Source: Roseivirga spongicola (GTDB taxonomy: Bacteria > Bacteroidota > Bacteroidia > Cytophagales > Cyclobacteriaceae). Taken from it: a stretch of 64,000 bases of DNA. The stretch covers positions 806,001-870,000 of the forward strand of contig NZ_LRPC01000028.1 of assembly GCF_001592965.1 (NCBI RefSeq), written 5' to 3'. This document shows positions 1 through 64,000 of this stretch, in pieces. The stretch's first letter is position 1. The number at the start of each line of letters is the position of its first letter. The position numbers and the translations under genes are program-made. The notes under the pieces are model-generated. The model did not search any database, had not been told where the DNA came from, and saw only the letters and a list, made by a program, of their open reading frames with translations.

Positions 1-822
1 AGTAAATCTGACACTCAAAAGCCTGAGCCTACAACTGTTAAAAAAGAGCTAGCAGCACCAACTCCAAAAAAGGAAGAACCTAAAGCGGTTGAGCCTGAAA
101 AGAGCCTTGATTACGATGCATTCGACCTATACTTCACTACTGCATTCGATTTTGGTTGGCCAGCCTACAGCACTACAGATGCTGTAATAGAAAGACCTTA
201 TTACACCATCAGTTATAGCGAAGAACACGAACAAGCTATGTGGGTAGCCTATAAATTAGTGGCCGATTCCTTGGCCAAGCCTACATTCGAAAGAAAGGAC
301 AACTTCCGAGAAGACCCAAGGGTTCGTACCGAGTCGGCTTCGCTAGCAGACTATAGAGGCTCTGGATATGATAGGGGTCATTTGGCACCAGCAGCAGATT
401 TTTCTTACGATGAATTTGCCCTATCGCAAAGCTTTTACATGAGCAATATGAGCCCTCAAGACCCTAGCTTTAACAGAGGCATTTGGAAGAAACTGGAAGA
501 CCAAGTACGTAACTGGGCTAAGGTAAACAATACCATTTACGTTGTTACTGGCCCTGTATTGAACAAGAAATTCAAAACCATTGGCAGAAATGAAGTTTCT
601 GTCCCTGAGTATTACTACAAGATAGTACTGGATATTGAAAAGCCAGAGGTAAAAGCTATTGCCTTTCTAATGAAGAACGAAAAGTCGTCAGCCGACCTAA
701 GTACTTTTGTGGTGAGTATTGATGAATTGGAAAAACTAACCAAGCTCGATTTTTTCCCTGCTATGCCCGATGAACTTGAAGACGCTTTGGAGAGTGGCAT
801 AAGTATTAATAAATGGTTCTAG
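1..822 (+). CDS. DNA/RNA non-specific endonuclease (5' end outside window)
   Basis: The reading frame is open from base 1, so the N-terminus lies outside the window. The visible 273 residues begin with a Lys/Pro/Glu-rich linker (about residues 1-37) and then a beta-beta-alpha metal nuclease domain. The signature DRGHLAPAAD (DRGH at bases 370-381) supplies the catalytic His. It is followed by NMSPQ and by FNRGIWKKLE, whose Asn normally binds Mg2+. Members of this family cut DNA and RNA non-specifically and are usually exported. A low-complexity linker between a membrane anchor or signal and the nuclease would fit, but the anchor is not visible. The next gene starts 17 bases downstream. Family assignment is firm; substrate and location are inferred. 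Confidence 0.93.
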   Translation, partial: SKSDTQKPEPTTVKKELAAPTPKKEEPKAVEPEKSLDYDAFDLYFTTAFDFGWPAYSTTDAVIERPYYTISYSEEHEQAMWVAYKLVADSLAKPTFERKDNFREDPRVRTESASLADYRGSGYDRGHLAPAADFSYDEFALSQSFYMSNMSPQDPSFNRGIWKKLEDQVRNWAKVNNTIYVVTGPVLNKKFKTIGRNEVSVPEYYYKIVLDIEKPEVKAIAFLMKNEKSSADLSTFVVSIDELEKLTKLDFFPAMPDELEDALESGISINKWF

Positions 823-839
823 AGTATTAGATTAGAACC

Positions 840-1700
840 ATGAAATACTACACACGCATTCTAGTTTATATTGTACTACTTTTCTTCGCTGTCGGTTTCT
901 TGCAGATAGTTGGTGCTTTAATGGTAGGAGTCGGTTTCGATGAAATAACAGGGAGTGGAAATGAGCTTACCTTAATGGAGGACACTATAATCTCCTACTT
1001 CGGATTGGCAGGCACCATTGCTCTATTCTTTTTTGCATTTCAGAAAATAGAAGAAATCTCTGTCCCAAAAAGTTTCTTTTCTACTCATCAACTTAAAAGA
1101 GATACTCTCTTGGCAGTGATTACAGTAGTTTCAATTATTGGGATTGGTACGGCAATTTTATTGCTTTCTAATCAAATATCTTTAACCCCACTCCCCTTTG
1201 ATGGCGGAATTGTTTTAACAACTTTTCTTCTTTTTGTAAGCGTTTCAATTCAGGAGGAATTGTTTTGTAGAGGGCTAATCCAAAAGACCTTAATGAGATC
1301 TATCCCACCATACACCGCCCTTGCTGTAGCTTCGTTCCTTTTTGCCTTACTGCATGCCTTCAACCCTAACTTATCACTCCTCGGCTTTATCAACTTGACC
1401 TTGTCTGGAGTTCTATTAGGCTTAGTATTTATGCATACTGAGAATCTTTGGTTTTGCTTTGTAGCCCACTTGATATGGAACTTTATACAAGCCCCGTTCT
1501 TAGGATTCAATGTAAGTGGGAATGAAATTCAATCAATAACACAGATCCAACTTTATGGACCTTCTTATCTAACAGGCGGTAAATTTGGTTATGAAGGATC
1601 AATTCTGTGCACAACCCTTTCAGTAATTGCCATATTCATTCTAGACTTGTACTTCAGAAAAAGAAACAAAGAATCAGTAAGACTTTCTGACATTGGCTAA
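840..1700 (+). CDS. CPBP family intramembrane metalloprotease
   Basis: A 286-residue polytopic membrane protein with about eight hydrophobic segments. It carries the CPBP (CAAX protease / bacteriocin-processing) motifs: EExxxR at E139-E140-R144 (QEELFCRG), FxxxH ending at H172 (FALLH) and a later membrane His in HLIWNF. In the family these Glu and His residues form the active site, which cleaves substrates inside the membrane; some members give bacteriocin immunity or modify prenylated proteins. It starts 17 bases after the nuclease and is probably co-transcribed with it. The substrate cannot be told from sequence. An inverted-repeat element follows the stop directly. Confidence 0.9.
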   Translation: MKYYTRILVYIVLLFFAVGFLQIVGALMVGVGFDEITGSGNELTLMEDTIISYFGLAGTIALFFFAFQKIEEISVPKSFFSTHQLKRDTLLAVITVVSIIGIGTAILLLSNQISLTPLPFDGGIVLTTFLLFVSVSIQEELFCRGLIQKTLMRSIPPYTALAVASFLFALLHAFNPNLSLLGFINLTLSGVLLGLVFMHTENLWFCFVAHLIWNFIQAPFLGFNVSGNEIQSITQIQLYGPSYLTGGKFGYEGSILCTTLSVIAIFILDLYFRKRNKESVRLSDIG

Positions 1701-1850
1701 AAAGCTGTCTCACAAGCCATTAGTCCTCTGGTTTTTAAAGTGACTAGAAGTCTTTATCGAACCAGAAAACCTCCAATGTGGAGAGATTCTCTCTTATTTA
1801 GTATGTTGGAGAGAAATAAAGATTAGCTCTTGAGACAGCCTCTTTTACAC
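1701..1850. repeat. Intergenic inverted-repeat element (diverged copy), possible bidirectional terminator
   Basis: The gap between two convergent genes is bounded by GCTGTCTCA (1704-1712) and its exact complement TGAGACAGC (1831-1839), followed by CTCTTTT. The interior holds a second, shorter pairing (CTGGTT with AACCAG). The ends resemble those of the elements at 40147-40285 and 62777-62890, but the interior differs. Transcribed either way it should fold into a long hairpin, so it may end transcripts from both sides. Confidence 0.55.
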
Positions 1851-1870
1851 CTATTCTAGTTAGAATTCTC

Positions 1871-2269
1871 TTATCCCTTTTTCCTTTCGGCTGTCATTTC
1901 CAGTGTACCATCGGGCGTGTAAACAGCACCTTCACAGTCATCACCATCGAACTTAAATTCAAACTCGATATTTCCACCATCTATTTCTGCACTACCTTCT
2001 AGAATCAGATCGTCAAATACAACATCCTCTAGCTCAATTGTACCATAAACATCGCTTTTAATAGACACTTCCAGGGTTCCATCTTCTGCACGAGAAATGA
2101 TCATATCTCCTGTTAAGTCCCCTTCTGGCATAGATACTTCATACTCCCATGTTCCAGTTGGGTCGTATGCTTCTTGAGCCACCGACTGATTTACTGAGAA
2201 CACGGTGAGCAAAAGCGCCAATGCGCTCAACATCATTGATTTCTTTAAAGTTTGCATTGTTTTCATCAT
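1871..2269 (-). CDS. Small secreted beta-rich protein of unknown function
   Basis: An exported protein of about 132 residues that I do not recognise. The frame is open to an ATG at 2311, but the paired ATGs at 2269 and 2266 put a classical signal peptide right at the start (Lys-rich n-region, hydrophobic core, cleavage after SVAQ), so I start there. The mature part is acidic and alternates polar and hydrophobic residues (GTWEYEV, GDMIIS, GTLEVSIKS, GNIEFEFKF), as in a small beta-sandwich or barrel. It ends with Lys residues after a TLEMTAE strand. One Cys (in GDDCEG) lies in the mature part. It is monocistronic; the far side of the inverted-repeat element lies downstream. Such small envelope proteins are common in Cytophagales. 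No function is proposed. Confidence 0.75.
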   Translation of the reverse strand: MMKTMQTLKKSMMLSALALLLTVFSVNQSVAQEAYDPTGTWEYEVSMPEGDLTGDMIISRAEDGTLEVSIKSDVYGTIELEDVVFDDLILEGSAEIDGGNIEFEFKFDGDDCEGAVYTPDGTLEMTAERKKG

Positions 2270-2311
2270 GAGTTTTTGATTTGTGAATGATAGATGCTTT
2301 AAGTTACACAA

Positions 2312-2714
2312 TGGTTGCTTAGGATTAAACTTTTAGTAGTCTGAAGATCAGCTAGCAAGAAAAACAGCAGCAGTGAACAGGTCTATAGTTTTAAAAATGG
2401 AATTGAGTGAACTAGGACTAATTGAAATAGCCTAAAAACAGGCTAGGAAGAAAAAATTGCTACGACTCTCCACTAGAGTAACCGGTTAAAGTCATTAAAA
2501 TACAGGTTAATGCTGTTTAAAACATGCACTTTTAGAAGTCGACTTGCTCAACAAAGTAGCTTTTGTAAAGAAAGTTCATCAAATTATGGGTACATAAAAT
2601 TGATTGACATCGCATGGAGCTAATCATCTGATGTCACAAAGGTGGGGAAAGCTAGTGAAACTATCCATTCAGGTTAGCGCGTCATCCTGAATTAACATAT
2701 CAGAATTATAATGT
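2312..2714. other. Divergent intergenic region
   Basis: About 400 bases between a minus-strand and a plus-strand gene, so it must hold both promoters. A short hairpin, TAGCCT with AGGCTA, lies near 2428-2446. I see no gene, no clear promoter consensus and no large repeat. Confidence 0.5.
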
Positions 2715-4127
2715 ATGAACAATACCATTAAGCCTACACGTGTTTTGATAGTTGAAGATAATGTAGGAGATATTTTCTTGGTTGAAAAGTTCCTAAAAAA
2801 GCGGTTCGACAACCTATCGATAGATATTGCAAATACATTTAAGAAAGCCAAGACTCAAATCTTAGCGTGTTCAGACTATGATGTGGTCTTATTAGATCTG
2901 AAGCTTCCTGATTTAAGCGGGCACAAACTTGTAGATGAGGTATTAGACATCTGTAATTGCTCCGTTATTATTCTTACAGGATACTCAGATTTAAAAGTTG
3001 CTAAGGAAGTTCTAGCCAAGGGGGTAGCAGATTTTTTAATCAAGGATGAAATAAGCCCTGAAGCACTTCATAAATCTGTTTTGTACGCCATAGAGCGCAA
3101 GCGTTTTATAGATGACCTCAGAGCTACTAAAGAAAATTATAGAAACCTATTTCATTTAAGCCCTCAACCTAAATGGATTTATGAGTTAAGTACATTTAAA
3201 ATATTGGATGCCAATACCGCTGCACTAAAGCAATATGGCTACTCTTTTGAAGAGTTCATAGGCAAGCAAATCCATGAGCTCAGACCTCCTGAACATATTC
3301 CAACGCTACAAAAAGTGATAAAAAGGCCACTAAGCGAAAGACAGACACCATATAACGGAACTTTCGTGCATAGAAAAAAAGACGGTCAAATCATTACTGT
3401 AGATATTTATAGTAGAGATATCCTCTTCCAAAACATTCCCTCGAGAATGATTGTGGCCATTGACATATCGGAAAGAAAAAGGCTTCAGGAAGAATTACAA
3501 CTCACTTCTTACAATGTAGAAAAAAGGGAACGTGAAAGAATGGCTACAAGCCTCCATAATGGCCTGCAGCAAATGCTTCTCGCATCATTTATGAGTATTG
3601 AAGCATTAGGTAAGGAGGTTGAAAAAAAGCTTGACTCGCGCAGTAAGTCCTCTTATGTAAAAGGACTATCATTGCTACAAGAAGCCATAGAAACCACTAG
3701 GAGGATTGCACATGAAATTACTCCATTTGAAATTGAAGAAAAAGGGCTAACTGCCGGTATAGAAACCATACTCGAGAGACACTTTCAATCTAACTTAACC
3801 TTCAACTTTATAAATGACCTGAAGTCTAATAGGCTTCCGACTAACCTGGAAATCATACTTTTCAGAACTACTCAAGAAATCATTAACAACATTGTTAAGC
3901 ATGCAAAAGCTTCAACGGCTGATATAACTCTTACCGAAAAAGATAAAGAACTCATGCTAGACATTTCTGATAATGGAGTTGGGTTTGACCCTAGCTTGGT
4001 AGGTAAAAAGCACCTTGGGCTAAAAGCACTGAATTCATCTATAGATTCAGTGAATGGACATCTACATATAGATTCTCAACTTGGCAAAGGAACAAAAATA
4101 GAGGTCAGAATACCTGTGCCTTATTAG
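2715..4127 (+). CDS. Hybrid regulator: N-terminal receiver, PAS, HisKA_3-type histidine kinase
   Basis: A soluble 470-residue signalling protein. Residues 8-125 form a receiver: acidic E14-D15, phospho-acceptor D61 (VVLLDLKLPD), T88 and K110. A PAS domain follows (about 135-260; the region with YGYSFEEFIGKQIHELRP). The kinase has a NarX/DesK-like phospho-acceptor helix, RERERMATSLHNG, with H281, then an HATPase with N-box (TTQEIINNIVKHA) and G-boxes (DNGVGFDP, HLGLKAL). There is no transmembrane segment. The order receiver first, kinase last suggests that phosphorylation of the receiver by another kinase controls the output kinase. No partner gene is adjacent. The ATG at 2715 is used because the receiver begins at once after it. 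Confidence 0.9.
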   Translation: MNNTIKPTRVLIVEDNVGDIFLVEKFLKKRFDNLSIDIANTFKKAKTQILACSDYDVVLLDLKLPDLSGHKLVDEVLDICNCSVIILTGYSDLKVAKEVLAKGVADFLIKDEISPEALHKSVLYAIERKRFIDDLRATKENYRNLFHLSPQPKWIYELSTFKILDANTAALKQYGYSFEEFIGKQIHELRPPEHIPTLQKVIKRPLSERQTPYNGTFVHRKKDGQIITVDIYSRDILFQNIPSRMIVAIDISERKRLQEELQLTSYNVEKRERERMATSLHNGLQQMLLASFMSIEALGKEVEKKLDSRSKSSYVKGLSLLQEAIETTRRIAHEITPFEIEEKGLTAGIETILERHFQSNLTFNFINDLKSNRLPTNLEIILFRTTQEIINNIVKHAKASTADITLTEKDKELMLDISDNGVGFDPSLVGKKHLGLKALNSSIDSVNGHLHIDSQLGKGTKIEVRIPVPY

Positions 4128-4148
4128 TATGATAATGCTAAAAGCCTC

Positions 4149-5768
4149 TTAGCGAATAATTACAAACTCTACCCTTCTGTTTATTTCTCGGCCTGATGCA
4201 CTATCGTTATCGGTTAGTGGTTTTTCGCCTCCAAAACCTTCAAACTCTACTCTTTCGGCATCAACCCCCTTGCTTAACAGGTAATCCCTTACGGTTTTTA
4301 CTCTTTCCACAGAAAGCTCTTTGAGCAATCTGGCATCACCTCGGTTATCGGTGTGCCCTTCTAGCCTAATGGCCATTCCTGGGTTAGACTCCATCATTTG
4401 TACAATTTCATCCAGTTGCCTTTTAGCTACTTCTGGGTTAGAGAAGTTCGCAGAAGCCCGATTGAACAATACATTTTCAATCTTTACTTTAGTCCCTACT
4501 TCTTCAGGAGTTAGATAGAAGGTCTCTACGGAAGACCCTCCAAATTCATCGCTCATACTCTGTACAGATGAACCCGCAGTAAAAGTTTCTTGATATTTTA
4601 AAAAGCCCTTGGCTGCAATACTCACTTCTACAGAAGCTCCCTCTTCTAATGACATAACAAAATGCTTGTTTTGAGAGTCAATGTCAGCGGTATTTATATC
4701 AATATCCTTACCATCGTAGCTCATTTTCACCGAGGCATCCACAGGTGTTTCAGTTCGTTTATCTAACACCTGAAAAGTCATTACCACAACTGAGGTTTTT
4801 TCATTTTCTATTGGCATTTCGGCCTCTTCTTCTTGAGCTAAGACTTCTTCAATAGACTCTTGTAATGCTTTTTCTGCATCGCTGAGGGCATAATTAAACA
4901 GATCTCCAAAGCCCTCACTATTTTGAGTTGTAGAAAAGAAAGCTACATCTCCTGAAGCTGGAATAAAGTAATCTCTCTCGGTACCTTTTGTATTAATTCC
5001 TTCTCCCAAGTTCACTGGGGTAGACCAATCTTGCCAAGAACCATTCAACCGTTTTGTAACGAAAATATCTCTGCCCCCGAGGCCATCATGAGCATTAGAT
5101 GTAAAATAAAGCGTCTCATTATCTGCAGCTAAAAATGGAGACCATTCTTCGCCATAAGTATTTACCACATTGCCCAACGTTTGCGGCTGGCTCCAAGTAT
5201 CATCACCTTGTTTAAAAGACACATATAAGTCTTCGTTACCTTCAGAAAGGTATGATCTCATGGCCAGGATCAGCGTATTTTCTTCTGCGTTAATAGTGGC
5301 ACCTAAGTAAGGTGAGTTATTAGAAAAATACTGAATTTGAAGTCTTTCAGGCTTTTGCCATTCGCCATTTAGTTTAGTAGATACTGCAATTCCATTTCTC
5401 ATACTTCCTCCACCTTGACCATCGGCATCAAAATAATTCAGTAAGTACATTCTATTACCATCGGCACTAAAACCAACTACTCCATTTAACCCTGGGTGAT
5501 TAATAACATTGCCAGCATGTTGCGCTTTACTCCATCCGCTTTCCGTTTTGGTAGAGAACCAAATATCTCCCCTATCAATCACTCCTCCAACATTTGCGGC
5601 ATGACCAGAGCGCGTAAAATAGAGTGTTTCACCGTCTGGACTCAATGCAGGACTGTGCTCATCGTAAGATGAATTAACACTATCTATTTTAAGATGGCTC
5701 TGCACTTGGGCTTTGACAGAAAATAAAAACAGAACTCCTATAAGGATGAAACTGCAACGATTGAGCAT
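4149..5768 (-). CDS. OmpA-family protein with PD40 beta-propeller repeats
   Basis: A 539-residue exported envelope protein with an N-terminal signal peptide ending near residue 20 (FLFSVKAQ). Residues about 30-300 hold PD40/WD40-like propeller repeats, seen as SPALSPDGETLYFTR, GVVGFSADGNRMYLL and WSPFLAADNETLYFTSN. A low-complexity Glu-rich linker and a carboxypeptidase-regulatory-like beta segment follow (about 325-420). The last 110 residues are an OmpA domain with the peptidoglycan-binding signature EGHTDNRGD and a closing NRRVEFVI. Related multidomain proteins anchor the outer membrane to peptidoglycan, and some (PorE) belong to type IX secretion. The TPR block of PorE is not visible here, so a specific T9SS role is not claimed. 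Confidence 0.88.
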   Translation of the reverse strand: MLNRCSFILIGVLFLFSVKAQVQSHLKIDSVNSSYDEHSPALSPDGETLYFTRSGHAANVGGVIDRGDIWFSTKTESGWSKAQHAGNVINHPGLNGVVGFSADGNRMYLLNYFDADGQGGGSMRNGIAVSTKLNGEWQKPERLQIQYFSNNSPYLGATINAEENTLILAMRSYLSEGNEDLYVSFKQGDDTWSQPQTLGNVVNTYGEEWSPFLAADNETLYFTSNAHDGLGGRDIFVTKRLNGSWQDWSTPVNLGEGINTKGTERDYFIPASGDVAFFSTTQNSEGFGDLFNYALSDAEKALQESIEEVLAQEEEAEMPIENEKTSVVVMTFQVLDKRTETPVDASVKMSYDGKDIDINTADIDSQNKHFVMSLEEGASVEVSIAAKGFLKYQETFTAGSSVQSMSDEFGGSSVETFYLTPEEVGTKVKIENVLFNRASANFSNPEVAKRQLDEIVQMMESNPGMAIRLEGHTDNRGDARLLKELSVERVKTVRDYLLSKGVDAERVEFEGFGGEKPLTDNDSASGREINRRVEFVIIR

Positions 5769-5944
5769 GGAATTTTTCTTAATAATTCGAATTACGCGTA
5801 AAGCGATGGTGAGTTCAAGACAGGCTGCTTTAAACTTTGTTAATGCAAATTAAATGAAATGAACTGAATTAACCATTTGAAAGTAACGCTGAATAGTCAG
5901 TGATTTCATCTGGTAAACGTAGATTCACAACGGTATATTTCAAC

Positions 5945-6847
5945 CTAAAAATATATCTCTTGAGCCAAACGATAGGTATTGGCATGTGCCTCAACAATAT
6001 GAGCTATGCGCTCCGAGTACCCACCACCCATACTGGCAACCACAGGAATGCCACAAGCCTTGCAGCGTTCTAGCACCATTCTGTCTCGCATCTTACAACC
6101 TTCTATACTCATTCCTAACCTACCTAATTTATCGGTAGCCAACACATCTACCCCAGATTGGAAAAAGACAAAGTCTGGCTGCACCTGATCTAACAACTCG
6201 TTTAGGTGCCTATCTAATAGCTTTAAGTAAGTAGGATCGTCTGTACCATCTTCTAATCCCACATCCAAATCGGACTGCTCCTTATGCATTGGGTAATTAG
6301 ACGCTCCGTGCATGCTGAAAGTGAACACTTTTGGTTCGTTTTGGAATATTTGCGCGGTACCATTTCCCTGATGAACGTCTAAATCTACCACCAAAACTTG
6401 TTTAGCCAACCCTCTATCTAACAGGTGATTGGCTGCAATGGCAATATCATTGAGCAGACAAAAGCCTTCTCCTCTATCAGTAAAGGCATGGTGCGTTCCT
6501 CCAGCAATATTCATTGCTACTCCATAATCTAAGGCAAACAATGCCGCCTGAACTGTTCCATTCATTATGGTTATTTCCCTTTCCACTAGCTGCTCAGATA
6601 ATGGAAAGCCAGTTTTTCTCTCCTCTTTGCGGGTTAAACTCTGACTCTTTAGCTTTTCCCAATAATGAGCATTATGGGTACGCAAAACTTCAGATTCTGA
6701 TAGTGGGCTTGGCACAAAGAAGTTCGCATCTTTTACCGTACCCTCGTAGAGCAACTGCTCTGGGAGAAGGTTATACTTCTCCATCGGAAAGCGGTGATTC
6801 TTGGGTAGCGGATGTGCATAAATCTGAGTCCAAGCTATCTTGAGCAT
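5945..6847 (-). CDS. Histone deacetylase family protein (AcuC/HDAC-like)
   Basis: 300 residues, the usual length for bacterial class I/II HDAC-like amidohydrolases. The paired active-site His are H119-H120 (AGGTHHAF). The zinc site is D155/D157/H159 in VVDLDVHQGNG, and a further Asp lies in SGVDVLATD. A glycine-rich MGGGYS lines the pocket near the C-terminus. Enzymes of this family remove acyl groups from lysines, polyamines or small amides; the bacterial substrate is not predictable here. No acetyltransferase or acyl-CoA synthetase is adjacent, so an acuABC-type locus is not supported. It is cytoplasmic, and transcribed alone as far as can be seen. Confidence 0.92.
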   Translation of the reverse strand: MLKIAWTQIYAHPLPKNHRFPMEKYNLLPEQLLYEGTVKDANFFVPSPLSESEVLRTHNAHYWEKLKSQSLTRKEERKTGFPLSEQLVEREITIMNGTVQAALFALDYGVAMNIAGGTHHAFTDRGEGFCLLNDIAIAANHLLDRGLAKQVLVVDLDVHQGNGTAQIFQNEPKVFTFSMHGASNYPMHKEQSDLDVGLEDGTDDPTYLKLLDRHLNELLDQVQPDFVFFQSGVDVLATDKLGRLGMSIEGCKMRDRMVLERCKACGIPVVASMGGGYSERIAHIVEAHANTYRLAQEIYF

Positions 6848-6973
6848 AATAGTTACACAAATGAGGTTTGAATAAAAACAGTGTAGTCCTTCTAAGCCAA
6901 AACTAAAGCCAGATGTTTATTTATGATAAATAAAATGTGATTTAGTGTCAGGTAAAGCCATACACACAGGACA

Positions 6974-7016
6974 TAAAAAAACCAGAAAGAACTCTATTCC
7001 TATAGAATCTTTCTGG
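6974..7016 (-). terminator. Rho-independent terminator of the acidic protein gene
   Basis: CCAGAAAGA (6982-6990) pairs exactly with TCTTTCTGG (7008-7016). Read on the minus strand the hairpin is followed by a run of seven T, 28 bases beyond the stop of the gene at 7044-7595. Confidence 0.85.
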
Positions 7017-7043
7017 CTTAGCTAATTCTTAGCCAATTATATT

Positions 7044-7595
7044 TTAAGCGTCCTCATCGAACTGAAAAGAGTAATGAGTAGGGTCTAACTTTAGAGTATC
7101 TTCATTAAACTCCTTTATAAACTTCTCAATCACTTTTGGGTTAATTTGATCTACGTTTAAGCCTACATCTAGTCCAATTCCATAATCTATGTTAGGGTCT
7201 ACATCTACATGTTCCTGAACTTTCACTGCTTCATCTTCTTCCAGTTCGTCCATTACCTCGGTCATGTAAAGACCAATTTCTTCTTCCTGGTCGTTTAGAG
7301 GTTCAATGTCTCCATTTTCATCTTCTTCATAAACTATACTCTTATAGTTTGGGTATTTTTTGGCTACTTGATGTTCGGCTAGCTCATATATTTCGCTGCT
7401 GTGTTGCAGTTTAAGCGTATAAATGGCAGCATCGTATATTACCTCTCTGCCTTCATAAACTCCAATAAAAAAGAAGTTCATAAAGTCTTCAGAATTGTCT
7501 TCAGAGTCTATGACCACATAAGACTGACCTTTTTCGGCCATTTCTTTCCTTAACTCTTCAATTTCCTGAGGGTCAAAGCCTTGATTTGATTGCAT
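7044..7595 (-). CDS. Conserved acidic protein of unknown function
   Basis: A 183-residue, strongly acidic cytoplasmic protein without signal peptide or membrane segment. I do not recognise the family. Residues 1-25 form an acidic helix (EIEELRKEMAEKG). The middle (30-80) is a mixed alpha/beta stretch (SYVVIDSED, NFFFIGVYEGREVIYDAAIYTL). The rest is a chain of Asp/Glu-rich segments (EEDENGDIEP, ELEEDEAVKV) with a more hydrophobic tail, HYSFQFDEDA. It is 61 bases downstream of the thioesterase gene on the same strand and closes that cluster with its own terminator, so it may share the transcript of the 9.2-7.0 kb group. Confidence 0.75.
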   Translation of the reverse strand: MQSNQGFDPQEIEELRKEMAEKGQSYVVIDSEDNSEDFMNFFFIGVYEGREVIYDAAIYTLKLQHSSEIYELAEHQVAKKYPNYKSIVYEEDENGDIEPLNDQEEEIGLYMTEVMDELEEDEAVKVQEHVDVDPNIDYGIGLDVGLNVDQINPKVIEKFIKEFNEDTLKLDPTHYSFQFDEDA

Positions 7596-7656
7596 AAGTA
7601 TCTAAGTATGGATTAGTAACGGTTCAATATTTAATATAAATCATTTTTTGTGGGTG

Positions 7657-8178
7657 TCAAAAATTTGTTTGCAGACTTGCCTTTACCTGCTTCACTCTTT
7701 CATCGAATTTATTGGGGTGATATTCAATTTCATCGAAAAGCATGGCTTTTAAATAGGCCTGTACATCAGCCGAATGAGTAGTGGTTCTACTGGTGTCCAT
7801 AGCCACATATTTGAAGGTAGACCACATGAGCGTTTTCAGGTGACTTTTAGAGTCGTCCGTCATTAGGTATTCGATCACCGTGGTATTATCATCAAAGTGA
7901 ATTAACCTAGTAAATATTCTAACCCATTCACCCAAATTAGCAGATCTCAGGTAGGCTATGTGATGGTTATAAACCACCCAAAAAGCTTTGTATTCCTGAA
8001 TAATATCTTTCATTTCAACACCATAGAGTTTAGGCACTTGGTCTTCTCTGGCGTTGAAAAAGTAGTCGAAGTATTTAGCGTTATTGAGGTGTCTTAAAGG
8101 GTCACAGTCTTGAAAACGGATTATTACCCTAGACTCGGTCTGTTTTTGGTATTCTTTATTGGAATCTATTATCGACAT
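7657..8178 (-). CDS. Acyl-CoA thioesterase, 4HBT hotdog family
   Basis: 173 residues, slightly longer than a minimal hotdog domain. The signature FQDCDPLRHLNNAKYFDYF (residues 22-40) gives the catalytic-type Asp D26 and the conserved H30-x-N32-N33-x-x-Y36 of 4-hydroxybenzoyl-CoA thioesterase relatives such as YbgC and FadM. These hydrolyse acyl-CoA thioesters in the cytoplasm. The start ATG shares one base with the stop of the upstream DinB gene (TAATG), so the two are translationally coupled. Acyl chain preference cannot be read from the sequence. Confidence 0.88.
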   Translation of the reverse strand: MSIIDSNKEYQKQTESRVIIRFQDCDPLRHLNNAKYFDYFFNAREDQVPKLYGVEMKDIIQEYKAFWVVYNHHIAYLRSANLGEWVRIFTRLIHFDDNTTVIEYLMTDDSKSHLKTLMWSTFKYVAMDTSRTTTHSADVQAYLKAMLFDEIEYHPNKFDERVKQVKASLQTNF

Positions 8179-8690
8179 TATAAATAGCGTTCTTTTAACA
8201 CATCTGTATGGTGAGCACAGTGACCGTAGATCATTCCTGCCAAGGCCCTTACACTTACTGGGTGGTCAGAAGCCGTACCAACTTTAAGGCTATCAGATTC
8301 AGGCATATCATCAAACAAAAAAAGCGTTGACGTTCTTATGGCCACAAACTCTTCAATTAAGCTTGAAAAACTTCGAGTTGTAGTAGGACTAGCGGCTTGA
8401 TACTCATCTTGATCCATCCCTGGCAATGCTTGCTTTTCTCCCCGTGCGATACACAATGCCCGGTAGGCGAATATCCGTTCGGTATCATTAATGTGATTCA
8501 AAACCTCTTTAATGCTCCATTTACCTGCTGCATAACGGTAATCAGACTTTTCTTCAGAAATATCTGACATAAAGCCTGAGAATGAGGTAAGCTGGGCTCT
8601 TAGTAACTTAATGAGATTATCTTCTTCTATTTTATTGATGTAGGTAGAGTAAAACTCATTGTACTCACCTGCTTTGGGTTTACGGATCAT
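8178..8690 (-). CDS. DinB family protein (putative metal-dependent hydrolase/transferase)
   Basis: 170 residues forming the DinB/YfiT four-helix bundle. The metal-binding His triad is visible as H66 (NHINDTERIF) and H157/H161 (YGHCAHHTDVL). KWSIKEVL before the first His is the usual entry motif. Proteins of this fold include mycothiol- or bacillithiol-dependent transferases and many uncharacterised members; in Bacteroidota the cofactor thiol is unknown. It overlaps the thioesterase by one base and lies 35 bases downstream of the gamma-carbonic anhydrase, which suggests one operon of three or four genes. Confidence 0.88.
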   Translation of the reverse strand: MIRKPKAGEYNEFYSTYINKIEEDNLIKLLRAQLTSFSGFMSDISEEKSDYRYAAGKWSIKEVLNHINDTERIFAYRALCIARGEKQALPGMDQDEYQAASPTTTRSFSSLIEEFVAIRTSTLFLFDDMPESDSLKVGTASDHPVSVRALAGMIYGHCAHHTDVLKERYL

Positions 8691-8725
8691 GATTTAATTT
8701 AGCTTTTTCTGGTTAGAGATTGAAT

Positions 8726-9238
8726 CTAATCTTCGATCCAACTGGTGTACATTTTATAGTGCTCTGGTGTCTTTTCAATCACCGTTTTAAGCTTCTCGTC
8801 TATATCTTTCACTTTTCTAGCAGGAGTGCCTGCATACAAAGAGTTTTCTTCTACCACAGTATTGGCTAAGACTACAGCTCCTGCCGCTATCATAGATCCA
8901 GATTTAATAACCGCATTGTCCATAACAATAGCTCCCATACCTATCAACACATTATCTTCAATGATACAGCCATGAACAATGGCATTATGACCAATGGACA
9001 CATTTTTACCTAACACTGTCTTAGATAAATTCAGTGTGCCGTGAATAACCGCCCCATCTTGAATGTTGCAATTTTCTCCCATTTCTATGGTACAAACGTC
9101 TCCCCTAACCACGGCATTGAACCAAACATTGCAATTTGCAGCCATTTTCACATCTCCTACAATAGTAGCATTGTCGGCTAACCAACACGAAGAATGAATT
9201 TCTGGTCTTTTACCTTTTACGCTTTTTATTAGAGCCAT
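8726..9238 (-). CDS. Gamma carbonic anhydrase family protein
   Basis: 170 residues built of left-handed beta-helix hexapeptide repeats (for example AVIHGT, AIVHGC, VLIGMG, AIVMDN). Zinc ligands typical of Cam/YrdA are present: H66 (DGAVIH), H84 and H89 (IGHNAIVHG). R45 and D47 in VVRGDV match the conserved salt bridge of the trimer. Members may hydrate CO2 or act on acyl compounds (PaaY, CaiE), so activity is not certain. It is the first gene of the minus-strand group with DinB and thioesterase. Its start faces the yceI-like gene across a 136-base promoter region. Confidence 0.9.
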   Translation of the reverse strand: MALIKSVKGKRPEIHSSCWLADNATIVGDVKMAANCNVWFNAVVRGDVCTIEMGENCNIQDGAVIHGTLNLSKTVLGKNVSIGHNAIVHGCIIEDNVLIGMGAIVMDNAVIKSGSMIAAGAVVLANTVVEENSLYAGTPARKVKDIDEKLKTVIEKTPEHYKMYTSWIED

Positions 9239-9374
9239 TTTTTAAAAATATATGTATATACACTGAACTTTTGCATTACTTCGCGAGTTAAACGATCAAT
9301 TACGCAGAAGACCGCAACTTTTAAAGCGCACTGCAAGATTGAAAATTTAAAATTAATCTATAACTCAAGACAAA

Positions 9375-10118
9375 ATGAAGTTTTTAAAATCAACATTAGC
9401 TCTATCGCTTTTAGCGGTATTTGCTGTTGCATGTGGCTCTAAGAGTAACACCGTTGAAACATCTGAAGCGAAGGAAGTAGCTTCTGCAGATGACGCAACA
9501 GCCATCACTGTAAATACTCAAAACAGTATGGTTACTTGGATTGGCAGCAAGCCAACTGGTAAGCATAATGGTAGCATCAGCATTGCTGACGGTGAAATTA
9601 TGGTAAACAACTCAGAGATTGTTGGTGGAAACTTCACCATAGACATTACTTCTTTGAAAGCATTGGATATGGAAGAAGGTACTGACGGATACAACAACCT
9701 TGTTGGTCACTTAATGTCTCCTGACTTCTTTGACGCAGAGAACCACCCTACAGCAACATTTGAAGTAACTGAGGTTAAGCCTTTTAGTGCTGCGAATCTA
9801 AGCGCTGATAAAGATGAGTATGACTCTGAGAACAAGCCTGCTGCACTTAGCGAAGTAATGGTAGAAAACCCTACTCATTTTATTTCAGGTAACCTGACTA
9901 TGAGAGGTACTACTAAAAACATTACTTTCCCTGCTCATGTAGAAATGAATAACGGTGTAATTAAAGCCAAGGCTAACTTCAATATTGACAGAACTGCTTG
10001 GGGCTTATCTTATAACACTGAAGCTAACTTTGTAGACCAAGCAAAAGACAAAATGATCTACGACACTGTAAACGTAGGTTTCGAACTTGAAGCTGGTAAC
10101 ACTTCTGCTTCAGAGTAA
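9375..10118 (+). CDS. YceI family lipoprotein (polyisoprenoid-binding-like)
   Basis: 247 residues with a lipoprotein signal ending at C20 (AVFAVAC). After an acidic linker comes the YceI lipocalin-like beta barrel: NSMVTWIGSKPTGKHNG (about residues 50-66), DITSLKALDM, HLMSPDFFDAENHPTATFEVT and the closing GNLTMRGTTKNITFP. YceI proteins bind isoprenoid-like lipids in a hydrophobic channel. An insertion around residues 140-165 before the GNLTMRG strand is common in Bacteroidota versions. The gene stands alone between a divergent promoter region and a strong terminator. Confidence 0.92.
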   Translation: MKFLKSTLALSLLAVFAVACGSKSNTVETSEAKEVASADDATAITVNTQNSMVTWIGSKPTGKHNGSISIADGEIMVNNSEIVGGNFTIDITSLKALDMEEGTDGYNNLVGHLMSPDFFDAENHPTATFEVTEVKPFSAANLSADKDEYDSENKPAALSEVMVENPTHFISGNLTMRGTTKNITFPAHVEMNNGVIKAKANFNIDRTAWGLSYNTEANFVDQAKDKMIYDTVNVGFELEAGNTSASE

Positions 10119-10140
10119 GACAACAAAATTTTATATAGAG

Positions 10141-10170
10141 AATCCCGGTCATTCAGATCGGGATTTTTTT
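10141..10170 (+). terminator. Rho-independent terminator after the YceI gene
   Basis: AATCCCGGTC (10141-10150) pairs with GATCGGGATT (10156-10165) with one G-T pair, followed by TTTTT. It lies 22 bases after the stop codon. Confidence 0.9.
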
Positions 10171-10208
10171 ATGCCCTCTCCTTTTTCCATTTTTGCCAAA
10201 ATTTAGGA

Positions 10209-11471
10209 TTGAATCAGTTTTACCCATATCAAGAACTTTCTAAAGAACAATTCTTACAACAGGCACTACATTGGGCCAGTACTCAATCTCATTTTTCGCT
10301 TCATCTGAATAACCAAATAAGCTATCCTCACAATGGTTTTGATGAGCTTTTAGCCGTTGGTGCAAAGCAAGTAATGTGTGAAAATGCCGGTAGTGTTTTT
10401 CAGTCATTGAAGAACCTGCATCAGAATGAATGGCTGTTCGGGTATTTGGGCTACGATCTCAAAAATGAACTTGAAAAGCTCGAAAGCCGTAACGCAGATT
10501 ATGTTGGTTTTCCAGATGCATCATTGTTTCAACCTGAACACATAATACACTTTGAAAAGAACGGTGTTACCGTTGAGTCTGACCAATCCGATCTTGTAGA
10601 GGAAATTCTTCAGCATAAACCAAAACCTGCCTCTTCGCAGTTTGGCCCATCTACTGCCTCTGTTTCGAAAGAGGAATATATCAGTCATGTTGAAGCACTA
10701 AGACAACACATTGAAGACGGTGATTGCTATGAGATAAACTTCTGCCAAGAGTTTCACGGGCAAGTAGAATCTTGGAATGCTGTAGAAAGTTTTTTGGAGC
10801 TAAATCATATTTCACCAAAGCCATTCGCTTGTTTTCAAAAACATAACCAATACTTCATTCTATCTGCTTCACCAGAGCGCTTTGTAAAGAAAGCTGGCAA
10901 TCAAATTATTTCTCAACCCATAAAAGGCACACGTCCTAGAGGTAAGTCTCCATCAGAAGATGAAGCATTGAAAACGGAGCTTAGAAATAGTGAAAAAGAA
11001 ATGGCTGAGAACATGATGATCGTTGATTTGGTAAGGAACGATCTTTCTCGAACAGCCAAAACTGGTACTGTCAAGGTTGAAGAAATGTTTGGCATTTATT
11101 CCTTTCAGCAAGTGCATCAGATGATTTCTACTGTGGTGTCTGAACTAAAAAAAGACACCCATTTTATTGATGTAATAGAAAAAGCTTTTCCGATGGGTAG
11201 TATGACAGGCGCTCCAAAAGTAAAGGTAATGCAGCTCATAGAACATTATGAAAACACAAAGAGAGGCGCCTTTTCTGGTGCTGCTGGCTACATAAAACCA
11301 TCTGGAGATTTTGATTTCAACGTGCTCATTAGAAGCCTTTTTGTTAATGATGCTACCAAGGCTTATTCATTTCAGGTAGGCAGTGCAATTACTTACGATG
11401 CTGTAGCCGAACAGGAATATGATGAGTGTTTAGTGAAAGCTAAAGCCCTTTTTCAGCTACTTAATAAATAA
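10209..11471 (+). CDS. pabB: Aminodeoxychorismate synthase component I (PabB-type chorismate-binding enzyme)
   Basis: 420 residues. The C-terminal chorismate-binding domain has YEINFCQ, SASPERF, PIKGTRPRG, NMMIVDLVRNDL and GSMTGAPKVKVM. The Lys in PIKGT (K239) is the PabB hallmark, being the active-site nucleophile in E. coli PabB, whereas anthranilate synthase TrpE has PIAGT; this favours folate over tryptophan biosynthesis. The usual N-terminal domain is short (about 150 residues). The frame begins with a TTG at 10209; no in-frame ATG precedes the conserved part, so a TTG start is likely. No pabA or pabC is adjacent, so partners must be elsewhere. Confidence 0.88.
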   Translation: MNQFYPYQELSKEQFLQQALHWASTQSHFSLHLNNQISYPHNGFDELLAVGAKQVMCENAGSVFQSLKNLHQNEWLFGYLGYDLKNELEKLESRNADYVGFPDASLFQPEHIIHFEKNGVTVESDQSDLVEEILQHKPKPASSQFGPSTASVSKEEYISHVEALRQHIEDGDCYEINFCQEFHGQVESWNAVESFLELNHISPKPFACFQKHNQYFILSASPERFVKKAGNQIISQPIKGTRPRGKSPSEDEALKTELRNSEKEMAENMMIVDLVRNDLSRTAKTGTVKVEEMFGIYSFQQVHQMISTVVSELKKDTHFIDVIEKAFPMGSMTGAPKVKVMQLIEHYENTKRGAFSGAAGYIKPSGDFDFNVLIRSLFVNDATKAYSFQVGSAITYDAVAEQEYDECLVKAKALFQLLNK

Positions 11472-11473
11472 GA

Positions 11474-11500
11474 AAAGCAGCCCACTTCTTGAGCTGCTTT
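11474..11500. terminator. Hairpin terminator after pabB, possibly bidirectional
   Basis: AAAGCAGC (11474-11481) pairs with GCTGCTTT (11493-11500). On the plus strand the tail is pyrimidine-rich (CTCCTTT). On the minus strand the stem is followed by TTTTCTTATTTATT, which is at least as good a tail. Confidence 0.7.
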
Positions 11501-11717
11501 CTCCTTTCAACCTAAACAATCAGTCTTAATAGCCTGTATTGCTAACTGATGCAAAGGTAAATACTCGATTCATATTGTCATGCATGAAAAACACGCAGTT
11601 TGATGCGTAAAAACACCTGATTTTAATCAGCAATTAGACATACCTCTACTTTGCATAGCACTCAGGCAAAAGCCCAGACTTCGCTGCCAATCTGTCACAT
11701 TTTCTCTGAAAAACACT

Positions 11718-11725
11718 TATATTTG
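11718..11725 (+). promoter_or_regulatory. Candidate -7 box upstream of miaB
   Basis: TATATTTG matches the Bacteroidota TAnnTTTG element 26 bases before the miaB ATG. I could not find a convincing -33 TTTG at the usual spacing. A short palindrome, CAAATTTG, follows at 11731-11738. Confidence 0.45.
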
Positions 11726-11751
11726 CGGCTCAAATTTGAGTAGGGAAAGGC

Positions 11752-13221
11752 ATGAGCAATATCATACAAGACATTGATATTATTGACAGAAACAGTCAGG
11801 AGGCTATGGAAACCGTAAAAACCTCTAAGGAGGAGAACACCGGGAAAACCAAAAAGCTTTACATAGAGAGCTACGGCTGTCAGATGAATTTTGCAGATAG
11901 TGAAATTGTAACCTCTATTATGAAGGAAAATGGTTATGATACTACCTCAGATTTTGAAAATGCCGATGTTGTTTTTCTTAACACTTGCTCTATCAGAGAA
12001 AAAGCGGAACAAACCGTTCGCAACAGACTGAATCATTTCAACTCGGTAAAAAAGACCAAGCCAGAAATGACCATTGGTGTTTTAGGTTGTATGGCCGAAA
12101 GACTTAAGGAAAAGCTTCTAGAAGAAGAGCGAATTGTTGATGTAGTGGTTGGGCCAGATGCTTACAGAGACCTTCCAAAACTAGTAGAGTCTGCAGAAGA
12201 TGGCCTTAAAGCTGTCAACACTTTCCTTTCTAGAGAAGAAACTTATGCCGACATCTCCCCTGTTCGCCTAAATTCTAATGGTGTAACGGCTTTCATCTCC
12301 ATTATGAGAGGTTGCGATAACATGTGCTCGTTTTGTGTAGTGCCATTCACCAGAGGTAGAGAAAGAAGTCGAGACCCATTCTCTATTGTCAAAGAAGCGC
12401 AGGACTTATTTAATAATGGCTACAAAGAAGTAACGCTACTTGGTCAAAATGTGGACAGCTACAAATGGTCGGCCGATGAGAATAATAAAGCTTGGTTGGA
12501 GAAAAAAGAGAAGAAGGGCGAAGAGGTTGAAGTTATCAACTTTGCTAACCTCTTAGAAATGGTAGCAAAGGTTTCTCCTGAGCTTCGCGTTAGGTTCTCT
12601 ACTTCTCACCCAAAAGATATTACTGATGATGTACTTCACACCATGAAGAAGTACGAAAACATCTGCAAGTACATTCACCTTCCTGCCCAAAGTGGTAACA
12701 GCCGTGTGCTAGACCTGATGAACAGAACCTACACTCGCGAATGGTACATTAACCGTGTAGATGCCATCAGAGACATTCTAGGAGAAGAATGCGGCATTTC
12801 ATCCGATATGATTGCTGGTTTCTGTACCGAAACAGAAGAAGAACACAAAGAAACCATCACCTTGATGGACTATGTGAAGTATGATTTCTCCTATATGTTC
12901 TTCTATTCAGAACGCCCTGGCACATTGGCCGCCAAGAAGTTTGAAGATGACATTCCACTAGAGGTTAAGAAAAGAAGACTTCAGGAAATCATTAATAAGC
13001 AACAAGAAATATCCTTACAAAGAAATAAACTGGACGTTGGCAAAGTTCATAAGGTACTTATTGAAGGTACTTCTAAGCGCTCAGAAGAACAGCTTCAGGG
13101 TAGAAATACAGCCAACAAAGTAATTATATTCCCTAGAGGGAATCACCAGAAGGGTGAATACGTTAATGTATTGGTTAATGACTGTACTGCCGCCACTCTT
13201 TTTGGCGAGGTAGTCGAATAA
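11752..13221 (+). CDS. miaB: tRNA-2-methylthio-N6-dimethylallyladenosine synthase MiaB
   Basis: 489 residues. The N-terminal UPF0004 domain carries the auxiliary [4Fe-4S] ligands C43 (ESYGCQMN), C79 (LNTCS) and C113 (GVLGCMAE). The radical-SAM domain has C188-x3-C192-x2-C195 in [15 protein letters not shown]-terminal TRAM domain ends the protein. MiaB adds a methylthio group to i6A37 of tRNAs reading UNN codons; the [10 protein letters not shown] stretch and overall pattern favour MiaB over RimO or MtaB. The N-terminal extension of about 34 residues is polar. It heads a tight plus-strand run, with the sigma-54 activator starting 11 bases after its stop. Confidence 0.95.
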
Positions 13222-13232
13222 AAAACTCACTC

Positions 13233-14501
13233 TTGAGCAGCAACGAATATTTAAGCATAAAACAACGGTTTGGGATTATTGGCAATAGCCCAAAACTTAA
13301 TCACGCCATTCAGGTAGCTGCACAAGTAGCTCCCACCGACATGACAGTGCTCATAACCGGTGAAAGTGGAAGTGGTAAAGAATCCTTTTCAAAAATCATT
13401 CATCAACTTAGCTCTCGCAAGCACGGCAAATTCATTGCTATTAACTGTGGAGCTATACCTGAAGGCACCATTGACTCCGAGCTTTTCGGCCACGAAAAAG
13501 GCTCATTTACAGGGGCTTACGAAGCCAGAAAAGGATATTTTGAGGTAACCAATGGAGGTACCATTTTCTTAGATGAGATTGGTGAAATGCCTGTTCAAAC
13601 CCAAGCAAGATTACTGAGGGTACTGGAAAATGGTGAGTTCATAAAAGTAGGTTCATCTAAGGTACAGAAAACAGATGTCCGGGTAGTTGCCGCAACCAAT
13701 GTTAACCTAATAGATGCGGTTGAAAAAGGGAAGTTCAGAGAAGATCTCTACTACAGACTTAGTACTGTACCCATTTTTGTTCCTCCTTTAAGAGAAAGAG
13801 GGACCGATATTGATTTACTGTTCAGAAAGTTTGCATCAGATTTTTCGGAAAAGTACCGAGTAGAAAGCATCAAATTAACCGATGATGCTAAATCTATCTT
13901 ATTAAGGTTCAGGTTTCCGGGCAATATCAGGCAGCTCAAAAACCTTGTAGAACAAATGTCTGCGCTAGAAATGGACAGAACCATTTCAGCAGATACGTTA
14001 ATGAAGTATCTCCCTCAGCAGGGCTCTAGCTTACCAGCAATTTATAGAGGTGGCTCATCTGAGAATTCGGAGAACTTGAGTGAACGAGACTTACTTTACA
14101 AAGTACTCTTCGACATGAAGAAAGACATGAACGACTTAAAGAAACTCGTTCATGACATGCTTGAGAATGGCAACGTAGATAGCAGTGTAATTGAGGACAA
14201 TCCTAACTTGTTCCGAAATCTAGAAAATACACCTACCCTACCTCAAGAAGCCAGACCAAAAGACTTTAGTGAGCCTATTTACCTCGACTCAGACTCTTCT
14301 AATGATGAAGACTATGACTATGAGAATGTTCATGACATCACACATGAAGAAGATGAATCTCTGAGTATAGAAGAAAAAGAAAAGGAATTGATTATTAAAG
14401 CCCTGAGAAAAAATAACAACAAGCGTAAGTATGCGGCACAAGATTTGGGGATTTCTGAGCGTACCCTTTACCGTAAGATCAAGCAATATGAAATCGATTA
14501 A
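13233..14501 (+). CDS. Sigma-54-dependent Fis-family activator without an input domain
   Basis: 422 residues. The AAA+ core starts almost at the N-terminus: Walker A GESGSGKE (43-50), loop motif GSFTGA (90-95, a variant of GAFTGA), Walker B IFLDEI (111-116), and the arginine-finger region FREDLYYRLS with VPPLRER. A long acidic linker (about 260-375) leads to a Fis-type helix-turn-helix, KYAAQDLGISERTLYRKIK. No receiver, GAF or PAS domain is present, so control must come from a partner protein or from expression level. Translation starts at TTG 13233; the next in-frame ATG would remove part of the AAA+ domain. The end overlaps lptE by 14 bases, so both are coupled. Confidence 0.92.
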   Translation: MSSNEYLSIKQRFGIIGNSPKLNHAIQVAAQVAPTDMTVLITGESGSGKESFSKIIHQLSSRKHGKFIAINCGAIPEGTIDSELFGHEKGSFTGAYEARKGYFEVTNGGTIFLDEIGEMPVQTQARLLRVLENGEFIKVGSSKVQKTDVRVVAATNVNLIDAVEKGKFREDLYYRLSTVPIFVPPLRERGTDIDLLFRKFASDFSEKYRVESIKLTDDAKSILLRFRFPGNIRQLKNLVEQMSALEMDRTISADTLMKYLPQQGSSLPAIYRGGSSENSENLSERDLLYKVLFDMKKDMNDLKKLVHDMLENGNVDSSVIEDNPNLFRNLENTPTLPQEARPKDFSEPIYLDSDSSNDEDYDYENVHDITHEEDESLSIEEKEKELIIKALRKNNNKRKYAAQDLGISERTLYRKIKQYEID

Positions 14502-15021
14502 AGTAATTCTTGGGCTGGCCTTGTTGTTTGTGGTTAATGGATGTAGTAATATCAGTTACTCTTTCTCTGGTACTACCATAGACTACAACACAACCAAAAC
14601 CATTAGTATTGCCAATTTCATTAATGAAATAGGTAGCGGGCCTCCTAACATGGCGCAAACCTTTACCGAAGGCCTAAAAGACTATTTCCAAAGAAGAACT
14701 AAGTTACAGGTGGTTCAGAACCAAGGAGACCTACAGTTTGAAGGTGGAATTTCTAACTATAGAGTAGCTCCACAAGCCATTAGCTCTTCTGGTAGTTCTA
14801 CGCGCGCAGATGGAACAGGCCTTATGCGTTTGACCATTACTGTTCAAGTTGTTTTCAATGATACTGTCAATGAAGAAGCCAGTTTTCAGAGACCTTTTGA
14901 ATTTTATGCAGACTACGATCCTTCTACTACTACCCTAAATGCGGTAGAAGATGATTTGGTAGAAGAAATTTTTGAGGCACTTTACTTCGACATTTTCCAA
15001 GCGGCTGTTGCCCAATGGTGA
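14488..15021 (+). CDS. lptE: LptE-like LPS-assembly lipoprotein
   Basis: 177 residues from the ATG at 14488, chosen because a lipoprotein signal (LLFVVNGC, lipidated C19) begins there; the open frame further upstream only reads through the sigma-54 gene. The mature part matches the Bacteroidota LptE pattern: SYSFSGTTID, KTISIANFIN, LKDYFQRRTKL and a C-terminal EDDLVEEIFEALYFDIFQ helix. LptE plugs the LptD barrel and helps place LPS in the outer membrane. It sits between the sigma-54 activator and secG, a common Bacteroidota arrangement. It overlaps the upstream gene by 14 bases. Confidence 0.88.
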   Translation: MKSIKVILGLALLFVVNGCSNISYSFSGTTIDYNTTKTISIANFINEIGSGPPNMAQTFTEGLKDYFQRRTKLQVVQNQGDLQFEGGISNYRVAPQAISSSGSSTRADGTGLMRLTITVQVVFNDTVNEEASFQRPFEFYADYDPSTTTLNAVEDDLVEEIFEALYFDIFQAAVAQW

Positions 15022-15056
15022 TTTTCGTTCTATTTTCGTCATTCAACTCTTAAAAA

Positions 15057-15947
15057 GTGGACAAAGAGCGCTTTAGTACTTTACTACAAGACCCATCGCT
15101 GGTTACCAATGCCGATATAAAAGCACTGAACGAATACCGTAAAAAGTATCCGTATTTTCAGAGTTTGTATGTGGTGGTAGCTAAGGCTTTGAAAGATCGT
15201 GAGCATCCAAAAACTGAGGCTTTTATAAAGAAAGCCGCTATTTATTCTGCCAACCGCTCTCACTTAAAGGAGATTATTGAAGGCGACTTTTCTTTTTCTA
15301 AACCCAAACAAGAAACTGAGCAAAAACCAGTTCTTAAGGTAGGTCAGTCTATTAAAGCCAAGGATTCATTGCCTCAAACTAAGACTGAGAAGATTGAAGG
15401 TAAAGACGAAGCAAAAGAGAAGTTGGAAGAAAATACGGAGAAGGAGAAACCTGCAGAGCAAAGCTCGAAAGAGAAAGAAGGCTCTTCTGCTATGGCCGAA
15501 AAACCAAAGGACAAGCAACCAGCTGAGACTCCAAAAACAGCAGCAGACCAAGAAAAGATAGACAACGACTTAGCCGAAATTGAAGCGGCAAAGCGTAGAA
15601 TTGAAGCCTTACTCTCAGGTCAGCTAGACGAAACACAGGAGAGAAAAAAAGAAAAGCCCCTTTCTGAAAAGAAGAAAAACCAAATTCAGATCATTGAAAA
15701 GTTCATTCAAAATGAACCACAATTAGATAGGGAGAGAATGGCGCAAGCCGAGGGAAACGTAGATATTGAAGACCTAGCAGATAAATCTATCTTAAAAGAA
15801 GAAGCTTTTGAAACTGAAACTTTGGCTGAATTAATGGCCAAACAAGGCAAGCTTAAAAAGGCCGAAAGCATTTATAAAAAACTCAGTTTGAAGTTTCCTG
15901 AAAAAAGCACTTACTTTGCCACCCAAATTGAAAAATTAAAGTCGTAA
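15057..15947 (+). CDS. Conserved Bacteroidota protein between lptE and secG (TPR-like C-terminus)
   Basis: 296 residues starting at GTG 15057, where the conserved N-terminus begins (FSTLLQDPSLVTNADIKAL). Residues 1-80 form helices with the hallmark YRKKYPYFQSLYVVVAKAL. Residues 95-220 are a highly charged Lys/Glu-rich linker, probably disordered. The C-terminus, ETLAELMAKQGKLKKAESIYKKLS, is a single TPR-like hairpin followed by FPEKSTYFATQIEKL. No signal peptide is seen. The same gene order (lptE, this gene, secG) recurs in the phylum, suggesting an envelope-linked role, but its function is unknown to me. Confidence 0.8.
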   Translation: MDKERFSTLLQDPSLVTNADIKALNEYRKKYPYFQSLYVVVAKALKDREHPKTEAFIKKAAIYSANRSHLKEIIEGDFSFSKPKQETEQKPVLKVGQSIKAKDSLPQTKTEKIEGKDEAKEKLEENTEKEKPAEQSSKEKEGSSAMAEKPKDKQPAETPKTAADQEKIDNDLAEIEAAKRRIEALLSGQLDETQERKKEKPLSEKKKNQIQIIEKFIQNEPQLDRERMAQAEGNVDIEDLADKSILKEEAFETETLAELMAKQGKLKKAESIYKKLSLKFPEKSTYFATQIEKLKS

Positions 15948-15951
15948 TAGA

Positions 15952-16320
15952 ATGTTTAAGTTATTCATTATATTGGCAATCATAGTAGCGATTTTGTTAA
16001 TTCTGATCGTATTGATGCAGAATTCAAAAGGCGGAGGATTGTCAAGCCAGTTTGGTGGCGGAGGAGCTCAGCAAGTTATTGGTGTAAAGAAAACCACCGA
16101 TATTTTAGAGAAAGCCACTTGGGTATTTATCATAGCGCTTATTGTGTTTAGTTTATCTTCTAGTTTAATGCTAGATAAAGGCACGGGCAATTTTGTAAAC
16201 CCTAACGTAGATGCGGCTCAGCAAAGCCAGCCTAATGCATTACCTACTGTCCCTACAGATACTACATCAACAGGAATTGATTTGAGTACTCTACCAGAAG
16301 ACACTACTGAGCAGCAGTAA
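15952..16320 (+). CDS. secG: Preprotein translocase subunit SecG
   Basis: 122 residues. Two transmembrane helices (about 2-22 and 52-72) flank the conserved cytoplasmic loop QNSKGGGLSSQFGGGGAQQVIGVKK, where ...KGGGL and GG repeats are diagnostic for SecG. A polar Thr/Ser/Pro-rich tail of about 45 residues follows. SecG stimulates protein export with SecYE. It starts four bases after the preceding stop and ends the miaB-to-secG run, with a strong terminator behind it. Confidence 0.93.
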   Translation: MFKLFIILAIIVAILLILIVLMQNSKGGGLSSQFGGGGAQQVIGVKKTTDILEKATWVFIIALIVFSLSSSLMLDKGTGNFVNPNVDAAQQSQPNALPTVPTDTTSTGIDLSTLPEDTTEQQ

Positions 16321-16343
16321 CTAGTCCAAACCACCATTAAATA

Positions 16344-16386
16344 AAAGAGCCTTGGTTTTTAAAATAAATCAAGGCTCTTTTTTTTT
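16344..16386 (+). terminator. Strong Rho-independent terminator after secG
   Basis: AAAGAGCCTTG (16344-16354) pairs exactly with CAAGGCTCTTT (16370-16380) and is followed by further T residues to 16386. Confidence 0.95.
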
Positions 16387-16738
16387 GTCAAACCTAAAAT
16401 CAAACTATCAGTTTGATGATAATCATTTAGAACTTAATACCACTATGCATTTTCTTCTTTACTTTTTTATTTAAATTAATTTATATTTTTTTTGATTTTA
16501 AATAATTTTTCTCTTTTTTGATATCAATAATAATTATTTGCAAATAATAAACGCACTAGGCACACTCATTACAAGGTGTTTTACCTGTGATTTTTAGGCT
16601 CATATTTAGATGATAGAATCTTAAAAGTAAGAGATAGATAAATAGCAGTATGTGGAAATCATATTGTTAGAATCTTATATTCCCAACAGAGCCAAGAATC
16701 ATTGATTCTAAATCGTATTAAACATAAATTTTAAAAAA
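16387..16738. other. Very AT-rich intergenic region before the peptide genes
   Basis: About 350 bases, dominated by A and T (especially 16450-16560), clearly poorer in G+C than its surroundings. No gene or repeat is recognised. It probably carries the promoter of the cysteine-peptide genes and marks the left edge of an island with foreign composition. Confidence 0.6.
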
Positions 16739-16984
16739 ATGATTAAAAAAATATTTACAATATCACTAGTTATAATCTTATTATGCCTTACCGGTTCTTA
16801 TTCATCAATAGCATCGACATGTACTCAGCAAACAAGCCCCTTGACTGATGGTATCTGTGTTGCAGATGTTACTTATGATGAAGACAAAGAGGTATACATA
16901 ATCGAAGGCTACCATTGTGAAGATTATATTCCAGAGCAAGGTTATCCTGATATTTCAAACTGTATAATAAGACCAAACCATTAA
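16739..16984 (+). CDS. Small exported four-cysteine peptide (paralogue 1)
   Basis: 81 residues: a signal peptide (KK n-region, long hydrophobic core, Ala-Ser cleavage region near residue 25) and a mature acidic peptide of about 55 residues with four Cys. The spacing is C-x11-C-x19-C-x14-C. The next gene has the same Cys pattern and the same DGIC/NGAC, EGYHC/VGTYC and ISNC/LHDC positions, so the two are tandem paralogues. Size, signal and cysteines recall the NVEALA-type peptides found near propeller lipoproteins in Bacteroidota, but an NVEALA motif is not present. The function is unknown. AT-rich codons fit horizontal acquisition. Confidence 0.7.
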   Translation: MIKKIFTISLVIILLCLTGSYSSIASTCTQQTSPLTDGICVADVTYDEDKEVYIIEGYHCEDYIPEQGYPDISNCIIRPNH

Positions 16985-16994
16985 ACTCAAAAAT

Positions 16995-17243
16995 ATGAAA
17001 AAATTAAGAATAATTTTAAGCTTAATCATTTTAACCTTTGTAAGTTCAGCCTCAGTTGTTAGTCAAACATCTTGTGAGCTATCTGTAAACCCTAAAAATA
17101 ATGGAGCTTGTAACCCAAGTTATTTACTTGATGAAGAAAACTGGGAGTGGGTATTAGTTGGTACTTATTGCGAATTGTATAGAACTAACGCATACGGACT
17201 CCATGATTGTCATATACCAGAGACATTACCTCCAAACGCCTAA
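16995..17243 (+). CDS. Small exported four-cysteine peptide (paralogue 2)
   Basis: 82 residues starting 10 bases after paralogue 1. The signal peptide runs to about residue 24 (SVVSQ), followed by a mature peptide with C-x11-C-x19-C-x12-C. Aligned with paralogue 1 the first three cysteines coincide exactly while most other residues differ, so spacing is under constraint. Even Cys number and export suggest two disulfides in the periplasm or outside. The pair ends in a hairpin at 17271-17301. Candidate roles (bacteriocin-like toxin, signalling peptide, ligand of the neighbouring lipoproteins) are inference only. Confidence 0.7.
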   Translation: MKKLRIILSLIILTFVSSASVVSQTSCELSVNPKNNGACNPSYLLDEENWEWVLVGTYCELYRTNAYGLHDCHIPETLPPNA

Positions 17244-17270
17244 TGTTTGGAATGTTAGGAGCTAATCAGA

Positions 17271-17301
17271 ATGTTGATCAAGTATTATGCTTGATCAACA
17301 T
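17271..17301 (+). terminator. Perfect hairpin after the cysteine peptides
   Basis: ATGTTGATCAAG (17271-17282) pairs perfectly with CTTGATCAACAT (17290-17301) over 12 bases with a 7-base loop. Only a weak TTAT tail follows, so it may be a partial terminator or a 3' stabiliser that sets peptide mRNA above the downstream lipoprotein genes. Confidence 0.75.
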
Positions 17302-17345
17302 TTATAGTTCAATCAAAAAATTACGATACAACTAATTCTTATTTC

Positions 17346-18479
17346 ATGTTCGATTTTATAAATATTCTAGATAAACGATTCTTATTGATTTTTATATTAT
17401 TGTCCTTATATAACTGTCAACAAGAGAGTCTAGAACCGTTAAAAAAATTAGAAATTTCGGAGGCACAAGAAAAGTTTCTGGATCTCGATTCGGAAACATC
17501 AAATATCAACAACTTTTATCAGTACATTGAAACTGATTCTGCTGAGATTTTGGCTTTTTTTAATTCTTTGAATTATAAGCTCTATTTATACAATCTTGAG
17601 TCAAAGAAATTGATCTCGTCTATACCTTTTGAAAAGGATGGGCCTAATGCTTTAGGAAACAGAATTACTTACTTTCATTATGCGCATGATGATTCAATTG
17701 TTTTTCATAGCTATTACAAAGGAGAACTATTGGTTTTTAATCATAAAGGAAAAAACAAAGGACAGATCCCAGTAAAAGCAGAAAGTCTCGATTTCGAATT
17801 TCAACCAAAATCTGGAGCCGGCTTTCCTCCGGTAAGAATAAGTGATTTTGTTTATATAAATACCGGTGCTTCTTGCAATTTCGACAATTCGGGACAGAAA
17901 CAAGCCATTTACAAAAGAAACCTAGTAGATGGTTCCAGTGAACTAAATTTGAAATTTCCAATAGAATACTCTAAAGAGAAGGATTCTTATTGGCCTCAGG
18001 AATTATGTAATCCCTATAATACATACAATGCTAATAACAATATAATGGTGGTTAGCTTTCCACTTAGCGATTCAGTACTAACAATTAACGAAAATGGTCA
18101 GAGAAGAGCCTTTAGTTTTTCTTCACCAGAGTTCCAGAAAAAAAATGCTCTTAGGAAAAACCAACTCACCGGCAATCCATTGGATGAGTTTAAGCACCTC
18201 TTATCATACCCTAGATATGGGGCGATATTTTATGATCCTGTTAGAAAAATCTACCTGAGGAAGTTCTATTTGGAAACATCCCGAGAGAACTTAGATAAAA
18301 ATATTTTTAAAACACAGATGAAAATGTTAGTAGCCAATGAATCATTCGAAATCTTAGGTGAATTTGACTATCAGGGAGGGGATCACATTTTCTTTAATCA
18401 AAAAGGACTAAATGAAGTCGTTTTTAATTCAAAATTGCAAGACAGCTTAAAAATAAAAACTGTTAGCTATGCCTTTTAA
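17346..18479 (+). CDS. DUF4221-like six-bladed propeller lipoprotein
   Basis: 377 residues with a lipoprotein signal (ILLSLYNC, lipidated C24). The mature protein has repeated beta motifs such as YKLYLYNLESKKLISSIPF followed by EKDGPNALG, and ELLVFNHKGKNKGQIPV, as in propeller lipoproteins of the DUF4221 / 6-bladed type. The protein at 47575-48813 shares the layout Y-x-Y-[ND]-x-E-x3-L ... KDGP[ND]A and is a distant paralogue. It lies 45 bases after the peptide hairpin and overlaps the next gene by 11 bases, so those two are coupled. Such proteins sit in the outer or inner membrane facing the periplasm; the function is unknown. Confidence 0.75.
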   Translation: MFDFINILDKRFLLIFILLSLYNCQQESLEPLKKLEISEAQEKFLDLDSETSNINNFYQYIETDSAEILAFFNSLNYKLYLYNLESKKLISSIPFEKDGPNALGNRITYFHYAHDDSIVFHSYYKGELLVFNHKGKNKGQIPVKAESLDFEFQPKSGAGFPPVRISDFVYINTGASCNFDNSGQKQAIYKRNLVDGSSELNLKFPIEYSKEKDSYWPQELCNPYNTYNANNNIMVVSFPLSDSVLTINENGQRRAFSFSSPEFQKKNALRKNQLTGNPLDEFKHLLSYPRYGAIFYDPVRKIYLRKFYLETSRENLDKNIFKTQMKMLVANESFEILGEFDYQGGDHIFFNQKGLNEVVFNSKLQDSLKIKTVSYAF

Positions 18480-18963
18480 ACATAGTTTATGTATTCTAGT
18501 TCTATTAAGTAGCTTATCAAGTTGTATGAGTGAAAATGACAAGTATGCATCTTCATTCGAAGAAGCGGTTAATAAATCAAAGATTCCTACAAATAGCTTA
18601 AAAGCGGTTACTCTAATTCTACCTAAAAGCGGATGTACTGGCTGTATTAGTTCAGCTGAGCAATTTGTAAAAGATAATATATCTAGATACTCGGACTTTC
18701 TGACTGTAATACTTACAGATGCCGTCTCCATCAAAGTAGTCAAAGTCAAATTCACAGAAATAATTGACTTGCCCAATGTTATTATTGATGAGGAAAACCA
18801 CTTCTACCAGGCTCCTTTATGGTCCCTCTATCCTACGGTAATATACTGGAATGACAACTCCAAGATAGAAAGTATAGAGTATGTTTCACCAAATACTCCT
18901 GATGCTATATTCAACCTAGAGCAAAAATTATTGGAATTATCTCAATTCAATAATTCGAATTAA
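18469..18963 (+). CDS. Thioredoxin-like CxxC lipoprotein
   Basis: 164 residues. The lipoprotein signal ends at C19 (SSLSSC). A redox-type motif, SGCTGC (C56-C59), opens a helix after a beta strand (AVTLILPK), and a cis-proline-like LYPTVIYW (P122) lies in the expected place near the C-terminus; together these support a thioredoxin fold. The substrate is unknown. The gene overlaps the propeller lipoprotein by 11 bases and lies just downstream of two four-cysteine peptides, which makes a role in their disulfide chemistry an attractive but untested idea. It is AT-rich like its neighbours. Confidence 0.72.
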   Translation: MPFKHSLCILVLLSSLSSCMSENDKYASSFEEAVNKSKIPTNSLKAVTLILPKSGCTGCISSAEQFVKDNISRYSDFLTVILTDAVSIKVVKVKFTEIIDLPNVIIDEENHFYQAPLWSLYPTVIYWNDNSKIESIEYVSPNTPDAIFNLEQKLLELSQFNNSN

Positions 18964-19170
18964 CATATAAACCGAATCTAATAAAGTATTAGCCATTGAT
19001 AGCTAAGAAGGTTAACATCCATTCATGTTCTTCTACTATGCTATATTCTACTATTTGTTTCTAATTGATCACCCATGGTATTAAATTAATTAGACAGTTA
19101 GTCAAATATTCCCAGACACCTTAATTCTAAAGTTCATCCATCACAATGATCGATTTTATACCCATTTCTC

Positions 19171-20499
19171 CTAAAACTTTCTGTATGGCGAATCTAAAAA
19201 GGCGTTGGCTTCTTCCTCTTTAAATTTAGCATTCTCACTATCCCAATGAAGCTTCTTATTTGGGAACCTACCTGCAATTACTCCAAGTAAAATAGTCTCA
19301 GTTAATCTAGCGGCATAAGAGAACGGTGCAGTAACCTCTCCTTTACCGAGACAGGCATCTACAAACTGATGATAGTGCTTTTTACCTTCTTGCTCGTAAT
19401 TTCGAACAGGCTCGCCTACGTACTTGAATTTCTCCAAATCTAGATCAACGTATTTGCCATCTACAATATGCCTTGGTAACTGCATAAAATGAGGCAAGAG
19501 CAGCCTACCCTTCTCACCAATAAACATAGCTCCCTGATCTGGCAAAGTATCTCCATTCGGAAGTTTCAAATCTCTATGGAGTTTGGGCGCTCCTTCTCCA
19601 TCGTACCAAACCCATTTAAACTTCTTAGTTGTGTATTGGGTGCCAGGGAATTCATAAGTAACCCTGTTACGCTCAGGAAAGCCAAACCCGTTTGGTTTAC
19701 GACACTTTGTTTTAATAGTCTTCGGAATATCTAACGCTAGTGCGTTATAAGGTGTGTCGAAAATATGAACCCCCATATCACCTAGCGTTCCACAGCCATA
19801 ATCTACCAGCTTACGCCAGTTTCCTGGATGATAAACTCCTTCCTTATATGGTCTTTCTGCCGATGTTCCTAACCACAGGTTCCAGTCCAAGGCAGATGGA
19901 ACTGGATCGCTTCCTTCAGGCACGCCCCCATCATAACCCCAGTTTTTAGGCGACCAAGCCCTCACCGTCTTCACCTTTCCAATAATCCCAGACCTAATCA
20001 GCTCGGTGGCCAACTTATAATCGTAGAACGAATGTACCTGAATACCCATTTGGGTGATCAAGCCTTTATCGGCAGCTAGCTGATTCATGGCTCTAGCCTC
20101 GGTCACGTGGTGAGTCAATGGCTTTTGGCAGTAAACTGGCTTATCCATGTTCATCGCTATCATAGAAGCCGGAGCATGCGTATGATCTGGTGTGGAAACC
20201 ACTACCGCATCTATTCCACTGCTCATTTCATTGAGCATTATTCTATAATCACTATATGTTTTTGCCTTAGGGTGAAGTGCTTTAGCAGCGGCCAAAAAAT
20301 TAGCATCTACATCGCAAAGGGCTACTACCTCAACAGATGAGTGTGATGCAATAGCCTTGAGGTCTTCCATTCCCATTCCTCCTACTCCAATGTGTGCAGT
20401 TCTTAGTTTGTCTGCTTTTCCCAAGGCCCAAACAGACGAAGGCAAAACTGAGGCTGTGGAGAATATTGCTGCACTTTTTAAAAAATCTCTTTTATTCAT
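19171..20499 (-). CDS. Gfo/Idh/MocA family oxidoreductase, exported type
   Basis: 442 residues from the ATG at 20499, chosen because the typical Bacteroidota leader MNKRDFLKSAAIFSTASV begins there; it is Tat-like, though only one Arg of the twin pair is present. The Rossmann motif is AHIGVGGMGMEDL and the acidic end of the nucleotide site is LCDVDANF. QKPLTHHVTEA corresponds to the EKP motif of the family. These enzymes oxidise or reduce sugars with bound NAD(H). The next genes on this strand's upstream side are two DUF1080 proteins. This pairing is known from glycoside degradation by way of 3-keto intermediates, which fits a periplasmic sugar-oxidising role. Confidence 0.88.
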   Translation of the reverse strand: MNKRDFLKSAAIFSTASVLPSSVWALGKADKLRTAHIGVGGMGMEDLKAIASHSSVEVVALCDVDANFLAAAKALHPKAKTYSDYRIMLNEMSSGIDAVVVSTPDHTHAPASMIAMNMDKPVYCQKPLTHHVTEARAMNQLAADKGLITQMGIQVHSFYDYKLATELIRSGIIGKVKTVRAWSPKNWGYDGGVPEGSDPVPSALDWNLWLGTSAERPYKEGVYHPGNWRKLVDYGCGTLGDMGVHIFDTPYNALALDIPKTIKTKCRKPNGFGFPERNRVTYEFPGTQYTTKKFKWVWYDGEGAPKLHRDLKLPNGDTLPDQGAMFIGEKGRLLLPHFMQLPRHIVDGKYVDLDLEKFKYVGEPVRNYEQEGKKHYHQFVDACLGKGEVTAPFSYAARLTETILLGVIAGRFPNKKLHWDSENAKFKEEEANAFLDSPYRKF

Positions 20500-20618
20500 A
20501 ATGTTCGGTTGAGTCTTATTGTACTTAAAACTTCTCATTCTGACCGTAGCCAATGAGTTTACCAGATAATCTGGCTGACCCTTCGATTCCTCTGGGTGAA
20601 AAATATCAATGCAATTAC

Positions 20619-21365
20619 CTACAATTTTCTAATCTTAATATTTTTAAACCAAAGCGGGCTGTCATGGTCTTGCAAACCGATATAACCAGTTTTGAAAGAA
20701 CCATACTTTGGAAAATCTTTCCATTTACCCGCTGCCTTGCGCTCATGCCAATCATCAGACCATGGGACGAACTCTACAATCTTTTTTCCATTGAGCCAAT
20801 GCTCTACTTTTTCAGGTGTGAATATGATTTTAGAGGTATTCCACTCACCAGCTGGCTTCACAATCTTCTGAGTTGTATCGGCAGCATGCATGGCGTAATC
20901 GGCTCCTGTCTTCTGCCATTCAGCTAATGTGGCATTATTAATTTCTTCCCAACCTAGGTCATCTAAGAGCTGATATTCTGGTGCAATAGCTGGAGGACCT
21001 CCTGGCTCATTTTCTTTAAGGTGATAGAATATCCCGCTGTTTCCTCCTGCTGGTAGCTTCCACTCCATATACAGTTCAAAATTATCGAACTCCTCTGCCG
21101 CGTAGATAATGTCCTTTCCCCCTTGCCAATCCTCTTCAAGTCGCTTTTCAGTATCGAAAGTCAGAGCTCCTTCTTCATCAATTGTCCATTGTGGCGGGAG
21201 TTCCTCACCGTTGTAAGCCCTCCAGCCCTCAGTGCTGGTGCCATCAAAAAGGTAAATCCAGCCCTCATCTTCAGCTTCTGCTATTTGAATATTCTCTGAT
21301 TTAGTGCCTGATCCGCAGGAAAAGACTCCAACAGATAGTAAAGCAAGTAGATAGTTTCTTTTCAT
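20619..21365 (-). CDS. DUF1080 / 3-keto-disaccharide hydrolase-type lipoprotein (1)
   Basis: 248 residues with a lipoprotein signal (SVGVFSC, C17). The concanavalin-like DUF1080 fold is marked by YLFDGTSTEGWRAYNG, NFELYMEWKLPAGGNSGIFY, PEYQLLDD, GEWNTSKIIFTPEKVEHWLNG and the closing GYIGLQDHDSPLWFKNIKI. Characterised members cleave 3-keto-glycosides produced by Gfo/Idh oxidoreductases. It is larger than the second copy because of an insert (about residues 65-90 and 140-165). It is on the same strand as the oxidoreductase, 119 bases upstream of its start. The direct substrate is unknown. Confidence 0.88.
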   Translation of the reverse strand: MKRNYLLALLSVGVFSCGSGTKSENIQIAEAEDEGWIYLFDGTSTEGWRAYNGEELPPQWTIDEEGALTFDTEKRLEEDWQGGKDIIYAAEEFDNFELYMEWKLPAGGNSGIFYHLKENEPGGPPAIAPEYQLLDDLGWEEINNATLAEWQKTGADYAMHAADTTQKIVKPAGEWNTSKIIFTPEKVEHWLNGKKIVEFVPWSDDWHERKAAGKWKDFPKYGSFKTGYIGLQDHDSPLWFKNIKIRKL

Positions 21366-21439
21366 ATTTGGGTTGATTCTTAGTTATTCGTTAATAGTTA
21401 TTCGTTTTATGGCCAGATCCCTCTGGTTGATTCTTGATA

Positions 21440-21545
21440 TTTGGAATTTGGTGCTTGATTTTTTTCAGCTTATACCCCAGCCCTAAAGGGTGTCAATTCA
21501 AAGTTCTCTTTATGTTTTGGGTCTATTCTTTGGAATTTGGTGCTT
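21440..21545. repeat. Direct repeat pair between the DUF1080 genes
   Basis: TTTGGAATTTGGTGCTT occurs at 21440-21456 and again at 21529-21545. Between them lies the palindrome CCCTAAAGGG (21481-21490). A second small repeat, AGTTATTCGTT, occurs twice near 21380-21405. Their role is unclear; they lie between two paralogous genes. Confidence 0.6.
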
Positions 21546-21546
21546 T

Positions 21547-22164
21547 CTATTTGAGTTTTTTCAACCGAATGTTCTTCCACCTTACTTTAATACCTCCACC
21601 ATCGTGAATCTGTAGAGCTATAGAGCCTTTGCCTTCTCCTATCTTTTGGTCTTTCAGGTGTACCATTTCGGTTCCATTGAGCCAAGAGGTAACTTCATCT
21701 CCCACTACTCTTATTTTCATCGTATTCCACTCACCCATTTTCAGGGCGCTGTCCTTCTCAGGCTCTGGCTGAATAAGCCAACCTCTACCATACGACTCAT
21801 AGATTCCTCCGGTATTACTGCCTGGAGGGGCAACCTCTACCTGCCAACCACTGACTTTGGTACCATCGACAGTTGACCTGATGAATACACCGCTATTGCC
21901 ATTGGCTTCTTGTTTAAAGTCCAGCGTGAGTTCAAAGTCATCGTAATACTCGTTGGTGGTGAGATATCCATACTGAGCTTTTGGCCCACTTTCGCAGACG
22001 AGTTCACCGTTTTCTACATACCATAGCTCTTCGCCATTATTAGTCCAACCCTCTAGGTTTTCACCGTTAAAGAGTTCAATGGTATCTGATGAATCACAGG
22101 ATTGAAAAATGAACAGAATAAAAAATGTAAGCAGTGCGCTTTGCTTAAAAATCGAAAAGTCCAT
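21547..22164 (-). CDS. DUF1080 / 3-keto-disaccharide hydrolase-type lipoprotein (2)
   Basis: 205 residues with a lipoprotein signal ending at C23 (FIFQSC). It shows the compact DUF1080 pattern: IELFNGENLEGWTNNG, DFELTLDFKQEANGNSGVFIRS, GWQVEVAPPG, GEWNTMKIRVVGDEVTSWLNG and the final IALQIHDGGGIKVRWKNIRLK. It is a diverged paralogue of the gene 180 bases downstream. With the Gfo/Idh enzyme the three genes form a small periplasmic sugar-processing locus; no SusC/SusD or transporter gene is seen in the window. Confidence 0.88.
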   Translation of the reverse strand: MDFSIFKQSALLTFFILFIFQSCDSSDTIELFNGENLEGWTNNGEELWYVENGELVCESGPKAQYGYLTTNEYYDDFELTLDFKQEANGNSGVFIRSTVDGTKVSGWQVEVAPPGSNTGGIYESYGRGWLIQPEPEKDSALKMGEWNTMKIRVVGDEVTSWLNGTEMVHLKDQKIGEGKGSIALQIHDGGGIKVRWKNIRLKKLK

Positions 22165-22624
22165 AGATAAAGCTTAAGGTTGAAAAAATGCTTTCCTTAA
22201 TCTATGAAAATAGCAGATATAAAGCGAGAAGTTTTGTTTGGTGGGTAATTGGCCAAAACGGTTTGAATATCCTACCAATCACCTTATCAGATTAGTTAGG
22301 TTGGTTTTGTACCTAAAGGCACAAACTATCGCCTGAGCTAACTGCTCTACCAATATGATGTCCCGCTGGGGCATTATTGATGAAGGAACCCTTTGGGCTA
22401 ATGGGCTAAGGAGAAACATGATCACCGCTGAGCAACCCTGTCCCGTAGGGACTAAACATGGGTAGCCAAAGAATGCCGCCACCGTCAATGTGCCTTTAGG
22501 TACGTTATATACTTCCAGCATCAATTATGTTTTGTACCTAAAGGCACAAATAAACCTAATACGCAAACTTGCCTACCGACATTCAGTCCTTACGGGACAC
22601 CTATCTAAACTAAGGCTTCTATAA
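22165..22624. repeat. Intergenic region with dispersed palindromes
   Basis: No gene is supported. The word GTACCTAAAGGCAC, framed by TTTT and AAA, occurs at 22305-22325 and 22530-22550, and its complement GTGCCTTTAGGTAC at 22490-22503. Further palindromic words are CCCTTTGGG (22389-22397), GTCCCGTAGGGAC (22440-22452) and AGTCCTTACGGGACA (22585-22598). The set looks like a family of short interspersed palindromes rather than a protein-coding relic. Confidence 0.6.
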
Positions 22625-23338
22625 TCAAAGCTGTTGAACCGTCTTCAATACTAGCTTTTTACTCATTGGTATTACCGTCTCTTCCATCGGCAATGGCAAC
22701 TCTCCGTGAATTACAAAAGTAGCGGGGTTGGGCAATACCTTATAACTCTTGATTAACTGCAGTTTGATCTGCTCAAAAGTATCTCCTATTCCTCTAGAAA
22801 CTCTATCTATCAATTTGAAATACACTCCTCTCATTTGTTCATTGAACATGATGAATTTCTTAATCTGGTACTGAAAAACATCCGTCAACTTAGAGTTCCC
22901 CAGCTCCAACATCACGTATCCTTCATCTTTATACATGGGAATTATGCCAATCGGGTCAATTTTCAACTCAGATTCCACCCACTCATGAATTTCCTTTCCT
23001 TTACCTAAGGTTCTTTGCATTGTTGGCAGAGCATAGTCAACTATTTCTTCAATGTCTTTTAAGAGTTCATCGCTTTCATTCAAATCTTTATATATAATTT
23101 CCAGCTTATTCAGGTCTAGACGAGAAATCTCTTTAGGCATCTCAGATTGAATAGATTGCTTTTTATCCTTCAGCACTTTAGCGTCCCTATAATGGTCTAT
23201 CAACTCAGTCATAAATGGGAATAGTTTAGTCTGGTCAAAATTCTGTTCTACATGCTTTAGATATGCCAACAGCACATACTTCTTATACTCGAAATCAATG
23301 AGCCCATCTGTAATCCAGTCTTTTTTTAATTGTGTCAT
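22625..23338 (-). CDS. Conserved hypothetical protein divergent from groES
   Basis: About 237 residues from the ATG at 23338; the longer open frame to 23512 adds an unlikely Cys-rich N-terminus. It is a soluble, mostly helical protein with no signal. Recognisable segments are KDWITDGLIDFEYKKYVLLAYL at the start, a charged helical middle (DLNKLEIIYKDLNESDELL) and a C-terminal part, LQLIKSYKVLPNPATFVIHGEL. I recognise it only as a conserved Cytophagales-type protein. It is transcribed away from groES across a 279-base region. The function is unknown. Confidence 0.75.
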   Translation of the reverse strand: MTQLKKDWITDGLIDFEYKKYVLLAYLKHVEQNFDQTKLFPFMTELIDHYRDAKVLKDKKQSIQSEMPKEISRLDLNKLEIIYKDLNESDELLKDIEEIVDYALPTMQRTLGKGKEIHEWVESELKIDPIGIIPMYKDEGYVMLELGNSKLTDVFQYQIKKFIMFNEQMRGVYFKLIDRVSRGIGDTFEQIKLQLIKSYKVLPNPATFVIHGELPLPMEETVIPMSKKLVLKTVQQL

Positions 23339-23550
23339 AGATGAAAAGAGTTTTATGTTCCTAAAAAGCTTAAACAACCTGACAGAGCAGATTATTTGAC
23401 ATAGAAGATACTCTGTTTCCACTAATATTTCAAGCCTGAAATGCTCAAGAGGATGAAAAACTGTCAGTTTTTCACTGACACTGGTGCAATAGCTTGGCTT
23501 CAAACCTGACACATGCGCAAGATTGAACTGTCAAATGTTCACGATAAAGG

Positions 23551-23589
23551 TTTGGCACATAAACTGTAATATGCCGCAATGTAATTTTG
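23551..23589 (+). promoter_or_regulatory. Candidate groES promoter
   Basis: TAATTTTG (23582-23589) matches the Bacteroidota TAnnTTTG -7 box, 28 bases before the groES ATG. A TTTG lies at 23551-23554, but the 27-base gap is longer than usual, so the pair is uncertain. No CIRCE-like GAGTGCTAA repeat is seen. Confidence 0.35.
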
Positions 23590-23617
23590 AATCAAACTCT
23601 TAAAACCAATAAGAAAA

Positions 23618-23902
23618 ATGTCTAAAGTTAACATTACTCCATTAGCTGACAGAGTTCTGGTAGAACCTGCTGCTGCTGAAGAAAAAACTGCTTCAGGTAT
23701 CATCATTCCTGACACTGCTAAAGAGAAGCCACAAAGAGGTATTATCGTTGCAGCTGGAAGCGGAAAAAAAGATGAGCCAATGACAGTGAAAACTGGCGAT
23801 ACTGTACTTTACGGTAAGTACTCTGGTACTGAACTCACTGTAGAAGGAAAAGACTACTTGATCATGAAAGAGTCTGACATTTTCGCAATCATCAATTCTT
23901 AA
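23618..23902 (+). CDS. groES: Co-chaperonin GroES
   Basis: 94 residues, the standard length. The conserved start [32 protein letters not shown] includes the mobile loop that docks on Gro[15 protein letters not shown] and the end KESDIFAII are canonical. GroES caps the GroEL ring for ATP-dependent protein folding in the cytoplasm. groEL follows 33 bases downstream as a classical two-gene operon. Confidence 0.98.
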
Positions 23903-23932
23903 TCTTAATCTGAAAACTTAAAAATCGAATAA

Positions 23933-25570
<1,638 letters not shown>

Positions 25571-25615
25571 GAATCGCTCCGCTTGTACATAGATTTTAGT
25601 ACAACGTATATAGAT

Positions 25616-25650
25616 AAAAGCCCTGACTCAATGAGTTGGGGCTTTTGGTT
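25616..25650 (+). terminator. Rho-independent terminator after groEL
   Basis: AAAAGCCC (25616-25623) pairs with GGGCTTTT (25639-25646); the inner GACTC/GAGTT pairing extends the stem. GGTTTT follows. Confidence 0.9.
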
Positions 25651-26140
25651 TTAATGGGATTTCAAACTTAGAGCCTGCAAAAAGTTCAGTTGCAACAAAC
25701 TATTGATTTAGCCTTTACATTTTCATTCTCAGCGTCCCGAGACTTCGGGACCGAAGAATCTGTAGAATTTAATCTGATTAAAACAGCGTTATTGAAATTG
25801 GCCTATCTCTCGCTCACTCAGGATGGAAAAAGAGACTAGGTGCTCTCCTACTCTAATCTTAGCGAGGTCATTGACTAGAAATGGAGTATAATCCTATATC
25901 TGTGCTAAGGCGTTCTCATTCATACAAACACCTAAATGATATTGAAGCTTATGCGTCAGTCAAAACAGCACTAGTTTCATTAGACAAGCTATACTTATGT
26001 GGACATTCCCCATAATTAGCCCAGATATCTGAATGGCTTCAACAAATCCTATTGGCAAAACTTGCTCTTTTATGATTTTCATGCCGATTACAAGTGAAAT
26101 CAAAAGCCAAACGGGGCATTCTCCGTAAGTTATATCAAAG
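25651..26140. other. Intergenic region between groEL and the AraC gene
   Basis: About 490 bases without a supported gene. The notable element is the hairpin GTCCCGA (25734-25740) with TCGGGAC (25745-25751), a word also present inside the repeat element at 62777-62890. A minus-strand open frame at its right end has no coding features. Confidence 0.5.
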
Positions 26141-26944
26141 ATGAACTGGAGATACGAAGAGGTAAAGCCTAAGGGCAAACTAAGTGAAGTAATAGAGTGC
26201 TACTGGTGGGAAGACTACTGTCGGAAAAATCCTGACCGAACCCACCATATAGTGCCCGACAATTCAATAGAACTCATTTTTATTCGAACCCCTTTTCACA
26301 GAGTATCCCCGGAGTTCAATAGACAGTGGCTCGTACAAAGTCATCTTTGTGGGCTCAAAACAAGAAGTCAATTATGCCGCGTAAAAGATAGCCCCATTAT
26401 TTCCGTCCGCTTTAAACCCAAGGGTCTCTATCTCTTTACCAAAATTCCTCCCGTACTCACTGTCGACAACTGTCTTGAACTAAACAATTGTTTTGGAACA
26501 AGTATTCTAAAACTTGAAGAACAGCTCTTTGAGACTAAAAATCAGGAAAGAAGAATTGAGCTTTTGAATGAGTTCTTTGAATCGCTTTACCTTCAAAATG
26601 AACATAAGCGCGATTTACTTTTCGAAGCCGTTGCCGAGGAAATTGAATCTAAAGTCGGTACGGCAAGTATTGAAGAGCTAAGCGAAAAATTTGGTATTTC
26701 TACCAAAACCATCCAAAGGAGGTTTCTAGAGCACATGGGAATCACTCCTAAGAAATACAGCAGGTTGATCAGGGTTATTCATTGTTTAAGACAAAGCAAA
26801 CGTAAGAAGCAACTAACTCAACTGGCTTACGAATCTGAATATTTCGACCAATCTCACTTTGTAAAAGACATTAAGTCAATCATACGTTGTACCCCTTCCC
26901 ATTTTTCAAAATCAGATAAGGGCATACAAGCACCTACTTTTTAA
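26141..26944 (+). CDS. AraC family transcriptional regulator
   Basis: 267 residues. The N-terminal half (about 1-150) resembles the DUF6597-type sensing domain (LSEVIECYWWEDY, HHIVPDNSIELIFI, SVRFKPKGLYLF). The C-terminal half has the two AraC helix-turn-helices: SIEELSEKFGISTKTIQRRFLEHMGITPKKYSRLIR and LTQLAYESEYFDQSHFVKDIK. The second HTH ends in CTPSHFSKS, close to the canonical P-x-x-[FY]. It probably regulates the next gene (DUF2911, 160 bases downstream) or acts elsewhere; the effector is unknown. Confidence 0.9.
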   Translation: MNWRYEEVKPKGKLSEVIECYWWEDYCRKNPDRTHHIVPDNSIELIFIRTPFHRVSPEFNRQWLVQSHLCGLKTRSQLCRVKDSPIISVRFKPKGLYLFTKIPPVLTVDNCLELNNCFGTSILKLEEQLFETKNQERRIELLNEFFESLYLQNEHKRDLLFEAVAEEIESKVGTASIEELSEKFGISTKTIQRRFLEHMGITPKKYSRLIRVIHCLRQSKRKKQLTQLAYESEYFDQSHFVKDIKSIIRCTPSHFSKSDKGIQAPTF

Positions 26945-27103
26945 TTAGGTCGAGTCTGTTTTTTACAATTTTTTAATCCCAGCATCGCCATTCTTTGCAT
27001 AAAGGTCAATATCAAAGCCACCAAAAATCTCAAATAACAAATCAGGTTCGGCAGTGGCCTAAAAGCGTCATTTTATCAAAGTAAAAACTCAAACTATTTA
27101 ACA

Positions 27104-28207
27104 ATGAAAAGAATAATTTTCGGAGCTATTCTAGCTCTCGCAGTTACCAGCGAAAGTATCGGACAATTCCACACCCTGAAGATTCCTAAGCCGAGTAATC
27201 ATGTTCAAGAGACTCAAACGCTTGGTGTTACGGATATAACAATAGATTATCATAGCCCCGCAGTAAGGCAGCGCGATGTCTGGAACAATACCGACATTAT
27301 CCCTCAAAATGCTGAACCTATTGCATGGCGAGCAGGCGCCAATATGGCCACAACCATCCAATTTTCTACAGATGTAACTATTGAAGGTCAACCTTTGGCT
27401 GCCGGTAAATATGGCTTCCACGTTATACCTAGAGACGAAAAGTATGAGCTATTATTTGCTCATACCCCAGAACAATGGGGAAGCTATTATCTGGATCTAG
27501 AAAAAGACGTAACTCTTACTGTTGAGGTTGAAGCCGAAAAAGCTCCCTTTTCAGAAAAACTCGACTATGAATTTCTCAATTGGACTCCCTCTGAAGTAAC
27601 CGTTGCCCTAGAGTGGGCTGATAGGCGCATTCCTTTTAAAGTAGCCGTAGACCTTAACAGCACGGTAGTTGAGAGCTTCAGGTATGAGCTCAGAGGAATT
27701 AACACTTACCGCTGGCAAGCCTGGAATGATGCCGCTCAATGGTGTTTACAACATAACACCAACTTAGAAGAGGCTTTAGAATGGGCTAACCGATCGATTA
27801 ATGGCGGTTATGGTGGTTTTGCCGCCAACAAAAATGCTGGGAACCTAAGAACCAAAGCTCAGCTTGAAAGAAGCTTGGGGAAAATGGCAGAGTTGGAAGC
27901 AACACTTACAGATGCGGTAGCCTATATTCAGAACCCTGATGATGTTAACTTCTTCAGTATCTATCTATTGGGGATCAAGAAAACAGAGATGGCGATGGAC
28001 CTTCTCGAAAAATCCTTAAAGGCTAACCCAGACACTTGGTTTCTTATGCTCAATCAAGCGGTGGGATACTACCAACAAGGAAAAAGCAAAAAGGCCATCA
28101 ACCAAATGACGACCGTTAAAGAGCTAGCTCCGGAAAGCTTCAATGAAACTTTGAATGGAATTGAGCTTAGGATGCAAGAGGGCACTTATTCCATTCCTGG
28201 ATTCTAA
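27104..28207 (+). CDS. DUF2911 domain protein with TPR-like C-terminus
   Basis: 367 residues with a signal peptide (cleaved near SIGQ, residue 22). Residues 30-185 match DUF2911: VTDITIDYHSPAVRQRDVW, PIAWRAGANMATTIQFSTDV, LAAGKYGFHVIPRDEKYELLF, WGSYYLD. The C-terminal part contains helical TPR-like repeats (LEEALEWANRSING, KTEMAMDLLEKSLKANPDTWF, QAVGYYQQGKSKKAINQM). DUF2911 proteins are common exported proteins in Bacteroidota without established activity. It may be under control of the AraC gene just upstream. A hairpin at 28361-28407 is the likely transcript end. Confidence 0.9.
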   Translation: MKRIIFGAILALAVTSESIGQFHTLKIPKPSNHVQETQTLGVTDITIDYHSPAVRQRDVWNNTDIIPQNAEPIAWRAGANMATTIQFSTDVTIEGQPLAAGKYGFHVIPRDEKYELLFAHTPEQWGSYYLDLEKDVTLTVEVEAEKAPFSEKLDYEFLNWTPSEVTVALEWADRRIPFKVAVDLNSTVVESFRYELRGINTYRWQAWNDAAQWCLQHNTNLEEALEWANRSINGGYGGFAANKNAGNLRTKAQLERSLGKMAELEATLTDAVAYIQNPDDVNFFSIYLLGIKKTEMAMDLLEKSLKANPDTWFLMLNQAVGYYQQGKSKKAINQMTTVKELAPESFNETLNGIELRMQEGTYSIPGF

Positions 28208-28360
28208 TCAATAATATCACCTTTATAGGCTTGGTTAAATATTTTCTTTGAGTTATAAGCTTGTTACCTAAATCCTTCAAGAACAAACTGAGGAGCAGCA
28301 AAAGCTCAAGAATTGAACCTAATGATCGCCCGATTCCTAGAGATAAAAAAGCGATTAACT

Positions 28361-28407
28361 AAGACTGTCAGCCCTTCATGTGTATCAAAAAGAAGGCTGA
28401 CAGTCTT
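28361..28407 (+). terminator. Long hairpin in the gap after the DUF2911 gene
   Basis: AAGACTGTCAGCC (28361-28373) pairs exactly with GGCTGACAGTCTT (28395-28407), then TTAAAAG. A degenerate version occurs near 29400-29440 and a related one at 36741-36787, so it belongs to a repeated hairpin family. The rest of 28208-28716 holds no gene; a second hairpin, CTTGGCTC with GAGCCAAG, lies near 28443-28460. Confidence 0.65.
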
Positions 28408-28716
28408 TAAAAGAATAAGTTCAAATTGCTAGCCTGAGCAGTCTTGGCTCAGAGCCAAGAGGCTGGCTCTCATTCATTTTTGCAATCTGGACATACATTT
28501 CGTCTTATTTTCCGAGCTAAAATAACCATCTAGATGAGTCTCTAGAATTGCAGAAACAGCTTTTAAATAATACTTATCAATGGTAGCGAAATCATTAGCT
28601 CTGTATTCAAGTAGAGGTAGACATCGAAATTGCGCTCATTTAACAAAAAACACTTTCGTTTCAATCGAGGAATAAAAAGACTTATTAAATTGATATCACG
28701 CGTTAAATAGCCTATC

Positions 28717-29205
28717 ATGATCTATATAAAAACAAGAAATCTGCTCGTTGTGGTGCTTCTAATCGTCAGCACTAATATTATCGCCCAACAAAAGAAGTAT
28801 GCTGTTTCATCGTATTTAACAGAAGGAGCAAAAGCACCTAACACACACTATATTGGTGAAGCTTGGCTGAACGGTCTACTGACAGCCGATGGAGACATTG
28901 ATTATAATATTACGAAGGCAACCTTTAAGGCAAACTCTACGCTCGACTGGCATAAACACTCTTCTGCACAAGTTTTAATCTATGTTGCTGGAGAGGGGTA
29001 TTACCAAGAAAGAAGAAAAGAACCTATTATTCTAAAAGTTGGAGATGTTATCAAATGTCAGAAAGATGTGGAACATTGGCACTCTTCTACTAAAGAAAGT
29101 GATGTTACTTATTTGGCTTTATATGGTGGCCAGACCCCTACAACATGGACTGAAGTTCTAACGCAAGAGTATTATGATGCCATAGCTAAAAAGCTCAAAA
29201 AATAG
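28717..29205 (+). CDS. Exported cupin-domain protein
   Basis: 162 residues with a signal peptide (cleavage near NIIAQ, residue 24). The single cupin barrel shows motif 1 as LDWHKHSSAQVLIYVAGEG (HxH with Gln where Glu is usual) and motif 2 as GDVIKCQKDVEHWH. Metal ligands would be the two His of HKH, Gln and the His of EHWH. Small exported cupins of this kind include dioxygenase- or isomerase-like enzymes, but no specific reaction can be assigned. It is flanked on both sides by long repeat-rich gaps and appears monocistronic. Confidence 0.85.
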   Translation: MIYIKTRNLLVVVLLIVSTNIIAQQKKYAVSSYLTEGAKAPNTHYIGEAWLNGLLTADGDIDYNITKATFKANSTLDWHKHSSAQVLIYVAGEGYYQERRKEPIILKVGDVIKCQKDVEHWHSSTKESDVTYLALYGGQTPTTWTEVLTQEYYDAIAKKLKK

Positions 29206-29462
29206 AGCTCGTTCAAAACAAGTTTACTTAGTAGAATTCAACTTCATAGGAGTAACTCTTTACCGTAGTCTATTTTTGGTAGTGTTACCCATATCCTTAA
29301 AACAATCTCCAGGTATTAAAACCTTTTAACCTAAACCAAATGGTACTGTTTGGCAGATCACTCTCATTTCCTCGGGATGGAATAGCGATTAACTAAGGCT
29401 GTGAGCACTTTATGTGTAGCAAAAAGAAGGCTGACTGTTTTAAAGAAACTAACTTTGAAACA

Positions 29463-29495
29463 ACTGGTTAGACCACCTGAAGTGGTCTAACCAGT
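29463..29495. repeat. Nested palindrome, TGGTCTGACCA family (perfect copy)
   Basis: ACTGGTTAGACCAC (29463-29476), loop CTGAA, GTGGTCTAACCAGT (29482-29495): a perfect 14-bp inverted repeat. Close relatives at 36855-36887 and 37240-37272 have arms that are themselves near-palindromes (TGGTC-T-GACCA). Confidence 0.75.
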
Positions 29496-29585
29496 ATTAC
29501 AGCTTATATTCAGGACAATAACAATAAGGGAATAGCTGAAATGATTATTCAATGGATTGAAAAAACAGGTAAGTAAATAGTTCAA

Positions 29586-29615
29586 ATACATGCCTTTTTT
29601 ATCCAAGGCATGTAT
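29586..29615 (+). terminator. Orphan terminator-like hairpin
   Basis: ATACATGCC (29586-29594) pairs exactly with GGCATGTAT (29607-29615). It has no intact gene in front; it follows a short frame (to 29577) that may be the last piece of a lost gene. Confidence 0.55.
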
Positions 29616-29794
29616 CTGCTTTAAAATTCAGTCTGTAAGGAAATCGAGTTCTCACTATACCCTATCCCATCCTCTTTCAATCTTTAATATTCAGAACAAC
29701 AGGTATTAGATAAAAGATCAATGATAACGAGATGCCATAGAGTCACTCTCAAAACAAACTCGTTAACATGAGGCCAAATGAGTCGATTATTACT

Positions 29795-29824
29795 AAAAAA
29801 GGCCTTCACCAAATGGTGAAAGCC
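29795..29824 (-). terminator. Terminator of the small protein gene at 29850-30104
   Basis: GGCCTTCACC (29801-29810) pairs with GGTGAAAGCC (29815-29824) except for one position. On the minus strand it is followed by six T. It lies 25 bases past the stop. Confidence 0.85.
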
Positions 29825-29849
29825 TTCCGTTACAACAGCTCTGTAACAA

Positions 29850-30104
29850 TTATCTTCTAAAAAGCCTAGTCATTCCAGCGCCATAACCTTCCATGAAGTA
29901 ACGACCTGATGAAGGAGTATTTCTCCATGTACTAAAGTTGCCTGGCGAGGCCATGCTTCCTCGATCTATTCCAGCATTTCTAATAGTTCTTGTTTCTACA
30001 TCCACATAAGAACCTAATTCTTCAGATTTCTGAGAATTATTTTCGTTCTCTTTCCAAATATTGTCTAATCTCTGTTCTAAAGTATTTCTATCTATAGTTT
30101 CCAT
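29850..30104 (-). CDS. Small hypothetical protein, 84 residues
   Basis: An 84-residue protein without signal or membrane segment. The first half is a charged helix (DRNTLEQRLDNIWKENENNSQ); the second half is Gly/Arg/Ser-rich (GIDRGSMASPGN, SSGRYFMEGYGAGM) and ends in FRR. The family is not recognised. A proper terminator and a 220-base divergent region shared with the Rho_N-like gene support that it is real. The basic, aromatic and glycine-rich tail could contact nucleic acid, but this is only a guess. Confidence 0.65.
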   Translation of the reverse strand: METIDRNTLEQRLDNIWKENENNSQKSEELGSYVDVETRTIRNAGIDRGSMASPGNFSTWRNTPSSGRYFMEGYGAGMTRLFRR

Positions 30105-30324
30105 AATTATTCTTTGTTTACTTATAAAAGGCGCTGCAAGGGCCTATTGTTCGGAAAAGGCCCATCAAATCTGAATCTCTTACTTAACTGAAATTCAAAC
30201 TAGCTTAACTGAAATTTACTAGCCTGTATAGGCTTTGAATATTGGTTTTGAATAACGAATCTGATGATGAGTAAGGGTTTCAGACGAACAAAACCATCTC
30301 GCTCCTGTTCTTTAAAGAAAAATT

Positions 30325-30573
30325 ATGTCAAAAGATCATGGAAATAGCATCAAGAACGATGAGCAATATGAAGCCTTGAGGGACCAAGGAATGTCGAAAG
30401 AGAAGGCTGCCAGAATTGCAAATACAAAAGACAGTGGTGCAAAGGGAGGTAAAGCTTCTAAATATGAAGACCGAACCAAAGAAGAATTATACAAAAAAGC
30501 TCAAGAGGTAGGTATAGATGGAAGGTCTAAAATGAACAAAGAAGAATTAATTGAAGCACTAAGAAGCAACTGA
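30325..30573 (+). CDS. Small Rho N-terminal / SAP-like domain protein
   Basis: 82 residues, soluble and charged. The N-terminal part (NDEQYEALRDQGMSKEKAARIAN) resembles the short helical segment found in ChaB/KGG-type stress proteins. The C-terminal part (residues 46-80), EDRTKEELYKKAQEVGIDGRSKMNKEELIEALR, is a clear Rho_N/SAP helix-extended-loop-helix that usually binds nucleic acid. It is single-copy here and followed by the multi-PAS kinase 105 bases later. A stress-response role is suggested by the family, not shown. Confidence 0.85.
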   Translation: MSKDHGNSIKNDEQYEALRDQGMSKEKAARIANTKDSGAKGGKASKYEDRTKEELYKKAQEVGIDGRSKMNKEELIEALRSN

Positions 30574-30678
30574 CATCTAAGTGACTGATTTTCAACAAAA
30601 CCAAACTCCAAGGGCATACAAATTCATTTTTTATAATAAAAGTTATGCACCTGCTGACTATATTTAAAGAGAATTGAT

Positions 30679-32955
30679 TTGAATTTGGCTGACCTAAAGA
30701 AAGAAGTATACTCTATAGTTCGGAGTAATGAAGCCCTCTTTGAGTTTACTCAAAATCATGCCTTAGAAGGCCTCCTGTGCTTCGACATAGAATCTGGTTC
30801 AACTTGGATAAACCCAAAGTTAGCTTCCCACTTTAGGTCTAGTGCTTACACAGAAAACATCAGTTCAATAGTTTGTGAAGAAGACCTTGAAAAACTGCTT
30901 AAAACCATTTCAAGTTCAAGCAATGCAGGAATTCAAGAAGAAGAAATTGTTCTCAAAATCAAATCAGAATCTGGCTTAAGCGTTCGCTGCAAGCTATTCT
31001 TATCTAAACCTGAAGAATCTGCCTTGGCCCTTGCTATAATCGGATGCAGTGAACTATATGAAGACACCCCCACTCCATCCATTAGGAAGGGGTTGAGAGA
31101 AATAGCCCAAATTGGTACTTGGGAATATGACATCAGCAATCATGTGATTAGGTTAGACGCCACATCTAGCAGTATACTTCAGGTCTCAGAAGGTTCAAAC
31201 CTTTCTCTAAAAGATTTTTTATATCTATTGAATGCTGAAGGCTACGATGACGGCCACATTTCAGAGTTTCTAAACGGAAATGTAAATGAGCTAATCGATT
31301 TCGAGCATGAATACCAGATTAAAACTAAAGACGGAAAAGGTAAGTGGATAAAGCTCATTAGTTTACCATATACTGAAGACCAAAAGGTAAAAATTGTTCA
31401 TGGCCTCATCCAAGATGTAGATGATAGAAACAAAGAACTATATGCACTTGCCTTAAAAGAAGAAGAATTCAGACAAACCTTTTATTTCGCGGCCAATGGA
31501 ATGGCTCTAGTGGGCCTAGAAGGGCAATGGTTAGACGTTAATAAAAGCGTCTGCGACATGCTTGGATATACTAAGGAAGAGTTTTTAAAAATCACTTTCC
31601 AAGACATTACACACCCTGAAGATCTGGAAAAAGACTTAGAGCTTTTAACCGAATTGGTTAATGGAGAGCGACAAAGCTACCAAATGGAAAAACGCTATTT
31701 CCATAAAAATGGCAATATAGTATGGGGCTTACTCTCTGTTTCTATGGTCAAAAACGACAATGGAGAACCCATTCATTTCGTATCTCAAATTAATAATATC
31801 ACTCAAAGAAAACATGCTCAAATAGAGTTAGAGCAAACCATTACCCGACTTCAGGCCATAAGAGACGCAACAACTCAAGTAAGCATTATAGAAACTGATA
31901 CTAAGGGAATTATTCAAAGCTTTAACAAAGGCGCAGAAAACCTTCTAGGATATGAGTCTGCTGAGGTTGTTCAGAAATGTACTCTAGAAATCATACATGA
32001 TGCTAATGAAGTAGAAAAAAGACAGATTGAGCTCAGCGAGGAATTAGGAGCATCACTTACCCCAATGGAAACTCTTATTGCTTATGCTAGAATGGGTAGG
32101 TTCGAAACCCGAGAGTGGACTTACATTCGTAAAAATGGCACCAGATTTCCTGTGCTTTTATCCGTAACTTCCATCAAAGACAAACAAGGAAATATTACAG
32201 GGTTCTTGGGAGTGGCGGTTGATATGACCAAGATAAAGGAGGTTGAGAACGAAATAAAATCAATTCTTAATATTACTCAAGAGCAAAATGAAAGGTTATT
32301 GAACTTTGCTCATATTGTTTCTCATAACCTCCGTTCGCATTCTAGTAACATATTTATGATTCTCCAGCTTATAACAATGGAGGTTCCGGAATCCACTGAA
32401 AATGAATTCTTCCCCTTTCTAGAATCAGCTGCTAAGAATTTGAATGAGACTATTGGTCATTTGACTGAGGTTGTCACCATGAACGAAACCACTCAAGAAA
32501 ACCTCGTTCCACTCAGCCCAAAAGAATTTATAGACAAGGCCATTAACAACTCTAAAGGGCAAATTTTAGACACCCATGCCCAAGTGACCAATTTAGTTGG
32601 GGAAAAGCCAGAAATACAGGGGATTCCAGCATACTTAGATAGTATTTTCTTCAATTTTATCAATAACGCCATTAAGTATAGATCGCCAGATCGGACACCA
32701 GAAGTTAAAGTCTTATCTGAGGTTAAAAATGACTTCCTGTCTATTTTCATAAGCGATAATGGCTTGGGTATTAACCTAGCCAAGCATGGCGAGAAACTCT
32801 TTGGCATGTATAAGACTTTCCACGGAAACAAAGATGCCAGAGGAGTTGGCCTTTTTATTACTAAAAATCAAATAGAAGCAATGGGAGGTACAGTAGAAGT
32901 CTCTAGCGAGGTAAACCAAGGAACAACTTTCCACATCAGGTTTAGGTTAGCTTAA
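30679..32955 (+). CDS. Multi-PAS sensor histidine kinase (soluble)
   Basis: 758 residues without transmembrane segments. An N-terminal PAS-like region (1-120) is followed by three clearer PAS folds: about 130-250 (GTWEYDISNHVIRL), 255-385 (MALVGLEGQWLDVNKSVCDMLGYTKEEFL) and 390-520 (GIIQSFNKGAENLLGYESAEVV). The dimerisation helix has H549 in FAHIVSHNLRSH, a HisKA variant frequent in Bacteroidota. The HATPase has NFINNAIKYRSP, DNGLGINL and GVGLFITKNQIEAMGG. Translation seems to start at TTG 30679. There is no cognate response regulator adjacent. Confidence 0.9.
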   Translation: MNLADLKKEVYSIVRSNEALFEFTQNHALEGLLCFDIESGSTWINPKLASHFRSSAYTENISSIVCEEDLEKLLKTISSSSNAGIQEEEIVLKIKSESGLSVRCKLFLSKPEESALALAIIGCSELYEDTPTPSIRKGLREIAQIGTWEYDISNHVIRLDATSSSILQVSEGSNLSLKDFLYLLNAEGYDDGHISEFLNGNVNELIDFEHEYQIKTKDGKGKWIKLISLPYTEDQKVKIVHGLIQDVDDRNKELYALALKEEEFRQTFYFAANGMALVGLEGQWLDVNKSVCDMLGYTKEEFLKITFQDITHPEDLEKDLELLTELVNGERQSYQMEKRYFHKNGNIVWGLLSVSMVKNDNGEPIHFVSQINNITQRKHAQIELEQTITRLQAIRDATTQVSIIETDTKGIIQSFNKGAENLLGYESAEVVQKCTLEIIHDANEVEKRQIELSEELGASLTPMETLIAYARMGRFETREWTYIRKNGTRFPVLLSVTSIKDKQGNITGFLGVAVDMTKIKEVENEIKSILNITQEQNERLLNFAHIVSHNLRSHSSNIFMILQLITMEVPESTENEFFPFLESAAKNLNETIGHLTEVVTMNETTQENLVPLSPKEFIDKAINNSKGQILDTHAQVTNLVGEKPEIQGIPAYLDSIFFNFINNAIKYRSPDRTPEVKVLSEVKNDFLSIFISDNGLGINLAKHGEKLFGMYKTFHGNKDARGVGLFITKNQIEAMGGTVEVSSEVNQGTTFHIRFRLA

Positions 32956-32995
32956 GCTTAACTATTGAATTCCTTTTTACTTTAACAATATTATA

Positions 32996-33175
32996 GAACC
33001 TAGTCGAAGCGTCTCGCTTCGACTTAATGCCCTAGAATGTTTTGGTGTTGTTACCAGAATCCAGCTTGTGGGAGACAATACTTCATGAGCAATAAGTAAA
33101 GCTTGGCCGATCCCTCGATTCCTCGGGATGTGAAAGAGCTTGAGCACCCGGATGGGGGTAGGAACTAACTTGCAG
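32996..33175. repeat. Intergenic repeat (single copy of the 36.8-37.6 kb array unit)
   Basis: Begins with the hairpin GTCGAAGCG-TCT-CGCTTCGAC (33003-33023). It continues with words shared with 36921-37080 and 37306-37410: GTTGTTACCAGAATCCAGC, GCAATAAGTAAAGC and ATCCCTCGATTCCTCGGGAT. It fills the gap between the PAS kinase and the Crp/Fnr gene. Confidence 0.75.
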
Positions 33176-33212
33176 TGGTGCATTCACTCAACTTTTGTAA
33201 TTTCAACTGGCT

Positions 33213-33800
33213 ATGCAGGAAGTTTTGATCGACCATATGCGCCAATTGGTTTCCCTAAGCGATGAAGAGGCTGAAATAATCTCTTCTGCATTTAAGGAAA
33301 AGCAATTGAAGAAGAAGGAGTACCTCCTAAAAAAGGGCGATTCATCGCATTATATGCGCTTTATTTCGAGTGGTTGCTTAAAAGTATTCAGCTTAGATAA
33401 TGACGGAAATGAAGGTATTCTTCAGTTTGGAGTCAATGGCTGGTGGGTCAACGATCTATATGGTTACCTCACGGGTCAGCCCTCTTCCTACTTTATTCAA
33501 GCCATTACCAATAGCACTGTTCTTCAGGTGCATAAAAACGTGCTAGACCAACTCTTCAATCAAATTCCTTCACTGGACCGGTTCTGGAGAATAAAAATAC
33601 AGAATGCTTATATCGCTCTCCAAGAGCGTACCATGAACCTCATGAGAGAGTCGGCAGAAGAACGTTATGCCCGTTTTATTTCTCAATATAGAGATATGGA
33701 ACAGAGCATTCCTCAATATATGATAGCCTCCTACCTTGGCGTAACACCCGAACACCTTAGTGCGATTCGAAAGAAAATTTCTAAAAGCAAGCTTTCTTAA
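33213..33800 (+). CDS. Crp/Fnr family transcriptional regulator (1)
   Basis: 195 residues. The cyclic-nucleotide-binding-like barrel spans about 20-120 (KKEYLLKKGDSSHYMRFISSGCLKVF). There is no Fnr cysteine cluster and the cAMP-pocket residues are not conserved. The DNA-binding end has YMIASYLGVTPEHLSAIRKKI as a helix-turn-helix; the winged part is short, as in many Bacteroidota members. It heads a run of same-strand genes (cyclase, transporter, GNAT, nitroreductase) and probably controls them. A palindrome sits just before the second gene. Confidence 0.9.
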   Translation: MQEVLIDHMRQLVSLSDEEAEIISSAFKEKQLKKKEYLLKKGDSSHYMRFISSGCLKVFSLDNDGNEGILQFGVNGWWVNDLYGYLTGQPSSYFIQAITNSTVLQVHKNVLDQLFNQIPSLDRFWRIKIQNAYIALQERTMNLMRESAEERYARFISQYRDMEQSIPQYMIASYLGVTPEHLSAIRKKISKSKLS

Positions 33801-33833
33801 GATACCTTAATTTTTGGGCTTTCAGATGTGCTG

Positions 33834-33854
33834 AAGTTTGTACCTATCAAACTT
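33834..33854. promoter_or_regulatory. Inverted repeat in front of the cyclase gene
   Basis: AAGTTTG (33834-33840), 7-base spacer, CAAACTT (33848-33854), ending nine bases before the cyclase ATG. It could be an operator of the adjacent Crp/Fnr regulator or an mRNA hairpin near the ribosome-binding site. Confidence 0.4.
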
Positions 33855-33862
33855 TAACACCA

Positions 33863-34837
33863 ATGAAAAAGTACAAATCCATTTTACTGCTACTCCTTCT
33901 TTTTGCTAAGGTTGAAGCACAGGAAGTAGTAGGAATTAGCCCTTGGGGACCCAATGATGAGATTGGCACCCTCAATATGATGACCGAGGCTTCCAAACTT
34001 CAGATTCTATCTAGAATTGCCAGCGGCAAGTCTTATGATTTGAGCGTGGAGTATTTCGTAGGAATGCCCAGCTTTCACGCCCTTGGCGATCCGCCTTACC
34101 AATATTGGCTCACCCATACCCCCAACGGTACCATAGTTGACAACCCAAACGGAATGGGCGAGGCCATGAACCGAAAGGTTTCCTACACGGGTGATGCCAT
34201 TTCTATGTACACCCACATGGGCACTCATATTGACGCTCTCAATCATTTCGGACTGAATGGTAAAATATGGAATGGATATAGCCCTGAGGAACACCTGGGT
34301 GACAAAGGATGGAAGAAAACCGGAGCGGAAACCATCCCCATTATTATTGCCAGAGGGGTGCTTATAGATATCAGAAGTGCTAAGGGTGAAAGGCTTTTAC
34401 CCAACTATCGCATTACGGCAGAGGATATTAAAGAAGCCTTGAAAAAGCAGCACCTTGCGCTCCAGCCTGGTGATGTGGTACTTATCAGAACTGGCCAGGC
34501 ACAATATTACCAACAGGCTTCCGAATATCTGGACAACTATCCGGGTATCAGTTTAGATGCGGTTAAGTGGCTGGTAGAAGATCAGCAAATAATGTTGCTC
34601 GGTGCCGATAACCTGAGCTTGGAAGCCTTTCCTCCTGAAAGAGCCGATAACTGGGTACCCGTACATACCTATCTGCTGGCAGAAAAAGGCATGATGTTCA
34701 TTGAACAAATGAATCTGGAGCCACTGGCTGAAGATCGGGTATTCGAATTCGCCTTCATTGCCTCATCACTCAAACTGAGAGGTGCTAGTGGTGCGCCAAT
34801 GCGACCTATTGCACTGCCTGTCAATAAATTAAAATAA
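33863..34837 (+). CDS. Exported cyclase-family metal-dependent hydrolase
   Basis: 324 residues with a signal peptide (cleaved after KVEAQ, residue 19). It belongs to the PF04199 cyclase family (kynurenine formamidase and isatin hydrolase relatives). Metal-binding HMGTHIDALNHF is at about residues 116-127, and GPNDEIGTLNMM is the conserved N-terminal motif. The family opens amide or lactam rings using Mn2+ or Zn2+. Neighbours (Crp/Fnr, YdcZ-type transporter, GNAT, nitroreductase) could form a small detoxification module. The true substrate cannot be deduced. Confidence 0.88.
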   Translation: MKKYKSILLLLLLFAKVEAQEVVGISPWGPNDEIGTLNMMTEASKLQILSRIASGKSYDLSVEYFVGMPSFHALGDPPYQYWLTHTPNGTIVDNPNGMGEAMNRKVSYTGDAISMYTHMGTHIDALNHFGLNGKIWNGYSPEEHLGDKGWKKTGAETIPIIIARGVLIDIRSAKGERLLPNYRITAEDIKEALKKQHLALQPGDVVLIRTGQAQYYQQASEYLDNYPGISLDAVKWLVEDQQIMLLGADNLSLEAFPPERADNWVPVHTYLLAEKGMMFIEQMNLEPLAEDRVFEFAFIASSLKLRGASGAPMRPIALPVNKLK

Positions 34838-34873
34838 TATAAACAGTACTAAGCACAATCAAACCATTGCCTT

Positions 34874-35326
34874 ATGAGTAATGCCAGTTTAGTATCACTT
34901 GCCCTTTTAGGAGGAATACTTTTAGCCATTCAAGGAGGCTTCAACTCCCAGCTGAGTACTCAGTTAAAAAGCCCCTTCTTAGCAGCACTGATCAGCTTTG
35001 TTATCAGCTCTATTTTGGCAGGCCTGGTCATCGCGCTGAGTCTGAAGAAACTACCAGATTGGCAGGAAGTTCAACTGATACCGCCCTACCTGTGGTTTGC
35101 CGGAGCCATATTCAGCTTTTTAGGTATATGCCTCTACTATTACACCATTCCCAAGTTGGGCATTAGTAGTATGATTTCATTGGGCCTAACTGGCCAAATG
35201 CTCATTTCGGTGATAGCAGGGCACTTCGGATGGTTTGGTCTTGAGGTCGAACCCATTTCGCTCAGGCGTTTGCTTGGCATAGCAGCCATGATAATCGGAA
35301 TAATTCTTATCAACCATCACAAATAG
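34874..35326 (+). CDS. DMT superfamily transporter, DUF606/YdcZ type
   Basis: 150 residues with five hydrophobic helices. The hallmark of the family is LLGGILLAIQGGFNSQLSTQLKSP in the first helix, and the last helix is LLGIAAMIIGIILINH. These small inner-membrane proteins are half-size members of the drug/metabolite transporter superfamily and may work as dimers; the substrate is unknown. The next gene starts four bases after its stop, so the pair is certainly one transcript. Confidence 0.88.
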   Translation: MSNASLVSLALLGGILLAIQGGFNSQLSTQLKSPFLAALISFVISSILAGLVIALSLKKLPDWQEVQLIPPYLWFAGAIFSFLGICLYYYTIPKLGISSMISLGLTGQMLISVIAGHFGWFGLEVEPISLRRLLGIAAMIIGIILINHHK

Positions 35327-35329
35327 TCA

Positions 35330-36049
35330 ATGAATCTCATTCAAGAAAATATAGATAACCTGACCAGCCTCTGGCAATTGGCCGGAAACCGTTGTGGAGT
35401 TTTCGAACAGAACTCCGGCTACTCCTTTAGTTATATACCACAGTCAAGCTGGCCCAACAGGCTTTGGCTGACCGCTGATATTGACTCTACTACCTTCAAA
35501 GAGGCCATAACAAAAGCCAAGCAGCACGACTTAAGCATTTCACTTTGGGATGAACTCATGGAAATGAACCAACTGGAAGCCGAAGGTTACAAACTGAAAT
35601 CGGAGCTTCAGGGCATGTCAATGACCCTGAGAAACTGGGAAAGACAAGGTCAGCCCATAGAGCTACTTACCGTTGGGGATGACCTAAGCGCAGCTATGTG
35701 GTCAGATCTTTTTCAACAGGCATTCGGCTATAGAATAGATAGTGCTACGGTGCTAAAAACAATGGATCGGGTGCAATATTTTATCGCCAGAGACCATGGA
35801 CAGCCAGTGGGCACAGCGGTCTTATTCCATCATAAGCCAGAGATCGCAGGCATTCATTCTATGGGTATCATCCCAGACATGAGAAGACAAGGGTATGCCG
35901 AAAGGTTGCTGCACTCAGTACTCCGTCTTGGTAAAGCAAGCGGTGCTCAATGGGCCATACTACAAGCTTCCAGTATGGGAGAAGCACTCTATCTCAAAAC
36001 TGGCTTTACTCAGCAATTCACACTCAAAACCTACAAGTATAACATTTAG
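35330..36049 (+). CDS. GNAT family N-acetyltransferase
   Basis: 239 residues. The N-terminal 110 residues are not recognisable as GNAT and may form a diverged second lobe. The C-terminal half has the acetyl-CoA motif A: GIHSMGIIPDMRRQGYAERLLHSVL (R/Q-x-x-G-x-[GA] pattern), followed by AQWAILQASSMGEALYLKTGF. It begins four bases after the transporter gene and ends eight bases before the nitroreductase, in the Crp/Fnr-led operon. The acceptor substrate is unknown. Confidence 0.87.
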   Translation: MNLIQENIDNLTSLWQLAGNRCGVFEQNSGYSFSYIPQSSWPNRLWLTADIDSTTFKEAITKAKQHDLSISLWDELMEMNQLEAEGYKLKSELQGMSMTLRNWERQGQPIELLTVGDDLSAAMWSDLFQQAFGYRIDSATVLKTMDRVQYFIARDHGQPVGTAVLFHHKPEIAGIHSMGIIPDMRRQGYAERLLHSVLRLGKASGAQWAILQASSMGEALYLKTGFTQQFTLKTYKYNI

Positions 36050-36056
36050 AATAAGC

Positions 36057-36689
36057 ATGAATTTAATCGATAACCTAAACTGGAGATACGCTACCAAGGC
36101 GTTCGACCCAGCAAAAAAAGTAAGCTCCGAAGAATTGGAGGTATTAAAAGAAGCAGTGAGGCTCTCTCCTTCTGCCTATGGTTTGCAACTGTACAAAGTA
36201 CTGATAGTTGAGAACAAGGAAATCAGAATGGCCTTAAGGGAGGCGAGTTGGAATCAACCTCAAATCACAGATGCCTCTCACTTATTAGTCTTCTGCAATT
36301 TCACGCAAGATTTCAACGATCATGTGGATGATTACGTGCAGCTCATTGTGGAAGCTCAGGGTGTTGATAAGAAACAAATTAGCCCCTACGGTGAATTTAT
36401 CAAGTCGCAATTGAACAACAACGGCACCAAACAAAACCAAGTTTGGGCTGAAAAGCAGACCTACTTAGCACTCAGTAATTTATTGGCAGCCTGTGCAGAA
36501 CTTAAGATCGATGCCTGTCCCATGGAAGGCTTTCTTAACGATGCTTACAATAGAATTCTTGGCTTGAACAAGCAGGGGCTCAACGCTTCGCTGATTGCAA
36601 CAGTCGGCTATCGGTCAGACAATGATGAGGCTCAATTCAGGAAAAAGGTCCGCAAGGATAAGGAGCAATTGTTTGAGCTCGTGTACTAG
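36057..36689 (+). CDS. NAD(P)H-dependent nitroreductase-family flavoprotein (NfsB-like)
   Basis: 210 residues from the ATG at 36057; the longer open frame to 35895 only overlaps the GNAT gene. The start NLNWRYATKAFDPAKKV and RLSPSAYGLQLYKVLIVEN (FMN-binding) are typical of the NfsB/FMN-reductase group. LIATVGYRSDNDEAQFRKKVRK closes the protein, as in family members. It uses FMN and NAD(P)H to reduce quinones or nitro compounds. It is last in the operon begun by the Crp/Fnr gene and followed by a hairpin terminator. Confidence 0.9.
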   Translation: MNLIDNLNWRYATKAFDPAKKVSSEELEVLKEAVRLSPSAYGLQLYKVLIVENKEIRMALREASWNQPQITDASHLLVFCNFTQDFNDHVDDYVQLIVEAQGVDKKQISPYGEFIKSQLNNNGTKQNQVWAEKQTYLALSNLLAACAELKIDACPMEGFLNDAYNRILGLNKQGLNASLIATVGYRSDNDEAQFRKKVRKDKEQLFELVY

Positions 36690-36740
36690 GTAGTGCAGGC
36701 TCTTTTTTAACTCCTTCCTGATTTTGAACCTAATAAGTCT

Positions 36741-36787
36741 AAGGCTGGCAGTCCTTTTTACATATTGAAGATAGGGCTGCCAGCCTT
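36741..36787 (+). terminator. Hairpin terminator after the nitroreductase operon
   Basis: AAGGCTGGCAGTCC (36741-36754) pairs with GGGCTGCCAGCCTT (36774-36787) with a single G-T position. It is followed by TATAAA and is a relative of the hairpin at 28361-28407. Confidence 0.75.
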
Positions 36788-36854
36788 TATAAAAAGAGAG
36801 GCTTTTCTACACTCAGACATCTCCTGTAAGGGACTCTGATGGGGATGGGAATCA

Positions 36855-36887
36855 ACTGGTCTGACCACGTGGAGTGGTCTGACCAGT
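36855..36887. repeat. Nested palindrome, TGGTCTGACCA family
   Basis: ACTGGTCTGACCAC, loop GTGGA, GTGGTCTGACCAGT. Each arm holds the near-palindrome TGGTC-T-GACCA, and the arms pair with each other except at the centre base. Confidence 0.75.
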
Positions 36888-37239
36888 GAAACTCGCCACA
36901 GTTGAACTTGTTAGCTTCAGCCCTAGTTGAAGCGTCTCGCTTCGATTTAATGCTCTAACTATTTGAGCGTTGTTACCAGAATCCAGCTTGCGAGTGACAA
37001 CACTGCATAAGCAATAAATAAAGCTTGGACGATCCCTCGATTCCTCGGGATTAAAAAGGGCTTGAACAAAACTAGCAGCCTTACAATAGTGAAAGTAGGA
37101 AGCCAGCCTTCAGGTAGAGCCCCCTGCTACTACTCAAACCTCGTATAGCACCTCGATTAGATGTCTCCAGAAAGGGACTCCGAGCAGTTTCAAACACCAT
37201 CAGAGTCTCACATAGTGGACTCTGATGGAGATGGAATCA

Positions 37240-37272
37240 ACTGGTCTGACCACTTGGAGTGGTCTGACCAGT
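37240..37272. repeat. Nested palindrome, TGGTCTGACCA family
   Basis: ACTGGTCTGACCAC (37240-37253), loop TTGGA, GTGGTCTGACCAGT (37259-37272). It is identical to the 36855 copy except in the loop. Confidence 0.75.
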
Positions 37273-37764
37273 GAAACGCGCCTTAGTTGAACTTGCCCAC
37301 CTCCGCCCTAGTTGAATCGTCTCGCTTCGACTTAGTATCTTAGCCGGTTTTGGTGTTGTCACCAAAACCCAGGTGACATCACTGCATAAGCAATAAGTAA
37401 AGCCTGGCAGCCTTACATAAATGTGAAAGTAAGAAACCAGTCTCTATATAGAGAGGCTTTATCGCACATAGCTCCTCGCTTAGAGTCTCCTGAAAGGGAC
37501 TCTGAGCTTCCTTAAGTATCATCAGAGTCCACCGCGCGAGACTCTGATGGGGATGCCCCTCTAATTCGTTCAGTCGATAATTCAACAAAATAGAATTCGT
37601 TTTTCCACCACACAAAAAGGAAGTTTCAAGGTTAGAACAACGCATTCAATTTGAGGAGACCATCACCTCCACTAAATTGAGATAATCAACCATTTAAAAA
37701 GCCTTAGGCTAATTTCCTGTTTGCTTAAAGTATTTTGGCTAGCTTAGTATAATTACATCAATCT

Positions 37765-39723
37765 ATGATATACACACCAAAGAGATCCGTTCAGAATATC
37801 ATCTTAAACTTCGGTTCAATCTTCACATTGATAGTGGCTGCAGTGGTGTTGATAGGCTGGATTTTGAGCTACGAGCCAGTGCTCAGCCTTATTCCAGACG
37901 CAGCAACCATGAAAGCAAATACTGCTTTAGGTTTCTTGATAGTCGGATCTATTGGTTTTCTATTCACCAAGAAAGGAGCATTTTTAAAAACTCTAGTAAA
38001 ATCTTTGGCCGTGCTGCTATCGGTACTGGCTCTTCTGACTCTTTTAGAGTACATTTTCGATATCTCTTTGGGTATTGACAGCCTTTTAGTAGAAGATGCT
38101 TTTTCTTCGGTAGTAAGAAACCGGATGTCGCCAGCTACGGCCAGCTGCTTTTTACTTATTGGTGTAGGCGTATTGGTTTTTAACCGTAATAGAGTTAAAA
38201 GTCTTATGGCCTCACAATTCATTTGGCTTTTAGTAATTGTTACAGCCTTCATTTCTATAGTTACCTATATTCTAAATATACCTGCTGAGCAAAAGACGGA
38301 GCTTTTTAGCTCTATGGCTATTCATACCTCGGCACTTTTTGGTTTAATGGGTTTAGGGCTTTTCTTTCAGACTTCTGCCACTGGATTTGCTGCACTAATA
38401 ACCGGCCCTTTGCCTGGAAGCCGAATTACTAGAAGGTTGCTGCCTTTTACTATTACCGTTCCTCTAGCTCTCAGCTATTTGTTCTTTTACCTATCGGTAC
38501 AATCTACTGTAGACATTCCTAGTAGTCTTTGGGTTATTGTAAATACCATCTCACTCATCATTTTAAGCATTGTTTATATCTCCATTATGGCCATTGGCTT
38601 GAATAAATCGGCTAAAAAGGAAACATCGCTTCAGCAAAATCTTAAATCTTCTATCCATACCTTGGGTAGTTTTAAGAAAGCAATAGATAAAACATCTATT
38701 GTATCTGAGTTAGATAGCCAAGGAGCTATAACCGACATTAACGAAAACTTTGAACTACTCACTGGATATACAAAAGATGAAGTAGTGGGTAAGCCATACA
38801 CCAGTCTTTTGGAGCTAAATGAAGAAATTACTGAAACCATTTTAAACAACTTAAGTGCCGATGGTTTATGGGTTGGTGAGGTAGAAAGAAAAGCCAAAAG
38901 CGGGAAGCTCTGGGTTCATAGCTCTGTGGTTGAAGATAAGCCTCCGGGAAGCCCAACCAAGTACTTTATGGTTGAGCAAGATATTTCTTTGCGTAAGCAA
39001 AATGAAATATTAAAAGACATACAGTTTATGCAGAAGCTCAGACAGAAAAATAAAGAGCTAGAGCAGTTCCTCTATATTGCCTCACATGATCTTCAAGAGC
39101 CTTTGAGATCGATAAGAAGTATGTTAGAGCTGCTTAAACTGGAGCTAAATGATAAGCTTGACGAACAAACTACAGTATTCATGGACCTAGTAGACTCATC
39201 TGCCAATCGTATGTCTGACTTGGTAAAAGGTTTAATGGACTACGCCAGATTGGGCAATCAGAAGGAGCTAGAGCATACAGACTTGAATAAGTTAGTTACA
39301 GATGTGCTATCTGACATTGGCCAGTCTATTAATGATCACGATGCTGATATAGAGAAATCTAAACTTCCTTCATTGGATATTTATCCAGTAGAAATCAGAC
39401 TGCTTTTTCAGAACTTATTAAGCAATGCTATAAAGTTTCGTAAACCAGATACCCCTCCTCAAATTAGTATTAGTGCAGTGGAAAAAGGACTGTTTTGGCA
39501 ATTTCAAATAAAGGATAATGGCATCGGTATAAAAGAAGAACATCAGCAGAAAATATTTCTTATTTTTCAGCGCCTAAATAAGAAAGAGGAGTTTGAAGGA
39601 ACCGGAATTGGGCTAGCTCACTGCATGAAAATCATATCGCTGCACGGTGGCGAGTTGTGGGTAGAATCTAAACCCAATGAGGGCTCCAGTTTTTTCTTCA
39701 CACTCCCGAAAAAACAATTTTAA
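37765..39723 (+). CDS. Membrane sensor histidine kinase with PAS domain
   Basis: 652 residues. The N-terminal half (to about residue 280) has roughly seven or eight hydrophobic helices forming a membrane sensor resembling MASE-type modules, with a conserved-looking PDAATMKANTALGFL. A PAS domain follows (about 300-415; GAITDINENFELLTGYTKDEVVG), then a phytochrome-like HisKA with H441 (LYIASHDLQEPLRSIRSM) and HATPase motifs (NLLSNAIKFRKP, DNGIGIKEE, GTGIGLAHCMKI). The response regulator gene begins four bases after its stop, giving a complete two-component pair. Confidence 0.92.
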   Translation: MIYTPKRSVQNIILNFGSIFTLIVAAVVLIGWILSYEPVLSLIPDAATMKANTALGFLIVGSIGFLFTKKGAFLKTLVKSLAVLLSVLALLTLLEYIFDISLGIDSLLVEDAFSSVVRNRMSPATASCFLLIGVGVLVFNRNRVKSLMASQFIWLLVIVTAFISIVTYILNIPAEQKTELFSSMAIHTSALFGLMGLGLFFQTSATGFAALITGPLPGSRITRRLLPFTITVPLALSYLFFYLSVQSTVDIPSSLWVIVNTISLIILSIVYISIMAIGLNKSAKKETSLQQNLKSSIHTLGSFKKAIDKTSIVSELDSQGAITDINENFELLTGYTKDEVVGKPYTSLLELNEEITETILNNLSADGLWVGEVERKAKSGKLWVHSSVVEDKPPGSPTKYFMVEQDISLRKQNEILKDIQFMQKLRQKNKELEQFLYIASHDLQEPLRSIRSMLELLKLELNDKLDEQTTVFMDLVDSSANRMSDLVKGLMDYARLGNQKELEHTDLNKLVTDVLSDIGQSINDHDADIEKSKLPSLDIYPVEIRLLFQNLLSNAIKFRKPDTPPQISISAVEKGLFWQFQIKDNGIGIKEEHQQKIFLIFQRLNKKEEFEGTGIGLAHCMKIISLHGGELWVESKPNEGSSFFFTLPKKQF

Positions 39724-39727
39724 CAAA

Positions 39728-40141
39728 ATGAAAGCGGATCTAAAGGTACTTTTGGTGGACGATGATAAAGCCACAAACCTTTACAACCAGTATAATCTCA
39801 AAAAACTGGGTTGTTGCAAAAGCATAGATGTGGCTCTGAACGGACAAGAGGCCATAGAGTTTTTAACCTCAAAAGACGAGGAGGGTAATCATCCCCAACC
39901 TCATCTTATATTTTTAGATATTAATATGCCATTGGTAGATGGATGGGAGTTTTTAGAATTATATGATCAACTAAGTGAGGAGCAAAAAGGCGATGTAATT
40001 GTAGTTATGCTTACCACCTCGGTAAATCAAGACGATTTTAAAAAGGCAGAAGCTAACCCCCACATAAAAGACTTCAAGTCTAAACCACTGACGATAGATA
40101 AAATGCAAGAGCTTATTGAAAGCTATTGGGAGTCTAAGTAA
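39728..40141 (+). CDS. Single-domain response regulator
   Basis: 137 residues from the ATG at 39728, immediately after the kinase stop; the longer frame from 39677 overlaps the kinase. It is a stand-alone receiver of the CheY/Rcp1 kind: acidic patch D11-D12-D13, phospho-acceptor D64 (LIFLDINMPLVDGWEF), Thr in VVMLTTSV and Lys in FKSKPL. There is no output domain, so it likely acts through protein interaction or as a phosphorelay step. It is the partner of the kinase at 37765-39723. Confidence 0.93.
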   Translation: MKADLKVLLVDDDKATNLYNQYNLKKLGCCKSIDVALNGQEAIEFLTSKDEEGNHPQPHLIFLDINMPLVDGWEFLELYDQLSEEQKGDVIVVMLTTSVNQDDFKKAEANPHIKDFKSKPLTIDKMQELIESYWESK

Positions 40142-40146
40142 GACAC

Positions 40147-40285
40147 AAAAAAAGAGGCTATCTCAAAAGTTAACTGTCATTCCCGACTCCGATCGGGAAT
40201 CTCCTAGGCGGACTTCATTGGCCGGAAGAGATTCCCAGTCAAGCTGCGAATGACGAAAATAGTAGCTTTTGAGATAGCCTCTTTT
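40147..40285. repeat. MITE-like intergenic inverted-repeat element, copy B
   Basis: Terminal inverted repeats AAAGAGGCTATCTCAAAAG (40151-40169) and their complement ending in AGCCTCTTTT (40276-40285). The inside has two pairs of TCATTCCC / GGGAAT-type blocks. Reversed, the copy at 62777-62890 matches it through most of its length. It lies between two convergent genes and can act as a terminator both ways. Confidence 0.8.
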
Positions 40286-40305
40286 ATCTATTACTATTTC
40301 TCGTT

Positions 40306-42510
40306 CTAACCCAAGTTCAAAGACATCTCGTTACTTGCATACGGTTGATTATACAACCTTGTACCGGTTGCTTTGTAAAGCGCACTAGCCAATGCTCCAA
40401 TAGCAGGTGGTAATCCAGGTTCTCCAAGCCCCGTTGGCGAAATGTCATTATCTACAAAGTGTACTTCAATTTCTCTTGGTGCCTGATTGTTCCGAATTAG
40501 TTTATAAGAATCGAAATTGCTTTGCATAGGTGAACCATTTTCAAAAGTGAGTTGGCTATACAATGCATGTCCTATGCCATCTACCACTCCGCCTTGAATT
40601 ATGTTCTCTGCTCCTTCTTTGTTAATTAGAATACCGCAATCTACAGCACACCATACCTTTTTCACTTTCGGCTGGTTGTTTTCCATTACTACATCCATTA
40701 CCTGAGCCACATAAGAGTTATGGCAGAAGTAAGCAGCAACACCTCTATAAACACCATCTTGTTCAGTGCCCCAGTTTGCTTTTTCCTTTACTAGTTTAAG
40801 CACGCCAGCGTAACGTTCGGCATCGTACTCGTATTTCTCTCCTACCGGGTTATTCATTGCCTTATCGAATAACTCCAACCTGAAATCAATTGGGTCTTTA
40901 CCAGCTGCTTCTGCAACCTCATCTAAAAAGCTTTGCTCTGCCCCAGCAGTGAAGTGCGACCTTGGAGCTCGCCATGCTCCAGTAGAAATATTTGTGCTAG
41001 ACATAACCGATTCTGCCGAATAGTTATCTACAGCTCCAGCAGGGAATCTATTAGGGAAAATAGGACCTTCTGGCAAGCCAACTCCTCTTGCTGAGAAAGC
41101 TATGAGGTTATTATCCTCATCCAAACCGGCTTTATAAACCGATCTATAAGTAGGTCGATATGTTCCTTGGGTCATATCGTCCTCACGTGTGTAAATAAGT
41201 TTGATTGGTGCGCCAGCTTGTTTTGAAATTGCTGCTGCTTCAATTCCCGTGTGGTTATAAAGTCTTCTACCGAAACCTCCACCCATACGAGTCATATCTA
41301 CTGTTACATTTTCTGCAGGAATCCCTAATAACTGTACAACTGAATCTTTTAAGGCTTGAGGTGTCTGACTCGGGCCTACAAGCTCAGCCGATGTATCAGT
41401 TACATGAGCAAAAAAGTTCTGAGGCTCCAATGTGTTATGAGCCATAAATGGAGAAGTATATGTTCTCTCTATTACTTTAGCAGCCTTAGCAAAAGCAGCA
41501 TTAAAATCACCGTCTTTTCGGCTTCCACCAACTCTACCCTTTTCTAGGTCAGCAATCAGTTTCTTCTCATGCATTTCAGAGTTCTCTGGTTCACTTACCT
41601 TCTCCCAATCTACCTTCAGTGCTTTCTTTGCCTGCATTAACTGCCAAGTTGAGTCTCCAACTATTGCTATCAATTTGTTGAAGGCATTTACATCTGACCA
41701 TTGTGGTTTCTCCAAAGTAGTATCTACAATAAATGCATCAGACACACCTGGCATAGCCTTTATTTCATCTACATTGAAGTCTTTCGGTTGCATACCAAAT
41801 GCTGGTGGGTGCTGGATCATAGCCAACTTCATTCCCTCGCGTTTGAAATCTAGTCCAAAAAGAGGCTTTCCTGTTACAATTTTAGGACCTTCTACATTCT
41901 TCTGAGCCGTACCAATAAGCTTGTAGTCTTTAGGGTCTTTTAGCTCTAGTTCTTCTGGAACTTCGATTCCAACAGCTTTGGAGGCTATTTCACCATACCC
42001 AATAGACCTGCTTCCGTCTTTCTCTGTGATTACTCCTTCGCTAGCAGTAAGTTCGTCAAGACCTACGCCCCATTCTTTTGCAGCTGCTTCCATGAGCATA
42101 CGTTTACCCGCAGCACCAGCCATACGCAAGGCATTCCAAGCCATCATAATAGATAAGCTCCCCCCAGCAAACTGAGGATTTTTAAAAGCATCTGAATCTA
42201 AGGCACCTTGTTCAACCACTACGTTTTTCCAAGGAGCATCTAACTCTTCTGCCACAATCATTGGCATAGAAGTCATTACATTTTGGCCAATCTCTGGGTT
42301 TGGAGAGTAGATTGTGACCATTCCAGTATCTCCAATTTTGATGTAGCCGTTTATTTCGAACCACTCATTTGGATAAGCCACCGTTTCGGACTCTTTAGAA
42401 ATGGCCGAGCAGCTTGTTAACCAATTGAACCCTATGAGCATTCCTCCTCCTGCGGCAGCAGAGGTTTTCAGAAAGGATCTTCTTCCTACTTTCGTTTTAA
42501 TTATAGTCAT
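40306..42510 (-). CDS. Molybdopterin-binding hydroxylase large subunit (IorB / xanthine dehydrogenase family)
   Basis: 734 residues, a typical length for isoquinoline 1-oxidoreductase beta-like subunits. A Tat signal, KVGRRSFLKTSAAAGGG, places it in the periplasm. Molybdopterin-binding signatures include RMGGGFGRRLYNH, STGAWRAPRSHF and the C-terminal GLGEPGLPPAIGALASALY, where Glu in GEPG is the catalytic base. It oxidises aldehydes or N-heterocycles with water as oxygen source. The small [2Fe-2S] subunit lies 11 bases upstream. No FAD subunit or cytochrome c gene is next to them, as in IorAB systems that pass electrons to cytochromes. Confidence 0.92.
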   Translation of the reverse strand: MTIIKTKVGRRSFLKTSAAAGGGMLIGFNWLTSCSAISKESETVAYPNEWFEINGYIKIGDTGMVTIYSPNPEIGQNVMTSMPMIVAEELDAPWKNVVVEQGALDSDAFKNPQFAGGSLSIMMAWNALRMAGAAGKRMLMEAAAKEWGVGLDELTASEGVITEKDGSRSIGYGEIASKAVGIEVPEELELKDPKDYKLIGTAQKNVEGPKIVTGKPLFGLDFKREGMKLAMIQHPPAFGMQPKDFNVDEIKAMPGVSDAFIVDTTLEKPQWSDVNAFNKLIAIVGDSTWQLMQAKKALKVDWEKVSEPENSEMHEKKLIADLEKGRVGGSRKDGDFNAAFAKAAKVIERTYTSPFMAHNTLEPQNFFAHVTDTSAELVGPSQTPQALKDSVVQLLGIPAENVTVDMTRMGGGFGRRLYNHTGIEAAAISKQAGAPIKLIYTREDDMTQGTYRPTYRSVYKAGLDEDNNLIAFSARGVGLPEGPIFPNRFPAGAVDNYSAESVMSSTNISTGAWRAPRSHFTAGAEQSFLDEVAEAAGKDPIDFRLELFDKAMNNPVGEKYEYDAERYAGVLKLVKEKANWGTEQDGVYRGVAAYFCHNSYVAQVMDVVMENNQPKVKKVWCAVDCGILINKEGAENIIQGGVVDGIGHALYSQLTFENGSPMQSNFDSYKLIRNNQAPREIEVHFVDNDISPTGLGEPGLPPAIGALASALYKATGTRLYNQPYASNEMSLNLG

Positions 42511-42521
42511 GATTCAGTGGT

Positions 42522-42977
42522 TTAAAGTTGTGAAGCTGCTTTGATTGCCTTTCTAATTCGCACATAGGTACCGCAGCGGCAAATATTGCCGCTCATTGCT
42601 GCATCAATATCTTCATCAGTTGGGTTAGGGTTGCTGTTGAGCAAAGCCGCTGCGCTCATCATCTGGCCAGCCTGGCAATAACCACACTGAGGCACATCTA
42701 TATCTAACCACGCCTTCTGAACTGGGTGATCTCCTTTTTCCGAAAGCCCTTCAATAGTGGTTATTTTTTGTGAAGTAACTGCAGAAACCGGAAGCGAACA
42801 TGCACGAACTGCACTTCCATTTAAATGAACTGTACAGGCACCACATTGAGCAATACCACAGCCATATTTAGTTCCTACCATATCTAGGTGGTCTCTTAGC
42901 ACCCACAAAAGTGGAGTACTCGGGTCGACATCCACCTGCTTGTCTTTCCCATTAATATTCAGTGTAAAACTTGCCAT
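42522..42977 (-). CDS. [2Fe-2S] small subunit of molybdopterin hydroxylase (IorA-like)
   Basis: 151 residues. The plant-type cluster is bound by C40, C45, C48 and C60 ([18 protein letters not shown]); the second cluster by C98, C101, C133 and C135 ([22 protein letters not shown]). It carries electrons from the molybdenum site of the partner subunit encoded just downstream. It has no signal of its own, as expected for a partner co-exported with the Tat-bearing subunit. An inverted repeat, CTTACCG-TTAT-CGGTATAAG, near 42995-43015 lies in its promoter region. Confidence 0.93.
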
Positions 42978-43236
42978 AGTGCTGATTTTATACGCTTACC
43001 GTTATCGGTATAAGTTAGTAATAAAATCAATCAACCTAATTTACTCTACATCAACCAGCACCTATTTTAGACGAATTTAGACTCAATTCAGATAAGTCCA
43101 TGATTAATACAGCTAAAAGGAAGGTGAAGATCAGCATGCCTTTCGTCCACTCGCCATCCATTTTTCACCCATGCCTTCATTTCATTAGAATTGGAAGATA
43201 AAAAAGCATATTTTCAATCAACTAAATTTTTAATCC
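42978..43236. promoter_or_regulatory. Divergent promoter region between IorA and NfeD
   Basis: 259 bases without a gene. An imperfect palindrome, CTTACCG with CGGTATAAG (about 42995-43015), lies near the IorA start and could be an operator. Nothing else is recognised. Confidence 0.4.
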
Positions 43237-43815
43237 ATGTCTAACCTTTCAGAGTGGTGGAACTCACTGGATACAATCCGCCAGATTTATTGGGGCATTG
43301 CCATCCCCTTTAGTTTGATTTTTTTAATTCAAATGGTACTTACTTTTATTGGAGGTGAAATGGAAATTGATGGAGATGCTGACTTTGATGTCGAAAGCGA
43401 CTCCGGTGTAGGTTTTCAGTTCTTCACCCTAAAAAATTTCATAGGCTTTTTCACCATCTTCTCTTGGTCTGGCATAGCCGCTTTAGACTCTGATTACAGC
43501 ACGGCTACCACACTAATTATATCTACAATTAGTGGGCTAATTATGATGACCTTAATGGCCAGTCTCTTCTATTTCTTCAGCAAACTGACCGATAGTGGCA
43601 CCATGGATATTAACAATGCCAAGGGAGCTATTGCTGAGGTGTACATGAGAATTCACGGTAACAGATCTAACATTGGTAAGGTGCTAGTGAAGGTTCAGGG
43701 CTCTTTAAGAGAGCTAGAAGCCATAACCGATGACGAAGAAGATTTACCAACTGGTTCGGTGGTAAATGTGAAAGACGTGATCAACGACAACATACTTTTA
43801 GTTTCGAAAAATTAA
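43237..43815 (+). CDS. NfeD-like membrane protein with C-terminal OB fold
   Basis: 192 residues. Three hydrophobic helices are seen (about 18-40, 66-86 and 90-112), then a soluble beta-rich domain (AKGAIAEVYMRIHGNRSNIGKVLVKVQGSLRELEAI, GSVVNVKDVI) typical of NfeD/OB domains. The acidic loop MEIDGDADFDVESDSG between helices 1 and 2 is also common. It precedes flotillin by 10 bases; NfeD-flotillin pairs organise ordered membrane patches and are widespread. Confidence 0.87.
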   Translation: MSNLSEWWNSLDTIRQIYWGIAIPFSLIFLIQMVLTFIGGEMEIDGDADFDVESDSGVGFQFFTLKNFIGFFTIFSWSGIAALDSDYSTATTLIISTISGLIMMTLMASLFYFFSKLTDSGTMDINNAKGAIAEVYMRIHGNRSNIGKVLVKVQGSLRELEAITDDEEDLPTGSVVNVKDVINDNILLVSKN

Positions 43816-43825
43816 ACCAACACAT

Positions 43826-45253
43826 ATGAGTGAATCTTTTATTATAATTATTGCCGTTGCGGTAATCTTCGTCTTTGTGATGCTCATTGGCATCTTCAGG
43901 CGATACAAAAGGTGTCCATCCGATAGAATTTTGGTGGTTTACGGTAAAGTAGGCTCTCATACCGGAACCGATGTAGGCCGATCTGCCAAGTGTATTCACG
44001 GTGGGGCCGCTTTCATCTGGCCAATCATTCAGGACTATTCCTTTTTGGACCTTACCCCTATTTCTATCGAGGTGAACCTAACTAATGCGTTGAGCCGTCA
44101 GAACATTCGTGTAGATGTTCCTTCTCGATTTACCGTGGGTATCTCTACAGAAGAAGGAATTATGACTAACGCTGCTGAAAGGCTATTAGGCCTGTCTCAG
44201 CAGAACATCCATGACTTAGCGAAAGACATCATCTTCGGTCAGTTGCGTTTGGTAGTTGCCACTATGGACATTGAAGAGATCAACAATAACCGAGATAAGT
44301 TCTTGGCTAACGTAGCTTCTAATGTTGAGGCTGAATTGAAGAAGATCGGTCTGAAGTTGATCAACGTAAACGTGACTGATATAAAGGATGAGTCGGGCTA
44401 CATTGAGGCGCTTGGTAAAGAAGCAGCTGCAAAGGCCATAAACGATGCTATCAAAAGCGTTGCTGAAAAAGACAGAGATGGTCAGATTGGTCAAGCGAAT
44501 GCTTTGCAAGATCAGAGAACTCACGTGGCTGCGGCCAATGCAAAAGCTGTTGAAGGTGAGAACTTAGCGAAGGTAAAAGTAGCGCAGTCTGATGCTTCGA
44601 GGATTGAAAAAGAAGCTGAAGCAAAAAGATTATCAACTGCTGCAGAAAAGGTTCAGTCGGCAAAAGCTTTGGAAGAAGCATATGCCGCAGAGAAAGAAGC
44701 TGAAATAGCTCGTGCTCAAAGAGATAAGTCTAGCCAAACAGCAGATATTGTTGTTCCTGCAGAGATCGACAAGCAAAGAGTTGAAATTGCTGCTGAAGCT
44801 GAAGCTGAGATGATCAGGAGAAAAGCGAAAGGTGAAGCAGACGCGATTCTTTATATGAAACAAGCTGAAGCGAAGGGTATCTATGAGGTATTGACTAAGC
44901 AGGCTCAAGGTCTTGAGCAGATTGTGAAGGCTGCTGGCAACGACTCTAAAAATGCAGTACTCCTATTAGTAGCAGATAAATTACCTGAGCTAGTGAAACT
45001 ACAGACAGAAGCGATCAAAAATATCAAAATCGATAAAGTTACGGTTTGGGATAATGGCGGAAATGGTCCTGAGGAAAAAACCTCTACTGCCAACTTCATT
45101 TCTGGGCTTTACAAATCGGTACCTCCTCTTCAGGAAATGTTCAACATGGCTGGTATGGAATTGCCTAGCTATTTAAAAGGAAAGTCTTCTGAAGAAATTC
45201 AGCAAATGGCTGAAGATGTAAAGGATGAAAATTCTGACACAGACAACAAATAA
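43826..45253 (+). CDS. Flotillin family protein
   Basis: 475 residues. A single N-terminal membrane helix (4-25), an SPFH/band-7 domain (about 40-200: GGAAFIWPIIQDYSFLDLTPISIEV, RFTVGIST) and a long Glu/Ala-rich coiled coil (200-380: RIEKEAEAKRLSTAAEKV). The C-terminal tail ends with LPSYLKGKSSEEIQQMAEDV. Flotillins oligomerise at the inner membrane in lipid domains. It is transcribed with the NfeD gene. Its last 180 bases and terminator recur at 47289-47514, indicating a past duplication. Confidence 0.93.
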   Translation: MSESFIIIIAVAVIFVFVMLIGIFRRYKRCPSDRILVVYGKVGSHTGTDVGRSAKCIHGGAAFIWPIIQDYSFLDLTPISIEVNLTNALSRQNIRVDVPSRFTVGISTEEGIMTNAAERLLGLSQQNIHDLAKDIIFGQLRLVVATMDIEEINNNRDKFLANVASNVEAELKKIGLKLINVNVTDIKDESGYIEALGKEAAAKAINDAIKSVAEKDRDGQIGQANALQDQRTHVAAANAKAVEGENLAKVKVAQSDASRIEKEAEAKRLSTAAEKVQSAKALEEAYAAEKEAEIARAQRDKSSQTADIVVPAEIDKQRVEIAAEAEAEMIRRKAKGEADAILYMKQAEAKGIYEVLTKQAQGLEQIVKAAGNDSKNAVLLLVADKLPELVKLQTEAIKNIKIDKVTVWDNGGNGPEEKTSTANFISGLYKSVPPLQEMFNMAGMELPSYLKGKSSEEIQQMAEDVKDENSDTDNK

Positions 45254-45269
45254 GTTCGAATCATAAACC

Positions 45270-45302
45270 AAAAGCCCGGCTAAGAAGTCGGGCTTTTTTT
45301 AT
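45270..45302 (+). terminator. Rho-independent terminator after flotillin
   Basis: AAAAGCCCG (45270-45278) pairs with CGGGCTTTT (45289-45297), followed by TTT. A near-identical copy lies at 47485-47514. Confidence 0.93.
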
Positions 45303-45311
45303 GAACTTAAT

Positions 45312-45542
45312 ATTCATCAACTCACAACAATATATGAATGCTCATTATTAGAGTGTCAGATGGCCAAACAGATGCTAGAAGCAGAAGGTCTTAATTTGGT
45401 TTTGAAAGACTAAATCATAGGCGCACGTGCACATGCATGAGTTCCAGCTAGTACAGTGAAGGTTCAGTTAAACGTCAATGATATACAAGCAGCCAATGTC
45501 ATCGTGATCGAGTTTAGGACTTCCAAAGACAATAACTCTTGA
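45312..45542 (+). pseudogene. Decayed DUF2007 (putative signal transducing protein) gene
   Basis: In frame 45333 the translation reads YECSLLECQMAKQMLEAEG, then LNLVLKD, stop (TAA 45411-45413), IIGARAHA, stop (TGA 45438-45440), VPASTVKVQLNVNDIQAAN, ending at TGA 45540-45542. This is the layout of small DUF2007 proteins (an E-a-x-m-v-k-n-x-L-E-A-E-G-I helix, then V-x-V-K-x-x-D-x-x-x-A). The two in-frame stops and the lack of a good ATG show it is dead. It ends five bases before the GNAT pseudogene. Confidence 0.6.
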
Positions 45543-45546
45543 ATCT

Positions 45547-46001
45547 GTGGACGTTCTTAAAACAGACTCTTCAAACCCAGACTTTATGGCATTAGTTGAA
45601 TTACTAGATGCTGACTTAGCCCAACGAGTTGAAGCTGAAACAGAATACTATACACAGTTCAATAAGATTGACATGCTAAAAGACTATGAATTTGCTTATG
45701 AAAACGGAAGACCTTTCAGTTGCGATACTTTCAAACCTTTAAAAAGGATATCTCTGTTGAGGTTAAACGCATGTAAGTGTTGGAAACTGAAAGAGGTAAA
45801 GGTGTAGCTGGAGCGATACTATCAGAGTTGGAAAAATGGGCTGCGGAACTCGGCTATTCTAAATCGGTTCTGTAAACGGGAAAAAGACAACCGGAAGCCA
45901 TTGCCTTATATACAAAAGAAGACTACCCGAATACTAAGAAATATGACCAATACATAGAAGTTGAAAATAGTGTTTATAGATATATAACGGAAGAAGAATG
46001 A
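45547..46001 (+). pseudogene. GNAT acetyltransferase pseudogene
   Basis: Begins at GTG like its intact paralogue at 48870-49325 and reads DVLKTDSSNPDFMALVELLD and YYTQFNKIDMLKDYEF. A frameshift lies in the A-run near 45741-45745. After shifting, the frame continues KDISVEVKRM, stop (TAA 45774-45776), VLETERGKGVAGAILSELE, GYSKSVL, stop (TAA 45873-45875), TGKRQPEAIALYTKEDY and YDQYIEVENSVY to TGA 45999-46001. One frameshift and two nonsense changes make it non-functional. Confidence 0.88.
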
Positions 46002-46188
46002 ATCACCTTTTCAAAAAAATGTGAGTATTAACTAGTTTAATCCTAATACCAATCTTTCCTAATTAAGATAATGCTCACTCCAAAATCCAAAAATTTCGCT
46101 TAACCTCTCCATTAACTTGAAGATATTAGAGTTCAAGATGAGTAGAAGGGAATTCATCACATCTTAAACAAAACAAGCCTGATCATTT

Positions 46189-46770
46189 ATGTATGAAGAT
46201 TTAAGATTAGTATTTGACCAGATTATTAAAGTACCCCAAAAGGAGTGGCAAATCTTTGAAGGTATTGTAACTAATATTGAAGTTGAGAAATCTGAGTTCC
46301 TGTTGAGAGAAGGACAATTCTGTAAAGGCATTTATTTCTTATCTCGAGGAGCACTAAGAACTTTCCACACTTTTGATAGCCGAGAGGTTAACACGTCCTT
46401 TCACTTTGAGAGAGAGTTCTTAAGAGAGATTGAAAGCTTAACTTTTGACACCCCATCAAAGAAAAATATTCAGGCCATTGAATCTAGTAGCGTCCTTCTA
46501 ATTGAAAAACCAAAACTAACTAAGCTCTATAAAGAGTCCGAATATTTCCTGAGATTAGGTAATCTAATTTTAGAAAGACTAACAATAAATGAGCAAAAAT
46601 ATTCCTCACTGCTCGCCACATATTCCCCAAGAGAAAGGTATTCTCAACTCATTAATAATCAACCAGAAATATTACAGCGCGTTCCTTTACAACATATTGC
46701 TAGTTACCTCGGAATAAGTCGAGAATCGCTCAGTAGAATTCGAAAAAGGTTGAGTTCAAGCGCTTTTTGA
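46189..46770 (+). CDS. Crp/Fnr family transcriptional regulator (2)
   Basis: 193 residues. The cNMP-like sensory barrel is seen as KSEFLLREGQFCKGIYFLSRGALRTFHTF, without conserved cAMP-binding residues. The C-terminal HTH is LQHIASYLGISRESLSRIRKRLS. It is related to the regulator at 33213-33800 but diverged. The next gene, an exported NTF2-like protein, follows after 62 bases and may be its target. It sits between decayed genes and a duplicated flotillin fragment, so this part of the chromosome has been rearranged. Confidence 0.88.
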   Translation: MYEDLRLVFDQIIKVPQKEWQIFEGIVTNIEVEKSEFLLREGQFCKGIYFLSRGALRTFHTFDSREVNTSFHFEREFLREIESLTFDTPSKKNIQAIESSSVLLIEKPKLTKLYKESEYFLRLGNLILERLTINEQKYSSLLATYSPRERYSQLINNQPEILQRVPLQHIASYLGISRESLSRIRKRLSSSAF

Positions 46771-46832
46771 CTTTCGTCAAAGGAATATCTAATCTTTCCT
46801 CGCTGTTTTGTGCTGTATTTAACTAGAACAGC

Positions 46833-47270
46833 ATGAGACAACTTTCTACAATTATTCTTTTAACAGTGATCAGCCAGATAAAAAGCTATTCACAATCACA
46901 CAAACAAATGGAACAAGCGATTAGAGAAACCGTAATTAAAATTGAACAGGCAGCAGCGGAAAGAAATAACAATCTACTTAATAGTCTTCTACATGAAGAT
47001 TATAGAGTGATTGCCAATCGATTTAAGGGATCCAATGAAGTAACAATCATTTCAAAAGGCAACTATTTAGTCATGATGAAAAACGGAAAAATTGGAGGAA
47101 CTAAGTATAGCATTGAATTTAATCAAATTAATATCACTAGCCATACTGCCATTGTAGATCTAACTTACAAGTCCGAATCAGAACCTGACATGCATAAATA
47201 TTTAGTACTTATTCAAAATGAAGAAAATTCCTGGGAAGTGATAAGCGATATACCGCTTGTTTTAGAATAA
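46833..47270 (+). CDS. Exported NTF2-like (SnoaL / DUF4440-type) protein
   Basis: 145 residues with a signal peptide (cleaved near SYSQ, residue 21). The rest forms a cone-shaped NTF2-like fold: an N-terminal helix (MEQAIRETVIKIEQAAAERN), LLHEDYRVIANRF, KGNYLVMMKNGKIGGTKYSIE and a last strand, KYLVLIQNEENSWEVISD. Members range from enzymes to binding proteins; no active-site signature stands out. It probably pairs with the preceding Crp/Fnr gene. Its stop is followed after only 18 bases by a flotillin fragment. Confidence 0.78.
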   Translation: MRQLSTIILLTVISQIKSYSQSHKQMEQAIRETVIKIEQAAAERNNNLLNSLLHEDYRVIANRFKGSNEVTIISKGNYLVMMKNGKIGGTKYSIEFNQINITSHTAIVDLTYKSESEPDMHKYLVLIQNEENSWEVISDIPLVLE

Positions 47271-47288
47271 TTTAGCTCAATAGAACAA

Positions 47289-47468
47289 GAAAAAACCTCA
47301 ACGGCCAACTTCATTTCTGGGCTTTACAAATCGGCACCTCCTCTTCAGGAAATGTTCAACATGGCTGGTATGGAATTACCTAGCTATTTGAAAGGAAAGT
47401 CTTCTGAAGAAATTCAGCAAATGGCTGAAAATGTAAAGGATGAAAACTCTGACACAGACAACAAATAA
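47289..47468 (+). pseudogene. Duplicated 3' end of a flotillin gene
   Basis: The 60 last codons of flotillin (from EKTSTANFISGLYKS to the stop at 47466-47468) are repeated from 45074-45253. The similarity continues through the 3' UTR and terminator. There are only about ten differences over roughly 225 bases, and within the coding part most are silent. There is no start or upstream flotillin sequence. The fragment abuts the NTF2-like gene. Confidence 0.92.
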
Positions 47469-47484
47469 GTTCAAATCATAAATC

Positions 47485-47514
47485 AAAAGCCCGGCTGAGA
47501 AGTCGGGCTTTTTT
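47485..47514 (+). terminator. Duplicated flotillin terminator
   Basis: AAAAGCCCG (47485-47493) pairs with CGGGCTTTT (47504-47512), then TT. It is the second copy of the hairpin at 45270-45302 and may now serve the Crp/Fnr - NTF2-like unit. Confidence 0.9.
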
Positions 47515-47574
47515 GTATGCAGCTTTAAAAGTATATTCACCCTAAGTCAAAACAAATGAAATAGTTACAACAAC

Positions 47575-48813
47575 ATGAATATTACTCGAAACCCGCTTTT
47601 GCTCATATTTCTGGGAACTGCTTTTCTAATTCAATCTTGTGGTGATTCTAATAAAATCGAAGAATCTAAAGAAGTAGTATATACCTTGGTAAAACAGCCA
47701 AACAAGGAGTTTGAACTTGATTATGAAACAGCATTCGACCAGATAGATGGTAAATATGTTGAAATAGATGGTACGGCCTATTACACCTTCTTTAACCGCA
47801 AAAACAGTAGTATATATTTCTATGACTATGAAACTGGAGAGCTTTACCACCAAACGAAAATGGCTAAAGACGGACCAGATGCGGTAGAGTACCCGTACTA
47901 TTTCTTCGATTACTATGTCCATGATTTTGATAATATTTTCATCAACACCATGGCCTTCTATTATCGCATCAACAAAGATGGGGAGGTGCTTAAACGAATT
48001 AAGCCAGACGATACCTCTGGCTTCTTCTCTAGGAAAAACATTGCCATAGATGGTGCAATGGAATATAGAGATGGAAAGCTCTATTGCGGAATCAGCCAAT
48101 CAGTGCCTGCTGAAGGCGACACTAGCTGGCTAAGAACAGTGTATAACTTTGACAGTGAGACTTTCGAAAAGGAATATGTAGATGAACGATTTCTGGTGCC
48201 GAATTATGAAGAAAAGGCACGGAGGCTCAGAGAAATGGCGAAAACGGGAGGCATAAGTTCAGTATCAACATTTTTTGCAGGAAATGCTGAAGAAGTTTAC
48301 GGTAGCTCAGCCATTAATGACAGCTTATATCACTTCGTTGGAAGCGAATTTCGTGGGGCTTACTACGCTGGCGACCCAGAGGTTGAGGTCACCAATCTGG
48401 AAGGCTACTTTAACAAAACCAAAATAGAGACCTTTGAAGGTGGTGGTATAAGTATTGGCCCTAAAGCTATTCAACCTGCTTTTTATACCGAAATGCTTTC
48501 ATCCCCAGATAACAGGTACATTTACCGCATTTTGATTCACGGCACTAAGCCCAAAGTAGAAGAAGGTTCTGATAAAGAACGACCTGAAGTTTTTGGTGCT
48601 ACTCTTACCATTTTTGATACCGTCACCAAAACTTCTGGCAAAATCAGCCTACCTGTAGAAGAGCTTGGAATTAACCATTACTCAACAGACGTCTTTGTTT
48701 CTAGAAATGGCATCCACTTTCCGAATAAAGACATTGAGTCTGAAAGTTTGAAGTCATATAAATTATATAGAATAAGTTCTTCTGAAACAGATTTAGGCCG
48801 AAGCGTTTTTTAA
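47575..48813 (+). CDS. DUF4221-like propeller lipoprotein (second copy)
   Basis: 412 residues with a lipoprotein signal ending at C22 (TAFLIQSC). Propeller-like repeats include NSSIYFYDYETGELYHQTKM followed by AKDGPDAV, and YYRINKDGEVLKRIKP. The KDGP[ND]A stretch and surrounding layout match the lipoprotein at 17346-18479, but overall the two are distant. Unlike that copy, no peptide or CxxC gene is next to it. It stands between the duplicated flotillin terminator and an intact GNAT gene. Location is the periplasmic face of a membrane; the function is unknown. Confidence 0.78.
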   Translation: MNITRNPLLLIFLGTAFLIQSCGDSNKIEESKEVVYTLVKQPNKEFELDYETAFDQIDGKYVEIDGTAYYTFFNRKNSSIYFYDYETGELYHQTKMAKDGPDAVEYPYYFFDYYVHDFDNIFINTMAFYYRINKDGEVLKRIKPDDTSGFFSRKNIAIDGAMEYRDGKLYCGISQSVPAEGDTSWLRTVYNFDSETFEKEYVDERFLVPNYEEKARRLREMAKTGGISSVSTFFAGNAEEVYGSSAINDSLYHFVGSEFRGAYYAGDPEVEVTNLEGYFNKTKIETFEGGGISIGPKAIQPAFYTEMLSSPDNRYIYRILIHGTKPKVEEGSDKERPEVFGATLTIFDTVTKTSGKISLPVEELGINHYSTDVFVSRNGIHFPNKDIESESLKSYKLYRISSSETDLGRSVF

Positions 48814-48869
48814 GGTTTAGAGCGAATAAGCTAGTAGTTACAGAGCCATAGAATTGTGATATTAGATAG

Positions 48870-49325
48870 GTGAACATAGTTAGAACAGATTCTTCAAACC
48901 CCGACTTCATCGCTTTGGTGAGAATTCTTGATACCGATTTAGCCCATCGTGATGGTGCAGATAATGCTTACTATGCTCAGTTCAATAAAATTGACTCGCT
49001 CAAGAACTGCATTGTGGTTTATGAATATGATAAGCCTGTCGGCTGCGGTGCCTTCAAGGCTTTTGAAGAAGATATATCTGTAGAAATAAAACGCATGTAT
49101 GTTCTGGAAACACAAAGAGGAAAAGGTATTGCTAGTAAACTATTGGCAGAACTTGAGCTATGGGCTGCAGAATTGGGCTACTCAAAATGTGTGTTGGAAA
49201 CCGGCAAAAGACAACCAGAAGCCATTGCCCTTTATACAAAGCATGGCTATCTGGTTACTAAAAACTATGGTCAATACATAGGCATTGAGAATAGTGTTTG
49301 TTTTGAGAAGAGCTTACGCTCTTAG
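48870..49325 (+). CDS. GNAT family N-acetyltransferase (intact paralogue)
   Basis: 151 residues starting with GTG 48870. Acetyl-CoA binding motif A is VEIKRMYVLETQRGKGIASKLLAELE (R-G-K-G-I-A), followed by KCVLETGKRQPEAIALYTKHGY. It is the functional counterpart of the pseudogene at 45547-46001, which aligns along its full length. Its stop is only one base away from the stop of the convergent permease gene. The substrate is unknown. Confidence 0.9.
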   Translation: MNIVRTDSSNPDFIALVRILDTDLAHRDGADNAYYAQFNKIDSLKNCIVVYEYDKPVGCGAFKAFEEDISVEIKRMYVLETQRGKGIASKLLAELELWAAELGYSKCVLETGKRQPEAIALYTKHGYLVTKNYGQYIGIENSVCFEKSLRS

Positions 49326-49326
49326 C

Positions 49327-52005
49327 CTATCCAGACTTAAGGGCATTAACAGGGTTGCTCATGGCTGCTTTAGCACTTTGAAAGCTTACAGTGACAATGG
49401 AAATGCCAATGGCTAATAGGGCTGAAACCAAATAAATCCACCAAGGAATTGATACCCGGTAAGAGAAATCGTTCAACCAAAGGTTCATGAAATATCCGGC
49501 CAAAGGGAGAGAAACGAGAATGGCTAAACCAACCAACTTTAAGAAATCTAAGGTTAAAGAAGAAGTTAAGTGCAAAACACCAGCCCCCAGCACTTTTCTT
49601 ATGCCAATCTCCTTGGCTCTTTTTTCTGCGTTAAAGGCTGCCAAACCAAATAGTCCAAGACAGGCTACTATAACCGAAAGTATGGTAAACAGCATGAATA
49701 TTCTACCCAGTTTGTTTTCAGCCTCATAGACTGAACTGAAGGCATCGTCCATAAAGTAATATTCAAAAGGCTGGCCTGGAGCAAGTTCATCCCAAAGCCT
49801 TTCTATTCTGGCAATACTCTCGTTGAAGTCAGAAGGTGCAAACTTAACCATCATCCTTTGGGCATCACTACCAAGCTTCAGGCTCATGGCATCTATACTG
49901 TTCCTCATCGACTCAAAATGAAAGTTTTTAATCACACCAATGACCGTAATCAATCGCATGTTCTCTTGATCAGGCCTTTTAAAATCGTCCGTAAGCTCCA
50001 AACCAATAGCTTGTTCGGGGGTAAGACCCAGTAATTTTACTGCCGATTCATTAAGAATAATTGCGCTGGAATCAGTAGCCAAACGCTTGTCGAAACTACG
50101 GCCTGCTAGTAATTCAAGGCCTAAGGTTTCTATATAGTCATGGTCTACACGCCAATTACCAATGATAATAGCACTCTCAGGACTCATGTCTTCTTTCTTA
50201 AAGAAGGTTGCACCGTTTCTATCTGAAGGTGTAGGCAAAAAACTACTCACAGAAACATTTTTAACTGCCGAAATCCTTAACACCTCTCCTTTCAGTGTTT
50301 TTGATTTCTCTTTTAGAGCATCTACATTATTCAACACAAGCACCTGCTCCTTTTCAAATCCTAAATCCTTGTTCTGTATATACTTCAATTGTTCATAGAC
50401 CACCAGAGTGCTCGCAATTAGAAATACACTAATTATGAATTGAAACACTACCAGAGAATTTCTGATTCGACCATTTTCTGCACTGCCTTCCGAAGCATTT
50501 CGAAGACTTTTCAAGGGTGAAAACCGAGAAAGCATCAATGCAGGATAGCTACCAGCCACAATACCCAACACCAGTGTACAGACCATCATTAGCAGCCAAA
50601 AAGTCAGGCTTCCCCAAGGCATAACTATCTGTTTGCCAGAAAACTGATTGAAGTGAGGTAAAACCAAGCCCACCAGCATCAATGCCACCAGCATAGAAAG
50701 AAAAACCACTAATGAAGACTCGGTTAGAAACTGGGAAATAAGATTTCCTCTTTTAGAACCGAGTGTCTTGCGTATACCTACTTCTTTCGAGCGTTTTAGC
50801 GACTTGGCGGTAGCCAGATTCATAAAATTCACACAAGCCAGCAACAGCAGAAATGAACCTATAAAGCTCAGTATATAAATATCCTTCAGATCTCCATTTA
50901 GGTTGAACTCTCCCTTCATATTGGGAGAATGCAAATGAATGTCGGTAAGAGCAATAGCATTGAAGCTAAGATAGTTTCCTGAAATCTCCTGCTGCTCTCG
51001 CCAGTTTTCTAGTGTTAGACCTGGCACAAACTGCATGGCCCATGGCACTAGATAATTCTCAGTTACACCAGATAAAAATGATTGAAGGTCTGGTTCGCGA
51101 TCTGATGAGCTGAGTTTCACAAAGGTGGGGAAGTTCCAATTATTCCATGCTGGGCTATCAGCCCCATCTAAAGAACTCAGCGAAATAAAGGCAGAATGGT
51201 TCGCCAGAAATGAGTTGCTGGGCAGTTTCTCAATAACTCCAGTGACCAAATAGGTTTCATCATTATTTAGTACAAGCTCCTTACCCAAGGCCTCATTAGG
51301 AGCAAAGTGCTTTTGGGCAGCTTCTTCCGTTAATACAATGCTGTTCTTCTCCTTTAATGCAGTAGCTTCATTGCCAGATAGCAGCGGAATCCCAAACATT
51401 GCAAAGAAGGTTTCGTCTACCGCCACCATTTTCTCCTCCTTTACATTCTCCTCCGCCTCAGCAGACTTGATAAGCATGCCGTCTATGTGTTGAAAGCGTG
51501 TAACCATTTCGGCATGAGGAAAATCTTCACGCAACACATTGGCGAGTGGTCCTGAAACTGAAGCATAAATACTTCTCTCACCACTGGTGCGGTTGTCTAT
51601 GTTAGCCCTGTAAATGCGATCCGCATCGGCAAACATTTTATCGTAGCTAAGTTCATAGTGTATATACAGGCCTATGAGCAAGGCTCCTGCCATTCCAACT
51701 GAAAGCCCAAGCGTGTTGAGCATGGTGAAAAAGGGCTGACGTCTTAGGTTTCGCCAAGCGATTTTGTAATGAGTTTTGAACATGAAAAACGTGTTTGAGT
51801 TTTTGAAAATTTTAAATGACCGTATAAATGATGGGCGGAAACAACGTAAGACTCCCCAGAAAAACTTCAGTTTAGCTTTAGCTGGAGAGCTTTCATATTG
51901 CTTCTCAAAGAGTTCAATTAAATCACCCTCGAATTCTTCTAGGTAATCTTCCCTGCAAAACCACCGCAGGAATTTTAGTGCTCTTTTTGGAGGTTGCGTA
52001 TTCAT
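49327..52005 (-). CDS. MacB/FtsX-type ABC transporter permease
   Basis: 892 residues. The N-terminal 90 residues are the Bacteroidota permease prefix domain (KFLRWFCREDYLEEFEGDLIE). Then come TM1 (about 100-122, TLGLSVGMAGALLIGLYIH), a MacB periplasmic core domain, and a three-helix FtsX unit including LLLACVNFMNLATAKSLKRSKEVGIRKTLG. A second core and FtsX unit repeat this order, with LGLFGLAAFNAEKRAKEIGIRKVLG. Such permeases act with a separate ATPase in mechanotransmission or peptide/drug efflux; no ATPase is adjacent. The start overlaps the PadR gene by four bases (ATGA). Confidence 0.93.
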   Translation of the reverse strand: MNTQPPKRALKFLRWFCREDYLEEFEGDLIELFEKQYESSPAKAKLKFFWGVLRCFRPSFIRSFKIFKNSNTFFMFKTHYKIAWRNLRRQPFFTMLNTLGLSVGMAGALLIGLYIHYELSYDKMFADADRIYRANIDNRTSGERSIYASVSGPLANVLREDFPHAEMVTRFQHIDGMLIKSAEAEENVKEEKMVAVDETFFAMFGIPLLSGNEATALKEKNSIVLTEEAAQKHFAPNEALGKELVLNNDETYLVTGVIEKLPSNSFLANHSAFISLSSLDGADSPAWNNWNFPTFVKLSSSDREPDLQSFLSGVTENYLVPWAMQFVPGLTLENWREQQEISGNYLSFNAIALTDIHLHSPNMKGEFNLNGDLKDIYILSFIGSFLLLLACVNFMNLATAKSLKRSKEVGIRKTLGSKRGNLISQFLTESSLVVFLSMLVALMLVGLVLPHFNQFSGKQIVMPWGSLTFWLLMMVCTLVLGIVAGSYPALMLSRFSPLKSLRNASEGSAENGRIRNSLVVFQFIISVFLIASTLVVYEQLKYIQNKDLGFEKEQVLVLNNVDALKEKSKTLKGEVLRISAVKNVSVSSFLPTPSDRNGATFFKKEDMSPESAIIIGNWRVDHDYIETLGLELLAGRSFDKRLATDSSAIILNESAVKLLGLTPEQAIGLELTDDFKRPDQENMRLITVIGVIKNFHFESMRNSIDAMSLKLGSDAQRMMVKFAPSDFNESIARIERLWDELAPGQPFEYYFMDDAFSSVYEAENKLGRIFMLFTILSVIVACLGLFGLAAFNAEKRAKEIGIRKVLGAGVLHLTSSLTLDFLKLVGLAILVSLPLAGYFMNLWLNDFSYRVSIPWWIYLVSALLAIGISIVTVSFQSAKAAMSNPVNALKSG

Positions 52006-52331
52006 TGACCAAATGAGAGATTAGGAATTTGTTTGTAAATGCTAGTTCGAACCTGGTATTGTTGATCTAATACCTTCTTCCCTAAAGATGTAATACTGTA
52101 ATACTTCTTGCGCCTCCCCCCTCTTTCGTTAGTTATTCCACCGTAAGATGATTCTACAAACCCTTTTTTCTCCATGCGCTTAAGGGCTACATGTACCGCA
52201 CTGATATTCAGTTTTCTCTCCAGTTTCTGTTCAAGCAGTTCAAGAATCATCACTCCGTATGCTTCCTGATTATGGGCAGCCACCAACAGCAACACTAGTT
52301 CTTCAAACTCACCCAATGAATGTTCATTCAT
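52002..52331 (-). CDS. PadR family transcriptional regulator
   Basis: 109 residues. The winged helix of the PadR family is seen in LGEFEELVLLLVAAHNQEAYGVMILELLEQKL, ISAVHVALKRMEKKGFVESSYG and RRKKYYSITSLGKKVLDQQ. It likely represses its own operon, which contains the large permease whose start it overlaps by four bases. The PadR-permease pairing is very common in Bacteroidota. Confidence 0.93.
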   Translation of the reverse strand: MNEHSLGEFEELVLLLVAAHNQEAYGVMILELLEQKLERKLNISAVHVALKRMEKKGFVESSYGGITNERGGRRKKYYSITSLGKKVLDQQYQVRTSIYKQIPNLSFGQ

Positions 52332-52469
52332 GACCTATTCAATTTACTTAACAAAAGTAAAAGTAATTATTATTTTCATATTTGTTAAGTAAATAGGGAG
52401 ACAATTTTATATAAGCTCAAGTGTTACTGAACAATTATACCTTTGGTAATCGAATAAACTCGCAAAACA

Positions 52470-52613
52470 ATGAGCAGCACAAATAGATATTCTGCACTTT
52501 TAAAGATATCTAAGCCGACCAATGCAACAGAGATTCGGTTGGCATATAAGTTTTACGCTAACTCTCTGGTACTTTGCAGAGATCAAAAGCATAATTCTCT
52601 AAGCACAAGTTAG
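52470..52613 (+). pseudogene. Truncated J-domain-like fragment (47 codons)
   Basis: A short ATG frame reads RYSALLKISKPTNATEIRLA, then YKFYANSLVLCRDQKHN, and stops at TAG 52611-52613. The first part fits helices I and II of a DnaJ J-domain (Y-x3-L-x-I-x5-A-x-x-E-I-[KR]-x-A-Y-[KR]). The HPD loop that activates Hsp70 is missing, and the frame ends where it should come. It is best read as a gene remnant or a degenerate small protein. Confidence 0.4.
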
Positions 52614-52750
52614 CTTACTCATGGGCTATCTATCGGTTTTATGAGTAAAGCAGCAATGGACAATGCACATTGTATTTTTAAGAAACCTATTGCAACGCCT
52701 TAAATTTAATCCATACATAATATCAAGTTTGCCTCCCTTTTCTATCTTGT

Positions 52751-53764
52751 GTGATTGTGGAATCAACACTCAAGGTATTAGGCGTGCTTTTTATATGCAT
52801 GAGTATAAGTTCATGTGCAACTCTACTTAATAAAAGGCAGAGCGTCATCACTTTTCAGACGAGTGAAAATGTTGATTATGTATTCAAAGGAGATACTTTG
52901 GTTCATGAAAACACCAATACGTTTGCTCGAGTATACAGAAATAAAAAACAACCTATTACGCTTACTTTTATTAATAAAGACTACGAACGACAAATCAATA
53001 TCAGGCCAAAAAAGGTGGGACTCTATTACTTGAATGTCTTCTCCCCCTATTGGTTGGGTTTTGGTGTTGATGAGTTAACCCGAAGAAAATGGACCTACCC
53101 TAAAAACGTTTTCGTGAATATGGAAAAAGGTTCGTACCTCCCCTATTTTCCAATGGATACCTCGATGATTTTGAACAAACCAAATAGGCTTTCATTAACA
53201 CCTCTAGCACCGTTGGGTAATCAACATCCCGGTATAGAATTATCTTACCAAAGAGCATTAGGAATCAAGTATGCTGCACTAATTGCTTATCAACAATTTA
53301 TTCCTGCCCAATCAGATCTGGCAAAAAATGCCACTGGTTTTAGTCTAGGGTTAGAATTGAAACGCTACTATCGAAACACCACCAATTCACGTTTTTACCT
53401 TAGTGCGAATTTAGAGTACCTCCATAAAAACCATGAAGCTGTTCTTCACTACTCTGAACCGCAAGATTTTATTCAAAAAGAAGAGCCTGTGGCTATATGG
53501 AGTCTCGTAGATATAGAAAAACGCTTCATCTCCATGGTTCCTCGGTTTGGCATAGAATACTACTTAACCAAACGTTTGTTGGTAGACGGCTATTTTGGAG
53601 TGGGTTTGAGATACAGAAATGTTTCTCATAAAAACACTCCTCATGGTTTGGTGCTTATTGCTACCTACTGGGAATGGTTTGACATAGAATACGACTCAAA
53701 TAGACCTACTCAGTCTTTCAGTGCTAACCTAGACCTTAACTTCAAAATTGCTTATTCCTTCTAG
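52751..53764 (+). CDS. Outer-membrane-associated lipoprotein with beta-barrel-like C-terminus
   Basis: 337 residues starting at GTG 52751, which gives a lipoprotein signal ending at C22 (MSISSC). Residues 25-125 form a beta-rich N-domain (QSVITFQTSENVDYVFKGDTL, KKVGLYYLNVFSPYWLGFGVDELTR). From about 150 on, alternating strands (GIELSYQRALGIKYAALIAYQQF, FSLGLELKRYY, RFYLSANLEYL, PRFGIEYYLTKRLLVDGYFGVGLRYR) and the C-terminal Phe (KIAYSF) suggest an outer-membrane barrel. The family is not recognised with certainty. Confidence 0.75.
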   Translation: MIVESTLKVLGVLFICMSISSCATLLNKRQSVITFQTSENVDYVFKGDTLVHENTNTFARVYRNKKQPITLTFINKDYERQINIRPKKVGLYYLNVFSPYWLGFGVDELTRRKWTYPKNVFVNMEKGSYLPYFPMDTSMILNKPNRLSLTPLAPLGNQHPGIELSYQRALGIKYAALIAYQQFIPAQSDLAKNATGFSLGLELKRYYRNTTNSRFYLSANLEYLHKNHEAVLHYSEPQDFIQKEEPVAIWSLVDIEKRFISMVPRFGIEYYLTKRLLVDGYFGVGLRYRNVSHKNTPHGLVLIATYWEWFDIEYDSNRPTQSFSANLDLNFKIAYSF

Positions 53765-53896
53765 GAAATAGACTCGATTAAGGAAAAGAAAAAGCAGCTC
53801 AAACCTTAGGAAGATCACTATTTTTCAGAATAGTCTATCTACTTTTATATCAAGCAAAAGCAGGTGTAGAAACCGATAAGTGCTATACGAAAACAG

Positions 53897-54250
53897 ATGA
53901 TGAATCAGAAAACTAAACCTCAAATGAACTGGATACTGCTAATAATTGCCGGACTTTTTGAAGTAGCCTTTGCCGCCTGTTTAGGGAAAGCGAAAGAGTC
54001 TACCGGAATGGAAGCCACATATTGGTATGGAGGTTTTTTAGCTTGTCTATCTGCAAGCATGCTCTTATTGGTTAAAGTTACTCAACAGCTACCAATTGGA
54101 ACCGCTTACGCTGTATGGACTGGTATAGGTGCGGTTGGCACTGTCTTGATTGGAATTCTAGTATTCAAAGAGCCAGCAACTTTCTGGAGGCTTTTCTTTA
54201 TTACCACCCTAATAATTTCTATAGTAGGCTTAAAGTTTGTCTCTAACTAA
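53897..54250 (+). CDS. Small multidrug resistance (SMR) transporter, SugE/Gdx-like
   Basis: 117 residues with four transmembrane helices. The essential Glu lies in IIAGLFEVAFAACLG; counted from the in-frame ATG at 53924 it would be E13, as in SugE, so that later start may be the true one. AVWTGIGAVGTVLIGILVFKEPATFWRLFF is the SMR signature in helices 3 and 4. SMR proteins export guanidinium or quaternary ammonium ions by proton exchange, as dimers. It stands alone; a guanidine riboswitch was looked for upstream and not recognised. Confidence 0.9.
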   Translation: MMNQKTKPQMNWILLIIAGLFEVAFAACLGKAKESTGMEATYWYGGFLACLSASMLLLVKVTQQLPIGTAYAVWTGIGAVGTVLIGILVFKEPATFWRLFFITTLIISIVGLKFVSN

Positions 54251-54385
54251 TTGAGAATAAAACATTAACCTCTCTATTCATCCTAGAACTATAAATTCTA
54301 AATCTCTTAAATTAATTATTCATACCTAAAATATTTTCCTCTTTCATTTGTCTACCAATACAAAGGCACGATTTAAAATCTGACA

Positions 54386-54769
54386 ATGAAAAAGGTTATA
54401 CATAAATACAAGTACTTCTTTTACCCACTCTTTGGAGCAGCAGCACTCTTCTTATTTGGCTCAGTGATTATGCTACTCTGGAATTGGCTAATGCCTGAAA
54501 TTTTCGGACTTACTACCATTGACTTTTGGCAAGCCCTTGGCCTATTTATTCTCTCCCGAATTCTCTTTTCTGGGATGGGAGGCAAACAAAAACACTCTCA
54601 TAAACACAAGTGGGGTGGCCGAAAAGGGAAAGAAAAGTGGATGAGCATGAGCCCAGAAGAGCGCAAAGCTTGGTTTAAAAAGAAAAAAATTGCCGAGTGG
54701 ATGGAACAACAAGGCAATTGCTTTTCAGAATCAGACACGAAAGAAAAAGCTGATTCAGATAGTGAGTAA
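54386..54769 (+). CDS. Small membrane protein paired with a sigma factor
   Basis: 127 residues. Two hydrophobic helices (about 9-35 and 43-62) are followed by a strongly basic cytoplasmic segment (GGKQKHSHKHKWGGRKGKEKW), then a SPEERKAWFKKKKIAEWMEQQ helix and an acidic tail. The family is known to me only as a companion of ECF-type sigma genes in this phylum. The sigma gene starts inside its last codons, overlapping eight bases, so the two are coupled. A membrane anti-sigma or accessory function is a natural guess, not shown. Confidence 0.75.
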   Translation: MKKVIHKYKYFFYPLFGAAALFLFGSVIMLLWNWLMPEIFGLTTIDFWQALGLFILSRILFSGMGGKQKHSHKHKWGGRKGKEKWMSMSPEERKAWFKKKKIAEWMEQQGNCFSESDTKEKADSDSE

Positions 54770-55325
54770 TAACGAACAAAGGGAAGAACTAGAAAGACAG
54801 ATCAAGGAATATCAACCTAAAATCAGTTCTTTCATAAAAACTAGGGTGCCTTCGCATGAAGATGCAGAAGATATTGCCCAAGATGTGTTTTTCCAATTCG
54901 TAAAAACCGTTGAAACCACTCATAATCCCATAGAAAACTTATCTGGATGGCTCTTTCGTGTAGCTAAAAATCTCATCATCAATAAGAGTAAAAAGAAAAA
55001 AGAGAGTAGCCTCCCCTTGGAATTGGAGTATAATGAAGAGGAAGACATTCTTACTTCTTTATTCCCAAAAACAGATGAATCTGAAAGTCCAGTAAACCTA
55101 TATATACGCTCGCTGATGTGGGAAGAACTTGAAGAAGCACTTACCGAATTACCTGTAGAACAGCGAAGCATTTTTGAGTTAACAGAATTAGATGGCTTAC
55201 CAGTAAAAGAAATAGCTGAATCTTCGGGCCTTTCGGTAAACACCCTTCTCTCTAGAAAGCATTATGCAGTTAAATACCTGCGGAAAAGACTCAAGCAAAC
55301 GTATGAAGAACTTATCAATCAATAG
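54762..55325 (+). CDS. ECF-type RNA polymerase sigma factor
   Basis: 187 residues from GTG 54762; the open frame from 54690 overlaps the membrane protein gene and does not look like a sigma N-terminus. Region 2 is SSFIKTRVPSHEDAEDIAQDVFFQFVKTVE with NLSGWLFRVAKNLIINKSKKKK. Region 4 is ALTELPVEQRSIFELTELDGLPVKEIAESSGLSVNTLLSRKHYAVKYLRKRL. Regions 1 and 3 are absent, as in ECF factors. The overlapping upstream membrane protein may control it. A 68-residue protein follows 15 bases later. Confidence 0.9.
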   Translation: MSNNEQREELERQIKEYQPKISSFIKTRVPSHEDAEDIAQDVFFQFVKTVETTHNPIENLSGWLFRVAKNLIINKSKKKKESSLPLELEYNEEEDILTSLFPKTDESESPVNLYIRSLMWEELEEALTELPVEQRSIFELTELDGLPVKEIAESSGLSVNTLLSRKHYAVKYLRKRLKQTYEELINQ

Positions 55326-55340
55326 ACAATTCAACCGCTC

Positions 55341-55547
55341 ATGATACACGTTTTTAAAACTTCCGTAAAAAGCGAAAAGCAAGCCTCAATGGTGGGTACA
55401 TTCCTCAACATACTTCTACCCTATGACTCTTGGAACTTCGACCTTGAAGATAAAGACAGAATTTTAAGAGTAGAAACTATAGACCTACTGCCCGATACTG
55501 TGGTTACTATACTCAACAGCCAAGGGTTTGAGTGTGATGAGCTATAG
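55341..55547 (+). CDS. Small conserved hypothetical protein, 68 residues
   Basis: 68 residues starting 15 bases after the sigma factor stop, so probably in the same transcript. The sequence MIHVFKTSVKSEKQASMVGT, then FLNILLPYDSWNFDLEDKDR and ILRVETIDLLPDTVVTILNS, predicts a beta-alpha-beta-beta-alpha fold like a small ferredoxin-like (HMA/ACT-sized) domain, but no metal-binding Cys pair is present apart from a lone Cys near the end. I have seen such small proteins in Bacteroidota; the function is unknown. Confidence 0.7.
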   Translation: MIHVFKTSVKSEKQASMVGTFLNILLPYDSWNFDLEDKDRILRVETIDLLPDTVVTILNSQGFECDEL

Positions 55548-55646
55548 TAGAAGCTGTATTAATCGTTTAATTCAATGCCAAGACAACGTAGGATTAACTG
55601 GTAGATTCGGTAAATTGAGATTTATTAGAAACTCAAACTTTTTTTT

Positions 55647-56081
55647 ATGACCACCATTAATATTTACCTCACTTTTAACGGCAACTGCAAAACTGCATTT
55701 GATTTTTATCACTCAGTATTCGGAGGCGATTTTGCTTCGGAAAGTACTTTTGGAGAAATGCCTCCTCAAGAAGGTATGCCACCTGTTTCAGATGAAATGA
55801 AAAACCAAATAATGCATGTAAGTCTGCCTATTAGCAAAGAAACTGTGCTAATGGGAAGCGATACTGGTGGCGAATGGGCTGCAGATTATCAACAAGGCAA
55901 TAACTTTTCTATTTCAATAACCACCGATAGCAAAGAAAAAGCAGATAACTTTTTCAATAAACTTCAAGAAGGTGGCGAAGCCAAGATGCCAATGGCACAG
56001 ACTTTTTGGGGCGATTATTTCGGCATGTTAACCGATCAATTCGGCATTAACTGGATGATCAGTTTTAACGATCAGCAATAA
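55647..56081 (+). CDS. VOC family protein (PhnB / glyoxalase-like)
   Basis: 144 residues forming two beta-alpha-beta-beta-beta modules. The start TTINIYLTFNGNCKTAFDFYHSVFGG is the classic PhnB/DUF1338-free VOC entry; TVLMGSDTG and the end FGMLTDQFGINWMISF complete the second module. PhnB-like proteins rarely keep all metal ligands; their substrates are mostly unknown. Its stop is six bases from the stop of the convergent Wzi-like gene. Confidence 0.88.
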   Translation: MTTINIYLTFNGNCKTAFDFYHSVFGGDFASESTFGEMPPQEGMPPVSDEMKNQIMHVSLPISKETVLMGSDTGGEWAADYQQGNNFSISITTDSKEKADNFFNKLQEGGEAKMPMAQTFWGDYFGMLTDQFGINWMISFNDQQ

Positions 56082-56087
56082 GCCAAC

Positions 56088-57491
56088 CTAGAAGCCAAAG
56101 GTATGGCTATAACTTAAATGCAGTCCGAAGTTTGAGCCTGACTCAAAATTGGACTGCTGATAGTTAGCTCTGAGTCCTAAGCTTGAATGCTTATTAATAC
56201 TATACTGCAGGTTTAGATCAACTACCTTAACATACAAGCTAGTTTCCAAAGGCTTAAATACGGTTCCATTGTTCTTAAAGTCGGTATATTTTAAGGTATA
56301 TGTTAGAGCGTTAAAACTACCTCCAATACCAATATTGAATGCGTTAATCTTATTCTGAACAATATTTCTAGCGCTATTCTCTACATCGAATATCAAAAAC
56401 ATAGGAGATCCGATTATTCTATCTCCGTACGTCCAACCTGAACTATAGACACTATTATTGAAAAAATAATCTGGTTCTATAAAAGGCACACCATCTTCAC
56501 CAACCTTGTAAGCATCCTGGTCATTGGTTCTTACTACTTCAATAACAAACCTGTCTACCCAGCCCGACTGGTGAAGTTTAAGACTTAGCCCCACCATACC
56601 ATCGCGCCAGTTTAAAGGATTTAGTCCAGAACTATCCTCCCACAGAAACTCCCAATAATTTGTAAGAGTGACACCTTTAAACCTGTAGCTTCCTCCTAAA
56701 TTATATGTACCCAAATGATTACCAAGTGCATTTTTCTGATCGGTTTGTAAGGCATCTCCTCCTCCACTCATTCCTAAGAATATCCTCGCATAATTCTTAA
56801 AACCAGTAGGTTGAAAACTCTCTTGCGATAAGTTCTGACCTCCCCATTGCGCACTATGATTTAGCCCTGCCACAAGAGACAATCTACTGTTAAACAATTG
56901 CATACGGCCATACAAATACTTTTGATGAAGAAAGGCCTTAGATTGAGTTCTATCCGAATCGAACCAGCCGTGAGCAAGGTAGGCTTTAAAAGAAAGTAGT
57001 TTAGAAAGTACAGGTGAAGCTACCCATCCATTGGTTTGAATGCGAAGCTTAGGCATTGGCCGTGCATTGTTACCATAAAAGAGATTGCCCACAGAAAGTG
57101 TAGAATCATTAAGACCAAAAAACTCTTCATCTACCCCTCCAGAGATAGTAACCAAAGGCAGCCCTACACTTACATTGGCCTGAATTATAGAGGCATACGA
57201 ACCATTATTGCCTGCAGAAACTAGCCCCTCAAACTCCCAGCTTGGCTTGAGCCACTTAGCCAGTTCACTATTGCCCGAATAATGCAATTGAGAATATAAC
57301 GCACCCGCCTGAGCGTCTGTAAATCTACCACTATTGTTGTGCTTCATCCAGAAAGGTAAAGCCTTTGGACTGGTTGCTAATAAACCAAAACCTACTTCAG
57401 CCTGTTGAAATACTTTTACTGAATCTTCTTCTTGCGATAATGCCCAAATAGGTAGTAAGAGCATTAATGCTATTGTGATGTTTTTGACCAT
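56088..57491 (-). CDS. Capsule assembly Wzi family outer-membrane protein
   Basis: 467 residues with a signal peptide (PIWALSQ, cleaved near residue 20). The body has alternating amphipathic strands, as in an 18-stranded Wzi-like barrel: EVGFGLLATSPKALPFWMKHNNSGRF, YLYGRMQLFNSRLSLVAGLNHSAQWGGQ, YNLGGSYRFKGVTLTNYWEFLWED, and a terminal HLSYSHTFGF with the C-terminal Phe of outer-membrane proteins. Wzi helps attach capsular polysaccharide to the cell surface. No capsule genes are adjacent. Confidence 0.87.
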   Translation of the reverse strand: MVKNITIALMLLLPIWALSQEEDSVKVFQQAEVGFGLLATSPKALPFWMKHNNSGRFTDAQAGALYSQLHYSGNSELAKWLKPSWEFEGLVSAGNNGSYASIIQANVSVGLPLVTISGGVDEEFFGLNDSTLSVGNLFYGNNARPMPKLRIQTNGWVASPVLSKLLSFKAYLAHGWFDSDRTQSKAFLHQKYLYGRMQLFNSRLSLVAGLNHSAQWGGQNLSQESFQPTGFKNYARIFLGMSGGGDALQTDQKNALGNHLGTYNLGGSYRFKGVTLTNYWEFLWEDSSGLNPLNWRDGMVGLSLKLHQSGWVDRFVIEVVRTNDQDAYKVGEDGVPFIEPDYFFNNSVYSSGWTYGDRIIGSPMFLIFDVENSARNIVQNKINAFNIGIGGSFNALTYTLKYTDFKNNGTVFKPLETSLYVKVVDLNLQYSINKHSSLGLRANYQQSNFESGSNFGLHLSYSHTFGF

Positions 57492-57704
57492 ACTTTTTCG
57501 ACACGGGCATTTTCAGATTGGTTGTAAGAAAATTCACCGACCATGAATATTTCTAAACCTGAATAGCCACAACGATACTGTCTTACAAAATTGACAATTG
57601 ATTTTTAGAGTACTAAGACAAATCTTTATTAAACGAGAATCTGGATTTGATTGACAAGAATCGAACCATAATTCAGTATATTCCTAAGCCAAACTCGACT
57701 TATT

Positions 57705-59351
57705 ATGGAAAAATTCTCTTCAGCCTTAGAGGCATTTAGCTATTGGGCAAAGAAAAACCCCAATCAGGTGTTCTTAAGACAACCTATCAATAGAAACTTC
57801 ATTGAGTACACTTATAAGGATGCGGATGTGGAGATCAGAAAAATGATTTCCGGACTGAGGAACTTAGGTATTCAGCCAGGCGACCACATAGCTATTCTTT
57901 CTAAGAACTGTGCCCATTGGATGATGGCCGATTTAGCCATAATGGCTGCTGGATGTATTTCAATTCCTATTTACCCCACGTTTGGAGCTGAAACCATCTT
58001 TGAAATTCTTGAGCATAGCGAGTCTAAAGCAATTATTGTAGGGAAATTAGATGACTATGCTGCTCAGCAGTCTGGCATTCCAGATATTATAAAAATTGGG
58101 GTAGAAATGTATGGCGTAATAGAAGAGCAAACTTGGGAGAAAATTCTTGCTCAAAACGAGCCGAGCGAACAAATACATACTCCGCAGCCAGAAGATTTAA
58201 TGACCATAATGTACACTTCTGGCACCACTGGTAACCCCAAAGGAGTAATGCACACCTATGCTGCCTTCGATCAATTGATCAACACTGCTATAGACCAAAT
58301 TAAAATGCCCCCTAACCCAAGATACTTTTCTTACCTGCCAATGACACATATTGCAGAGCGAGCTGGTATTGAAATGTCTTCCATATTTAGAGGTGGCACC
58401 GTTAGCTTTCCTGAGTCTTTAGAAACCTTTGCTGAAGACCTCAGCTCTGTTCAGCCACAAACCTTTTTTGGTGTACCAAGAATTTGGCAAAAATTTCAGG
58501 AGAAGATACTCGAAAAAATGCCTCAGAAAAAGCTCGACAAGCTGTTGGGTTTACCGCTCATTGGCAGCTTAGTTAAAAAGAAAATTCAGAAGAAATTGGG
58601 ACTTTCAGCCTCCGTGGTAAACTTCTCAGGAGCAGCTCCAATTGCCATGAGCTTACAGCAATGGTACAGAAAGCTGGGCATAGAAATTAATCAGGCCTAT
58701 GGAATGACAGAAGACTGTATACTATCTCATTTCAACCTACCAGGAAAAAATAAGTTCGGCACAGTTGGAAGGCCTCTCCCAGGGGTAACCTCTAAACTAT
58801 CTGCAGATGGTGAAATACTCATAAGGAGTAACTGCATTATGAAGGGCTACTACAAAGAGCCTGAAAAAACAGCAGAAATGTTTACTGAAGATGGCTTTCT
58901 GCGCACAGGAGATATTGGAGAATTCGATCATGATGGTTATTTATCCATTACTGGCAGAGTTAAAGATCAGTTCAAAACTGACAAAGGCAAGTACATTTCT
59001 CCAGCACCAATTGAACTGGAAATTCTTAAAAACAATGATGTAGACCAAGTTTGTATTGTAGGTTCGGGCATACCGCAGCCTATTGCACTAGTAGTTCCAT
59101 CAGAGATAGGGAAAAAGAAGTCTAGAGAGGAATTCAATCAGTCTATTTGGAAAACCATTACCGATATTAACCCCAGCTTAGAAGCTTATGAAAAGGTTGC
59201 CAAGGCAGTTGTAATGAAAGAGGTTTGGTCGGTAGAAAACGGCCTAATGACACCTTCTCTAAAGGTAAAGCGCAATAGAGTGGAAGCTATTCACACACCA
59301 ATGTACCCTGAGTGGTTTAAGCAAGATGTTAATGTAGTCTATGAGAATTAA
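57705..59351 (+). CDS. AMP-dependent long-chain acyl-CoA synthetase
   Basis: 548 residues, typical length. The P-loop-like AMP motif is IMYTSGTTGNPKGVMHTY, the A5 motif NQAYGMTEDC, the hinge region FLRTGDIGEFDHDGYLSITGRVKDQFKTDKGKY. The C-terminal domain (VVPSEIGKKKSREEF, SLKVKRNRVE) completes the adenylate-forming enzyme. It activates fatty acids to acyl-CoA in two steps through an acyl-AMP, probably at the cytoplasmic membrane. It has its own 213-base upstream region and looks monocistronic. Confidence 0.93.
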   Translation: MEKFSSALEAFSYWAKKNPNQVFLRQPINRNFIEYTYKDADVEIRKMISGLRNLGIQPGDHIAILSKNCAHWMMADLAIMAAGCISIPIYPTFGAETIFEILEHSESKAIIVGKLDDYAAQQSGIPDIIKIGVEMYGVIEEQTWEKILAQNEPSEQIHTPQPEDLMTIMYTSGTTGNPKGVMHTYAAFDQLINTAIDQIKMPPNPRYFSYLPMTHIAERAGIEMSSIFRGGTVSFPESLETFAEDLSSVQPQTFFGVPRIWQKFQEKILEKMPQKKLDKLLGLPLIGSLVKKKIQKKLGLSASVVNFSGAAPIAMSLQQWYRKLGIEINQAYGMTEDCILSHFNLPGKNKFGTVGRPLPGVTSKLSADGEILIRSNCIMKGYYKEPEKTAEMFTEDGFLRTGDIGEFDHDGYLSITGRVKDQFKTDKGKYISPAPIELEILKNNDVDQVCIVGSGIPQPIALVVPSEIGKKKSREEFNQSIWKTITDINPSLEAYEKVAKAVVMKEVWSVENGLMTPSLKVKRNRVEAIHTPMYPEWFKQDVNVVYEN

Positions 59352-59443
59352 TGGAGTCTTTTGACTTTAACTATCGCACAACCAACAGTTCCGATATACT
59401 TTCCAACAACCTCCAAGTTGATTGAAAAGTAGGCACTTGCTCC

Positions 59444-59461
59444 TTGTGAAGCGATTCACAA
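59444..59461. promoter_or_regulatory. CRP-type palindrome TGTGA-N6-TCACA
   Basis: TTGTGAAGCGATTCACAA is a perfect 7+7 inverted repeat with a 4-base centre. It fits the TGTGA-N6-TCACA pattern of Crp/Fnr-family sites and ends 55 bases before the ATG of the next gene. Two Crp/Fnr regulators are encoded in this window. Confidence 0.5.
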
Positions 59462-59516
59462 AATAACTGTATTGACAAAAGGCCAATATTCGTATCATTG
59501 CGCTTTTAAAATTCAC

Positions 59517-60695
59517 ATGATTAATAGACTCATTCTTTGCCTAGGGCTTTTGCTTTCTTCCTTCGCTTCATTTAGCCAGAATAAGAGTTTTGACGAAATG
59601 ATGGTAAAAAGAACCATCAACTGCTTTGATGTAGCCATCAATTCTACCGAACTCTTTGAATCTTACATGATCGTTAATGAACTAGATTCTGCCCAAATGT
59701 TACTGAATTATTGGGAGAAAACATGTGGCTTAGTAGAACCTGTTTTTAGAGCTAAAACCATTCTAAGCCTGCACAATAATACTTTTGAGGAGTCTGAATT
59801 GCCTTCTAACTTGATGGACTACCTTATGAGCTATCAGCATAAAATAATGTATGCTAGTGAAGGAATAGAGTTTAACAATTGGACCTCTAGCCTTTACGAC
59901 TATGTTCACCCTAATAGCGACTTTAATGTGCTACTTTCCAGAATGGCCAAAGGTGCGATAAACGATTTTGAAGAATCTAGTACAGAGGCATTTTTAGCAT
60001 CATTCTATGCCTCTTCATCTCCTAATGTACATAGCATGTTGAGTGAAGAAAGATACTCGAATACCAAAGTACGATACCTATATGATTTTAAAGTGCAAAG
60101 CATTGAAAACACCACAAAGCTACATTCTGGCCTTTTTGGTGGAACATGGAGCCCAACTGGCGAACTAAACGTTTTGGGCACACACCCAAACTTGGGCTTT
60201 TTCATTGGTGGCAAAAAGAAGAAACTTACTTACGACTTAACTCTAAGCTTTAAGTTCTTGAATGTGAAAGATGGCTACGAGGCTAGAAGGGATGGAGCTT
60301 CAAGTCCTTTAGAAAACACTAAGCATTTTTTTGGAGGTTATTTTGGTGTAGATTTTGGCAGAGAGATAACCAGATGGGGTAATAATGAGCTTCAACTTTT
60401 GGCTGGTATTGGCTTAGATGGTTTTGATGCGCTTAAAGAAGATGAAGATGCCGGAATTGATGGAGCAAGTGTCTTAACTTATAATTTCAACATCGGTATG
60501 GGCTATAAATACAACTTGAGCTATCGCGAATATTTGGGGCTTCAATTGAAATACAACGTTGCCGATTACTCTTTAAACTCAGTGGTTGACTACAGCGGAA
60601 ATGCTGTTACATTTTCTCTAATTTGGGGCTTCTACACCAGTCCGTTGGCAGATTCTTTCTACTACAAGCCTAAGGCCAAAAAGAAGAAAAAATAA
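59517..60695 (+). CDS. Exported protein with probable outer-membrane beta-barrel domain
   Basis: 392 residues from the ATG at 59517, where a signal peptide starts (MINRLILCLGLLLSSFASFSQ); the longer open frame lacks a signal. Residues 25-200 are helical (DSAQMLLNYWEKTCG, ILSLHNNTFEES) and may form a repeat-type domain. From about 225 there are barrel-like strands (LTYDLTLSFKFLNVKDGYE, FGGYFGVDFGREI, ELQLLAGIGLDGFD, EYLGLQLKYNVADYSLNS), ending in a basic KKKKK tail. A CRP-like palindrome precedes it. The function is unknown. Confidence 0.75.
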   Translation: MINRLILCLGLLLSSFASFSQNKSFDEMMVKRTINCFDVAINSTELFESYMIVNELDSAQMLLNYWEKTCGLVEPVFRAKTILSLHNNTFEESELPSNLMDYLMSYQHKIMYASEGIEFNNWTSSLYDYVHPNSDFNVLLSRMAKGAINDFEESSTEAFLASFYASSSPNVHSMLSEERYSNTKVRYLYDFKVQSIENTTKLHSGLFGGTWSPTGELNVLGTHPNLGFFIGGKKKKLTYDLTLSFKFLNVKDGYEARRDGASSPLENTKHFFGGYFGVDFGREITRWGNNELQLLAGIGLDGFDALKEDEDAGIDGASVLTYNFNIGMGYKYNLSYREYLGLQLKYNVADYSLNSVVDYSGNAVTFSLIWGFYTSPLADSFYYKPKAKKKKK

Positions 60696-61316
60696 CTACT
60701 TAACAGCTTTAAAAGTCCAGTTATTCACAACTGCCAATATTCGAATGGTTATGGTTAAGCCTATGGTTATAATTACCCTCAACTCATCATTGAGTGAAGT
60801 TTCTCCTAACAACCAATAGGTGGTACCACCCGCCACACAAACAGTAGCGTAAACCTCTCTCCTAAAAATCAGCGGAATTTCGTTTACAAGAGTATCTCTA
60901 AGTACACCCCCAAATACAGCACTAATGGTACCCATCATAATGGCAACTACTGGAGAAAGACCTAGCCCCAGTGTTTTCTGAACACCAAGAATAGTAAAAA
61001 GGCCTATTCCGATGGAGTCAAACAAAAACATGGTTCTACGAAGCTTCTCAAAAATTCTCTTGAAAAATACTGTAGCTAACATAGCCGAGGCAATAATGAG
61101 CAGATAGTTAATGTCTTGCATCCACCCAACAGGCGTACTTCCTATAAGTACATCTCTAAGTGTACCCCCTCCAACTGCGGTAATGAATGATATAACCGCA
61201 GCTCCAAAAAAGTCTAACTCTTTTTTGGAGGCCAAAAGCCAACCAGAAACGGCAAACACAAAGGTTCCGGCCAAATCCACAAAGTATATCAGCTCCGAGC
61301 TAGAGAACTTATCCAT
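60696..61316 (-). CDS. Trimeric intracellular cation channel family protein (TRIC/UPF0126)
   Basis: 206 residues with seven helices built from two repeats. Each repeat carries the hallmark: VGGGTLRDVLIGSTP in the first and FGGVLRDTLVNEIPLIFRRE in the second. Bacterial TRIC homologues (YadS/YicG family) form trimeric cation channels in the inner membrane; some have been linked to glycine or metal transport. It is convergent with the preceding gene with no gap at all between the stop codons. Confidence 0.92.
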   Translation of the reverse strand: MDKFSSSELIYFVDLAGTFVFAVSGWLLASKKELDFFGAAVISFITAVGGGTLRDVLIGSTPVGWMQDINYLLIIASAMLATVFFKRIFEKLRRTMFLFDSIGIGLFTILGVQKTLGLGLSPVVAIMMGTISAVFGGVLRDTLVNEIPLIFRREVYATVCVAGGTTYWLLGETSLNDELRVIITIGLTITIRILAVVNNWTFKAVK

Positions 61317-61584
61317 GGCTCAAAATTAGCGGATAAAACAGATTGTCAGAAACTAAAACCATTATGTTTCTCAAACAACTGAAAATCAAATCACTAACAT
61401 AAGATTTCGACCTTTCTATTACATCAAAGTTAACGTCTGGCTTTGCTCCTATGCTTACTGGTTAAACTCAACCGGCTTAATCCAAGTACAACCTCCATTC
61501 GTTGACTCGCTCAGCTAAGATTCATGTTTTTATATGGATGACAATTTCTCATTTACACTCCTATATTTTTACCTACATTTCAGC

Positions 61585-62157
61585 ATGAAATCATCTATTT
61601 CTGTTCGGCTAGTTAAGGTTGATGATGCATTAGATATGCTGGCGATTTATGGGCCATTAGTACTAAATACAGCAACTTCATTTGAAACTGAAGTACCTAC
61701 TTTATCGTCTTTTGAGGAAAGAATAAAGGCTTACAGTGAAAAGGCTCCTTGGTTGGTTGCAGAGATACAAGGCAAGGTGGTTGGTTACGCTTATGCTACA
61801 GACCATAGAAGCAGACAGGCCTATCAATGGAACCAAGAAGTAACTGTGTATGTGCATCCGGAATATCGAAAGCTCGGTATTGCAAAGAAGCTCTATTTAC
61901 TACTTCTAGATATGCTAAAAGCCATGAATTTCTGTAAAGCCATAGCCGTAATTACACTTCCAAACGATGCTAGTATAGGTTTTCATCGGGCTCTTGGGTT
62001 TATGCATATTGGGGAAATGAAAAACATAGGCTACAAGAATGGCAATTGGTATAATACCAGTTGGTGGGATTTGGATTTAAACGCGAACCAGAGTGCTCCT
62101 AAAGAAATTGTCCCAATAAAGGCGGTACTTTCTAAATATGAATTGACCAGAAGCTAA
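61585..62157 (+). CDS. GNAT acetyltransferase, phosphinothricin acetyltransferase (Pat)-like
   Basis: 190 residues from the ATG at 61585, where the conserved domain begins (VRLVKVDDALDMLAIYGPLVLNTATSFE). Pat-type motifs are GYAYATDHRSRQAYQWNQEVTVYVHPEYRKLGIAKKLY (acetyl-CoA loop R-K-L-G-I-A), NDASIGFHRALGFMHIGEM and the final NTSWWDLDL. Such enzymes N-acetylate amino-acid-like substrates such as methionine sulfone or phosphinothricin. The longer open frame to 61534 only adds a hydrophobic, probably untranslated stretch. Confidence 0.9.
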   Translation: MKSSISVRLVKVDDALDMLAIYGPLVLNTATSFETEVPTLSSFEERIKAYSEKAPWLVAEIQGKVVGYAYATDHRSRQAYQWNQEVTVYVHPEYRKLGIAKKLYLLLLDMLKAMNFCKAIAVITLPNDASIGFHRALGFMHIGEMKNIGYKNGNWYNTSWWDLDLNANQSAPKEIVPIKAVLSKYELTRS

Positions 62158-62205
62158 CATCGTTTACCTGACAACATGTAGTTGAATTAATTGTAATCTT
62201 TAACT

Positions 62206-62778
62206 GTGGATGAATTACTAAACCAAATTGAGCAATGCACTATTTGCCAGCAACACCTGCCTCTGGGGCCAAGGCCTGTAGTTCGTGCCCATGTCAAATC
62301 TAAGATTCTAATTATTGGACAAGCTCCAGGATCCAGAGTACATGAATCAGGAATTCCTTGGAATGACCCTTCGGGTAGAAACCTGAGAAAGTGGATGAAT
62401 ATTTCAGAAGAGGAATTCTATAACCCAGAGCTGTTCGCCATAGTGCCAATGGGCTTTTGCTATCCTGGAAGGGGAAAGTCTGGAGACTTACCTCCTCGCC
62501 CAGAATGTGCCCCAACATGGCATAATAAGCTCCTCAATAAAATGCAGAATATAGAACTTACGCTTCTTATCGGTCAATATGCTCAGGGCTACTATTTAGA
62601 AGGCAGAAAGAAGACTTTAACCGAAACGGTAAGATCTTTTGAAGACTATTTACCAAACTACTTTCCGTTGGTTCACCCCTCTCCTAGAAATGGAATTTGG
62701 ATGCGTAAAAATCCATGGTTTGAAGAAGGGGTTCTACCTGAACTAAAGAAGATAGTTCATGATGTTCTTAAACAATAA
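62206..62778 (+). CDS. Uracil-DNA glycosylase superfamily protein, four-cysteine type
   Basis: 190 residues starting at GTG 62206. Four Cys (C11, C14, C85, C101) have the spacing that binds [4Fe-4S] in family 4/5 uracil-DNA glycosylases. Motif A appears as IIGQAPGSR (family 4: GEAPG) and the C-terminal motif as HPSPRN (His-Pro-Ser). The segment GIPWNDPSGRNLRKWMN replaces the usual GxPFxGxxG loop, so substrate choice may differ from standard UDG. It is predicted to remove damaged bases from DNA, but this subgroup is not the classical family 1 enzyme. Confidence 0.85.
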   Translation: MDELLNQIEQCTICQQHLPLGPRPVVRAHVKSKILIIGQAPGSRVHESGIPWNDPSGRNLRKWMNISEEEFYNPELFAIVPMGFCYPGRGKSGDLPPRPECAPTWHNKLLNKMQNIELTLLIGQYAQGYYLEGRKKTLTETVRSFEDYLPNYFPLVHPSPRNGIWMRKNPWFEEGVLPELKKIVHDVLKQ

Positions 62779-62890
62779 AGGAGGCCATCCCTGAAGCTAC
62801 TATATTCGTCATTCCCAGCTTGACTGGGAATCTCCCGATATGTCGGGACGGAGTCGGGAATGACAGTTAGCTTTTGAGAGAGCCTCCTTT
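62777..62890. repeat. MITE-like intergenic inverted-repeat element, copy C (inverted)
   Basis: Begins inside the stop codon of the glycosylase gene with AAAGGAGGCC (62777-62786) and ends with AGCCTCCTTT (62881-62890). Inside are ATTCGTCATTCCC and GTCGGGAATGACAG. Its reverse complement follows copy B at 40147-40285 closely, with an internal TCCCGA/TCGGGA hairpin substituted. It separates two convergent genes. Confidence 0.8.
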
Positions 62891-62911
62891 AAAAATTTAC
62901 CGATTAGTCTC

Positions 62912-64000
62912 TTACTTATCTATCTTAAGAGACTCTTCATCTTTATTAATCACTACTGGTTTTCCTAATCCAGTATTATTCAATCTTTGTAGCTGAGTTT
63001 TTCCATCTCCAACCACAACGTATACCAAGTTATCAGGATTCATAAACTCGTCAATCACTTGCTTGATCTCCGCCTTATCCATAGCTTTTAGCTTGGTTTC
63101 ATCCTTTTCTATATAATCTAATGGCAGCTCGTAAGTAGAAATATTCTGAAGAATACCCAATAGACTACCGTATGTCTCGTAAGACTGCGTATTACTTCTC
63201 AAAATTGAATTCTTGGTTACCTCCAAATCCTCATCTGAGAAATCGGTACTATAGTTATCTAACAAGTCCTTAAATAGATCTACAGATTCTCTGGTTACAT
63301 TACTCCTTACGCTTGAAGAAGCCTGAAAAACAGCACCATCCATAGTTCGGCTGTAACCAGAATAAGCGCCATAAGTATAGCCCTTCTCAAGTCTCAACTC
63401 CTTAAACAAGATTGAACCTGAACCTGAACCTAAACGGTAATTAGAAACCGAAGCTGCCGAATAATCATCGTTACCATCTTCCATGGCAATTCGTCCGATA
63501 TTGATGACCGATTGTTTTGCATCTGGATAATCTACAAAGAAGATTCTGGACTCTTCAGTATTAGTTTTCACCTCATACTCCGGAAAGGTTACGTCTTTAG
63601 CAATCCATAACTCCAATGGCTCCAAAGAAGTCATTACCTCATCTTTAGAAATTGCACCTACAAAATGGAAGGAAGCCACAGATGGAGAAAAATTATCTCT
63701 ATAATAGTCTTTTAAGTCTTCAAGTGTGATACTAGAAACTGACTCCATTGTGCCCGAAGTTGGCTTAGAGAAAATATGATCTTTACCATAAAGCACTTCA
63801 TTGAAAACACGAGATGCTATTGCATTCGGGTTGGCATTAGACTGCTGTATGGAGTTGATAGCAGAACTTTTGATTCTTTCAAACTCCTTCTCATCCCAAC
63901 GTGGTTCTAACAAAATTTCCTTTACTAAAGTCAATACCTCATCATAGTTTTTGGCCAAAGAGTTACCAGAAATGGTAATGTATTCTCTAGAAGATGAAAC
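62912..64000 (-). CDS. M16 (insulinase-like) peptidase, C-terminal part (5' end outside window)
   Basis: The frame is open to base 64000, so at least 363 C-terminal residues are present and the start is outside. The visible part is the M16 C-terminal half: LTLVKEILLEPRWDEKEFERIKSSAI, ASRVFNEVLYGKDHIFSKP, LEDLKDYYRDNFSPSVASFHFVGAI and LFKELRLEKGYTYGAYSGYSR, which is the conserved R/Y pair region of the inactive lobe. The zinc motif HxxEH would lie upstream and cannot be judged. Bacterial pairs of M16 proteins act in the periplasm. A stop is followed by the repeat element. Confidence 0.9.
   Translation of the reverse strand, partial: VSSSREYITISGNSLAKNYDEVLTLVKEILLEPRWDEKEFERIKSSAINSIQQSNANPNAIASRVFNEVLYGKDHIFSKPTSGTMESVSSITLEDLKDYYRDNFSPSVASFHFVGAISKDEVMTSLEPLELWIAKDVTFPEYEVKTNTEESRIFFVDYPDAKQSVINIGRIAMEDGNDDYSAASVSNYRLGSGSGSILFKELRLEKGYTYGAYSGYSRTMDGAVFQASSSVRSNVTRESVDLFKDLLDNYSTDFSDEDLEVTKNSILRSNTQSYETYGSLLGILQNISTYELPLDYIEKDETKLKAMDKAEIKQVIDEFMNPDNLVYVVVGDGKTQLQRLNNTGLGKPVVINKDEESLKIDK

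Follow-up and report, generated by a model that had tools for sequence, protein, structure and literature searches.

Inverted-repeat elements at gene 3' ends best explained as IS1182-type MITEs with a REP-pair cargo

Between two convergent genes in the window analyzed here (the whole 64-kb stretch of DNA, G000:C28:806001-870000) lies a short inverted-repeat sequence (40147-40285; G000:C28:846147-846285 in genome coordinates), which raises the question whether it is a mobile or amplified element, as the original prediction proposed, or a terminator retained in place by descent. The sequence recurs in reverse orientation at 62777-62890, and the two copies have, as predicted, common ends and most of the interior in common, including TGTCATTCCCGACTCCG. 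The terminal repeats are as originally described in the 40147 copy, but in the 62777 copy the left arm is degraded (GAGGCCATCCCTGAAGC) and a deletion of the interior runs through the first of the two REPs. The start of this copy does fall within a stop codon, the TAA of 62776-62778. The third, more diverged relative proposed near the start of the window has the arms, but its REP pair is not recognisable (Table 1).

Table 1. Element copies in the window, their parts, and the adjacent open reading frames (ORFs)
Feature	Position	Strand	Basis
Full-length composite	40147..40285	+	BLAST, alignment, profile
Left arm GAGGCTATCTCAAAAG, IS1182-type terminal inverted repeat	40154..40169	+	read from sequence
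REP 1, tag TGTC and stem-loop ATTCCCGA/TCGGGAAT	40175..40200	+	REP scan
REP 2, tag CGTC and stem-loop, one stem mismatch relative to the usual form	40231..40255	-	
Right arm, minus strand reads GAGGCTATCTCAAAAG	40266..40281	-	read from sequence
Copy with internal deletion, starts within the stop codon of the upstream ORF	62777..62890	-	
Degraded arm GAGGCCATCCCTGAAGC of the 62777 copy	62781..62797		
REP 2 of the 62777 copy	62807..62831	+	
Second arm of the 62777 copy	62870..62886	-	read from sequence
Diverged relative, arms kept, REP pair not recognisable	1697..1849	-	profile search
Upstream convergent ORF, 154 aa, response-regulator-like	39677..40141	+	by eye
Downstream convergent ORF, 734 aa, molybdopterin-oxidoreductase-like	40306..42510	-	by eye
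Upstream convergent ORF, 190 aa, uracil-DNA-glycosylase-like	62206..62778	+	by eye
Downstream convergent ORF, at least 348 aa (open to the window end), M16-peptidase-like	62912..63958	-	by eye

A BLAST search with the 40147 element against its own genome (G000, 4.48 Mb) yielded 38 matches at E <= 0.001, so that the further copies on which the mobility claim depended exist; 15 of these are near full length (at least 95 nt aligned), and both orientations are represented. Among 39 genomes of the genus, family and order (own included), 8 match the element, all of them from the same genus, and no match was found in the 20 other genera of this set. Full-length composites are present in G000, G015, G016 and G018, that is, in the species under study and three more of the genus; the other four matching genomes contain short partial matches only. 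A profile of 35 copies hits the 40147 and 62777 copies, which it itself contains, with E-values of 5.6e-41 and 1e-27, and picks up the diverged relative on the minus strand through its arms (E 4e-10). The fold of the 40147 copy lies 8.6 and 9.4 standard deviations below dinucleotide shuffles on the two strands, and Rfam at gathering thresholds matched nothing in the window. The element is thus real and above chance level: its copies are many, dispersed, short (114-163 bp) and non-coding, with terminal inverted repeats, as in MITEs, and the proposal of a mobile or amplified inverted-repeat element is supported in part by copies scattered in both orientations at gene 3' ends. The sets used for context and alignment comprise copies aligned over at least 95 nt, with duplicate loci (L025, L026, L041, L043, L048 and L049) excluded; the alignment (A2, 35 rows) leaves out L097 and L110, both truncated, as well as the second copy of the L092 tandem, but these three do count among the 38 copies from four species analyzed below for placement. 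The L092 pair (L092:2380-3000; G016:C3:513900-514500), two composites in tandem 434 bp apart with like flanks, is a tandem duplication that takes in the element.

The outer inverted repeat of the element is GAGGCTRTCTCAAAAG, its arm motif being also written GAGGCTGTCTC, and the 35-copy consensus runs (A)n GAGGCTRTCTCAAAAGCTAAC - REP 1 - about 30 nt - reversed REP 2 - GAAAATAGTAGCTTTTGAGAYAGCCTC (T)n, where REP 1 is approximately YGTCATTCCCGACnCCGATCGGGAATCTC, REP 2 approximately CGTCATTCCCAGCTTGACTGGGAATCTC, and the pair is arranged head-to-head. The A and T runs beyond GAGGC...GCCTC differ from copy to copy. In each of the 35 rows of the alignment, linkers and arms accompany the REPs, and this conservation of the arm-REP linkers indicates that the composite is copied as a single unit. 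An additional small palindrome is found within the REP 1 loop in six G000 copies and one from G016 (L095), and within the REP 2 loop in 5 of the 12 G018 copies in the alignment. Changes on both sides are seen in 16 of the 22 outer-stem pairs and, over the structure as a whole, in 40 cells; shuffles give 11 such cells and slid registers no more than 18. Such double-sided changes speak for a stem that is kept, a pattern that templated palindrome repair could also produce.

The placement of the copies is non-uniform with respect to the flanking genes. With ORFs called mechanically at a minimum of 80 aa, 19 of the 38 copies from the four species lie between convergent ORFs, 19 between co-directional ones and none between divergent ones, compared with 6 convergent, 32 co-directional and 9 divergent gaps of at least 30 bp in the window (p 0.0003 and 0.004, values that are generous because the copies are related). 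The convergent setting described for all three window copies therefore stands for these, but applies to only half of the larger set. A stop codon is located within 30 bp of 31 of the 38 copies by manual count, and T runs accompany many copies, although not all. The fold, the stem covariation and the position at gene ends fit a two-way intrinsic terminator; a simple terminator scan, confined to loops of 3-8 nt, yielded no hit. From this structure and placement, we infer that the element may act as a terminator for transcription from both sides.

The origin of the arms is suggested by their occurrence elsewhere in the order. The exact 15-mer AGGCTGTCTCAAAAG is present in 17 of 148 genomes, representing 11 of 79 genera (own included), and its reversed control pattern matches none of the 148. 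In three genomes from two other families of the same order (G150, G161 and G040), the motif is the edge of a multi-copy element: the 8, 6 and 7 left ends compared, respectively, are common from GAGGC inward and differ in their flanks (one G040 end has no remaining flank). The G161 ends, visible for about 75 nt up to contig ends, are 84% identical to those of G150, where the 16 nt of the arm precede an ORF, partial at a contig end, that matches the IS1182 model NF033551 (E 1.4e-54, 186 bits) as well as PF05598. G040 contains a 1.77-kb element in two copies, whose alignment (96.8% identity over 1,769 nt) begins exactly at GAGGC and ends exactly at GCCTC, so that the motif is present at both ends, with the 14 nt GAGGCTGTCTCAAA in common; the copy in L352 encodes a 551-aa protein of the IS1182 family (452 bits, with a cut-off of 270). 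A transposase with matching ends, one of the items that the original prediction proposed to look for, is thus found in G040 and, with one end visible beside the gene, in G150, but G000 itself has no pair of arms (at most one mismatch) at insertion-sequence spacing, and neither do the 19 genomes of the genus for exact arms, contig breaks being able to hide such a pair in both searches. The 114-163-bp element, which contains no IS1182 transposase gene, is at most a derivative of this family. Target-site duplications, the other expected mark of insertion, were not found (mean direct repeat 0.40, compared with 0.50 in shuffles), and the first six flanking bases are complementary beyond shuffles (9/500). 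The missing duplication does not exclude an IS1182-type MITE because IS1272, a member of the same family, makes none according to the accessible text of PMC4923244.

The main rival holds that the arms represent a terminator type common in the order, the loops of which were entered by REP pairs, and that the REP-filled loops spread by recombination between the short arms with no transposase involved, a scenario that we consider unlikely but that accounts for several observations. Many of the occurrences of the 15-mer are single short-loop hairpins, and because such hairpins bearing the arm motif are found in several species and genera, the motif may be, or may double as, a plain terminator type. 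Where G016 has a truncated composite (L097), G000 has a short arm-motif hairpin (L024), both flanks being orthologous, and in other species the arms surround quite different interiors; at the 40147 site, where none of six orthologues (at least 60% identity) has the composite, the G016 arms enclose another interior. Two sites are occupied in both G000 and G018, in opposite orientation at L004/L102 and in the same orientation at L009/L105, and there the same-site copies are 72.6% and 70.2% identical, as opposed to 84-90% identity to the best copy within the same species, so neither pair consists of nearest relatives; the comparison drew on an already collected set of loci and is not a census. 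Identity is only slightly higher within species (0.775) than between them (0.752; 23 of 5000 label shuffles as high), and the copy tree has little resolution (stars on 3 of its 32 inner branches), but 10 of the 12 G018 copies group with two G000 copies. Finally, the left arm of the 62777 copy (62781) matches 13 of 17 letters of the G015 hairpin at the same site, a post hoc comparison in which 5 of 20,000 shuffles scored as well.

Against this rival, the arm motif is the exact boundary, at both ends, of an IS1182-family element, and homologous recombination would have little to work with in arms measuring 16-20 bp. The 62777 site with its neighbours conserved in G015, G013, G001 and G002 points the same way: there, the same convergent gene pair encloses a plain hairpin of a different, non-arm sequence. 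G016 and G010 have an arm-like hairpin with different neighbours; in all, 15 other species of the genus possess the gene upstream of this site and none of the 15 has the composite there. At another site, L096/L079, G016 is filled and G000 is empty, the neighbouring genes being about 95% identical. The composite is thus present or absent at orthologous sites, where the original prediction had proposed to look for empty sites, but none of these comparisons provides an empty site that is exact to the letter.

The interior of the element has affiliations of its own. The two repeats conform to REP dimers, with a CGTC/TGTC tag, an 8-9 bp stem starting with AT, a short loop and head-to-head arrangement. 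In G000, a 99-aa GIY-YIG ORF (L111:1489-1788, contig C12) sits within a CGTC REP pair, the downstream member of which is identical, letter for letter over 28 nt, to the REP at 62807 and differs in one letter from REP 2 of the 40147 copy; a second GIY-YIG ORF (L112) lies within a REP pair of another stem, and the remaining 12 of the 14 PF01541 loci of G000 have no REP-scan match within 1.5 kb. Among the best 80 of 574 confirmed stretches with GIY-YIG relatives in genome_contigs, which span many phyla and include some incomplete flanks, REPs occur within 200 bp on the upstream side of the gene in 54 and on its downstream side in 51; 42 have them on both sides, and in 34 they surround the gene in head-to-head arrangement; counted per 200-bp bin, the two gene-adjacent bins contain 135 REPs, the next downstream bin 20 and the others at most 6 each. 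In viral_contigs, six pattern matches to the GIY-YIG protein were obtained and none was confirmed. By sequence, the inner REP pair appears to belong to a GIY-YIG system that is unrelated to the outer layer. The small nucleases beside these REPs are probably, we assume, members of the Ssn family, which was reportedly described in 2025 together with Neisseria repeats, and the association of REPs with GIY-YIG genes may for this reason already have been published; among the literature titles retrieved (GIY-YIG with REP or RAYT, Ssn, Neisseria transformation), none links GIY-YIG to REPs. Mobilisation by a RAYT or IS200-like enzyme was rejected: G000 has five Y1_Tnp genes, none with such a REP within 1.5 kb, and near these genes the arm is present only as three-mismatch look-alikes, so that the element does not belong with RAYT/REPIN systems.

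These findings bear on the second rival, under which mobility resides in the REP pair, which the GIY-YIG nuclease would move or copy by way of single-stranded hairpins, and the arms were acquired and hitchhike. The nuclease gene inside a REP pair in G000, the REPs beside most of the best 80 of the 574 relatives and the existence of REP pairs without arms (the L111 cluster) favor it, but the copying of linkers and arms with the REPs in every aligned row and the other interiors carried by arms elsewhere argue against it, and GIY-YIG nucleases are not known to have transposition activity; we regard this scenario as improbable. The occupancy of two sites in both G000 and G018 favors an immobile terminator conserved at orthologous positions by descent. 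This third reading is scarcely credible, and was rejected as the sole explanation, because the copies at these two sites are non-sisters, and orthologous sites are otherwise empty (L096/L079) or occupied by other hairpins, with the composite in none of the species or orthologues compared at the 62777 and 40147 sites; the exclusively orthologous distribution against which the original prediction had been set is accordingly not what is seen.

Several other arrangements were observed around the GIY-YIG genes and REPs. In L062:1200-2900 (G000:C12:255300-256800), REP-bounded 3' fragments of the GIY-YIG gene cluster by the intact copy and look as if they were deletion derivatives. In L146 (G018) and at G016:C2:71700-71977, the relatives that come closest to the cognate GIY-YIG gene in place or REP type are interrupted, with one in-frame stop each in the match listed, though G018 still has many composites. 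An array of four near-identical tandem GIY-YIG ORFs of another subfamily, spaced at about 412 bp (L120:930-2700; G000:C12, PF01541 75452-76904), directly follows an apparent tRNA gene, and every unit ends in a copy of the tRNA 3' end and terminator. In L075:1900-3400 (G000:C23:84795-86080), tandem units of about 289 bp each contain a CGTC REP pair of another stem type.

The explanation that we consider probable is an IS1182-type MITE with a REP pair as cargo that would insert into terminators and put a two-way hairpin of its own in their place. It is supported by the IS1182-type ends, the placement of the copies, the lack of target duplications, the non-sister copies at the shared sites, the covarying stem and the IS1272 precedent. 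An IS1182-type transposase would recognise the GAGGCTGTCTCAAAAG ends of the non-autonomous unit, which would insert, by the route described for IS1272, into the hairpins of existing terminators without target duplication; the A/T runs outside the arms would be the remnant of the former terminator, and the paired arms would form a new hairpin that stops transcription from both sides, which would make the insertion cheap for the host. The reading as a terminator-replacing IS1182-type MITE follows from the element having counterparts of all IS1272 features except the partial loss of the target. Clear same-site comparisons are few, and they do not cleanly show the remnants that the old hairpin should have left; the two sites common to G000 and G018 might instead represent ancient insertions, shared and later altered by conversion. 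This mechanism offers a reason for the location of repeats at gene 3' ends, namely that the machinery would seek terminator hairpins and the inserted unit would rebuild one.

The same arms appear with other cargo. Loci of other species and genera that were chosen for the arm motif contain 26 further distinct interiors of 40-300 nt between paired arms, close relatives being included, so that the independent origins are fewer. In 12 of the 26, GTCA lies close to one arm and TGAC close to the opposite arm, compared with 0.26 in shuffles (maximum 4 in 2000), and the REP types vary, for example GTCATTGCGAACG (G010), TGTCACATTGAGC (G059) and CGTCACCCTGAAC (G016); some of the other 14 show no sign of REPs (G012, G141). 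It is conceivable, and we suggest it tentatively, that IS1182-type MITEs of the order acquire, time and again, head-to-head REP pairs belonging to different families, giving rise to a nested element that renews terminators and leaves termination intact. Such an element would have two engines, a transposase seeking terminator hairpins on the outside and sites for a single-strand nuclease inside, and, if so, the terminators of the genome would keep turning over while termination persists. Separately, L254 (G016:C5:177400-180700) contains three near-identical elements of 165-166 bp, spaced at 1.7 and 1.3 kb, which have similar arms and a different interior.

The composite combines features of several known systems. 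As described in the accessible text of PMC4923244, the IS1182-family element IS1272 targets hairpins, which in many cases are terminators; its insertion bluntly removes a portion of the stem-loop and creates no duplication, and one terminator was entered repeatedly in both orientations. Like IS1272/TnSha1, the present element has IS1182-type ends, occupies gene 3' ends without target duplication and has entered one site in both orientations (L004/L102); unlike these, it is a 114-163-bp unit without a transposase gene and with a REP-pair interior, and no counterpart of the partial deletion of the target hairpin reported there was seen. Within the accessible text of a MITE review (PMC10969869), the word IS1182 does not occur. 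REPINs mobilised by RAYT transposases resemble the element in being gene-less inverted REP pairs, but here the tag is CGTC, not GTAG. Small REP-flanked GIY-YIG nuclease loci, as exemplified by L111, share the REP 2 of the 62777 copy, but, unlike these Ssn-like elements, the window element has no nuclease gene between its REPs.

CGTC REPs, including those of Bacteroidetes, are mostly head-to-head dimers and had no known dedicated enzyme or transposase in 2013, according to the parts accessible of Di Nocera et al. 2013 (PMC3733652); here, they are found beside a GIY-YIG nuclease gene in many phyla. The element shares with these dimers the tag, an 8-bp stem that begins with AT, a short loop, the organization as a head-to-head heterodimer and the position at convergent and unidirectional gene ends. 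It differs in the REP 1 loop (6 nt by scan and longer in several copies, compared with 4 or 5 in the families of that paper) and in the REP tail, CTC, where most CGTC REPs described there fit CCA. The nearest precedent for the nesting is H. neapolitanus, in which CGTC-1 dimers lie inside 41-bp palindromes (PMC3733652, section 7); in the accessible account that outer palindrome is given no tie to a transposase and no free occurrence, whereas the arms here match IS1182 ends and occur alone. The element provides a testable link between three separately described phenomena, namely the hairpin targeting of the IS1182 family (PMC4923244), the nesting of REP dimers in larger palindromes (section 7 of PMC3733652) and the CGTC REPs that are found here beside GIY-YIG genes, and is best explained as a variant on these known themes, a MITE with IS1182-type ends and a REP cargo that is seated in terminators.
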